Assembly (NCBI GenBank): GCA_016178595.1
Contig: JACOSY010000016.1
Coordinates: 1-38,150 of the forward strand
Length of the DNA stretch: 38,150 bases
DNA from: Ignavibacteria bacterium
Lineage (GTDB): Bacteria > Bacteroidota > Ignavibacteria > UBA10030 > SZUA-254
Direction: 5' to 3'
Every line of letters begins with the position of its first letter. Within the stretch, counting starts at the first letter, position 1. Shown piece after piece: positions 1 to 38,150 of the stretch. The translations under genes and the position numbers were made by a program. The notes under the pieces are model-generated. The model saw nothing but the letters and a program-made list of their open reading frames with translations, had not been told where the DNA came from and did no database searches.

Positions 1-76
1 ATCGACAACCCCTGAGCCCGATAGACGGCAATATGATCTCTTTCATCAAGAGACAGTTGATGATACTGTGGTATAG

Positions 77-649
77 GTGCCATACTCCAAGAATAACAAA
101 TTCTCTCCTGGAGTGTTGCACTTCCTTGTAGAACTCATGACATTCGGTATGACAACTTCGGAACAAGAACCAATCAGTGTGGAGGTCGTTGAGCATACAA
201 TCTCCCACCTTGCATCATACCCATCTATCCTTTGCGCCTTGGTTGTCATTGTATCAGCAATCCAGATGATAAGAGCTGGAGTTACGTTGAATCTTGTCGT
301 CCTTTGTATCGGTTCAGTTCTGACGCTTGCTGGAATAATCCTCTATAGTGTATCCATAATTATTTACAGCATTCCCAAGAAGAAAAGTTTCCTTGCCATG
401 CTCATGGCAATCACAGGCTTTCTGCCTTGGATTTTCGGTTCGTATCTGGTCTTCTACAAAGGATTATGGCTGGGGATTTCACTTTTTCAAGAATTTTCTT
501 TTTTGAATCTAATAAAACATATTGGCTTTGTTGGGATTGGCTATGTCATTGTTCTCAAGTTTTACAAGATAACCGAAATCGATCGAGCAATCGCCGAGGG
601 GCAAATCAATATAGCGATTGAAGAATCTCATCGCCGCAACGCCACATAA
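77..649 (+). CDS. Hypothetical multi-spanning membrane protein
   Basis: No family recognised. The 190-residue frame opens with a GTG at 77; ATG codons at 140 and 152 are equally plausible starts, and none has a clear ribosome binding site. The first ~45 residues are polar. After these come about four hydrophobic segments (roughly residues 50-66, 70-95, 105-135 and 145-165), then a short charged tail, so an inner-membrane protein is inferred. Lysine-rich turns (IPKKKS) separate segments. It is followed at 56 nt by another + strand gene and may be co-transcribed with it. Composition is more AT-rich than the conserved genes later in the window, in keeping with an accessory gene. Confidence 0.6.
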   Translation: MPYSKNNKFSPGVLHFLVELMTFGMTTSEQEPISVEVVEHTISHLASYPSILCALVVIVSAIQMIRAGVTLNLVVLCIGSVLTLAGIILYSVSIIIYSIPKKKSFLAMLMAITGFLPWIFGSYLVFYKGLWLGISLFQEFSFLNLIKHIGFVGIGYVIVLKFYKITEIDRAIAEGQINIAIEESHRRNAT

Positions 650-704
650 TGCAAAAAGTAAAGCTAATGTTAGCTGGCATTTGTGACAGCTGGAAATTTT
701 CTGA

Positions 705-1445
705 ATGCTAATCAATCACGACATAAGAGCTATCCTTCCCTCTCTATCATCGGACTTCGATGAATTAGAGAAGCATTACAATCACCTCGAAGAAAGGTTT
801 TATTCTCGTACCATTTCTCGTTCGCAGCAGCAGAAGCCACTCGGCGCAAACTGTGTGAACTATATGTTATCTATCCTAGTTCGTAGCGTCTCCTTATTAG
901 AAGGTCTTGGTACGGCACTGAACAATTACAATGTTTTGCCATCATTCCTAATCGTGCGAGCTCACTATGAGGCAACTGGCGCATTAGCCTTTTTTATTCG
1001 TGAACTCAAGAAATACACAGATCATAGATGTACAGAGTCAGAACTTTTCACCACCGTTCGTAAAATGACATTGGGAATGAAGAAACTACCTGACAGAACT
1101 AATCCTCGTCACTCTCGAGTCCCGCTTATTGACAATGTTCTCGACTACATTGATGAGGCTGATAAGTTCATGAAAAAGAACTTCACTTTGAAGAAGAAGT
1201 CGCCTTTGAGGACGAACTATGACTTCCTCTCGGAGTTTTGTCATCCAAATGCATTCGGTCTGATGATCGGCAGAACAATCAAGGGAAGAGTGATAGAGTA
1301 TGAACGTTCACCGCAACTATCTCAAAAGCATTTGAGCACACTTCTGTCTCACATTCTTCCGAGCTCATCTCTCTTTATCGTTCTGTTCGATCATGCTTGG
1401 AAGATTGTCACGGACAATTTTGAATTACCTGAGTTAGAGAAATGA
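705..1445 (+). CDS. Uncharacterised soluble helical protein
   Basis: A 246-residue, predicted alpha-helical protein without signal peptide or membrane segment. Two patches look like family signatures: RAHYEAT near residues 85-91 and LSEFCHPN in the C-terminal third. A conserved R...YE followed by a later SE..HP is the sort of arrangement seen in uncharacterised families of the DUF5677 type, but I cannot confirm membership. The ATG at 705 lies in an AT-rich leader with no strong ribosome binding site. The gene is followed by an intrinsic terminator at 1538. Function unknown. Confidence 0.7.
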   Translation: MLINHDIRAILPSLSSDFDELEKHYNHLEERFYSRTISRSQQQKPLGANCVNYMLSILVRSVSLLEGLGTALNNYNVLPSFLIVRAHYEATGALAFFIRELKKYTDHRCTESELFTTVRKMTLGMKKLPDRTNPRHSRVPLIDNVLDYIDEADKFMKKNFTLKKKSPLRTNYDFLSEFCHPNAFGLMIGRTIKGRVIEYERSPQLSQKHLSTLLSHILPSSSLFIVLFDHAWKIVTDNFELPELEK

Positions 1446-1537
1446 CTGTCACGCCGAAAACGTTATGTGGCACGTTTTCTCCCGCTGTTCGACAATTAAA
1501 CTATCGAGCAACGCAACAATCGTTTCCACAATATGCG

Positions 1538-1560
1538 CGCCGCCCACGGTGGCGTTTTTG
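1538..1560 (+). terminator. Intrinsic terminator after the 705-1445 gene
   Basis: A 7-bp GC-rich stem (CGCCGCC paired with GGTGGCG, one G-T wobble) closes a CAC loop and is followed directly by TTTTTG and more T-rich sequence. It lies 92 nt after the stop of the upstream gene. It also shows that the longest HicB reading frame, which would begin inside this hairpin at 1533, has its start called too early. Confidence 0.75.
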
Positions 1561-1604
1561 TTATTTTTGTTGTAGCTTGTGTTTTAACGAATCTTTATGA
1601 CCAC

Positions 1605-1611
1605 GAAAGGG
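1605..1611 (+). promoter_or_regulatory. Ribosome binding site that decides the hicB start
   Basis: GAAAGGG ends 8 nt before the ATG at 1620 and only 2 nt before the ATG at 1614, which favours 1620. Confidence 0.6.
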
Positions 1612-1619
1612 TGATGAGT

Positions 1620-1826
1620 ATGCAAAATTTGAAGCACTTTACCGCTATCATTGAACGAGAAGACGATTCCTATGTGGCTCTCTGTCCGGAACTCGACATT
1701 GCCAGTCAAGGAGTGACCGTCGAAGAAGCACGACAAAACCTGAAGGAAGCCCTGGAGTTGTTCTTTGATACTGCTTCCGAGCAGGAAATCCGCGAACGGC
1801 TCCATGAAGAAGACAGTCAACTCTGA
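1620..1826 (+). CDS. Orphan HicB-like antitoxin
   Basis: A 68-residue protein with the HicB partial-RNase-H-like fold pattern: an FTAIIEREDDSYVALCPELD strand-turn-strand opening, then GVTVEEARQNLKEALELFF helix. HicB proteins neutralise HicA mRNA interferases or act as stand-alone regulators. No HicA-like reading frame (a dsRBD-like protein of ~60-80 residues) is visible on either side, and terminators bracket the gene, so it appears to be a solitary unit. No helix-turn-helix or ribbon-helix-helix extension follows the core domain. The start at 1620 is chosen from the GAAAGGG ribosome binding site; a longer frame would begin inside the upstream terminator. Confidence 0.8.
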   Translation: MQNLKHFTAIIEREDDSYVALCPELDIASQGVTVEEARQNLKEALELFFDTASEQEIRERLHEEDSQL

Positions 1827-1842
1827 TAACCTCAAGCTCACG

Positions 1843-1867
1843 TGCGTGTTTTAGCATGCGCATTTTT
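1843..1867 (+). terminator. Probable intrinsic terminator after hicB
   Basis: TGCGTGT pairs with ACATGCGCA-side bases 1856-1862 (seven pairs, two of them G-T wobbles) around a 6-nt loop, followed by five T residues and more T-rich sequence. It starts 16 nt after the hicB stop. Confidence 0.55.
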
Positions 1868-1922
1868 GTTATTCGACTGTTTAACTGTCAAATAACCGAG
1901 GCATAAAGATTGTGATCGAGAC

Positions 1923-2309
1923 ATGAAACTCATGTCATACATTTCAATTCTTGTAGCGTTTACCCTGGGATGCCATGACGATCCTGTTGCACCCGGATCC
2001 ATCCTTATACCAAGTGACCCTGACACCAGACCGATAACTCTGTCAACTCCAAAGCTTTTCCTCGGTGTGGGGATTGAAACCGGAGATTTCAGTTTGTCGT
2101 GGTCTGAGTCCCCGGACGCAACATATTACACCCTGGAATCCGACATGTTACCGTGGTTCTCAATCGCGAAGGTTGTTTATTCTGGTCCGAATCGAACATA
2201 TGAGCTGGGTTACCGATCCGATTATTTGTTCAGTTCCTATTATCGCGTCCGTGCTGAAAGTCGGAATTCACGAAGCAGCTGGAGCGATACACTGAAATTT
2301 CCCGAATGA
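1923..2309 (+). CDS. Small lipoprotein with a fibronectin III-like domain
   Basis: A 128-residue protein. The N-terminus is a lipoprotein signal: a short hydrophobic stretch (YISILVAFTLGC) with a lipobox cysteine near residue 17, then a Pro/Asp-rich linker. Residues ~50-125 show the alternating pattern of a single fibronectin type III-like beta sandwich: FSLSWSESPDATYYTLESD early and YYRVRAESRNSRSSWSDT late, which match the conserved W and Y positions. Predicted to be anchored in a membrane facing away from the cytoplasm. The 3' end overlaps the next frame by 4 nt (ATGA). The role is unknown; such domains usually serve binding. Confidence 0.7.
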   Translation: MKLMSYISILVAFTLGCHDDPVAPGSILIPSDPDTRPITLSTPKLFLGVGIETGDFSLSWSESPDATYYTLESDMLPWFSIAKVVYSGPNRTYELGYRSDYLFSSYYRVRAESRNSRSSWSDTLKFPE

Positions 2310-2581
2310 TAACGCGCAGACGCAGCATATCTCCAACACGGCATACGCTTATCACACATCGACCGCTGCTTCTGATTGCCGTGCTCCTGACAACGCTCTT
2401 CTGCCAGCACGCAGGCGCACAAACCGATACGTTCTATGTTTCGACGAGCGGGAACGACGTCAATGCCGGGACGAAGAGACTCATCCTCGTGAAGCAATCC
2501 ACTAATACTCTCTTTGATCTCCCCAAAGGGATTGCCACAGGAGAATCCGGAAGTAATGTCCCTGCAATCGCGCTGAAATGA
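2306..2581 (+). pseudogene. Truncated start of a secreted beta-helix protein
   Basis: The 91-residue frame has a convincing signal peptide (hydrophobic core PLLLIAVLLTTLFCQHAGAQ) followed by TFYVSTSGNDVNAGTK. That motif is the classic mature N-terminus of right-handed parallel beta-helix / pectate-lyase-like secreted proteins, which are normally several hundred residues long. After GTK the expected continuation is lost and the frame stops ~45 residues later, without any beta-helix repeats. It overlaps the lipoprotein gene by 4 nt, so the first part looks like a genuine operon partner broken by a rearrangement near 2472. Alternatively it is a short secreted peptide in its own right, but the motif argues for truncation. 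Confidence 0.5.
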
Positions 2582-2746
2582 GCGTATTCAGAGAACCGGT
2601 TTCCCCGGGAAGAGAAGTTAGTGAACATCACCGACCATCTTGACAGTCGGAAGGAATTTGGGTAGATTCCGATTGCAATAAACGACATTCGTCATTCACT
2701 GGTTATGTGCCAGCACATTCAAACATCATCTTGAAATGAAAAAACT
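2582..2746 (+). other. Non-coding remnant between the truncated gene and the next CDS
   Basis: No gene recognised. The + strand frame reads on past the stop with isolated stop codons, and a competing frame is open on the - strand across 2434-2688. This suggests decayed coding or repeat DNA rather than an ordinary spacer. Confidence 0.35.
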
Positions 2747-3391
2747 ATGAGCAGCGAAAAGGAATCACACGAGAAACTTGCCGCCGACCTTTTAAAGAAT
2801 TTTCACGATCAATTCGCTGAAAACAAAAAGATGGGAGAACAATTTTTTCTCAAAATTGTCTCCTTTCTTGGTGCCATCGTTGTTGGCTACTCGTATATTT
2901 ACAACAATTTTTCCGGGGACGTCATAGCATTCTCGTTTGTCTCGACCGCATCGGTCATGCTTCTTCTCTTTGGATCGGCCATCGTCACTGTCCTTGCATA
3001 CAGTTTCAAGCGGGACGAATATGTCAACGCCAGGATTCGCAAATACGCCCGGATCATCGGTGACGACAAACCATTCCCCTCCGACTATGACTCCTCTCAT
3101 GCCTTTCGGAAGAGAATCGACAGGCTGTTCTGGATGCCGGACATTTTCTTCATTTTCTTTCTCGTGTTCCCACTTTTTCAGTGGATCATTTTGCTCTCGT
3201 ACTCAATGAAGAGGCAGCTTCAATTTGCCTGCTGCCAACAGAATACGTTTGACACCTGGACAGTAATCATTTCTCTTGCTTCATTGCTTGCATCATTCAT
3301 GATCCTGTTGAGTTTCGGCGGCAAGCTGAAGAGGAGGATCAATGCCTGGGAAAAGGAATTCAAACAACACAATGAACATGCCGGCACTTAA
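2747..3391 (+). CDS. Hypothetical four-helix membrane protein
   Basis: A 214-residue protein arranged as two hairpins of membrane helices: about residues 37-54 and 63-86, then 130-152 and 165-188. A cytoplasmic-looking, charged 40-residue middle section (KRDEYVNARIRKYARIIG) separates them. The N-terminus is a charged amphipathic helix, and the C-terminus is basic (KLKRRINAWEKEF). No catalytic motif is visible. The layout resembles small sensor/effector membrane proteins of the SLATT type, but that is only a shape resemblance. It is convergent with the CDP-alcohol transferase gene, 17 nt away, with no clear terminator between. Confidence 0.65.
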   Translation: MSSEKESHEKLAADLLKNFHDQFAENKKMGEQFFLKIVSFLGAIVVGYSYIYNNFSGDVIAFSFVSTASVMLLLFGSAIVTVLAYSFKRDEYVNARIRKYARIIGDDKPFPSDYDSSHAFRKRIDRLFWMPDIFFIFFLVFPLFQWIILLSYSMKRQLQFACCQQNTFDTWTVIISLASLLASFMILLSFGGKLKRRINAWEKEFKQHNEHAGT

Positions 3392-3408
3392 GAGTCGCTT
3401 GTCCAACA

Positions 3409-4278
3409 TTATTTCACGTTCGCACGAAGCACGAACCTTCGATAGAGAATGCTGCTTGCCCAGATCCCATTCATCAGAATAAGATTGAAGAAGAGATAAT
3501 CATACAGGGCGTTGAGCCACGAGCACACGGCAAGCAGCGTCAGCTCCGTCCCGAACCCCAGCAACCCTGAAAGTCGTAACGCGAACCGATCGCCGTACCA
3601 CACCGGCAACTGCCGTTCGTCGAAGTTTTTTCCCATGCACCACCGGTCGATCCGCTCCATGAGTTTGTCCTGCCAGTTATAGATCAGCACGAAGATTTGC
3701 TGGAGGCGAAACGCGACCGGATCGCCGTAGCGGTCATCTTCCGTAATCTCTTCGATGATCCGATTGAGCGTGTAGCGATTTTCGAGGTGGAGGAATGACG
3801 CTTGATGGTATACGTGGTACGAAACGCGCAGCGTGACGCCAAGCAGTCCGAGGAACCCGAGCAGGATTGTCTCGGAACCCGGATGAGATTGGAATACCAC
3901 AAAAGTAATTGCGGCGAAGACGACAACATCAACGAAAAAGTCGCCGATGGAATCGAGGAATCTCCCCCGACGTGAATACATCTGCTTGGCGCGCGCGAGC
4001 TGACCGTCGGCATCGTCGGTAATGTCCTTCAGCATGATGAACACGCCGCCCAGTGCTATCATTGCCGGCGTGGCAAGCGAGAACGCGCATGCGGATGCAA
4101 TGCCAAGAACGATGGCAGCAACGGTGACCTGATTCGGCGTGATGCGTGTCGGATACAGAAGCCAAACGATTCCCGCCGCGATCGGGCGGAGGAGATAGAT
4201 ATTGATCAACTCGTCGGCGTAGAACGCGTCCGACTTGAGTGTCTGCTTGAAGAATGTTGCGGGACCGGGACGGGGCAT
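3409..4278 (-). CDS. CDP-alcohol phosphatidyltransferase (second of a tandem pair)
   Basis: An integral membrane enzyme of the CDP-alcohol phosphatidyltransferase family, which moves a phospho-substituent from a CDP-linked lipid or alcohol to a hydroxyl acceptor. The full catalytic signature D-x2-D-G-x2-A-R-x8-G-x3-D-x3-D is present in DDADGQLARAKQMYSRRGRF followed by LDSIGD, preceded by the common ITPNQVT motif. Several hydrophobic helices follow. The ATG at 4278 is preferred over a longer frame from 4395: it makes a TAATG junction with the upstream paralogue, and the 39 extra residues overlap that gene without family character. It is 289 residues long, with an extra soluble-looking loop (TEDDRYGDPVAF...) compared with short phosphatidylglycerophosphate synthases. 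The substrate is not predictable from sequence. Confidence 0.85.
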   Translation of the reverse strand: MPRPGPATFFKQTLKSDAFYADELINIYLLRPIAAGIVWLLYPTRITPNQVTVAAIVLGIASACAFSLATPAMIALGGVFIMLKDITDDADGQLARAKQMYSRRGRFLDSIGDFFVDVVVFAAITFVVFQSHPGSETILLGFLGLLGVTLRVSYHVYHQASFLHLENRYTLNRIIEEITEDDRYGDPVAFRLQQIFVLIYNWQDKLMERIDRWCMGKNFDERQLPVWYGDRFALRLSGLLGFGTELTLLAVCSWLNALYDYLFFNLILMNGIWASSILYRRFVLRANVK

Positions 4279-5159
4279 TACTTCACAATAGCAGTTTCCT
4301 GGATGATTGATGCTGCACTTCCGAGTTTGCGATGAATGCGCCGTTGAAGGAGATAGGAAATCAACAGCCACACATTCCCGGCAACGATGATGCACCAGAG
4401 GTACACCTGAACGTTCCCTACAAGTGCGCAGGAAATCAGCAGTGTCCGGTTGGTTGTCGGCCCGAGAAAGCTCCAGAACCGAATCATCATCGCATTCTTC
4501 ATCTTGTACAGTATTGGATCGATAGCTGCGTTCGAGTGTTTTGTGCTTGAGAATTTCTGGAGACCGAGGTAGCGTACGTATACTGAGAGAATTGCAATCC
4601 GGAAACCGCTTCCCCCACTCTGACGGAGCTTTTCAATCTCGTCTGAGAACTGCTTGACTTCCCGTTCGAGGAAATTTTGTTCAGCACGCACGGTCGAGAT
4701 AAATTCGCTCTGGTAGTGATCGAAGAACATCGCATGGAGTGCGCTGCTGATGCCTGCCGCCGCCACCAGCCACCGCGCGCTCGTTCCCGATGCTGCGAGT
4801 CCGGCACCGATCCCCAGAAAGATCGCAACACCGGAGATGTAATCTGCGACGCCATCGACGACGCGACCGAGCAAGGTTCCGCTCTGTTGGAGGCGAGCGA
4901 GCTGGCCATCGGCGCAATCGAGCACGTTCGCAATGGCATACCACAGTGCGCCCCATATCAAGGCAGTCGCAGCACCAAGCGAGAACATCCACGCGGCCAC
5001 GAGACCTGCAATCGCCGAAAGGATGGTGACCTGGTTTGGCGTGATAGGCGTGCGATAGATGAACTTGACGAAGAGAAACGCAAGCGGGCGATAGACGAGA
5101 AGATCGAAGATCTCTTCCGCCTCGGGCATCTTCAATGTACGCTGGTACTCGGCAATCAC
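4278..5159 (-). CDS. CDP-alcohol phosphatidyltransferase (first of a tandem pair)
   Basis: A 293-residue membrane protein with the same complete catalytic signature (DCADGQLARLQQSGTLLGRV followed by VDGVAD) and a TPITPNQVT motif just before the first long membrane helix. It is clearly homologous to the next gene, so the pair arose by duplication or acts as partner enzymes. A charged middle segment of ~35 residues (EREVKQFSDEIEKLRQSG) is predicted coiled coil. Its stop codon overlaps the next start by one base. The gene 5 nt upstream is a small helical protein, and the whole set lies in a five-gene operon with a PP2C phosphatase. Likely role: synthesis of an inositol- or glycerol-type phospholipid head group; this is inference. 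Confidence 0.85.
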   Translation of the reverse strand: MIAEYQRTLKMPEAEEIFDLLVYRPLAFLFVKFIYRTPITPNQVTILSAIAGLVAAWMFSLGAATALIWGALWYAIANVLDCADGQLARLQQSGTLLGRVVDGVADYISGVAIFLGIGAGLAASGTSARWLVAAAGISSALHAMFFDHYQSEFISTVRAEQNFLEREVKQFSDEIEKLRQSGGSGFRIAILSVYVRYLGLQKFSSTKHSNAAIDPILYKMKNAMMIRFWSFLGPTTNRTLLISCALVGNVQVYLWCIIVAGNVWLLISYLLQRRIHRKLGSAASIIQETAIVK

Positions 5160-5163
5160 TACC

Positions 5164-5508
5164 CTACTCCATTCGTTGTCGAATGTAGCTTACAATGATC
5201 TGGGCGTCTTCGATCGGTTGTGTTGTGAAGGGATAGGCAAACCGATCGGATATTTTCGTTGTGAGCCTCACGGCTGCATCGCGCACTTCCCTCGGGAATG
5301 CTGCATCATCCTTCACGCACGAAAGCTGACCGAGCGCATCCTTCCCCCAATCGCTGCGAGGATATTTCGTCATAAGCCACGTGAGCGCCTGTCCTGCGGC
5401 GCGGCGCGCGCAGACACGAGCTTTGCCGGCATTACCGATCTTCAATGCTTCCCGTGCTGTGGCAAGTTCTTTTTCAATTTGCTCGAAATAGTATTCCTTG
5501 TTCGGCAT
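5164..5508 (-). CDS. Small helical hypothetical protein
   Basis: A 114-residue soluble protein, almost entirely predicted helix. The first half contains EKELATAREALKIGNAGKAR and ARRAAGQALTWLMTK, the sort of paired amphipathic helices found in TPR-like and HEPN-like proteins. No catalytic RxxxxH (HEPN RNase) motif is seen. It sits 4 nt after the phosphatase gene's stop and 4 nt before the first CDP-alcohol transferase, so it is certainly co-transcribed with them. Its job may be as a partner or regulator of either neighbour; function unknown. Confidence 0.7.
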   Translation of the reverse strand: MPNKEYYFEQIEKELATAREALKIGNAGKARVCARRAAGQALTWLMTKYPRSDWGKDALGQLSCVKDDAAFPREVRDAAVRLTTKISDRFAYPFTTQPIEDAQIIVSYIRQRME

Positions 5509-5512
5509 ACCG

Positions 5513-6745
5513 TTACAATTTCACACACACAACTGTCACATCATCCTTCAACGCATCCGAGCCCGTATAGTGCCGAACGGAATCGACGATTCTTGAACAA
5601 AGGTCGCTGCCGGTACAATTCTGTTGCTGTGCAATTTGATCTTGCAATCTATCGATCCCAAATTCTTCTCCCTTCGTATTTACTGCTTCAATAATTCCGT
5701 CTGTATACAGCAAGAATGAGTCGCCTGACGAAACCGAGACGCCCGCTTCCATGAACTGCGATGTTTGCTGAAGCCCTAATGCTGGATTAGATGTTCGGAG
5801 TCGGAGATATCGTTGCTCTGCATTGCTACGGAATACCAGTGGCGGATGACCTGCTGTTGCATACGCTGCAGTATGTGTTCGCTCGTCTAACAACAGATAT
5901 GCAAAGGTCACAAACATATGTCTCTCCGACACTTGATAAATCGTCTGATTGAGGTTTTCAAGAACCTTCGCCGGAGAAGTTTCGTGCATGAGCTGGGATC
6001 GAAATGCGCTTTTCGTCATTGCAGAGAGAATACCGGAGCCAACACCATGCCCGGCAACATCTGCAATAGCAACAACAAGCTGATGGTCAGACAGAGGAAT
6101 GATGTCGAAATAATCACCTCCAACTTCAGTCGCAGACGACATCATTCCTGCAACCTTGCACCAAGAATTTTCAAACGTTGTACATGGGATCAACGATTGT
6201 TGGATGTCTCGTGCAATTTTTACTTCAGTTTCCAATCGTGCCCGCTGCTGAACCTCCTTTCGAATGACCTGAATAAATGTCGCATATCCCAAGGCGAGCA
6301 ACGCAATGGCCATCACACCGATAGCGCCGCGCTGCGTATACAGGGCATCGAGTGCTTGTGGAGAGAGTGTGAGCGGCTGTGTGATCGTTTTCAGAGGTTG
6401 CACACTTTGAGGTCCCTGCAAACGGACCCGAAAACCGGCATCATCATCGAATTGAAAACTTGCACCACCAGAATTCAACAACATGATCCCTGTCCAGAAG
6501 GCAACGATGAGAATCGTGATCCACCACCGTTTGCGAGCAAAGAGAATGATACTTGATGCCATCCCTCCCGTTGCAACGGTTTCAATGATGACAAAACTCC
6601 AGGAAAGCAACTTCAGTTCGGATTGCATCAGGATCAACAATGGACCGAGCGTTCCGAACACGAAGAATACCGCCAATGCCAACCGCCGCAGTGCGGGTGG
6701 CTTCATTTCTCTCCAGATGTTAACGGCTTTTGATGTACGTGCCAT
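5513..6745 (-). CDS. Membrane-bound PP2C/SpoIIE-type serine phosphatase
   Basis: A protein phosphatase of the SpoIIE/RsbU (PP2C-like) class, which dephosphorylates serine/threonine on anti-sigma-factor antagonists and similar partner-switching proteins. Residues ~15-90 hold three membrane helices, followed by a ~70-residue extracytoplasmic segment and a fourth helix (GVMAIALLALGYATFI). A linker EVKIARDIQQSLIP then opens the catalytic domain. Metal-site motifs are intact: GGDYFDI, IADVAGHGVGSG, ATAGHPP, LYTDGIIEA and the terminal DDVTVVCVKL. The ATG at 6745 (410 residues) is chosen because it follows the glycosylase stop by 2 nt; an upstream extension would overlap that gene. No kinase or STAS partner is present nearby, so the target is unknown. 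Confidence 0.9.
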   Translation of the reverse strand: MARTSKAVNIWREMKPPALRRLALAVFFVFGTLGPLLILMQSELKLLSWSFVIIETVATGGMASSIILFARKRWWITILIVAFWTGIMLLNSGGASFQFDDDAGFRVRLQGPQSVQPLKTITQPLTLSPQALDALYTQRGAIGVMAIALLALGYATFIQVIRKEVQQRARLETEVKIARDIQQSLIPCTTFENSWCKVAGMMSSATEVGGDYFDIIPLSDHQLVVAIADVAGHGVGSGILSAMTKSAFRSQLMHETSPAKVLENLNQTIYQVSERHMFVTFAYLLLDERTHTAAYATAGHPPLVFRSNAEQRYLRLRTSNPALGLQQTSQFMEAGVSVSSGDSFLLYTDGIIEAVNTKGEEFGIDRLQDQIAQQQNCTGSDLCSRIVDSVRHYTGSDALKDDVTVVCVKL

Positions 6746-6747
6746 GA

Positions 6748-7653
6748 CTAAAATGGAAACTTCTTGTCGTACCAATGCTTGGTTACATCGAGCCAGAAGA
6801 AAAGCCCGCGCCATTTGCCGAACGGCTCGTAGAATCGTTCGATGACTTTATCCGAGGATGTTCGCCCATTCTTGTGAATCTCGAAAAATTTCTTCCGGCA
6901 CCAGCTATCGATACCGAGGTAATCGTACCGTCCGAGCAATTTCAGAATGTTGCCGGCTGCATACGGACCGATGCCCTTCACCGAGCGCACCTCCTCAAAA
7001 AGTTCCTCCGTTGGAAGAGAGCTCGAACGCCAGCTCTCAAGATGTACATCTCCTTTCGCAACACGACGTGAAAGTTCCAGCAAGTACGGCGCGCGATAAC
7101 CCGATCGAATTTCCTTCCGCAAAAAGCTCTCGTTCTTCTCTGCGATTGCCTCGGGTATGGGGAACGTGAAGAGCGATTCATTGACTTGCACACCGAGCTT
7201 CGTGCACAAATTTCCGACCATGATCTCGGTAAGCGCCCAGCTACAGTTGGTCGTACATATCATCTTCACGACATCTTCGAAGACCGTTGGCGCACGCAGC
7301 AACCGGCCGGCGCCAGCTTTGGGAATCCACCGATATTCTTTATGCCTTCTTGCTTCAGTGTAAAATTCCGAATACTCTTCGTCAAAGCGAAGGCATGTCC
7401 GGATGGAAGCACGTATCGCATCACAATCCTTTTTGCCGATTGTCTTGTCGGCAGGCAAGATAATGCTGAGGGAACCCTTCTCATTTTCCCGGATGATCGC
7501 TGCAACAACATGCCCGCCCGGCAGAGTCAGGAGCCTGCGGAGCCGGATGTGTTCTTTCTCGACACGAAAAGGGGGAAGCGAACACCACCCGTGGCTATAG
7601 ATTGTCCGCCAAAAGTTGAAGTGCCTGGGTGTGGGAAGTATGAGAACACGCAT
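6748..7653 (-). CDS. HhH-GPD family DNA glycosylase
   Basis: A base-excision repair glycosylase of the helix-hairpin-helix/GPD superfamily (AlkA/OGG-like), expected to remove damaged bases. The N-terminal ~100 residues form a beta-rich AlkA-like region (RVEKEHIRLRRLLTLPGGHV). The hallmark hairpin VKGIGPYAAGNILKLLGRY is followed by YLGIDSWC, which provides the catalytic aspartate position. No [4Fe-4S] cysteine cluster is seen at the C-terminus. There is no hairpin lysine obvious enough to assert lyase activity. The 301-residue start at ATG 7653 is preferred over a GTG at 7695. It heads a five-gene operon; its link with a phosphatase and lipid enzymes is unexplained. Confidence 0.85.
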   Translation of the reverse strand: MRVLILPTPRHFNFWRTIYSHGWCSLPPFRVEKEHIRLRRLLTLPGGHVVAAIIRENEKGSLSIILPADKTIGKKDCDAIRASIRTCLRFDEEYSEFYTEARRHKEYRWIPKAGAGRLLRAPTVFEDVVKMICTTNCSWALTEIMVGNLCTKLGVQVNESLFTFPIPEAIAEKNESFLRKEIRSGYRAPYLLELSRRVAKGDVHLESWRSSSLPTEELFEEVRSVKGIGPYAAGNILKLLGRYDYLGIDSWCRKKFFEIHKNGRTSSDKVIERFYEPFGKWRGLFFWLDVTKHWYDKKFPF

Positions 7654-7734
7654 TCCTGATTGCGATCGTGTTACGGAATGATTGGCATAACGCACATGGC
7701 GAAAACGATAGGAAGAAACATCGTGCGCCGCAGG

Positions 7735-8862
7735 TTAATGGACGGGTTCCCGCCGCAATTCTTTTGAAACTTGATCGAGGAGCTTTCCATTCGTGGGATA
7801 GCGTCCGAGCATTTGCAGCATAGCCAGCATTGCTTCTTTCGGTTTCATACGATTGAGTGCTCGGCGCAGCATCTGGTATCGTCCCGTGTCGTGAGCGAAG
7901 AGCAACTCTTCTCGCCGCGTACCCGATTCTTGAATATTGATTGCCGGAAAAATCCGCTCGTTGGCAAGATCGCGGCTGAGGACAAGCTCCATGTTGCCCG
8001 TGCCTTTGAACTCCTGGAAAATCAACTCATCCATGCGGGAATTTGTCTCGACCAGCGCTGTTGCAATGATGGTGAGCGAGCCGCCGCCTTCCAACGCGCG
8101 TGCCGAGCCGAAGATGCGTTTTGGAATTTCAAGCGCTCGGATATCGACGCCGCCGGACATCGTTCTCCCGCTGCTTCGCTGTGCGGCGTTAAATGCGCGC
8201 CCCATTCGCGTCAGTGAATCCAACAGGAGAACGACATCACGTCCCGTTTCGGCTTTTCGCTTGGCGTACTCAAGCACGAGCTTGGCAAGCCGGACGTGGC
8301 TGTCCCTGTCGCTATCGTTCGAGCTGGCAAAGACTTCCCCCCGAATTGTGCGACTCATATCCGTCACCTCTTCCGGCCGCTCATCGACAAGCAGCACAAT
8401 CAAATTAATCTCCGGATGATTCGTACTGATCGCATGTGCAAATTGCTGCATGAGCATCGTCTTCCCTGCCTTCGGCGGCGAAACGATTAGCGCACGCTGG
8501 CCCTTTCCAACCGGACACAACAAATCGACGACTCTCATCGAAATGTCGTTCGAAGCGCCTGCAAGTGTGATTTGCTCGTTCGGATCGATCGCTGTCCGGC
8601 GAGCGAAATCCTCCACGCGCTTCCACTCCTCAGGCTTCATCCCATTGATTGATCGAATCTCTGCGATATCTATCCGTCCACGATCTCCTCGCTTCGTGCC
8701 ACATTCAACAAGACACGCTTCACGTAATTTATATGGCGCAATGAAATGGGGAGGAATACGGGGATCGGATGGATTCCTGTCTATTTCTAATGAGAGCGGC
8801 CGGAGAGCTCCGCCTCGATGTCCCTCGAATTCAATAATTCCTGTTATGTGTTGGTTCATCAT
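7735..8862 (-). CDS. Rho-type transcription terminator ATPase with a degenerate RNA-binding domain
   Basis: A hexameric RNA helicase of the Rho family, 375 residues against ~419 in E. coli. The ATPase half is fully conserved: Walker A SPPKAGKT (128-135), catalytic-Glu motif DERPEEVT (160-167), Walker B VLLLDSLTR (211-219), the Q-loop region SGGVDIRALEIPKRIFG, GGSLTIIATAL, EEFKGTGNMEL-like segment and the arginine-finger region SGTRREEL. The N-terminal helix bundle is absent. The cold-shock domain is present but altered: where classical Rho has RNP1 GFGFLR, this protein has HRGGALRP, and the DDIYVS tyrosine position reads SDPRIPP. The aromatic primary-site contacts are therefore missing. I infer a paralogue with different RNA preference, not the housekeeping Rho. 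It is 81 nt upstream of the glycosylase operon on the same strand. Confidence 0.88.
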   Translation of the reverse strand: MMNQHITGIIEFEGHRGGALRPLSLEIDRNPSDPRIPPHFIAPYKLREACLVECGTKRGDRGRIDIAEIRSINGMKPEEWKRVEDFARRTAIDPNEQITLAGASNDISMRVVDLLCPVGKGQRALIVSPPKAGKTMLMQQFAHAISTNHPEINLIVLLVDERPEEVTDMSRTIRGEVFASSNDSDRDSHVRLAKLVLEYAKRKAETGRDVVLLLDSLTRMGRAFNAAQRSSGRTMSGGVDIRALEIPKRIFGSARALEGGGSLTIIATALVETNSRMDELIFQEFKGTGNMELVLSRDLANERIFPAINIQESGTRREELLFAHDTGRYQMLRRALNRMKPKEAMLAMLQMLGRYPTNGKLLDQVSKELRREPVH

Positions 8863-8913
8863 GCTGCGTCTTTACTTTAATGATTTTTTTTGTATCTTCA
8901 GTACGAATATATT

Positions 8914-8920
8914 GAGAGGA
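8914..8920 (+). promoter_or_regulatory. Ribosome binding site of the DoxX gene
   Basis: GAGAGGA ends 7 nt before the ATG at 8928. The 65-bp divergent spacer between this gene and the Rho paralogue must hold promoters for both, but no consensus box is clear enough to call. Confidence 0.6.
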
Positions 8921-8927
8921 AACCGAC

Positions 8928-9398
8928 ATGAAGATTTCGAATATGCACATTGTTATGTTGCGCGTCGTCCTTGGAGTCCTATTCATCTTCGAAGGATGGG
9001 GAAAAATCGAAGACGGCTGGTTATCGACTTCTGCACCGCTCGCCGAGCGGCTCGCCAGTTTTCACCAGCGCGCGTCAGGTCTTCAGCTCACCTATCTGGA
9101 CAATGTCGCAATCCCATACGCCAATATCTGGTCACGACTGATGGCCCTCGGAGAAACCGCTCTGGGCATCTCGCTTGTCCTCGGACTCCTCGTTCATTTT
9201 TCAACGGCAATCGGGATCTTGATGGTGCTCAATTTTCACGCGGCAAATGGCACTCTCTTCGCGTGGATTTTTTTTGGAACTCCCTGGGCGGCATTTCTCG
9301 TCTCGAGCCTTCTCATTCTCTTCCTGGCCCGTGCAGGCCGCTGGGCAGGATTCGATGCGCTCCTGGCAAAATCGAACGCGAAAGGAATGCTCTGGTAA
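8928..9398 (+). CDS. DoxX family membrane protein
   Basis: A 156-residue integral membrane protein of the DoxX/DoxD superfamily: four hydrophobic helices, with the family's early R-V-V-L-G-V-L-F-I-F-E-G-W-G-K motif and a mid-protein GETALGISLVLGLL. Family members take part in thiosulfate:quinone oxidoreductase complexes or in redox-stress membrane complexes, but most single-gene members have no proven function. No DoxA partner is adjacent. A strong ribosome binding site precedes the start. The gene is divergent from the Rho paralogue. Seven bases after its stop begins a hairpin repeat (9405-9465), which may serve as its terminator. Confidence 0.85.
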   Translation: MKISNMHIVMLRVVLGVLFIFEGWGKIEDGWLSTSAPLAERLASFHQRASGLQLTYLDNVAIPYANIWSRLMALGETALGISLVLGLLVHFSTAIGILMVLNFHAANGTLFAWIFFGTPWAAFLVSSLLILFLARAGRWAGFDALLAKSNAKGMLW

Positions 9399-9404
9399 TA
9401 AGAC

Positions 9405-9465
9405 TCACAGCAGATCAATGGATGATGGAATGAGTGGTATCCTTTAATCTATTCATCTGCTGTGA
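9405..9465. repeat. Short inverted-repeat element, copy 1
   Basis: A 61-bp element with perfect 11-bp terminal inverted repeats, TCACAGCAGAT and ATCTGCTGTGA. A diverged copy lies in the opposite orientation at 23155-23213; the two share the terminal repeats, the ATGGATGA-like word and the AATCCTTT-like word. It fills the gap between two convergent genes and could fold as a bidirectional terminator. Confidence 0.7.
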
Positions 9466-9472
9466 TTGTTTA

Positions 9473-9883
9473 TCAGAACTCCGGCGGATGATCGATATCC
9501 ATTTCCAGTGTGAGTGACTCATTCGCGTAGATTGTCGTTTTTCGGGTTGCCGGAATCTGGATATCCCAGTCGCCCCTCTTATCCTTGATGACAGAACCCC
9601 AAAGCTTCCGAATCTTCCACGACGTGAATTGCTCCCAGAAAACCCAACCGAAATATGCAACGCTATCCTTCATGTAAAACGCAGGCACGCGTTCACCCCG
9701 TTCACACCTCACGCCGTCGACGGTCATCGGCTTGTAACCATGCCGCTCAAGTTCCTTTACAAAGAGATGCGTGAGATCCTGTCCTTCATGAACGAGATCG
9801 TGCTTGATGCGCTTGACAATCTTCCCTTCAACGATGGCGCGAAGGGCATCGCGGATATTGTCCTGAACGGCTGAGGCCGTCAT
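9473..9883 (-). CDS. Hypothetical protein
   Basis: A 136-residue soluble protein without recognised family. The N-terminal ~55 residues are charged and helical (DNIRDALRAIVEGKIVKRIKHDL, reading across a short stretch). The C-terminal half is beta-rich and unusually aromatic (YFGWVFWEQFTSW, then KLWGSV) and ends in an acidic Pro-rich tail, DIDHPPEF. There is no signal peptide or membrane helix. It is convergent with the DoxX gene, and its 5' side is a 254-bp spacer that has received a MITE-like insertion. Function unknown. Confidence 0.7.
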   Translation of the reverse strand: MTASAVQDNIRDALRAIVEGKIVKRIKHDLVHEGQDLTHLFVKELERHGYKPMTVDGVRCERGERVPAFYMKDSVAYFGWVFWEQFTSWKIRKLWGSVIKDKRGDWDIQIPATRKTTIYANESLTLEMDIDHPPEF

Positions 9884-9958
9884 GGAGTGATATATTGTGA
9901 GGACGGGTGAGAGCTTTACCAGGACGCCTCTTGTAATATAATAACTCCTTTTCTGAAA

Positions 9959-10096
9959 TGCAATCGGGTGCTGTCCTAATTTGAAAATTCTTGATGCCCA
10001 TCATGGTTCGACTCTCCGCTCACCATGACGATAAACGTCACCCTGGGCGAAGTCGAGAGGTGATACTGAACCAAATTGGGACAGTACCTGCAATCG
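9959..10096. mobile_element. MITE-like element with 8-bp target-site duplication
   Basis: The insert spans 9967-10088 (122 bp). Its ends are 17-bp inverted repeats: GGTGCTGTCCTAATTTG at 9967-9983 and CAAATTGGGACAGTACC at 10072-10088, two mismatches, both G-T compatible. Outside these sits a perfect 8-bp direct repeat TGCAATCG (9959-9966 and 10089-10096). Inside are hairpins TCATGGT/ACCATGA (10001-10028) and TGACG/CGTCA (10026-10040), and a diverged inverted pair of TCGACT...CGC words. There is no coding capacity, so it must have been moved in trans. It lies between divergent genes, 41 bp before the VKOR-like start. Confidence 0.85.
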
Positions 10097-10137
10097 CAGA
10101 AACTTGACGTGAAAATAAACTCTCACTATCTTTATAG

Positions 10138-10569
10138 ATGATTGTTGCTCTTGCACTTCTGGCTCTCAGTATCCTCGGCTTCGCAATTGCTCTCTATTTT
10201 TCTCTGGTAAGCTACGGATTTATGTCTCCCAATCAATGGTTTATTCCCTTTATGTGCCGGATGGATGAACGGACGTGTTTCTTCGTTATTGGCACGCCCG
10301 AAGCGCGAGTTTTCGGTCTGCCGAATTCTGTTCTCGGGATTCCGTACCACGTATGCACTGCCGGCATCGCCATTCTGCTGTTTCGCAGACATCCGCTGCC
10401 TTTACAAGCGATCGTCGTCATCGTTTCGTTTTCAACAGTTCTCTTCAGCATCTATCTTGCATACTCCCTGTTGTTCACGCTGAAGACACGCTGTATCTTA
10501 TGCTTCACGAGCCACATCATCAATGTGTTCATATTTATTCTGCTCCTCGTCCATTCCGATCCATCCTAA
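10138..10569 (+). CDS. Vitamin K epoxide reductase-like membrane thiol oxidoreductase
   Basis: A four-helix membrane protein of the VKOR family (143 residues), which passes electrons from newly formed protein disulfides to quinone. The diagnostic residues are present: loop cysteines Cys40 and Cys47 in CRMDERTC, the conserved LPNSVLGIPY motif with Ser64, and the active-site pair Cys119-x-x-Cys122 in RCILCF. It is the minimal single-domain form, without the C-terminal thioredoxin domain found in many bacterial homologues, so it needs a separate DsbA-like partner; none is adjacent. Six nt separate it from the deacetylase gene, implying co-transcription. A MITE insertion ends 41 bp upstream and may have displaced the original promoter. 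Confidence 0.85.
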   Translation: MIVALALLALSILGFAIALYFSLVSYGFMSPNQWFIPFMCRMDERTCFFVIGTPEARVFGLPNSVLGIPYHVCTAGIAILLFRRHPLPLQAIVVIVSFSTVLFSIYLAYSLLFTLKTRCILCFTSHIINVFIFILLLVHSDPS

Positions 10570-10575
10570 ACCCGT

Positions 10576-11526
10576 ATGCCATCACGCACCGGATTCGTCT
10601 ACCACGATCGTTTTCTCGAACACGACACCGGACCCGGTCATCCGGAGCGGCCTGACCGATTGCGATCCATAACCCATCACTTGAAACAACAAAATCTCTG
10701 GCCTGAGTTACACCACCTCATTATCGATCAGGCATTGGAGGAATCGCTTCTGAGCGTACACAAGCTCGAGCACGTCAAGTTCGTGAAGGAATCGTGCAGG
10801 CGCGGCACCCGGCTCCTGGATTCAGGTGATACGTGTGTATCATCCGAGTCGTACGATGTGGCACTTCTTGCCGCCGGCGGAGCGATCGCGGCGGTTGATG
10901 CCGTCGCGAACGGATTGCTGAAGAACGTTTTCTGCGCGGTCCGACCCCCGGGGCACCACGCCGAGCGAAACCGCATTATGGGATTCTGTCTCTTCAATAC
11001 TATTGCCATCGCCGCACGGCATGCCCAAACAGCGTTCGGCCTGAAGCGAATAGCCATTGTGGATTGGGATGTGCACCATGGTAACGGCACGCAGGAAATA
11101 TTTTACGCAGATCGCTCGATCCTTTTCATCAGCACGCATCAATATCCTCTCTGGCCGGGAACAGGCGCGCGTGACGAGCAGGGCGAAGGCGAAGGCAGGG
11201 GTTATACTCTGAATATTCCGATGCCGCCCGGAAGCGGTGAGAAGGAGTACGTTGACGCTTTCACCCGCGAGATCCTTCCTGCCCTCGACGGTTACCGGCC
11301 GGAACTCATCCTTATCTCGGCAGGATTCGATGCGCATCGAGACGATCCCCTGGCAAATATCAATCTTACCGAAGAAACGTTTGCAAAGCTTACGTCGCTC
11401 ATCATGGAAATGGCTGAGACCTGCTGCGATGGCAAGATTGTTTCGCTCCTCGAAGGAGGCTATAACCTTCAGGCACTCGCACGAAGTGTCGAAGCACATA
11501 TCCGCACGCTCGTCCAATCGGCTTGA
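10576..11526 (+). CDS. Histone deacetylase-like zinc amidohydrolase
   Basis: A member of the HDAC/acetoin utilisation/acetylpolyamine amidohydrolase superfamily, removing acetyl groups from lysine, polyamine or related substrates in the cytoplasm. 316 residues. Zinc ligands Asp165 and His167 (VDWDVHHGNGTQ) and Asp252 (SAGFDAHRDD) are present, as are the catalytic His127-His128 pair (RPPGHHAE) and the LLEGGYN tyrosine near the C-terminus. The early GHPERPDRL motif is typical of the class II-like bacterial group. It follows the VKOR-like gene by 6 nt. The true substrate cannot be deduced from sequence. Confidence 0.92.
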   Translation: MPSRTGFVYHDRFLEHDTGPGHPERPDRLRSITHHLKQQNLWPELHHLIIDQALEESLLSVHKLEHVKFVKESCRRGTRLLDSGDTCVSSESYDVALLAAGGAIAAVDAVANGLLKNVFCAVRPPGHHAERNRIMGFCLFNTIAIAARHAQTAFGLKRIAIVDWDVHHGNGTQEIFYADRSILFISTHQYPLWPGTGARDEQGEGEGRGYTLNIPMPPGSGEKEYVDAFTREILPALDGYRPELILISAGFDAHRDDPLANINLTEETFAKLTSLIMEMAETCCDGKIVSLLEGGYNLQALARSVEAHIRTLVQSA

Positions 11527-11577
11527 TTTTCACTCAACAGTTACCTACTATAATAATAGAGCCTGATAAAGACACTG

Positions 11578-12597
11578 ATGAACGGTAACGATCCTTCGAC
11601 ATCTCCGCGGCTGGTGCTGCTGAATTTCTATTCGACCATCATGCGCCTCCTGAGCGGGGTGATGGTGGGCCTGATTCTCCTGTTTCTCCTCCCCGTAATC
11701 ACTCCCTATCTGGAAAACGCACACGAATTTCGGTACATTCGCTCCGCACTCACGGTGCAAGCCGCACTTGAGCAGGGCGTCCGAAGTAGTTTCCCGACGA
11801 AAATTGCCGGGAAGGACATGAGTCGGTGGCTCGCAATCCTGGCATTCTTCATCCTGAGCAGCAGCTTTAGCAAGTCCGGTGAGAAATTTTATGGAAAGGC
11901 ACAGTACCTGCGCTACAAGCTTTCGATGGAGGAATGGAAGGAATACATGCACCTCTCCGACAATGCAATCGTTCTTTCCCCGCTGAACCGGAAACTCGAA
12001 CAGATCAAGAACGCCAAGAGCAGAGACCGCGAGCAGCTTCTCAAGGAATTTGCTGAGACGAAAAAGCGGCTGGATGCGATGGGACGGGACCTCGCCTTCC
12101 TTTCAGTCGATGTGGTTGATTCGACCGGCATGAAGAGCGGCGAAGAACGGGCGGCCATCGAACATGACTTCAAAGAGTATCGAAGACTTGTCGAGCGAGC
12201 ACTCGCTGCGTCCGGCTGCCTGAAGGCAACATGGACACCGGATGGTGTGATGAGCTGCTTTACGACTGTGGATGCCGCTGTGCGCTCGGCGCAAGAAGTG
12301 ATCGATGCATTGGAAGATTTCAATCACCACGTCAAAACAATACGGAGAAACTTTAGCGTTCGGTGCGGCGTGAACTTCGGCTTCGTCTACTTCGATGACT
12401 CCATGCCGCTGGAGGATATCAGCGACCGCGTCATCGATGTCGCTGCACATATTCAGAAGAAGGCGAAGCCTAATTCAATTTGTGTGGCGAAGCAGGCCAT
12501 TGAGCCGCTCAATGGGAGGGAAGGATTCGAGCCTGCCGGTACGATGGTCGATGGGTATGAGTTGTATGAGTGGAGGAAACGGGCAGCGGCGTACTAG
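11578..12597 (+). CDS. Membrane class III nucleotidyl cyclase-like protein, catalytic residues partly replaced
   Basis: A 339-residue protein with two membrane helices (about 22-43 and 83-97), a helical linker, and a C-terminal class III adenylate/guanylate cyclase homology domain from ~172. The first metal aspartates are present (LSVDVVDSTG, Asp178), and PDGVMSCF aligns with the GDAVMAVF segment carrying the second. However, the transition-state region normally reading VNxAARL is IDVAAHI here, so the usual Asn and Arg are Asp and His. The protein may bind nucleotide without full activity, or use different chemistry. The TAG stop is formed by the outer bases of the hairpin element that follows. 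Confidence 0.8.
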   Translation: MNGNDPSTSPRLVLLNFYSTIMRLLSGVMVGLILLFLLPVITPYLENAHEFRYIRSALTVQAALEQGVRSSFPTKIAGKDMSRWLAILAFFILSSSFSKSGEKFYGKAQYLRYKLSMEEWKEYMHLSDNAIVLSPLNRKLEQIKNAKSRDREQLLKEFAETKKRLDAMGRDLAFLSVDVVDSTGMKSGEERAAIEHDFKEYRRLVERALAASGCLKATWTPDGVMSCFTTVDAAVRSAQEVIDALEDFNHHVKTIRRNFSVRCGVNFGFVYFDDSMPLEDISDRVIDVAAHIQKKAKPNSICVAKQAIEPLNGREGFEPAGTMVDGYELYEWRKRAAAY

Positions 12598-12790
12598 CAG
12601 GTTGTTGAAAAAGTCGATTGCCACGAGCTTTAGCTCGTGGCAAAGATTCATAAGACAAGATTGGGTTTCAACCCATTTAAAAAATCCTCAGATTCATAGG
12701 GCTGAAGCCCAATTATTTTTTTCTTGCTTGCTTGCCACGACCTAAAGGTCGTGGCAACATGGGCAGAAACAGTTTTTCAACAGCCTGCTA
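12595..12790. mobile_element. Four-hairpin TIR element, copy 1
   Basis: A 196-bp element bounded by 18-bp inverted repeats, TAGCAGGTTGTTGAAAAA and TTTTTCAACAGCCTGCTA (one G-T-compatible mismatch). Inside are four hairpins: 12620-12641 (stem GCCACGAGCT), 12662-12675 (TGGGTT), 12699-12710 (GGGCT) and 12734-12755 (GCCACGACCT). The same ends and the same four hairpins in the same order recur at 37448-37655, while the spacers between hairpins differ. No open reading frame. The arrangement resembles REP/BIME elements mobilised by Y1 (RAYT) transposases, but none is in the window. Confidence 0.85.
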
Positions 12791-14245
12791 AGCGCGTTTC
12801 CAGGTGGTCGTATCTTTTTTGTCTTCGAGTACGATCCCGAGTTTCTGTAGTCCATCCCGAATCTGATCCGAGAGTGTCCACAACTTCTGCTTCCGAATTT
12901 CGTTTCGAAGATCGATAATCAGCTCGACAAGCCCAGGCTCAAGAGAGCCATCGTCACCGAACCGCACATCTGTTTGTGTCGGAAATATTCCGAGGATCGT
13001 TCCGCCGAGTTCCATAAAAAATTCATCGATTTCTTTCATCTGGTTCGGTAAGAGCCGTGCTTCCGCCAACTCACTATTGACTTCGCGTGCAACTTCGAAA
13101 AGAATGGCCATTGCCTGCGGCGTGTTGAAGTCATCGTTCATTGCTTCGAGGAATTGCGATTTGAAACCCGCAATGTCGATCGTCATGCCGCCAGCAGGCA
13201 ACTCTTCATCATTTCTTCGCTTGAGTTCTGCCCGGACATTCCTCACTGTATTGAACAGCTTTTCGTAACCTTTTGAGGCCCCCTCGAGCGCTTCATCGGT
13301 AAAATCGAGCGTGCTGTGATAATGGCTTTGGAGGATAAAGAACCGAACGACGAGTGGATCATGTTTCTTAAACAGGTCTTTCAGCAGGGTGAAATTCCCC
13401 AGCGACTTGCTCATCTTCTGGCCATTCACCGTCACAAGATTGTTGTGAATCCAGTGGCGGACGAAGGGCTTCCCTGTGGCGCACTCGCTCTGTGCAATCT
13501 CGCATTCATGGTGCGGAAACTGGTTGTCCATGCCGCCGCCGTGGATGTCGAACGTTTCGCCGAGATACTTCATCGACATGGCTGAGCATTCGATATGCCA
13601 GCCCGGGAATCCTACGCCCCACGGACTGGGCCAGCGCATGATGTGTTCCGGCTCGGCGAACTTCCAGAGCGCGAAGTCGTTCGGGTGTCGTTTCTCGGTT
13701 TTCACTCCGACGCGCGTTCCAGCTTCGGCGTCTTCGGTACTGCGCCCTGAAAGCTTCCCGTACTCCTTATCTTTCGAGACGTCGAAATAAACCGAACCGT
13801 TCACTTCGTATGCAAATCCTTTCTCCATAAGATGCTTGATGATCTCGATCTGCTCGATGATGTGGCCTGTTGCGCGCGGCGAAATATCGGGACGAACAAC
13901 GCCGAGTGCGTCCATATCCTCGAAGTAACTGCGCGTGTAGAACTCCGCGATCTCCATCGGGTGCTTGTGTTCGAGACGACTCTGCTTGAGCAATCGATCC
14001 TCGCCTTCGTTCGTATCGCCGAGAAGATGACCTACGTCGGTGATGTTCTGCACGTATTCCACCGTGTACTTGGAGTATCGCAGGTATCGCACGATGACAT
14101 CGAAGGAAACGTAACTCTTGCCGTGCCCGATGTGCGAGTGGCCGTAAACGGTCGGCCCGCAAACGTACATGCCGACGTGACCTTCGTGCAGCGGCTTGAA
14201 GTCTTCTTTTTTGCGGGTGAGGGTGTTGTAGATCTTTAGTGCCAT
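12788..14245 (-). CDS. cysS: Cysteinyl-tRNA synthetase
   Basis: A class I aminoacyl-tRNA synthetase charging tRNA-Cys, 485 residues, full length for the family. Zinc ligand Cys29 sits in YVCGPTVYGHSHIGH with the HIGH motif at 38-41. The further zinc-site region is GWHIECSAMS and FPHHECEIAQSE, and the KMSKS loop (QKMSKSLGNF) is intact. The anticodon-binding helical domain follows (DDFNTPQAMAILFEVAREVN). The stop codon TAG lies in the right terminal repeat of the hairpin element at 12595-12790. It is 40 nt downstream of the oligopeptidase gene on the same strand. Confidence 0.97.
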   Translation of the reverse strand: MALKIYNTLTRKKEDFKPLHEGHVGMYVCGPTVYGHSHIGHGKSYVSFDVIVRYLRYSKYTVEYVQNITDVGHLLGDTNEGEDRLLKQSRLEHKHPMEIAEFYTRSYFEDMDALGVVRPDISPRATGHIIEQIEIIKHLMEKGFAYEVNGSVYFDVSKDKEYGKLSGRSTEDAEAGTRVGVKTEKRHPNDFALWKFAEPEHIMRWPSPWGVGFPGWHIECSAMSMKYLGETFDIHGGGMDNQFPHHECEIAQSECATGKPFVRHWIHNNLVTVNGQKMSKSLGNFTLLKDLFKKHDPLVVRFFILQSHYHSTLDFTDEALEGASKGYEKLFNTVRNVRAELKRRNDEELPAGGMTIDIAGFKSQFLEAMNDDFNTPQAMAILFEVAREVNSELAEARLLPNQMKEIDEFFMELGGTILGIFPTQTDVRFGDDGSLEPGLVELIIDLRNEIRKQKLWTLSDQIRDGLQKLGIVLEDKKDTTTWKRA

Positions 14246-14285
14246 CGCTGAATAATGAATGTAAAGAATATGTTTCTGTGAACAA

Positions 14286-16382
14286 TTATTTCGTGATTCC
14301 CGATTGCGTCAGAATATACGCATAATCGAATGCAGCTTCTTTCAACCTCTCGTATCGTCCGGTGGAACCCATGTGGCCTTGTCCCATATTGACTTTCAGC
14401 AGGATCGTGTTGTTGTCCGTCTTCAGTGCACGCAGCCTTGCCACCCATTTCGTTCCTTCCCAATAATTGACGCGCGGATCGTTGAATCCGACCCTCACCA
14501 GGATGTTGGGGTAATTAATCGCTTTGACGTTCGTGTACGGATCGTACGACTTCATGTAGTCATAGTACATCTTCTGATGAGGATTCCCCCATTCGAGATA
14601 TTCCTGCTCGGTGTACATGAGTGTCGGGTCGAGCATCGTGTTCAGCGCATCCACAAACGGCACTGCAGCGATCACCGCCTTGAACAAATCGGGACGCATC
14701 GTCGTCACCGCGCCCATGAGCAGTCCGCCCGCACTGCCGCCGGAGATCGTAAGCCGATCCTTGCCCGTATACTCCTTATCGAGAAGATGTTCCGCGCACG
14801 CGATGAAATCGGTGAACGTATTTTTCTTGTGCAACAATTTTCCGTTATCGTACCATTCTCTCCCCATATCGCCGCCGCCGCGCACATGAGCGATCGCATA
14901 GATCACTCCGCGATCGAGGTAACTCAAGCGGGTCGAGCTGAATGTCGGCTGGCTTGATGAGCCATACGCGCCGTAACCGGTCAGGTGCAGCGGCGCAGTT
15001 CCATCCATCGGCACTCCTTTCTTATAGACGAGCGAAATCGGAATATCCGCCCCGTCCTCCGCCTTTGCGAAAATTCTTTCCGACCGGTACTGCGATGGAT
15101 CGTATCCTCCAAGGACTTCCTGCTGCTTGACGAGTTTTTGTTCCTTCGTGTCGAGATTGTAGTCGAAAATGGATGCGGGCCGCGTCAGCGACTGGTAGCT
15201 GTACCGAAAAATATTCGTAGCGAACACTCTGTTGACATTGGGGAACACCGTGTACACCGGCTCGGGAAATTCGATGTACTGAACGGCGTTCGTTCTCATG
15301 TCGGTCACGCGCACCTTTTGCAATCCTTTCTCCCGCTCATACACAATGGAATGGTTGGAGAAGAAATCCATTCCTTCGATCGTGACCTCTTTCCGATAGG
15401 GAATGACTTCCTCCCAATTCTTTTCACCTGGATCGGCAACAGGAGCGCGGGCGAGTCGGAACGTCTTCGCATTATTATTCGTGCGAATGTAGAAATAGTC
15501 TCCCCAGTGATCGACATCGTACTCATGTTCCGGTCGACGGGGAGCAATTATCCTGAACTCGGCCGCCGGCGTCGCCGCAGGAACATAACGCCACTCCGAG
15601 GAATTAAATGCACTCGAACCGAGCAGAATATATTTGTTGCTTCTCGTCCGATCGATTCCCACGGTGAACAAAGCGTCTTTCTCTTCATACACCAATTGAT
15701 CGTCGGTCGCTGTGGTTCCAACGGTATGGCGGTAGACACGATAGGGCCGCTTCGCCGAATCTTCCATCGTATAGAAAATCGTTTGATTATCAGCAGCCCA
15801 GGTAATACCTTGCGTGTTCTCGACTTGATCGCTCAGGATGGCGCCATCGATCAGGTTCTTGACGTGAAGGACATAGTTTTCGGAACCGCTGGTATCGATT
15901 GAATATGCAAGGAGATTTCCGTCCGTGCTGACGTCGATGTGCCAGAGACGATAGAAGCGCGAGCCCTTCGCCATTTCATTCTGATCGAAATAGATTTCCT
16001 CCGGAGCGTCGGCGCTTCCTTTCTTCCGGCAATAGATAGGATATTGCTTCCCTTTTTCGGTCCGGGTATAATAGTAATAACTTCCTTCAGGATATGGCGG
16101 ATCCTGATCCGTTTCCTTGATGCGACGAACCATCTCGTTGTAGAGAGTTTCCTGCAAGGCAACTGTCGGCTTCATCGCCGCATCCGTATAAGCGTTTTCC
16201 GCTTCGAGGTATTTCAACACCTCCGGGCTTTTTCGTTCACGCAGCCAGTAATAGTTGTCGACACGAATGTCCCCATGAAGGGTGTCGGCCTTCGGGATCA
16301 TTCTTGCAACCGGTGGAGATTGACCGAACAATTGAGATGTTGTAATAAGGAGGACGAAGAAAGCACTGATAATTGTTTTCAT
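14286..16382 (-). CDS. Secreted oligopeptidase B-like S9 peptidase
   Basis: A prolyl-oligopeptidase-family serine peptidase of 698 residues. A Sec signal peptide is clear at the N-terminus (MKTIISAFFVLLITTSQLFG, then Q), so it is exported, unlike the usually cytoplasmic E. coli oligopeptidase B. A seven-bladed beta-propeller fills residues ~80-430. The alpha/beta-hydrolase domain follows, with nucleophile motif GGSAGG, catalytic Asp in GFNDPRVNYWE, and His in GQGHMGS. GRYERL near the end is typical of oligopeptidase B. Expected to cut short peptides after basic residues. The spacer to recN upstream is a T-rich, 7-nt-periodic stretch. Confidence 0.93.
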   Translation of the reverse strand: MKTIISAFFVLLITTSQLFGQSPPVARMIPKADTLHGDIRVDNYYWLRERKSPEVLKYLEAENAYTDAAMKPTVALQETLYNEMVRRIKETDQDPPYPEGSYYYYTRTEKGKQYPIYCRKKGSADAPEEIYFDQNEMAKGSRFYRLWHIDVSTDGNLLAYSIDTSGSENYVLHVKNLIDGAILSDQVENTQGITWAADNQTIFYTMEDSAKRPYRVYRHTVGTTATDDQLVYEEKDALFTVGIDRTRSNKYILLGSSAFNSSEWRYVPAATPAAEFRIIAPRRPEHEYDVDHWGDYFYIRTNNNAKTFRLARAPVADPGEKNWEEVIPYRKEVTIEGMDFFSNHSIVYEREKGLQKVRVTDMRTNAVQYIEFPEPVYTVFPNVNRVFATNIFRYSYQSLTRPASIFDYNLDTKEQKLVKQQEVLGGYDPSQYRSERIFAKAEDGADIPISLVYKKGVPMDGTAPLHLTGYGAYGSSSQPTFSSTRLSYLDRGVIYAIAHVRGGGDMGREWYDNGKLLHKKNTFTDFIACAEHLLDKEYTGKDRLTISGGSAGGLLMGAVTTMRPDLFKAVIAAVPFVDALNTMLDPTLMYTEQEYLEWGNPHQKMYYDYMKSYDPYTNVKAINYPNILVRVGFNDPRVNYWEGTKWVARLRALKTDNNTILLKVNMGQGHMGSTGRYERLKEAAFDYAYILTQSGITK

Positions 16383-16412
16383 GTAGATCTCTCTCGTTGT
16401 ACGTGAAGCCTG

Positions 16413-16447
16413 TTTTTCTAATTTTTACTTTTTAATTTTTAAATTTG
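16413..16447. repeat. Heptad-periodic T-rich spacer
   Basis: Consecutive 7-mers TTTTTCT, AATTTTT, ACTTTTT, AATTTTT, AAATTTG fill the recN / oligopeptidase spacer. The 7-nt period recurs in other spacers of this window. Confidence 0.5.
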
Positions 16448-16455
16448 ACTTGTTC

Positions 16456-18162
16456 TTACTTTAGCCCCATCAGCTCCCGCGCGCTTTCGAGTCCCGTCTC
16501 CGTCACTTCGGCGCCGCTGATGAGACGTGCCACTTCCGTGATGCATTCATTTTCATCCAGCTTCCGCAGACTGGTGACGGCGCGCTTATCGGTTTCCATC
16601 TTCTCAACGACGAAATGAGTGTCTGCAAATCCTGCAATCTGCGGCAGGTGCGTAATCGCAATGACCTGATGGAACTGAGACAGCTTTTTCATGCTTCGAC
16701 CGACTGCCTGTGCAATACGACCGCTTACCCCAACATCGATCTCGTCAAAGATCAGAAGCGGCAGCCGGTCAGACTTCGCAAGAATCATTTTCAGCGACAG
16801 CATAATGCGGGAAATTTCTCCGCCGGATGCGACTTTCACGAGCGGCTTCACATCCTCACCGACGTTTGTTGAAACGTGGAACGCTACCTCGTCGATGCCC
16901 TTCGATGTTGTCTCGATCCATTCTTTGCCGAGCTTGACAAGCGCTGTCTCTTTGTTCAGAGCCGGCTTGTGGGTAATTCTCGTCTCGAATTGTGCGTTCA
17001 CGATTCCAAGTTCTGCCAGAGACTGCACGATCGACTTGTTGACCTTCTTTGCAACCTCCTGCCGCTTGGCTGATAGCCGCTGCGCAATATCGGAACACAC
17101 TCTCCGTTTCGCATCCAACTTTTTCCGAAGTGCTGCGATTTCTTCTTCGAAGTTGTTTGCCAGTTCAAGCTCGCGGCCAATTTTCTCGCGCAGCTCGATC
17201 ACTGCGGTGAGCGTGCCGCCATATTTTTTCTTCAAGAGCGTCAGGTGACCGAGACGATTGCGGATTTCTTCCAGCCGTTCGGGATTGAACTCGATCCGTG
17301 AACTGTACTGCTGGATGAATTTCGCAAGCTCATCAACGATGGCCGTCGCAGAAGCAGCTTCGGCCTTCGCCTCATCGAAGGCTTTGTCGATGGCAGCAAG
17401 CGCTTCAAGCTCGTTACGAGTGAGGACTAACCGATCATGAACGGCGTTCTCGCCTTCATATAACGATTGGTAGAGTCGCTCGGTAGCACTGAAGAGCTTC
17501 TCCGCATTCTCAAGGATCCTGAGCTCGTTTTCAAGTTCGTCTTCCTCGCCGGCACGCGGGCTGAGCGCATCAATTTCCTTCACCTGAAATTCATAGAGCG
17601 TTCGCCGCTCCATTAACTGTTGTTCGCGCGATTTCAGATCGTTCAATTCCTTGATAATCGCGTGCGCATCGCGGTACGCAATACCGAATTCCTCGACAAG
17701 CCCTTCAAGCCCTCCGAAGTCATCAAGAAGATCCACGTGCGTTTCCGAGCGAAGAAGCGATTGGTGCTCATGCTGACCGTGCAGATCGACAAGCAAGTCG
17801 CCAACCTGCTTCAAGAGGGCCGTCGTTGCCGGTGTATCGTTGATGAATGACCGACTCTGACCCTTGGCGGCGACCTCTCTCCGAACGATCAGGTCATCAT
17901 GAAACTCGATTTCATTTTCTTCCAACAACTGCTTGAGACGCTTACCGCCTGCGACTGTAAGGACGCCTTCCACGATCGCCTTCTCGGCACCTTTACGAAC
18001 GGCGTCCGTATCGGCGCGCTCGCCGAGGATAAGGCTCAGGGCGTCGATGATGATCGACTTCCCTGCGCCCGTCTCACCGGTAATGACATTCAGGCCTCGT
18101 TCGAACTCAACGGTGAGTTCTTCGATGAGTGCGTAGTTCTTGATGGAGAGGGATTTGAGCAT
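16456..18162 (-). CDS. recN: DNA repair ATPase RecN
   Basis: An SMC-like ATPase for double-strand break repair, 568 residues, normal length. Walker A GETGAGKS lies near residue 30 after the typical MLKSLSIKNYALIEELTVEF opening. The HGQHEHQSLL motif is conserved. Residues ~160-390 are a long coiled coil (Glu/Lys/Leu-rich). The ABC signature reads ASGGEISRIMLSLK rather than LSGGE, followed by Walker B LLIFDEIDVGVSG and the switch ITHLPQIAGFAD. It is 1 nt from the MqnA-like stop and so is in the same transcript as the trmD/rplS cluster. Confidence 0.97.
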   Translation of the reverse strand: MLKSLSIKNYALIEELTVEFERGLNVITGETGAGKSIIIDALSLILGERADTDAVRKGAEKAIVEGVLTVAGGKRLKQLLEENEIEFHDDLIVRREVAAKGQSRSFINDTPATTALLKQVGDLLVDLHGQHEHQSLLRSETHVDLLDDFGGLEGLVEEFGIAYRDAHAIIKELNDLKSREQQLMERRTLYEFQVKEIDALSPRAGEEDELENELRILENAEKLFSATERLYQSLYEGENAVHDRLVLTRNELEALAAIDKAFDEAKAEAASATAIVDELAKFIQQYSSRIEFNPERLEEIRNRLGHLTLLKKKYGGTLTAVIELREKIGRELELANNFEEEIAALRKKLDAKRRVCSDIAQRLSAKRQEVAKKVNKSIVQSLAELGIVNAQFETRITHKPALNKETALVKLGKEWIETTSKGIDEVAFHVSTNVGEDVKPLVKVASGGEISRIMLSLKMILAKSDRLPLLIFDEIDVGVSGRIAQAVGRSMKKLSQFHQVIAITHLPQIAGFADTHFVVEKMETDKRAVTSLRKLDENECITEVARLISGAEVTETGLESARELMGLK

Positions 18163-18163
18163 C

Positions 18164-18961
18164 TTAGTTCAACGCTTCCGCGGTATGATCCTTAGCATGA
18201 TCCGTGAGCGAAAGGTATCGGATATCCGGAACATCCGGTAAAATTCCATGGTAATATGCCATCCGTAAAAATTCAAGGAGACCTTCCTGAGCATGGTCAT
18301 CCATATCATACTGAAATTGATTCAGGTAGTCAACTTCGTTCGACACCTGATCGAGATTTGCTTTTCCAAGCCGTGCGCTGTCGATAATCGCGGTAAGCTC
18401 GAAGGGCGAGAGAGCGGTCTCACGGGTTACCCAGATTCCATGAACGAACGGGAGCTCGGTCATGTCGTCCCACTCTTCCACGAGGTCCAGCTTGTGTGGA
18501 TCGTTGCGTCGAGCACGTACCTCATCGCCAACGCAGAGAACTGCATCCGCTTTTTCCAATCCTTGATCGATTGTTCCCGCGAATGGAACGATTGTCGGGA
18601 CCGATCCGTACTTTTCCACAAACACGAGGTGTGCAAGAACAATCTCGGATGTGGAGGCTGGATTGACGGCGAGCGACCGTAGAGTGCGAAGGCTCTCTTT
18701 GAAAATCACGTATGCAGTTTCGCTGTCGCCTTGCGAAGCAACCCCGACACGCGGGATGATCGAATACATGGCGTAGTCTCTTGCGTAGTCGATCGGAGAC
18801 AAAAAAGCCGCGTCGAGGTGTCTCTCGCGCAGCTTCAATGCAAGATGAGCAGGCAATTCCTGAATAAGCTCAAACGGATCCGACGGACCCTCCCGTTCCT
18901 TCAACCCATAGAATAGCGGCTGGGCAAAGAGGTACGGAACGATCCCAAGTCGTTTCGTCAT
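18164..18961 (-). CDS. MqnA-like menaquinone biosynthesis protein (chorismate dehydratase family)
   Basis: A two-lobed periplasmic-binding-protein-like enzyme of the MqnA/MqnD family, without signal peptide. MqnA dehydrates chorismate to 3-enolpyruvyl-benzoate in the futalosine route to menaquinone. Family marks are LGIVPYLFAQPLFYGL, DAAFLSPIDYARDY, SLAVNPASTSEIVLAHLV and ADAVLCVGDEV. The first motif has Phe where the usual PYLN has Asn, so activity should be tested. The ATG at 18961 (265 residues) is chosen over a TTG 9 nt upstream. It lies 11 nt after rplS and 1 nt before recN. No other mqn gene is present. Confidence 0.75.
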   Translation of the reverse strand: MTKRLGIVPYLFAQPLFYGLKEREGPSDPFELIQELPAHLALKLRERHLDAAFLSPIDYARDYAMYSIIPRVGVASQGDSETAYVIFKESLRTLRSLAVNPASTSEIVLAHLVFVEKYGSVPTIVPFAGTIDQGLEKADAVLCVGDEVRARRNDPHKLDLVEEWDDMTELPFVHGIWVTRETALSPFELTAIIDSARLGKANLDQVSNEVDYLNQFQYDMDDHAQEGLLEFLRMAYYHGILPDVPDIRYLSLTDHAKDHTAEALN

Positions 18962-18972
18962 GGACGGCAAGC

Positions 18973-19314
18973 TCAGACAGACGTCTTTTGGCGAATCTGC
19001 TTCGAGGCAAGATCACGCACGTAATAGAGCTTTGCACGGCGGACGCGGCCTTCTTTCGTCACCTCGATTTTTGCAAGGCGTGGCGAGTGAAGCGGGAAAA
19101 TGCGTTCGACACCGACACCGTTGGAAATTTTCCGCACGGTAAACGTCTCGGTCAGTCCGCTGCCGCGACGCCCGATCACGACGCCCTGGAACTGTTGAAT
19201 GCGCTCTTTGTCACCTTCAATAACGCGGACATGCACGTTGATGGTATCGCCCGGCTTGAAGCTCGGTATTCCGCTCTTCATTTGTGTCGCTTCGACGAGC
19301 TTTAACTTTTCCAT
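18973..19314 (-). CDS. rplS: 50S ribosomal protein L19
   Basis: 113 residues, normal length. Conserved blocks [24 protein letters not shown] (read in two parts), [33 protein letters not shown] and [11 protein letters not shown] are all present. L19 lies at the 30S-50S interface. It follows trmD by 21 nt in the usual rpsP-rimM-trmD-rplS order. Confidence 0.98.
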
Positions 19315-19335
19315 GATGAGATCTCCTTGATAAAA

Positions 19336-20025
19336 TTATTGTAATAAATCTTTTCGACGCTGTTTCGTTCGTTCCAGTCGCTGATCCTGACGCCATTGCT
19401 CAACCAACTTGTGGTCACCGGACAATAATACATCCGGGACTTTCATTCCGCGAAACTCAGGTGGGCGCGTATAGCTCGGCGCATCCAACAAATACTCTTG
19501 AAAGGAGTCGGTGAGCATCGACTCGCCATCGCCCAGAACGCCCGGTATCAATCGCACAACGGCATCGGTGACAATAAGCGCTGCGAGCTCGCCGCCGGTG
19601 AGCACATAGTCTCCCACCGAAATTTCTTTGGAAACCAGCGCCGTCCGTATTCTTTCATCAATTCCCTTGTAATGCCCGCAAATAAGAATCAAATTTTTCT
19701 TCAGCGAGAGTGCATTCGCCGTCTTTTGTTTGAACTGTTCTCCATCGGCGCTCAGGTAGATGATCTCGTCATAGTTGCGTTTCGTCTTGAGATCGTCGAT
19801 ACATTCAAAAATCGGTTCCGGTTTGAGGACCATCCCTGCCCCACCGCCGTAGGGCGTATCATCGATGGTCTTATGCTTGTCGCGTGTATAGTTCCGGAGA
19901 TCGTGAACTTTAATCTGAACAAGTTTTTTTTTCTTAGCCTGACGGATGATGCTCTCGTTCAACGGACTCGTGAGGAGTTTGGGAAATCCGGTGACGATGT
20001 CAATCCTCAGGCCGTAGTTACTCAT
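19336..20025 (-). CDS. trmD: tRNA (guanine-37-N1)-methyltransferase TrmD
   Basis: A SPOUT methyltransferase modifying G37 of tRNAs to prevent frameshifting. 229 residues from the ATG at 20025, which matches family length; a longer frame from 20187 runs through rimM and is rejected. Motifs seen: IDIVTGFP at the N-terminus, DDTPYGGGAGMVLKPEPIF, ILICGHYKGIDERI and the AdoMet-knot segment SVGDYVLTGGELAALIVTDA. The start overlaps the rimM 3' end by 8 nt, suggesting translational coupling. Confidence 0.97.
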   Translation of the reverse strand: MSNYGLRIDIVTGFPKLLTSPLNESIIRQAKKKKLVQIKVHDLRNYTRDKHKTIDDTPYGGGAGMVLKPEPIFECIDDLKTKRNYDEIIYLSADGEQFKQKTANALSLKKNLILICGHYKGIDERIRTALVSKEISVGDYVLTGGELAALIVTDAVVRLIPGVLGDGESMLTDSFQEYLLDAPSYTRPPEFRGMKVPDVLLSGDHKLVEQWRQDQRLERTKQRRKDLLQ

Positions 20026-20527
20026 CAAATAAACCTTCGATAGGACGAATCGTGACCCGTTTCGCCGCAATATCCACCGCTGCAATGAACTCTTTGACCA
20101 CCGGAACCATGTATTCTTTTTCTCCCCTTCGAACGACCCATACGTCCTGCCCGGGGAGTTTGCAGACATCTGAAACGGTACCGACAACCTCGCCTTCGGG
20201 TGTCACCACTTCCGCGCCGATGATGTCATCGACGAAGTACCTTCCGTCGGGCGGCGGCTTAAGGTCTTCTTTCCGAACGAAAACGAATGCACCAACAAGC
20301 GATTCTGCTGCAGTTCGTGTATCGACCGCTTGAACCTTCAGCATGATACCTCTGTTCTTCTCCAGCACTTCGTCAACGTGGTAGGCAGTCGCTGTCTCGA
20401 CCGACGTGCCGACAAAGACATCCTCTAACGACTCGAGCCGTTCAACTGAGTGCGTTGACGGCTTCAACTTCAGGTAGCCATCAATGCCAAAGCAGCCGAT
20501 GATCTTGCCTACTGCATACAACTCCAC
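20018..20527 (-). CDS. rimM: 16S rRNA processing protein RimM
   Basis: 169 residues with the RimM N-terminal barrel (YAVGKIIGCFGIDGYLKLKP) and PRC-barrel C-terminal domain (GRYFVDDIIGAEVVTPEGEV, then LPGQDVWVVRRGEKEYMVPV). It helps mature the 30S head by binding S19. Overlaps trmD by 8 nt and follows khpA by 51 nt. Confidence 0.96.
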   Translation of the reverse strand: MELYAVGKIIGCFGIDGYLKLKPSTHSVERLESLEDVFVGTSVETATAYHVDEVLEKNRGIMLKVQAVDTRTAAESLVGAFVFVRKEDLKPPPDGRYFVDDIIGAEVVTPEGEVVGTVSDVCKLPGQDVWVVRRGEKEYMVPVVKEFIAAVDIAAKRVTIRPIEGLFDE

Positions 20528-20578
20528 GTCGCATCACCTTTTCCCATCTCGAACGAATGAAGAGGAACATCCCTCGTT

Positions 20579-20809
20579 CTAATCACAGACTTCCAACAAT
20601 ACCCTCTTGCCGTTCTTCCTGCCAACGGCTGCAACGAGCGTCCGAAGCGCGAATGCTGTTCTCCCCTTCTTTCCGATCACCTTACCAATGTCCTGCTGTG
20701 CGACTTTCAACTTCAGGAGAATCTGATCGTTGTCACTCTCCTCCTGAACAACGACGTCGTCCGGCTGGTCGACAAGCTGCCGTGCAATATATTCGACGAA
20801 TTCTTTCAT
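20579..20809 (-). CDS. khpA: KH-domain RNA-binding protein KhpA
   Basis: 76 residues forming a single type II KH domain with the GKVIGKKGRTA (GxxG) loop near residues 42-52. KhpA proteins bind RNA, often with KhpB, and affect cell division and translation in Gram-positives. Its place between rpsP and rimM is the conserved one. Confidence 0.94.
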   Translation of the reverse strand: MKEFVEYIARQLVDQPDDVVVQEESDNDQILLKLKVAQQDIGKVIGKKGRTAFALRTLVAAVGRKNGKRVLLEVCD

Positions 20810-20973
20810 ACAACCTCCAATCGAACATGTATACCGTCGAATCTTTGCGAGTAGACAGTGTGTGAGCGCTCGCGTCCAAAAGATTCCTCCTTCCGTCGGG
20901 TGCGGAACGGTAAACTACGAGTTGATAGTTACCTGTGAGAAATTAGTGAACGTACTACCTGCTACAATCCCCC

Positions 20974-21444
20974 TTAGGAGACCGTCGGTGCCGCTGCAGG
21001 TTCTACTGCAGGTTCTGCAGTAGAAGCGGGCGCTGTGCCCGCAATGGCCGGCGCTTCTGCGGCGGCATTCTTCTTGCGCGTCGCTTTCCGTCGGGCCTTT
21101 CGCTCTGCTTCACGCCGCGATTTCTCCGGTTGCAGCAACTGCCACTTCTCGAACTCTGCCGCAATGGTGGCTTCGTCGGCACCTTTCTTCATCAAACCCC
21201 ATTTCAGCCAGAGCCCTTTCCGTTGCAGAAGGCTCCGCGTCGTATCGGTCGGTTGCGCACCGCGCTTCAGCCACCCGAATAGCCGGTCTTCTTTCACGTT
21301 GATGACCATCGGGTTTACAAGCGGGTTATACTGACCGATCGCTTCGATGAATTTTCCGTTGCGCCAGGCTCGTGAATCGGCGACGACGATCTTGTAGACC
21401 GGCTGCTTCTTCTTCCCAGCGCGTCGCAATCGTATTTTGACCAC
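20974..21444 (-). CDS. rpsP: 30S ribosomal protein S16 with an Ala/Pro-rich tail
   Basis: The first ~80 residues are standard S16: MVKIRLRRAGKKKQPVYKIV, DSRAWRNGKFIEAIGQYNP, GAQPTDTTRSLLQRKGLW. The 156-residue product is much longer than the ~80-90 residues typical of E. coli S16. The extra part is a basic helix (RREAERKARRKATRKK) followed by ~30 residues of Ala, Pro, Glu and Thr. Such tails occur in several Bacteroidota-type S16 proteins; they are likely disordered and exposed on the ribosome surface. Confidence 0.97.
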   Translation of the reverse strand: MVKIRLRRAGKKKQPVYKIVVADSRAWRNGKFIEAIGQYNPLVNPMVINVKEDRLFGWLKRGAQPTDTTRSLLQRKGLWLKWGLMKKGADEATIAAEFEKWQLLQPEKSRREAERKARRKATRKKNAAAEAPAIAGTAPASTAEPAVEPAAAPTVS

Positions 21445-21499
21445 TGTGTAGTACTCCTCTTGATGTAATTGTAGGTGATTGAATCAAAAACTTCGCGCG

Positions 21500-22825
21500 T
21501 TACCCGGGCAATTGCATTCCTCGCAGCATGCCCGGAATCTTTCCTTTCGAGAAGGTCTTCATCATCTTCTGCATCTCGATAAATTGCTTGAGAACTTTGT
21601 TGACTTCCTGCACCGACGTACCGCTTCCGTACGCGATACGCCGGCGACGGTTGCCATTGATTATGTTCGGCTTCAGACGCTCTTCGCTTGTCATCGATTG
21701 GATGATCGCTTCGACACGGACAAGCGCCTTATCGTCAACTGCGGCATTCATTGGAAGCCGGTTGAGCCCGGGGATCATGCTCATAACTTGCTGAAGCGAT
21801 CCCATCTTCTTGATTTCGCGAAGCTGATCAAGAAAATCTTCGAATGTAAATTGCGACTTGCGAAGCTTCTCCTCGAGTTTCCGCGCTTTCGTCTCGTCGA
21901 ATTGTGTCTGCGCCTTCTCGACGAACGTGACAATGTCACCCATCCCGAGGATGCGCGACGCCATGCGGTCGGGATGAAAGACTTCAAGCGCATCGAGCTT
22001 CTCGCCCACACCGACGAACTTGATCGGCTTGTTGACGACTGCCCGGATGGACAGCGCAGCGCCGCCGCGCGTATCGCCGTCGAGTTTTGTAAGGACAACA
22101 CCGTCGAAATTCAACCGGTCATGAAATGCCTTCGCCGTATTGACGGCATCCTGGCCCGTCATCGAATCGACGACGAAGAGAATCTCATGTGGATGGACCT
22201 TTGCCTTCATCGTTTCTATTTCGCGCATCATCTCTTCGTCGACGTGCAATCGACCTGCCGTATCGATGATGATGACGTCGCGTGCCGCCTTGCGTGCTTG
22301 TTCGATCGCACCTTCGGCAATCGCAATTGCACCGCTGCCGCGCTCAGCAACCACCGGGATTTGGATTTGTTTCCCCAGCATCTCCAATTGATCGATAGCT
22401 GCCGGACGGTACACATCGGCTGCAACAAGGATGGGAAAGCGCCCCTTCCCCTTGAGGTGATTCGCTAATTTCGCGCAGAATGTTGTCTTGCCGGAACCCT
22501 GCAGACCGGCAACCATAATAACCGTCGGAGGCATTGGCGAGATGTTGATCGCCACGCTCGACGATCCCATCAGCTTCACCAGTTCATCGTAGATGATCTT
22601 GACGATCAGTTGACCGGGCGTGATGCTGTGCAATACTTCCTGCCCAACTGCCCTCTTCTGCACATCGTCGATGAACTGCTTGGCAACTTTGTAGTTGACG
22701 TCGGCATCGAGCAAGACGCGCCGCACTTCACGGAGGGATTCGGAGATATTTGCTTCCGAAATCTTTCCTTGACCACGAAGTCGTTTGAAAACAACTTCTA
22801 ATTTTTGACTTAAATCTTCAAACAT
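21500..22825 (-). CDS. ffh: Signal recognition particle protein Ffh
   Basis: The SRP54 GTPase that targets nascent membrane proteins with 4.5S RNA. 441 residues. NG domain: GLQGSGKTTFCAKLA (G1), DTAGRLHVDEE (G3), TKLDGDTRGG (G4) and the closing GMGD motif. The methionine-rich M domain carries the RNA-binding helix-turn-helix (SMTSEERLKPNIINGNRRRRIAYGSGTSV, cited in parts) and ends GKIPGMLRGMQLPG. It heads the rpsP-khpA-rimM-trmD-rplS group. No SRP RNA gene is visible nearby. Confidence 0.98.
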   Translation of the reverse strand: MFEDLSQKLEVVFKRLRGQGKISEANISESLREVRRVLLDADVNYKVAKQFIDDVQKRAVGQEVLHSITPGQLIVKIIYDELVKLMGSSSVAINISPMPPTVIMVAGLQGSGKTTFCAKLANHLKGKGRFPILVAADVYRPAAIDQLEMLGKQIQIPVVAERGSGAIAIAEGAIEQARKAARDVIIIDTAGRLHVDEEMMREIETMKAKVHPHEILFVVDSMTGQDAVNTAKAFHDRLNFDGVVLTKLDGDTRGGAALSIRAVVNKPIKFVGVGEKLDALEVFHPDRMASRILGMGDIVTFVEKAQTQFDETKARKLEEKLRKSQFTFEDFLDQLREIKKMGSLQQVMSMIPGLNRLPMNAAVDDKALVRVEAIIQSMTSEERLKPNIINGNRRRRIAYGSGTSVQEVNKVLKQFIEMQKMMKTFSKGKIPGMLRGMQLPG

Positions 22826-22861
22826 TGGAGATAGACGATGAGACGAATTTCTGCTCAGAAA

Positions 22862-22892
22862 GATAAAAAATGCCAGGTTTCGAGCCCCGGCA
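22862..22892 (-). terminator. Intrinsic terminator on the - strand, upstream of ffh
   Basis: Read on the - strand, TGCCGGG pairs with CCTGGCA (one G-T wobble) around an 8-nt loop, followed by TTTTTTATC. It would stop transcripts from the subtilase gene before ffh, although it lies ~430 bp beyond that gene's stop, past four repeat elements. Confidence 0.65.
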
Positions 22893-22964
22893 AATACTCA
22901 AAGCGGTTTCAATCTACGGAAAAAAATGCAGGATTGCAAGGGAAAATTGATGGCGGAACTTCCC

Positions 22965-23058
22965 GGTAGAGTCCGGTTCGCAACCGGACTTTTCTCGAAT
23001 GTCCGATCTGTCTACGACTCTACCGAGTCGAAGACTCGTAGAGAGGATCGGACTCTAC
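22965..23058. repeat. Palindromic element A
   Basis: 94 bp bounded by perfect 10-bp inverted repeats GTAGAGTCCG / CGGACTCTAC. Inside is a hairpin at 22970-22988 (GTCCGGTT, loop CGC, AACCGGAC). A longer, interrupted hairpin over the second half is closed by GTCCGATC/GATCGGAC, with TCTACGA/TCGTAGA nested inside it. No coding capacity and no clear target-site duplication. Confidence 0.7.
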
Positions 23059-23070
23059 ACGAGGCGTTCG

Positions 23071-23137
23071 AGTAGTAGACGGCAACCTGCCGTCGTGCTT
23101 AGTTGATACGTTTGCCGACTGGTAGTCGGCTACTACT
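23071..23137. repeat. Palindromic element B
   Basis: 67 bp bounded by AGTAGTA / TACTACT with two internal hairpins, GACGGCA-ACC-TGCCGTC and GCCGACT-GGT-AGTCGGC. Same architecture as element A but unrelated sequence. Confidence 0.7.
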
Positions 23138-23154
23138 GCTGCCCTTTCAACAGA

Positions 23155-23213
23155 ATTCGCAGCGGATAAAAGGATTAAGCAAATATCCCTTCATCCATTA
23201 ATCTGTTGTGAAT
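23155..23213. repeat. Short inverted-repeat element, copy 2
   Basis: 59 bp, in the opposite orientation to the copy at 9405-9465. Ends ATTCGCAGCGGAT / ATCTGTTGTGAAT differ only by G-T-compatible changes. The reverse complement shares the AGATTAATGGATGA-type and AATCCTTTTAT-type words with copy 1. Confidence 0.65.
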
Positions 23214-23245
23214 CCTGCTTCAGCAACACCATCTTCCTCCGTACG

Positions 23246-23310
23246 GTCGGGAGTTGAACTCCCTCCCAGCATGGAATGATGGTTGGCTGGGAGGTAGCTG
23301 TGCTACCGAC
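23246..23310. repeat. Palindromic element C
   Basis: 65 bp with short ends GTCGG / CCGAC and three hairpins: GGGAGTT/AACTCCC, CCTCCCAGC/GCTGGGAGG and GGTAGC/GCTACC. It ends 9 bp before the subtilase stop codon region. Confidence 0.6.
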
Positions 23311-23319
23311 ATCGTGCGG

Positions 23320-26300
23320 TCATTTCAATAGAACCATCTTCCTCACCTGTGTAAACGAGTGTGACGGATCGGTCGCGCTCGTTGCTTCGATGCGGTAGAA
23401 GTAGACGCCGCTTGCCACACCGCTTGCATCCCACTCCGCCGACTCGTATCCCGCATCCCGTATCCCATCGACCAGCGTCTTCACCTCCTGCCCAAGCAGG
23501 TTGAATACTCTCAACCGCACGCGACTTGTAACCGGTAACGAATAGCGGATAACTGTCGATGGGTTGAAGGGGTTGGGGTAGTTTTGCTCGAGCGAAAACA
23601 CTTTTGGTGTCTGGTTGCCCCCAAGAATCCTCAAGTACAATGTTGCATGGTCGGCTTCTTCGTTGACCGGCTGCGCAAGCACAAGATCGCCCTTCGCGCT
23701 CAGGGCCATCTGCTCATCTCCTAAGAGTAATGTCGCTGATAACGGCTCTTTATCAAATTCCCAGACGAATCTCAAAGGGTATCTTGCCGAAGAAACCTTG
23801 ATCGGAATATCCCTGGCACCCAGCCAGTCAACCACTTCCAATATCTTGCCGGAGCCAAACCGCGCATCGAATGGATCTCCTGGAGCTGCTGGTGGAAGAG
23901 CGAAGAAGTCGGCCTGCGCTTGGGCAATGCGATTGCTCGCAAGGTATAGTTGCTGCGACCTTCCCATCGCATCAGTGATCGTGAGACGATTAGCCTGCAC
24001 TAGGAGATCAGGCCATGAACCTTTGTGAACCTGTGACGCTGAGCTGCTCAACAAGATGAGGTTTCCCTCCCCGCTAACTCTTACCCAGTACCCATGCCCC
24101 GGATATATCATGTCCGTCGGCGAGTAGCCGTTGTCATAGTGGAAGAAATAGGACTTGATGAGACTATCGGGAATGGATCGAATAGCAGTTGTTGGAACTG
24201 GAGTAGAAATTGAACCAATGATGTTCCAGTTTGTCTTTACATGAATTGTTTCCGCCGATACCGGATACCCTGTGAAAGTGAATACAGAGTCTCGCAGTTT
24301 CTTCCAGTATCCTCGTCCAATTTCTAATGTATCGCGCTTCGTATAGATACCTGTGTATTCAAAAGCGTCCTGTTGGTTATAAGGACACGTGGCTTCCACG
24401 GGAAGTGAAATGAGCTGCCAGCCGCTCGAATAGCGCGGAGAGATCAGCATAGCTCCACTGGCACCGGTCCCCGTACCTTCGGCGACAATCGTATCAAGTA
24501 CCGATCCTGCGCCGTCGCTGAGGATGATGCTCGCTTGTTTCAGGCCGGGGCTGGTTGGGCTGAACGTTATGGAAAATATGGAACTGTCTCCGGGTGAAAG
24601 CTGGTATGTGTCCAAGGTTGTCCCTACTACAAAGTTCGAGTCGTTAAGTGGATTTGCATGGAGACTGATGGTCCTATACCTGTACAGGCTTCTCGCCATA
24701 AATGTTGCCGTCGATCGGCAAGCAACTTCAACATCGCCGAATGCGATGGTCCGGGGTGTAACATAGAAACCGGGAATCTCAAACGCCGGCTCGGTTGTAT
24801 ATTCGAGTAAGTTGGACAGGCTATCAGCGACAATCAGTTTCAAGGAATAAACTCCGGATTTGATGCCGTTCGAAAAATATGCACTGTACGTGCTATCATG
24901 AATTGCCAGTGACAATGGAATCCATGCGTCGGCACCAAAGGAGCGATAGTACAGCTCAACACTCTTCACGCCGAAACCGGACCTCGGGATGACATTGACT
25001 GTTGCGGACGGGAGGCTGTCCGGAGTATTCTCGCTCGCCAGTACCTGGAAGTGCTGTAAGTAGGGGAAGGGCTTGCCCCAGTCGACCGGAAGGGTGAACC
25101 GCAGCCTGGCAGTAGCATTTCCTTGTACACCACCGATCCTGTATTTATCATAGTTCATCTGAAACAAGTACGATCCTGACGAGGCCGATAAAAAGGTTTC
25201 AAACCGTTGCCCGGAAGAATTATCCAGAATGCCTGACCTAATAAGAAGCGACTCGTTGAGGAAAAACTTGTACGGCACTTCCGTAATGGCTACATCTCCG
25301 GTTGGGCTTAGGAAGAAACCACCGCCGGATGGATTATCTACCAAGACCCCCGGGTTGGAGTAGTACGCCGCTCGCCCTCTCCACCAGGGCGCTGTACGCC
25401 CCATATTGATCTCAATCGGGTATGATGTCACACTGGCTACGGATGACTGATACGGGAGTACGTAGAATTTCGCTGTATCAGGCTGAACAACCGTCATGTA
25501 CCCACTGTGGAATAAACGCTTAGCGTTGCCTAAGAAGATGTCATCTGTGAATATATCGCTCCACGTGAACCTGAACGTAAATGATTCGGAATGCGGGAGG
25601 AAGTATCCTTTGAGTTTGAACGGAGGACCGAGGATAGACTCACCACCAACAACTCCTGTTCCGTATCGGTTCGTCATAAGACGGTAGAAACGCGCTTGCT
25701 CTGTTCCTTCGGGGACATCAATGCTGTAGTCTACTTCCTTGAAGTCACCTGGATCGTTTTGCAACGTCATGGACGATGAAACGCCATCGGGTACAGAGAA
25801 AGGGATTTCGTAATAGTCTTCGTTCGAATACCCTGTGAATGGGGAGACCTTGACCTCAAATGTGTAACTGTTACTGACATCGGTGAAATAATGCCGCGGA
25901 GAGAAGGGGCCAAGCGTGAACACTCCAAACTCAGAGGCCTTGTGGACTAATCCTGAAGCTGCACTACCGAAGGAAGGAAACTCTTTGCCGGATACGTCCA
26001 GCATCCTCAAGCTTATCGCGTGCTGTGCATCGGCTTTATGTGCTTGAATAACTGTCGTCCCTGTTACTGCAATATTCTCCTTGACGACATTCGTGTTCAG
26101 CGCAAAATTGTCGTCGTAATAGCTGAGCAACACATCGTACGTACCCTGAGGAATCAAGAAGTCCATAGTGTCGTTAAAGGAACCGAACATATTTGTGACG
26201 AAATAATACTTATCAACCCTGTTGTGAATAAATATGTCCTCCGGGGATACATCGAAGATAAAACGGATGAACGGGCTCTTGATGAACGCACAGGGAACGA

Positions 26301-28074
26301 GGATGCTGTCCGACGAGGTTACCGATTGAGCTACGATCTTATTTTCGTATCCGGAGGGCTCTGTGGCGGGATATCCGAAAACAGTATTGTCGACTGTGAG
26401 AGTCGTCGTGAAGGTTCGATTTCCCCCTGCCGGAACGTTGATCTCACTTGGTGTAAACGTAATGCTTACACCTGGAGGGGGAGGATTCATGATCGAGAAG
26501 ATAAAGTTCTCGGATGTTGATTTGTGATTGTAAACGGTGAGTGATTCGGTCTTGGTCCAGAGAGATTGAGAATTGTCGACCAGTCCAAGACTGAGGCTTG
26601 CCGGCAGCACCAGCGTGCTCTCCTGTCCTGCCTTGATAAGATCAATCCGGCCAGCCCCCTGTGTCCACACATTGAGGTTGAGATCTTTCGCGCTCGACAT
26701 CAGCGTTGCCTTGATCTCGTCCGGCGTCCAACCGGGATGAAGCTGACGAAGTAATGCCGCAGCACCGGCAACATGTGGTGTCGCCATTGACGTGCCGCTG
26801 TGGAGGATGTATCCTCCGCCGCTCTTCGCCGAATTGATGCTTACTCCCGGTGCTACAACGTCGGGTTTGATCAAGTACTGTTTATCCGTTGGGCCGCGGG
26901 AACTGAATGTCGCAATAGCGTCGGCGTTGTCCGTCGCACCGACAGTCAACGCTCTTCGGGCAGCTCCGGGAGACCCAACCGTTGTGTAGGATGGTCCGCT
27001 GTTCCCGGCAGCAATTGCACACACTACGCCACTCGCCACTGCATTATCGACCGCCTGGGATACCGGATCATCCGGACTCCCGGCCCCTCCAAGACTCATG
27101 TTGATTACTTCGATCGGTGTTGGAGTTGCAGGATCGTTGTCTGGATCGAGAGCCCGCTCGATCCCTTCAATGACATCTGAGAAGGAGCCGGATCCATGCG
27201 AATCGAGCACTTTGAATGCCCACAGCCTCGCCTTGTATGCTACCCCCTTCATGCTGCCATCTCCGGCTGCAATCCCGGCAACGTGCGTTCCATGCCCCTG
27301 ATCATCCATGGGGTCGGAGTCTTTGTTCACAATGTCATAGCCGCCAACGACCTTCGTATTCGGAAATGCTGCTCCACCAAGCATTTCGTGAAAGTAATCG
27401 ATGCCGGTATCGATGATCGCGATGTCGATTCCTTCTCCGTGCAGACTGTATGCGCCCCAGAAGCTTGGGGCGCCTATGACTGCATTACTCGCATCGTCAA
27501 ATGCATGCACTTCTCCATCCGGATTAATTTTCTTGACGTACGGTAGTTTGGCAAGCTCTTCAAGAACCCAGCGGCTCGTAGTAACTGCAACGCCGTTCAG
27601 TGCAACACTGTACTCGTACCAAATTTGAGTTGGAGCGATAGACAACGTGTTGCGCGAATTCTTCGATCCCGCAGCTTCGATTTGTGCCAGGTCAGATTGA
27701 AACTGGTTGTGTTCTTCCCGCATTAACGATTGTGCGGCGCGAATCTTACCGGTGCTCGTCTTTGTTACAGGATTGATTAAATGGGCAAGCGGGGGATTTG
27801 AGAATTGGATGATTGCCTTAACTTTTTCGTTGGTATCCAGAAAAGTACTTGCGAGGATACTATCACCCTTAACGATCGATACGACCGTGGATCCTGGCGG
27901 CAACGCCTTCAGCGACAACGCCCCGTTCTCACCCGAGGAAACAATTCCTACAGGGTATCCCTGTGGCGGGGTCTGAGCAGAGACGTGATTGAATACAATA
28001 AGAGGCAGGAAAAAGATCGAGAGAACCGTCTTGATCGAGCTGCGAGGGGGGCGTTTTGAAATCATGATCTTCAT
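23320..28074 (-). CDS. Secreted subtilisin-like protease with type IX-type C-terminal domain
   Basis: A 1,584-residue S8 peptidase. A signal peptide (hydrophobic core ~14-32) precedes an inhibitor-I9-like propeptide. The catalytic triad is Asp222 (AIIDTGIDY), His261 (GHGTHVAG) and Ser429 (SGTSMATPHVAG), with oxyanion Asn358 (AAGNSGP). Residues ~490-1190 are a series of beta-sandwich-like repeats. FALRPP-like enzyme motifs are absent, so these are probably adhesion or spacing domains. A segment at ~1270-1400 resembles the stalk seen in other large exported proteins of this group. The last ~90 residues, beginning EQNYPNPFNPSTVIRYSLP and ending VRKMVLLK, are the FlgD-like / type A sorting domain linked to type IX secretion. 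It stands alone as a transcription unit. Confidence 0.95.
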   Translation of the reverse strand: MKIMISKRPPRSSIKTVLSIFFLPLIVFNHVSAQTPPQGYPVGIVSSGENGALSLKALPPGSTVVSIVKGDSILASTFLDTNEKVKAIIQFSNPPLAHLINPVTKTSTGKIRAAQSLMREEHNQFQSDLAQIEAAGSKNSRNTLSIAPTQIWYEYSVALNGVAVTTSRWVLEELAKLPYVKKINPDGEVHAFDDASNAVIGAPSFWGAYSLHGEGIDIAIIDTGIDYFHEMLGGAAFPNTKVVGGYDIVNKDSDPMDDQGHGTHVAGIAAGDGSMKGVAYKARLWAFKVLDSHGSGSFSDVIEGIERALDPDNDPATPTPIEVINMSLGGAGSPDDPVSQAVDNAVASGVVCAIAAGNSGPSYTTVGSPGAARRALTVGATDNADAIATFSSRGPTDKQYLIKPDVVAPGVSINSAKSGGGYILHSGTSMATPHVAGAAALLRQLHPGWTPDEIKATLMSSAKDLNLNVWTQGAGRIDLIKAGQESTLVLPASLSLGLVDNSQSLWTKTESLTVYNHKSTSENFIFSIMNPPPPGVSITFTPSEINVPAGGNRTFTTTLTVDNTVFGYPATEPSGYENKIVAQSVTSSDSILVPCAFIKSPFIRFIFDVSPEDIFIHNRVDKYYFVTNMFGSFNDTMDFLIPQGTYDVLLSYYDDNFALNTNVVKENIAVTGTTVIQAHKADAQHAISLRMLDVSGKEFPSFGSAASGLVHKASEFGVFTLGPFSPRHYFTDVSNSYTFEVKVSPFTGYSNEDYYEIPFSVPDGVSSSMTLQNDPGDFKEVDYSIDVPEGTEQARFYRLMTNRYGTGVVGGESILGPPFKLKGYFLPHSESFTFRFTWSDIFTDDIFLGNAKRLFHSGYMTVVQPDTAKFYVLPYQSSVASVTSYPIEINMGRTAPWWRGRAAYYSNPGVLVDNPSGGGFFLSPTGDVAITEVPYKFFLNESLLIRSGILDNSSGQRFETFLSASSGSYLFQMNYDKYRIGGVQGNATARLRFTLPVDWGKPFPYLQHFQVLASENTPDSLPSATVNVIPRSGFGVKSVELYYRSFGADAWIPLSLAIHDSTYSAYFSNGIKSGVYSLKLIVADSLSNLLEYTTEPAFEIPGFYVTPRTIAFGDVEVACRSTATFMARSLYRYRTISLHANPLNDSNFVVGTTLDTYQLSPGDSSIFSITFSPTSPGLKQASIILSDGAGSVLDTIVAEGTGTGASGAMLISPRYSSGWQLISLPVEATCPYNQQDAFEYTGIYTKRDTLEIGRGYWKKLRDSVFTFTGYPVSAETIHVKTNWNIIGSISTPVPTTAIRSIPDSLIKSYFFHYDNGYSPTDMIYPGHGYWVRVSGEGNLILLSSSASQVHKGSWPDLLVQANRLTITDAMGRSQQLYLASNRIAQAQADFFALPPAAPGDPFDARFGSGKILEVVDWLGARDIPIKVSSARYPLRFVWEFDKEPLSATLLLGDEQMALSAKGDLVLAQPVNEEADHATLYLRILGGNQTPKVFSLEQNYPNPFNPSTVIRYSLPVTSRVRLRVFNLLGQEVKTLVDGIRDAGYESAEWDASGVASGVYFYRIEATSATDPSHSFTQVRKMVLLK

Positions 28075-28243
28075 ACGATCATCCCCAAGTACTGGCGTAT
28101 CGCAAATGGGGCTTCAGCGACTATCAGTGAAAGCGAGGAGCGGGCATACTGCGAGAAATTTACTACAACTTGCGTTGCAAGAGTAAAATACGAAACGACG
28201 TTGCCACTGTCAAGCGTAATTTCCGCGCAGTGAGATTTCAGCC

Positions 28244-28278
28244 CAAAAAACACAAAAGGCAGGCTCATCGCCTGCCTT
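28244..28278 (-). terminator. Terminator of the atp operon
   Basis: On the - strand, AAGGCAGGC pairs perfectly with GCCTGCCTT around a 5-nt loop, followed by TTGTGTTTTTT. It lies 47 nt after the atpG stop. Confidence 0.85.
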
Positions 28279-28292
28279 CTATCAAAGCTTCT

Positions 28293-28320
28293 GCTCCATG
28301 CTCTACGCTCCGCGCTGCCT
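28293..28320. repeat. Degenerate heptad repeat GCTCNNN
   Basis: Four successive 7-mers, GCTCCAT, GCTCTAC, GCTCCGC and GCTGCCT, between the atpG stop and the terminator. Confidence 0.6.
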
Positions 28321-28324
28321 AGCC

Positions 28325-29224
28325 TCACCCCGCTGCTTTCAGCGCCTCTGCGCCGCTGACGATTTCCAACAGTTCCTTCGTGATGGATGCCTGCCGCGCT
28401 TTGTTGTAGGAAAGCTGCAAGTCGCGGATCAGATCGGAGGCGTTGGTAGTGGCGTTGTCCATCGCGGTCATGCGCGCGCCTTGCTCGGCGGCGTTGGATT
28501 CCAACAAAATTCTCCACATCTGGAAGTTGAGATGCTTGGGGACGAGCGCTGCGATGATCTCCGCACTTGATGGCTCGTAGATGTAATCAATCTGAAAGGT
28601 TCGAGGTTTCGGGTTGGAGGATTGGGAAACATCCTCTGCAGGAATCGGAAGAAGCTGGTCAATGACGACACGCTGCTGCATGATCGACTTGAATTCATTG
28701 TAGACAACCTCAACCTGATCGTACTCGCCGCTCAAGTATCCTTGAACAACCTCGGCGACGATGGCCTGCGCACGGCTGAAGTCAAGTCCGGCAAAGATGC
28801 CGAGATGTTTATTGGCAATTGTGTAATCATTCTTCGAGAAAAAGTCGGAGCCTTTTCTTCCAACCACAACCAGCTTGACATTTCCAGCAGTATTCATCTC
28901 GCCGTACTTCGTCCGGATGTGAGCGGCCGCAGCGCGAATGATGTTGGAATTGAACGCGCCGCACAGACCGCGATCGGATGTAACGATGACAATTGCAGCC
29001 CGGTTCACAGGTCGAACGGCAAAAAGCGGATTGGCTGTCACGTCGACCACACTTGCCAAATGCTGGAGCAGTTCCTTCATCTTCCTCGCGTAGGGGCGAG
29101 CCGCGATGACGGCGTCCTGCGCACGACGCAGCTTTGCCGCCGCGACCATCTTCATCGCCTTGGTGATTTTCTGTGTGCTCTTGACGCCGCCGATGCGGCG
29201 ACGGATTTCTCTAAGGGTTGCCAT
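28325..29224 (-). CDS. atpG: ATP synthase gamma subunit
   Basis: The central rotary stalk of F1, 299 residues. The N-terminal helix MATLREIRRRIGGVKSTQKI and the following TKAMKMVAAAKLRRAQ are conserved. VTSDRGLCGAFNSN lies in the Rossmann-like middle. The C-terminal helix contains RMTAMDNATTNASDLIRDL. Last gene of the operon, followed by a strong terminator. Its ribosome binding site region is inside the heptad-periodic spacer that separates it from atpA. Confidence 0.97.
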   Translation of the reverse strand: MATLREIRRRIGGVKSTQKITKAMKMVAAAKLRRAQDAVIAARPYARKMKELLQHLASVVDVTANPLFAVRPVNRAAIVIVTSDRGLCGAFNSNIIRAAAAHIRTKYGEMNTAGNVKLVVVGRKGSDFFSKNDYTIANKHLGIFAGLDFSRAQAIVAEVVQGYLSGEYDQVEVVYNEFKSIMQQRVVIDQLLPIPAEDVSQSSNPKPRTFQIDYIYEPSSAEIIAALVPKHLNFQMWRILLESNAAEQGARMTAMDNATTNASDLIRDLQLSYNKARQASITKELLEIVSGAEALKAAG

Positions 29225-29228
29225 CTTT

Positions 29229-29357
29229 TTCTAATTTCTAAATTCTAAGCACCAAATTATAAACAAATCATAAATACTAAATCCCAAACGCGGGACCGTT
29301 TTGAACATTTGTGTTTTGGGGATTTTGATATTGTTTCGAATTTAGGATTTAGAATTT
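29229..29357. repeat. AT-rich heptad-periodic inverted element in the atpA-atpG spacer
   Basis: The left arm reads in 7-nt steps (TTCTAAA, TTCTAAG, CACCAAA, TTATAAA, CAAATCA, TAAATAC). The right arm, reverse complemented, does the same (AAATTCT, AAATCCT, AAATTCG, AAACAAT). The two arms can pair imperfectly. It is related to the element at 30968-31106, sharing CTAAGCRCCAAAT. Confidence 0.65.
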
Positions 29358-29361
29358 ACTG

Positions 29362-30909
29362 TTATGCAGATTTGAACGACGCCACGAAATCCTTCAGGAT
29401 TGCATGAAGTTTTTTCTGCGTGTCTTCCGATAATTCCTTCGAATCGGCAATCGTGTCCAGAACGTCTCTATGTTTCAATTCCATATATTCAAGGAATTCA
29501 CGCTCGAAGCGACCGACATGCAGGAGAGGTACCTCGTCGAGGTAGCCGTTGGTGCCCGCGAAGAGGCTCGTGACTTCTTTCTCGACGGGTATCGGGACGT
29601 ACTGTCCTTGCTTGAGAAGCTCGACAAGCCGCGAGCCGCGGCGAAGCTGCTGCTGCGTTGCCTTATCGAGATCGGAGCCGAACTTTGCAAAGGCCTCGAG
29701 TTCACGGTACTGTGCGAGATCGAGACGCAAACGACCTGCGACCCTCTTCATCGCCTTGATCTGTGCATTGCCGCCGACGCGCGAAACGGAAATGCCGACG
29801 TTGATCGCCGGGCGAACGCCGGCGTTGAACAAACCGGGCTCAAGATAAATCTGCCCGTCGGTGATGGAGATGACGTTCGTCGGGATGTACGCCGACACGT
29901 CGCCAGCCTGTGTTTCAATGATCGGAAGTGCGGTCAAGCTGCCGCCGCCGAGATCGTCGCTGAGCTTGGAGGCACGCTCGAGAAGACGTGAGTGGAGATA
30001 GAACACATCTCCGGGATATGCCTCGCGGCCCGGCGGCCGGCGAAGAAGCAACGAGACCTGGCGATATGCTTGCGCATGTTTTGAAAGATCGTCGTACACA
30101 ACGAGCGCATGGCGGCCGCTGTCGCGGAAGAATTCTCCGAGCGTCGCACCGGCATAGGGCGCGATAAATTGCATCGGTGAGGGATCGCTTGCTGTCGCAG
30201 AAATGATCGTCGTATATTCCATTGCCCCTTGTTCTTCGAGCTTCGCAACGACCTGCGCTACAGTCGAGCCTTTCTGTCCGATCGCCACATAAATGCAATA
30301 GACGGGCTTGATGCCGCACTTTTTCGCTTCCTCAGCGTGTGTAAACTTCTGGTTGATGATCGCATCGATGGCAACTGCGGTCTTTCCGGTCTGGCGATCT
30401 CCGATGATCAATTCACGCTGTCCGCGGCCGATAGGGATCATGCCGTCGACGGCTTTGATGCCGGTCTGCAGCGGTTCTTTCACCGGCTGACGCTGAATGA
30501 CGCCGAGCGCCTTGCGTTCCAATGGAAGAAACTTTTCGGACTTGATCGGTCCCCTGCCATCGATCGGCTTGCCGAGGGGATTGATGACGCGGCCAAGCAT
30601 CTGCTCGCCGACAGGCATCGACGCCACACGACCGGTGCGTTTGACCGTGTCTCCCTCTTTAATGAGATTGCTCTCGCCGAACAGCACGCATCCGACGTTA
30701 TCTTCTTCGAGATTCAGCGCCATCCCGAACACGTCGTTCGGGAATTCGATAAGCTCGCTGGCCATCACCTTTGAGAGTCCATAGATTCGCGCGATACCGT
30801 CTCCGACCTGGAGAACGGTGCCAACATCATAGACATCGACTTCTTTTTCGAAACCGGAAAGCTGCTTCCGCAGTATTGCGGAGACTTCATCGGGTCTGAC
30901 TTCTGCCAT
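29362..30909 (-). CDS. atpA: ATP synthase alpha subunit
   Basis: 515 residues, typical length. P-loop GDRQTGKTA is present, with [20 protein letters not shown] early. [20 protein letters not shown] and the alpha signature region [14 protein letters not shown], which ends in the Arg that completes the beta active site, are intact. In the cell it pairs with beta, whose gene is not in this window. Confidence 0.98.
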
Positions 30910-30967
30910 CTTCTTTTTCCTTTACCTGCTATGAATTACAATTCATGAGTTGAGATCTGCCTATTCA

Positions 30968-31106
30968 GAAATACTAAACCCTAAGCGCCAAATCCTAAAC
31001 AAATTCTAAATTCCAATATCAAAAAGAACATGATTGCACTTTGAAGAGTTTGGATTTAGTGCTTTGGTATTGTTTGGAATTTAGAGATTAGGGTTTAAGA
31101 TTTTTC
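30968..31106. repeat. AT-rich heptad-periodic inverted element in the atpH-atpA spacer
   Basis: The left arm carries ACTAAAC, CCTAAGC, GCCAAAT, CCTAAAC, AAATTCT, AAATTCC in register. The right arm, reverse complemented, carries AAACCCT, AATCTCT, AAATTCC, AAACAAT, ACCAAAG. AAACCCTAA / TTAGGGTTT are inverted near the ends. It extends to within 3 bp of the atpH stop. Confidence 0.65.
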
Positions 31107-31108
31107 AA

Positions 31109-31648
31109 TCAACTTGTCGCGAATCGCTCACGTAAGATTTCGAGTTGGCGCTTCACGCTCGCGTCCAGCACGGTGTCGTCATACTGCACCGTAAAGCCGC
31201 CAATGAGCGACGGATCGGCTACTCTTTTGATGCGCACCTTCTTCTTCGTGAGGTCCTGGATGCTGCGGATAAGTTGTTCTTCCTGTGTCTTGTTCATCGC
31301 GACGACCGTTCGCGCAGTCACATTCAAAATTCCCATCCGTTCATCGCGGAGCTTATAGAATTGCTGGATGATGTCCGGCAGCAATCCCTCGCGACCCTTC
31401 GACGTGAGAAGAAGGATGAACTTCATGGTGACGTCGCTGAATTTGGTTTTGAACAGCTCAGCGAACACTGTTTTCTTCTTCTGCTTGCTTACCACGGGAC
31501 TTTTCACAAAGAGAAAAAAATCGTTCGACTCGCGCATCAACTTCTCGATGCACGCAAAGTCATTGCTTACTTCGTCGATCTTCTTCATCTCTTCGGCTAT
31601 GCCGATCAAGGCGCGGGCGTAGCGTTGTGCGGCGCGTGATTCAATCAT
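31109..31648 (-). CDS. atpH: ATP synthase delta subunit
   Basis: 179 residues, the OSCP-type stator subunit joining F1 to the b dimer. An N-terminal six-helix domain (RAAQRYARALIGIAEEMKKI) and the C-terminal motif DPSLIGGFTVQYDDTVLDAS followed by VKRQLEILRERF are characteristic. It is 6 nt from atpF. Confidence 0.95.
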   Translation of the reverse strand: MIESRAAQRYARALIGIAEEMKKIDEVSNDFACIEKLMRESNDFFLFVKSPVVSKQKKKTVFAELFKTKFSDVTMKFILLLTSKGREGLLPDIIQQFYKLRDERMGILNVTARTVVAMNKTQEEQLIRSIQDLTKKKVRIKRVADPSLIGGFTVQYDDTVLDASVKRQLEILRERFATS

Positions 31649-31654
31649 CGGTCA

Positions 31655-32140
31655 TCAATTTTTGGGAAGGTCCTTCAGGTACGCATCGACGATCTTTCGG
31701 TGTTTGTTCTCATCGAGTGTCTCGCCAAGAATCTTCGACGCTGCCTGCACCGCCAGCGATGCCACTTCACCGCGCAGTTCCACGAGCGCGGCTTCCTTGT
31801 CGCGATCGATCTCCTGCTTTGCCTGCTCGACCATCCGGCGCGACTGTTGGTTCGCTTTGTCCATGATCTCTTGTTTCAGCTTCTCGGCAAGGGCGCGGCT
31901 CTCGTTCAGGATGCGATGCCCCTCGTGCTCGGCCTGTGCAATCTGCTTGCGATGTTCTTCAAGCAAGCGCTCCGCTTCCTGCCGCGCCTGTTCGGCGCGC
32001 TCGATCGACGTGCGCACGTATTCTTCGCGCTTGTGGAGAGATTCGAGAATCGGTCGCCAGGCGAACTTCCGAAGAATCAGCACCAGCAGCACGAAGGTGA
32101 TGATCGTCCACACAATTAATCCGGGATTGGGTTCTAACAT
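31655..32140 (-). CDS. atpF: ATP synthase b subunit
   Basis: 161 residues. One N-terminal membrane helix (GLIVWTIITFVLLVLILRKF) leads into the KFAWRPILESLHKREEYV motif and a long charged coiled coil, rich in Glu, Ala and Arg, to the end. It forms the peripheral stalk. Only one b-type gene is seen, so a homodimer is expected. Confidence 0.96.
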   Translation of the reverse strand: MLEPNPGLIVWTIITFVLLVLILRKFAWRPILESLHKREEYVRTSIERAEQARQEAERLLEEHRKQIAQAEHEGHRILNESRALAEKLKQEIMDKANQQSRRMVEQAKQEIDRDKEAALVELRGEVASLAVQAASKILGETLDENKHRKIVDAYLKDLPKN

Positions 32141-32222
32141 ATCGTACTCTATGATTAGTTACATAATAGGATCGCACGCTGTACAATTGGGCGTGGCGGC
32201 GTGCAACAAAATACCTCGAACG

Positions 32223-32450
32223 TTACTTCGTCGCCAGGATGATACAAATGGCAAGGGCGAAAAAAGTTGCGCCTTCGATGAGCGCCGCAGCGATAAGCAT
32301 CGAGGTACGAACCTGTCCGGCAACCTCAGGCTGACGTCCGCTGGCTTCCATCGCGGCAGCAGCGAGTTTACCGATTCCAATTCCTGCACCGATCACGGTT
32401 ACACCGGCACCGATTCCAGCGGCAAGATATCCTAACGCAGTTGCTTCCAT
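32223..32450 (-). CDS. atpE: ATP synthase c subunit
   Basis: 75 residues from the ATG at 32450; a strong AAGGAGAG ribosome binding site precedes it, and a longer frame reading into atpB is rejected. Two membrane helices are joined by the polar loop ASGRQPE. The glycine-rich packing motif GAGVTVIGAGIGIG is in helix 1. Helix 2 has the ion-carrying Glu in AALIEGATFFAL. The Glu is followed by Gly rather than Ser or Thr and there is no helix-1 Gln near it, so a proton-coupled rather than sodium-coupled ring is inferred. Confidence 0.96.
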   Translation of the reverse strand: MEATALGYLAAGIGAGVTVIGAGIGIGKLAAAAMEASGRQPEVAGQVRTSMLIAAALIEGATFFALAICIILATK

Positions 32451-32502
32451 TCTAGTTCTCTCCTTGTGTGTATATGATGATGAATGAGTAGTTGTTATTC
32501 GA

Positions 32503-33423
32503 TTAATGTCCTGAAACGCCGTTCTCATCGCCTTCGTGCGAATGTGCCATTCCCAATCCCATGAACAGCGATGTGAGCATGGTAAAGATATACGCCTGAA
32601 GGAATGCGACGAAGAGTTCCAGCATCGAGATGCCGAGGACAAACACGACAGGTCCGGCAGCGACGATATATGACTTGAAGATAAAAATCAAACCGATGAG
32701 CGATACAATAACGATGTGGCCGCCAATCATATTGGCAAAGAGACGCACCATGAGTGCGAAGGGCTTCGTGAAAAGCCCGAGGACTTCAATGGGAACCATG
32801 ATCGGCCAGAGCGACCAGTGAACACCGCCGGTCAAGTGCTTCAGGTATCGGCCAAATCCTTGCGCCCGCATCGCCGACGCCTGAATCATGATGAACGCAA
32901 TCAGTGCAAGTCCTCCGGTAACGCTCACATTGCTGGTTGCAGTCGCGCCGTAAGGCACAAGGCCGGAGAGGTTCATGAAAAGGATAAAGAAAAACGTCGT
33001 CAAAAGATACGGCATATATCTCACGCCTGCGGCGCCCATATTGGGAATACAAATCTCGTCGCGGACAAAGAGCACAAATGCCTCGACAAGATTGCCGATG
33101 CCGTGCGGCACTCGACTCTTTGAGATTTTCCGCGCCGCGGTTATCGCAAGAATGATGACCATGAGCGCGGCAAGCCAGAGAAATACAACATGCTTCGTAG
33201 GAGAAAGGTCGATCGCCAATCCACCGAAATGGAGCGGCTCGAAGTGCGGAAGATGAACATGGCCAATAAACGGGAGCTCGATTTCGCGGGAATCGTACAC
33301 ATGGTGAAGCAGCTCACCAAAATTAACTTTACCGCCTTCGCCACCGCCATGCTCGCCTGCATGGACGGCGGCATTCAGTGTGTCAGATGCCGCATGTTGG
33401 ATTGTCGAAGAATGAAATAACAT
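32503..33423 (-). CDS. atpB: ATP synthase a subunit
   Basis: 306 residues from ATG 33423 (a GTG lies 12 nt upstream). After a His/Gly-rich N-terminal extension come six membrane helices. The essential Arg of the proton half-channels is in FALMVRLFANMIGGH, and ELFVAFLQAYIFTMLTSLF is near the end. The N-terminal ~85 residues before helix 1 (FHSS..., HAGEHGGGEGG) are longer than in E. coli, as in other Bacteroidota-type a subunits. Confidence 0.97.
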   Translation of the reverse strand: MLFHSSTIQHAASDTLNAAVHAGEHGGGEGGKVNFGELLHHVYDSREIELPFIGHVHLPHFEPLHFGGLAIDLSPTKHVVFLWLAALMVIILAITAARKISKSRVPHGIGNLVEAFVLFVRDEICIPNMGAAGVRYMPYLLTTFFFILFMNLSGLVPYGATATSNVSVTGGLALIAFIMIQASAMRAQGFGRYLKHLTGGVHWSLWPIMVPIEVLGLFTKPFALMVRLFANMIGGHIVIVSLIGLIFIFKSYIVAAGPVVFVLGISMLELFVAFLQAYIFTMLTSLFMGLGMAHSHEGDENGVSGH

Positions 33424-33441
33424 ACTCAGGAACACTGTCTC

Positions 33442-33831
33442 TTAACGTTGATGTTTAATGCCGACTTTTTTCTGTATGAAAAGTATTTCAAGGGTTAAAA
33501 ATACGACGTAGAAAATCCCCATCGAACTGATGAGTGCCGCAGCGTGAAACTGAAACACTTTGATGAAGAGGACAAGGACGAGCGCCATCAGCAGCATTCG
33601 AACACCCATGCCGCCCAGCACGTACTTAAAAAATGTTGTTGTCGATTTTCCATGCGAGTACTCGATTGCTGCATAACCGATGAGCACATTCAGCGTTGCA
33701 AGGAGCGCTCCCGTGAAAGCCGATCGTGTAATATCGGCTGATCCGTACGTCATCAGCGGATAAGCACCCAAACATCCTACAACAAGAAGCGCGAGGAGCA
33801 CCTGTCGTGGAAACGACCAATCAATCTTCAT
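33442..33831 (-). CDS. AtpI-like ATP synthase assembly membrane protein
   Basis: 129 residues with four membrane helices (about 9-25, 35-52, 72-92, 98-115). Position just upstream of atpB and overall pattern fit the 'ATP synthase subunit I' family, whose members aid c-ring assembly or ion supply. Sequence conservation in this family is weak, so the call leans on context. The ATG at 33831 overlaps the atpZ stop (ATGA). Confidence 0.75.
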   Translation of the reverse strand: MKIDWSFPRQVLLALLVVGCLGAYPLMTYGSADITRSAFTGALLATLNVLIGYAAIEYSHGKSTTTFFKYVLGGMGVRMLLMALVLVLFIKVFQFHAAALISSMGIFYVVFLTLEILFIQKKVGIKHQR

Positions 33832-34106
33832 GCTGATTTTCGCTCTTCGTCCTTCTTCGTATCGATCGCCGTCGCCGTTTTGATAAACTGGTACATGCCG
33901 GCGGCAGCTCCAAAAAAAATTCCTGCAACCATTAACCACGGAGTCGTCTGCCAGTGCCGGTCGAGTGCGTACCCGACGAATCCCATCAGCCCGATGGCAA
34001 CTGCCATCTGAATTCCTGCAGTAAACAGTGGACCTGCGGTGCGGATCGCCTTCCCATAACTCGACAAAGCGGAATTGTTGCTGCTCTTTTCTTCCGCGTT
34101 TTCCAT
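33828..34106 (-). CDS. atpZ: AtpZ/AtpI family protein
   Basis: 92 residues with two membrane helices forming the AtpZ hairpin: GPLFTAGIQMAVAIGLMGFV, GYALDRHWQTTPWLMVAG, then FFGAAAGMYQFIKT. The D-x-x-W...P..-G...G-a-a-g-m pattern is the family signature. Known members act with AtpI in ion uptake or assembly. Overlaps the next gene by 4 nt and follows the bactofilin gene by 7 nt. Confidence 0.88.
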   Translation of the reverse strand: MENAEEKSSNNSALSSYGKAIRTAGPLFTAGIQMAVAIGLMGFVGYALDRHWQTTPWLMVAGIFFGAAAGMYQFIKTATAIDTKKDEERKSA

Positions 34107-34113
34107 AGGAGAA

Positions 34114-34512
34114 CTACCGTTCTTCAGCGGCCCGGCGAGTATCCTGTTTCAGCTCAACAAGGTTCGGCATCGCCTTCGCATCGGACATCGAGCAGCGACC
34201 GTCGTAGACCGCTCCTTCATTCACAACTAACTTTGCCGCCTTGATGTCTCCACGAACCACTGCGCTCGATTCGAGAATCAATTTTTCCTGGGCGATGATC
34301 GTGCCGTTCGTCTTTCCACCCACGGTGATATTCTTGGCGGAGACATTCCCATCGATATCACCGCCACTTCCGATGGAGACGTTCTGCGTTGCCATCACCT
34401 CTCCCACAATTCTACCGTCGACCCGAATGCTGCCCGGCGTTCGAAGCTTCCCTTCGAATACCGTCCCCGCAGCGATAAGGTTCAGATCACTACCCGCGTC
34501 TTTCGTTGCCAT
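34114..34512 (-). CDS. Bactofilin
   Basis: 132 residues with the DUF583/bactofilin right-handed beta-helix: repeating GxxxxGxxxxxGxI units from ~15 to 110 (GTVFEGKLRTPGSIRVDGRI, VSIGSGGDIDGNVSAKNITV, GGKTNGTIIAQEKLILESSA). Bactofilins polymerise without nucleotide into filaments that place cell-wall enzymes. It is 12 nt from the M23 peptidase gene, a pairing conserved in several phyla in which the peptidase is the bactofilin's partner. Confidence 0.93.
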   Translation of the reverse strand: MATKDAGSDLNLIAAGTVFEGKLRTPGSIRVDGRIVGEVMATQNVSIGSGGDIDGNVSAKNITVGGKTNGTIIAQEKLILESSAVVRGDIKAAKLVVNEGAVYDGRCSMSDAKAMPNLVELKQDTRRAAEER

Positions 34513-34524
34513 ACGGGATCTCCT

Positions 34525-35409
34525 TCACTGAATGGTCAGTAAGTAGTTTGCTGGATCTTGCGGCACGCCATCTTTCCATACTTCGAAGTGGAGATGCGGC
34601 CCCGAACTTGTCTTCCCGGTATTTCCGAGAAGCGCAATCACCTCACCGCGCTTCACTGCCATCCCGGTCGTCTTCAAGAGCGCTTCGTTGTGCTTGTATG
34701 CAGTCATAAATCCCTGACCGTGTGTTACGAGCAATGTATATCCGTCATCATACGTCCATCCTGCAAACACAACGTTGCCGTCGGCTGCTGCGAGAACTGC
34801 GCTTCCGACCTTTCCGGCAAAGTCAGTTCCGTAGTGGAACTGTTGCAAATCAAATCCCCGGCTGATAAATCCTTCTGCCGGAACGATGAGCGGGAATTCC
34901 ACCACGAGTCGAGCAGGACTTGCCTGCTTTTCCCTGATGACGCTGATCGGTTCGGTCTGCGTGCTCATCTGAGGCTCGACGAGCCTCTCAGAATTCTCCG
35001 CGAAAGCATTCGTACTTGAATCAACCTTCGTCGTATCGAAACTGTGTGTCACTATCGGGACGCTGCCCTGGATTTTTTCCCCGAGTGTCGTGCGCAATCG
35101 GAGATTGTATGCCCGAAGAACAACCATCTCTTCCACGAGTGCCCGTAACTGTTCTTGGATTCCGACGATTTGTTTTCCGTATCGCTCTTCCAGATCACCT
35201 CTGGCAATAGGGAGACGGGCACCGATAGGTGTATAAACGAATGCGGCAACAACGAGACTGACGATGACAAGGAACGTGCCTGCGACAACAGCGATCAAGC
35301 CCCAGCGTGAGAAAGAAACCGTCCACGGTTGTTTGGTCTCGCCTTCCGGGACAAGAACCACCGTATAGCGTGGATTTCCTTTCCGTTCACGGACATTTTC
35401 AGGGGACAT
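34525..35409 (-). CDS. Membrane-anchored M23 (LytM-type) peptidase
   Basis: 294 residues. A short cytoplasmic N-terminus leads to one membrane helix (~37-60), then a coiled coil (RGDLEERYGKQIVGIQEQLRALVEE, in two parts), a Ser/Thr-rich linker and the LytM domain from ~175. Zinc-site motifs are complete: HYGTDFAG (His, Asp) and GPHLHFEVWKDG (HxH). It should cut peptidoglycan cross-bridges in the periplasm. The bactofilin encoded next is the expected scaffold. Upstream of it a MITE separates it from the NamZ-like gene. Confidence 0.93.
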   Translation of the reverse strand: MSPENVRERKGNPRYTVVLVPEGETKQPWTVSFSRWGLIAVVAGTFLVIVSLVVAAFVYTPIGARLPIARGDLEERYGKQIVGIQEQLRALVEEMVVLRAYNLRLRTTLGEKIQGSVPIVTHSFDTTKVDSSTNAFAENSERLVEPQMSTQTEPISVIREKQASPARLVVEFPLIVPAEGFISRGFDLQQFHYGTDFAGKVGSAVLAAADGNVVFAGWTYDDGYTLLVTHGQGFMTAYKHNEALLKTTGMAVKRGEVIALLGNTGKTSSGPHLHFEVWKDGVPQDPANYLLTIQ

Positions 35410-35483
35410 GCGCTGTTTTGGTTACCGAACATTTCGAAAGCGGTGAAAATATAACGAAATTTCTGAAGAATGTCAAAGAAAGA

Positions 35484-35640
35484 ACTTATTCGGTAGTGCC
35501 TCAGTTCGAAGTCGCGTCATTCACGTCTGACCCCCTCTTGTGTTCTCCCCCTTGTCAAGGGGGAGAAGTTTCCTCCCCTTACCAAGGGGAGGACGGAAGG
35601 TGGGGTCGGGGAAATGAAAGTGAGGCACTACCACTTATTC
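35484..35640. mobile_element. MITE-like element with 8-bp target-site duplication
   Basis: The insert spans 35492-35632 (141 bp) with perfect 12-bp ends GGTAGTGCCTCA / TGAGGCACTACC. A perfect 8-bp direct repeat ACTTATTC lies outside (35484-35491 and 35633-35640). Internal hairpins: 35543-35567 (11 bp stem with CTCCCCC/GGGGGAG, loop GTC) and 35572-35592 (CCTCCCCTT, loop ACC). The right-hand duplication contains the stop codon of the NamZ-like gene, so insertion hit that gene's last codons and the gene kept a stop. It separates two genes of an operon. Confidence 0.93.
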
Positions 35641-36864
35641 ATATAGCAAATACTTCATCCTCCGCTGTTTGAAGTCGGTGATTTGGTTCTTGAATCGATC
35701 GAGAATGTTCGTATCGAGCTTGCCTTTCATCAGCGTTTCGCCGATTGACGTATCACCGACGAGGTGATCGAGTCGCCCCTGCATCAATTGAAACTTCGGT
35801 GCGAACATTGATCGGAAAACGTTCAGCATAACGAGTCCGGTAAGAACTGGACGGTACATCGTTCGATCCGTCACGTGAACAAAGACGCCGCGACACTTTC
35901 TTTTCTTGAACTTTGGATCCGGCGCAGCGATTGAGTCCGGTGTTGGCGTGAACTCAACCGGCGCGAACCGAACGCCGGGAAGTCGGTATGCATTTAACCT
36001 GGAAGCGAGTTTCGCGCTCTTGTTGCCGGGCGCCCCGATCCATTCGAATGGTTTTGCCGTGCCCCGTCCTTCCGAAATATTTGTCGCTTCAAAGAAGCAG
36101 GTACCGGGATACACCGTCGCCGTCGCCAGCGACTTCATGTTGGGCGATGGAGGAACCCACGGTAGACGGGTCTCATCGTACCACATCGTCCGCTTCCATC
36201 CTTCCATCGAAATCACCCACAAGTCGACAGCACTATTATAGTTGAGCCATCCCTCCCCCACGATCATCTTCGCCAGTTCGCCAAGTGTGAGTCCATGACG
36301 AACGGGAAGCGGGAAGAGTCCGAGGAATGAAATCAAATCCATATCCAGTACCGGCCCTTCGATGTCGATGCCATTAATCGGGTTCGGGCGATCGAGCACG
36401 ATCATCTTCTTGCCGAGGTCGCGCGCCGCTTCCATGCAATTAGCCATTGTGCTTGCGTACGTATAGAAACGCGCGCCGACATCCTGCAAGTCGAAGAGAA
36501 GCACGTCGACATTCGTCAGCATCTCCGGCGTTGGCTTGAGTGTTTTCCCATAAAGAGAATAGACATGGAGCCCCGTCGCAGAGTCGATGTTGCTCGCGAT
36601 CGTTTGTCCCGCCGCAACCGCGCCGCGGATGCCATGTTCGGGCGCAAAGAGAGCCGTGACATGTATCCCGCTGTGCAGAAGCGTATCGACAAGATGAACG
36701 CCGTTCGGCAGCTTCGACGTGTGGTTGCAGATGACTCCGACACGTTTGCCTTTTAGTGAATCGAGATAGCGTTCGAACAAAACTTGCGCACCGGGCTTGA
36801 CAAGAGCTAAGAGCTGAGAGCTAAGAGCTAAGAGGAAAACCAAAATGCTGAGGAGTCGTTTCAT
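35635..36864 (-). CDS. NamZ-like exo-beta-N-acetylmuramidase (DUF1343)
   Basis: 409 residues from ATG 36864. A signal peptide (KRLLSILVFLLALSSQLLAL) is followed by the DUF1343 fold: GKRVGVICNHTSKLPNG, LFAPEHGIRG, LYGKTLKPTPEML, VLLFDLQDVGARFYTYASTM, VLDRPNPINGIDIEGP and GRGTAKPFEWIGAPG. The family was shown to release N-acetylmuramic acid from glycan ends. The start overlaps the Nudix stop (ATGA). The DNA for residues ~12-21 is four tandem heptamers (36804-36831), so slippage could shift frame within the signal peptide. The stop codon lies in a MITE target duplication. Confidence 0.9.
   Translation of the reverse strand: MKRLLSILVFLLALSSQLLALVKPGAQVLFERYLDSLKGKRVGVICNHTSKLPNGVHLVDTLLHSGIHVTALFAPEHGIRGAVAAGQTIASNIDSATGLHVYSLYGKTLKPTPEMLTNVDVLLFDLQDVGARFYTYASTMANCMEAARDLGKKMIVLDRPNPINGIDIEGPVLDMDLISFLGLFPLPVRHGLTLGELAKMIVGEGWLNYNSAVDLWVISMEGWKRTMWYDETRLPWVPPSPNMKSLATATVYPGTCFFEATNISEGRGTAKPFEWIGAPGNKSAKLASRLNAYRLPGVRFAPVEFTPTPDSIAAPDPKFKKRKCRGVFVHVTDRTMYRPVLTGLVMLNVFRSMFAPKFQLMQGRLDHLVGDTSIGETLMKGKLDTNILDRFKNQITDFKQRRMKYLLYE
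36804..36831. repeat. Heptamer tandem repeat in the NamZ-like signal-peptide codons
   Basis: GAGCTAA, GAGCTGA, GAGCTAA, GAGCTAA in perfect register, then a partial GAGG. On the coding strand this is TTAGCTC four times. Gain or loss of one unit changes the reading frame by +1 or -1. Confidence 0.85.
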
Positions 36865-37403
36865 GGCTGGATGAATAGATGGCGAGTGAGTGACCACGCA
36901 GCGAGTGTCATTCCATCCCACACCTCGCCGCGGCGAATCATTGCATCGAACTCCTGCGGCGTCAGGCGCAGTTGCTCGAACTCTTCCGTCTCATCGTGAG
37001 ATGATTCGACAGATCGGAGGTTCTTCGCAACATACACCCGGCACATCTCATCGGTGACGCCGTTGTAGGGATTGAACTCGGCGGCAACGCGAAGTTCCGC
37101 CGCTTCGAATCCCGTCTCTTCGGCAAGCTCGTGCCGCGCCGTTTCATCGTACGTCGAATCGTCTTTCACGCTGCCGCACGGGAATTCAATACTCTCGCGA
37201 TCGGCAAGGTAGCGGTACTGGTTGACGAGCACGAGACGTCCGTCATTCATCTGCGGAATGACCATGCTCGATCCCTTCACATGGACATAGTGGTACTCGC
37301 CTTCTTTCCCGGAAGGAAGCAGCGTGACGTCTTTGCGGTACGTCCACCACGGATTTTTTAGTTCAAATTCTTGACGAATTTTCTTCCAGGTCCTCAAAGC
37401 CAT
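36861..37403 (-). CDS. Nudix hydrolase (ADP-ribose pyrophosphatase-like)
   Basis: 180 residues. The Nudix box reads GSVKDDSTYDETARHELAEE then TGF. Compared with GX5EX7REUXEEXGU, the first Glu is Ser and the Arg is His, while the core ELxEETG-type metal-binding Glu residues are kept. EFPCGSVKD matches the E-x-P-x-G entry of ADP-ribose and nucleotide-sugar pyrophosphatases, and NPYNGVTDEMCRVYVAKNL follows as in that group. It probably clears nucleoside-diphosphate-linked compounds. Translationally coupled to the NamZ-like gene; heptad repeats abut its start. Confidence 0.88.
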   Translation of the reverse strand: MALRTWKKIRQEFELKNPWWTYRKDVTLLPSGKEGEYHYVHVKGSSMVIPQMNDGRLVLVNQYRYLADRESIEFPCGSVKDDSTYDETARHELAEETGFEAAELRVAAEFNPYNGVTDEMCRVYVAKNLRSVESSHDETEEFEQLRLTPQEFDAMIRRGEVWDGMTLAAWSLTRHLFIQP

Positions 37404-37407
37404 TGTA

Positions 37408-37428
37408 GATGTTCGATGTTCGATGTTG
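37408..37428. repeat. Heptad repeat upstream of the Nudix gene
   Basis: GATGTTC, GATGTTC, GATGTTG in tandem, 4 bp upstream of the Nudix start codon. Confidence 0.7.
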
Positions 37429-37447
37429 GATTATTGATTCTCTGCTC

Positions 37448-37655
37448 TAGCAGGTTGTTGAAAAAAGGGAATCCACAGCCACGAGCTTCAGCTCGTGGAG
37501 AACAATCCTATAAAAATCGTGATGGGTTTCAACCCATTTTATCAAAGTGACCCGTTTTGCAGGGGCTAAAGCCCCTCGATTTTTTTAGATACCAATAACC
37601 ACGACCTGAAGGTCGTGGCAAATCGCACCGCAGAGAGTTTTTCAACAGCCTGCTA
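37448..37655. mobile_element. Four-hairpin TIR element, copy 2
   Basis: 208 bp with the same 18-bp ends as copy 1, and hairpins at 37479-37498 (CCACGAGCT), 37522-37537 (ATGGGTT), 37561-37576 (AGGGGCT) and 37599-37618 (CCACGACCT). Compared with copy 1 the stem of hairpin 3 is longer on both sides in a matched way, and the loop dinucleotides differ. Spacers show little similarity. It sits between the Nudix and deiodinase-like genes, beside a GCTCTTC heptad array. Confidence 0.85.
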
Positions 37656-37656
37656 A

Positions 37657-37677
37657 GCTCTTCGCTCTTCGCTTTTC
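37657..37677. repeat. Heptad repeat GCTCTTC
   Basis: GCTCTTC, GCTCTTC, GCTTTTC directly after the hairpin element; GCTC also borders the element's left end, as if it inserted into such an array. Confidence 0.65.
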
Positions 37678-37681
37678 CTCA

Positions 37682-38150
37682 TCACTTCCATAACGCAATG
37701 TCCTCCAACGACTTTCGTTTGATGTCGGGAACGACCACATTCTCTGCGGCATAGCCGACAGGAATGAGCAAAAATGGACGCTCGTTCGCGGGCCGGTCGA
37801 GAATTTTCTGAAGGAAGTTCATCGGGCTTGGTGTATGCGTGAGCGATACGAGTCCGGCATTGTGAATCGCTGCGAGCAGAAACCCGACTGCGATCCCGAC
37901 CGACTCCTTCACGTAGTAATTCTTGCGCGTGATCTCTCCTTCTTTCTCATACTCGATGGAAAACACGACGATGAGTGCAGGCGCGATTTCCAGAAATTCT
38001 TTGTGCCAATCGGTGCCGAGCGCCGCGAGATCGTCTAACCATTCTTGCGGCATGCGATGTTCGTAGCTCTCCCTTTCTTCCTTCTCGACGGCGAGCCGGA
38101 TCTCGTGCTTGATTGCGGGATCGGTCACGATAACGAATCGCCACGGCTGC
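37682..38150 (-). CDS. Iodotyrosine deiodinase-like nitroreductase (5' part outside the window)
   Basis: An FMN-dependent nitroreductase-fold protein; the frame is open to the window edge ([11 protein letters not shown]), so the N-terminus is missing. The substrate-lid triad of iodotyrosine deiodinase is present with the exact human spacing Glu-x3-Tyr-x20-Lys (E157, Y161, K182 in human). Here the Glu and Tyr lie in [10 protein letters not shown] and the Lys is in GTDWHKEF. Downstream, [37 protein letters not shown] and [19 protein letters not shown] match the family closely. Expected to remove iodide or other halogen from halotyrosine with FMN. Some homologues are plain nitroreductases, so the call rests on the triad. 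Confidence 0.88.

Follow-up and report, generated by a model that had tools for sequence, protein, structure and literature searches.

Nested miniature elements in an Ignavibacteria genome that combine IS5-type ends with a four-hairpin core related to subclass 1.2 Y1 transposase loci

Two hairpin-rich repeats in the window, by which we mean the whole stretch of 38,150 nucleotides that was analysed, are very probably nested non-autonomous mobile elements made of two transposition modules. The outer module is a MITE shell with IS5-type ends that sits at a YTAR site, flanked by TA on each side. The inner module is a core of four hairpins derived from a subclass 1.2 Y1 (HUH) element whose tnpA gene is gone. 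MITEs and Y1 hairpins are known kinds of element; their combination is new. The anatomy and copy number of the element, autonomous homologues of both modules, the polarity of the hairpin tips, an insertion polymorphism at copy 1 and shell-core junctions conserved within subfamilies were observed directly. From sequence, we infer that an IS5-type transposase or TnpA may mobilise the element.

The first-pass annotation had described two copies with 18-bp terminal inverted repeats (TIRs) and four hairpins in the same order, and both are as described (Table 1), with a single mismatch in the TIRs. It had also proposed a genome-wide search for the 18-bp ends with four internal hairpins. A search at the DNA level through the 3.1-Mb assembly (61 contigs) from which the window comes gave 20 copies of the four-hairpin element, not just two. 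Fourteen carry 18-bp TIRs (one with a decayed arm), one has decayed TIRs (C4:59024-59230), and five are core-only, with the four hairpins but no TIRs (C27:19051, C51:66807, C4:55533, C22:48896 and C12:26856). Folded as single-stranded DNA, the window copies reach z = -9.8 and -8.8 against shuffles.

Table 1. Features of the two composite elements in the window.
Feature	Position	Strand	Remarks
Composite element copy 1, 196 bp	12595-12790	+	Between convergent ORFs 11578-12597 (+) and 12788-14245 (-)
Left IS5-type TIR, copy 1	12595-12612	+	TA + GCAGGTTGTTGAAAAA; TAG is the stop codon of the left ORF
Right IS5-type TIR, copy 1	12773-12790	-	Minus-strand TAG is the stop codon of the right ORF
Hairpin 1, copy 1	12618-12643	+	TTGCCACGAGCT-TT-AGCTCGTGGCAA, TTYA tip; equals downstream outer hairpin of tnpA element, reverse strand
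Hairpin 2, copy 1	12662-12675	+	TGGGTTTCAACCCA, TTYA tip; equals downstream inner hairpin of tnpA element
Hairpin 3, copy 1	12699-12710	+	GGGCTGAAGCCC, TRAA tip; equals upstream inner hairpin of tnpA element
Hairpin 4, copy 1	12732-12757	+	TTGCCACGACCTAAAGGTCGTGGCAA, TRAA tip; equals upstream outer hairpin of tnpA element
Composite element copy 2, 208 bp	37448-37655	+	Between two minus-strand ORFs
Left IS5-type TIR, copy 2	37448-37465	+	
Right IS5-type TIR, copy 2	37638-37655	-	
Hairpin 1, copy 2	37479-37498	+	
Hairpin 2, copy 2	37522-37537	+	
Hairpin 3, copy 2	37561-37576	+	With the T run after it, fits the intrinsic-terminator pattern
Hairpin 4, copy 2	37599-37618	+	

The impression that the hairpins are conserved while the spacers between them have drifted is strongly borne out over the whole family. 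Across the 20 aligned cores, identity is 98.3% in stem columns, 77% in loops and 52% (51.8%) in spacers. The two window copies have identical stems (100%) and aligned spacers that agree at 45%; in the five core-only copies the values are 95.7% and 39.4%. Finer claims drawn from the two copies did not carry over to the larger set. The change in hairpin 3, read as paired, adds one outer pair, and 14 of the 20 copies do not form it (alignment columns 89-102). Stems are nearly invariant within the genome, and covariation is weak and is not used here as evidence. The G-T (T/C) mismatch shared by the TIRs of the window copies is no family trait, as in other copies either arm may have C or T at this position. 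The simplest explanation of such sharp stem conservation is that a transposase recognises the folded hairpins.

Alternatively, the element could be retained for regulation, as bidirectional terminators or mRNA 3'-end structures, in which case selection of that kind, rather than transposase recognition, would keep the stems. Stem-loops followed by T runs are matched in both window copies, TIR-borne stop codons occur in four copies, and the five core-only copies keep their stems though their spacers look unrelated. Copies are mostly intergenic, two of them between convergent genes. However, terminator matches are few (two per copy vs 0.5-0.9 in shuffles), a terminator has no need of the strict strand polarity of the tips, and the same hairpins flank tnpA. 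We thus regard retention for regulation as unlikely. For the related proposal that the structure functions as RNA we found no evidence, and an Rfam search of the window gave no match.

Sister genomes contain an intact DDE insertion sequence of the IS5 family whose ends are the outer TIRs, TAGCAGGYTGTTGAAAAA. The TIRs are matched exactly in 26 of 198 relatives. In one of the sister genomes (G174), two TIRs lie 1382 bp apart with a 376-aa transposase between them that passes the NCBIfam IS5 model NF033581 (266 bits, cut-off 140). Homologous transposases with the same or similar ends are present in G009, which belongs to the window's own family, and in G080, G079 and G064. We assign the shell to the IS5 family only, without a group; the IS1182 profile also scores the G174 transposase, at 222 bits, below its cut-off of 270. 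The window's own assembly of 61 contigs yielded no such IS5-type transposase at E <= 1e-30. Assemblies of this kind often lose IS copies.

The insertion site is YTAR: among the 13 copies with readable ends, Y precedes the left TA in 12 and R follows the right TA in 12. TA stands on both sides of the element and is the only duplication seen. Three relatives (G002, G007 and G012) have the copy-1 locus without the insert, and there the conserved coding parts end 9-19 bases apart; a fourth (G004) has a different TIR shell near the locus. The convergent genes that flank copy 1 encode a cyclase-like protein and a CysS-like protein, both named by eye. Because the target is YTAR and the element starts with G, an insertion that hits a stop codon recreates TAG. 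The TIR supplies both neighbouring stop codons at copy 1 and one each at copies on C18, C40 and C33.

Pairing of shells and cores is many-to-many. Shells with the same TIRs hold other palindromic interiors, unrelated to the four hairpins, in G033, G036, G065, G071, G091, G093 and G004, and at least six unrelated palindromic interiors lie within IS5-type TIR shells in sister genomes (L108, L112, L114, L117, L120, L163-L199). The window's own genome has one such case, at C36:16300 (L053:2001-2220), where the same TIR shell encloses two long hairpins of another kind, CCTCTCTAAAATTTAGAGAGG and CCCCTTCCCTAAGGTTTAGGGAAGGGG. Conversely, four-hairpin cores are found within a second shell, ACTGATGTTACGCA, which recurs in G024, G047, G071 and G085 (L289, L291, L293, L295-L298, L301, L302), and single cases of cores in still other shells occur in G034 and G065. 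These statements use named shells only; in a test of inverted repeats in the flanks, the control was inflated by shells common to several genomes. Within composite subfamilies, spacers are common across the shell-core junction, which argues that composites multiplied as units. The composite copy at C34:17141-17347 (L044:2142-2348) is mosaic-like, its half with hairpins 1-2 having the spacers of one subfamily and its half with hairpins 3-4 those of another.

The core matches the hairpins around a Y1 transposase gene in the same genome. This tnpA, at C34:19032-19463, has GCCACGACCTTCAGGTCGTGGC and GGGTTTTAACCC upstream and GGGTTAAAACCC and GAGCTGAAGCTC downstream, so that the hairpins around it stand in the order 4-3-2-1. 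Read on the reverse strand, the window element has hairpins 4, 3, 2 and 1, and between 3 and 2 the gene is missing. In G009 the hairpin-tnpA arrangement is the same, with near-identical stems. The C34 tnpA is not flanked by the 18-bp TIRs, and no tnpB was seen beside it. The suggestion that the element is a Y1 transposase substrate therefore fits the hairpins, which flank this gene, and does not fit the TIRs, which are IS5-family DDE ends. In the same way, the search for a Y1 transposase with the same ends produced one flanked by the same hairpins and not by the TIRs.

The C34 protein passes the IS200/IS605 model NF033573 (72 bits, cut-off 55). At 143 aa, with the motifs YIKNQEEHH, WQ and DHVH, it fits TnpA-Y1 subclass 1.2. 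Solved structures nearest to it by sequence are TnpA-type transposases, including the ISHp608 transposase and the 2xm3 group, which we take to be ISDra2 TnpA. Membership in the RAYT (TnpA-REP) group, as first suggested, was rejected: the RAYT model NF047646 (REP_Tyr_transpos) gives 23 bits vs a cut-off of 80, the motif is Y---Q and not Y---NP, and the hairpin foot is AT[TA]G or TAA and not GT[AG]G. The genome has 11 Y1 transposase genes, and most of the others each have their own, different hairpins (L058-L065). On C42 (L057:1405-2754), a 449-aa open frame spans an upstream REP-like repeat array into a Y1 transposase; the added part is probably a non-coding extension upstream of the real start.

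TIRs and hairpins occur together in 15 copies, as they would if both formed the ends of a single Y1/RAYT element and the repeats were one transposon family. Yet some cores lack TIRs, and some TIR shells enclose other interiors; in relatives the TIRs lie on either side of a DDE transposase, and the Y1 gene is flanked by the hairpins and not by the TIRs. The features tested largely refute a single transposon, which we consider highly improbable, and we return to the two-module reading.

TnpA-Y1 subclass 1.2 has been described from Cyanobacteria and Bacteroidetes as having no REP and 'not sharing IS properties' (Quentin et al. 2018, PMC6006769, Table 1). We gathered 57 tnpA relatives, some of them from this order and the rest from records of named Bacteroidota and others; Y---Q--HH is present in 55 of them as parsed. 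Plasmid records held only two distant tnpA relatives. At 53 of the 56 tnpA loci with enough flank, a perfect stem of at least 7 bp lies on one side or more, and at 38 on both. Stems of at least 8 bp on both sides mark 38/56 loci vs 0/533 control windows. The stem search does not select for the tip, and the tips are strongly polar: upstream, 42 are TTYA vs 1 TRAA; downstream, 43 are TRAA vs 3 TTYA (Fisher p 1e-20). Inner hairpins have the same tip polarity as outer ones, and exceptions with a TTAA tip exist. The 5' foot on the TTYA strand, mostly AT[TA]G or TAA, is alike in upstream and downstream units. Tip polarity together with the same foot on opposite strands indicates that a single strand-specific unit stands at both ends in inverted orientation, an arrangement known from REP/iREP pairs (PMC8266576).

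It thus appears that the published absence of IS or REP hairpins needs correction, and not the membership of these proteins in subclass 1.2. Judged by their sequence and placement, the hairpins are a probable DNA substrate of subclass 1.2 TnpA. A literature search, chiefly of freely accessible papers, found no description of hairpins for this subclass and none of Y1 cores nested in IS5 MITEs.

Cores are widespread among relatives. A covariance model of the core, which is biased toward this genome, has matches in at least 52 of 98 relatives. Matches occur in at least 32 of 35 genomes with a close tnpA vs at least 20 of 63 others, a comparison confounded by relatedness. In a rough test (p = 0.86), limited by one tnpA per genome, poor hairpin picking and cores picked by likeness to this genome, tnpA hairpins were no closer to the cores of their own genome than to those of others.

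This negative within-genome match would be expected if the hairpins were never a Y1 substrate and were general REP-like repeats that accumulated by chance around tnpA genes. Other palindromes inside the same shells, and palindromes nested in one another, point the same way. Against chance accumulation stand the tnpA loci with stems on both sides compared with none of the control windows, the tie between tip polarity and the side of the gene, and a fixed order of outer and inner hairpins that recurs in many genomes. We find chance accumulation quite unlikely, and favour hairpins that belong to the Y1 system.

In several genomes, other palindromes of 18-59 bases lie inside the apex of the cores' outer hairpins. 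In a count of hairpin apices, there are about a dozen such cases (L266, L267 and L276 in G046; L292 and L293 in G024; L106 in G082; L134 in G014; L155 in G088; L324 and L325 in G010; and L206). An example is CTTCCGAAGGAATGCCTTCGGCA, a palindrome between the arms of hairpin 1.

If the two modules work as their homologues suggest, an IS5-type transposase would move the shell plus its cargo by double-strand cut and paste, and TnpA would process the hairpins as single-stranded DNA and spread cores alone. The composite could have arisen when a core landed in a shell, or when a shell formed around a core, and would then have multiplied as one unit. Nesting may reflect one foldback landing in another, which the palindromes inside hairpin apices support. 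A broader view, which we offer tentatively and with some doubt, sees TnpA-Y1 subclass 1.2 as an active, REPtron-like system. On this view its inverted AT[TA]G/TTYA hairpins would be dispersed through Bacteroidota in the form of four-hairpin miniature elements, and these palindromes might land preferentially where other foldbacks, DDE-type MITEs among them, expose single-stranded loops. The nested elements that result could be moved by two unrelated transposases. A transposase class described as orphan gains a defined candidate DNA substrate, with a strand rule (the TTYA tip and inverted ends), and two transposition systems are stacked within one 200-bp element. That palindromes repeatedly lie within other palindromes may be a sign that single-stranded loops are targeted.

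The C34 gene and its relatives resemble the published TnpA-Y1 subclass 1.2 in length (about 148 aa), in Y---Q--HH, WQ and DH[IV]H, in low copy number and in occurrence in Bacteroidetes. Where that account gives 'no' for REP or hairpins (PMC6006769), hairpins are present here at 53/56 genes, together with dispersed four-hairpin derivatives. Like the REPIN/BIME repeats of TnpA-REP (RAYT), the hairpins have a 5' foot tetranucleotide and a tip, occur as inverted pairs, and flank each transposase gene with its own repeats; a TTTA loop is known from REP-Mb of Marinomonas (PMC8266576). REPIN/BIME units differ in having a GT[AG]G foot, two hairpins and a Y---NP transposase, whereas here the foot is AT[TA]G or TAA, there are four hairpins, and the transposase is IS200-like with Y---Q. 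With IS200/IS605 elements (IS608, ISDra2) and their PATE-type MITEs, the system described here has in common a Y1 HUH transposase, akin in sequence to the TnpA of ISDra2 and IS608, as well as subterminal hairpins and gene-less derivatives. IS608, however, has two same-strand hairpins, whereas here each end has two hairpins and both ends consist of one unit, placed in opposite orientations.

Correia elements, RUP and other TA-target MITEs are, like the present element, about 100-200 bp long, hairpin-rich, intergenic and flanked by a TA target duplication. Their TIRs and transposase family differ from those here, and we know of no nested Y1 core in MITEs of this type. The shell itself is closest to IS5-family MITEs, with which it shares short IS5-family TIRs, TA on both sides at YTAR and the lack of a transposase gene; elements of the IS427 group mostly have 2-bp direct repeats (PMC3281130 Table 2). 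Unlike such MITEs, the element described here has inside it a full core of four hairpins that belongs to an unrelated transposition system, and related shells carry several unrelated palindromic cores.
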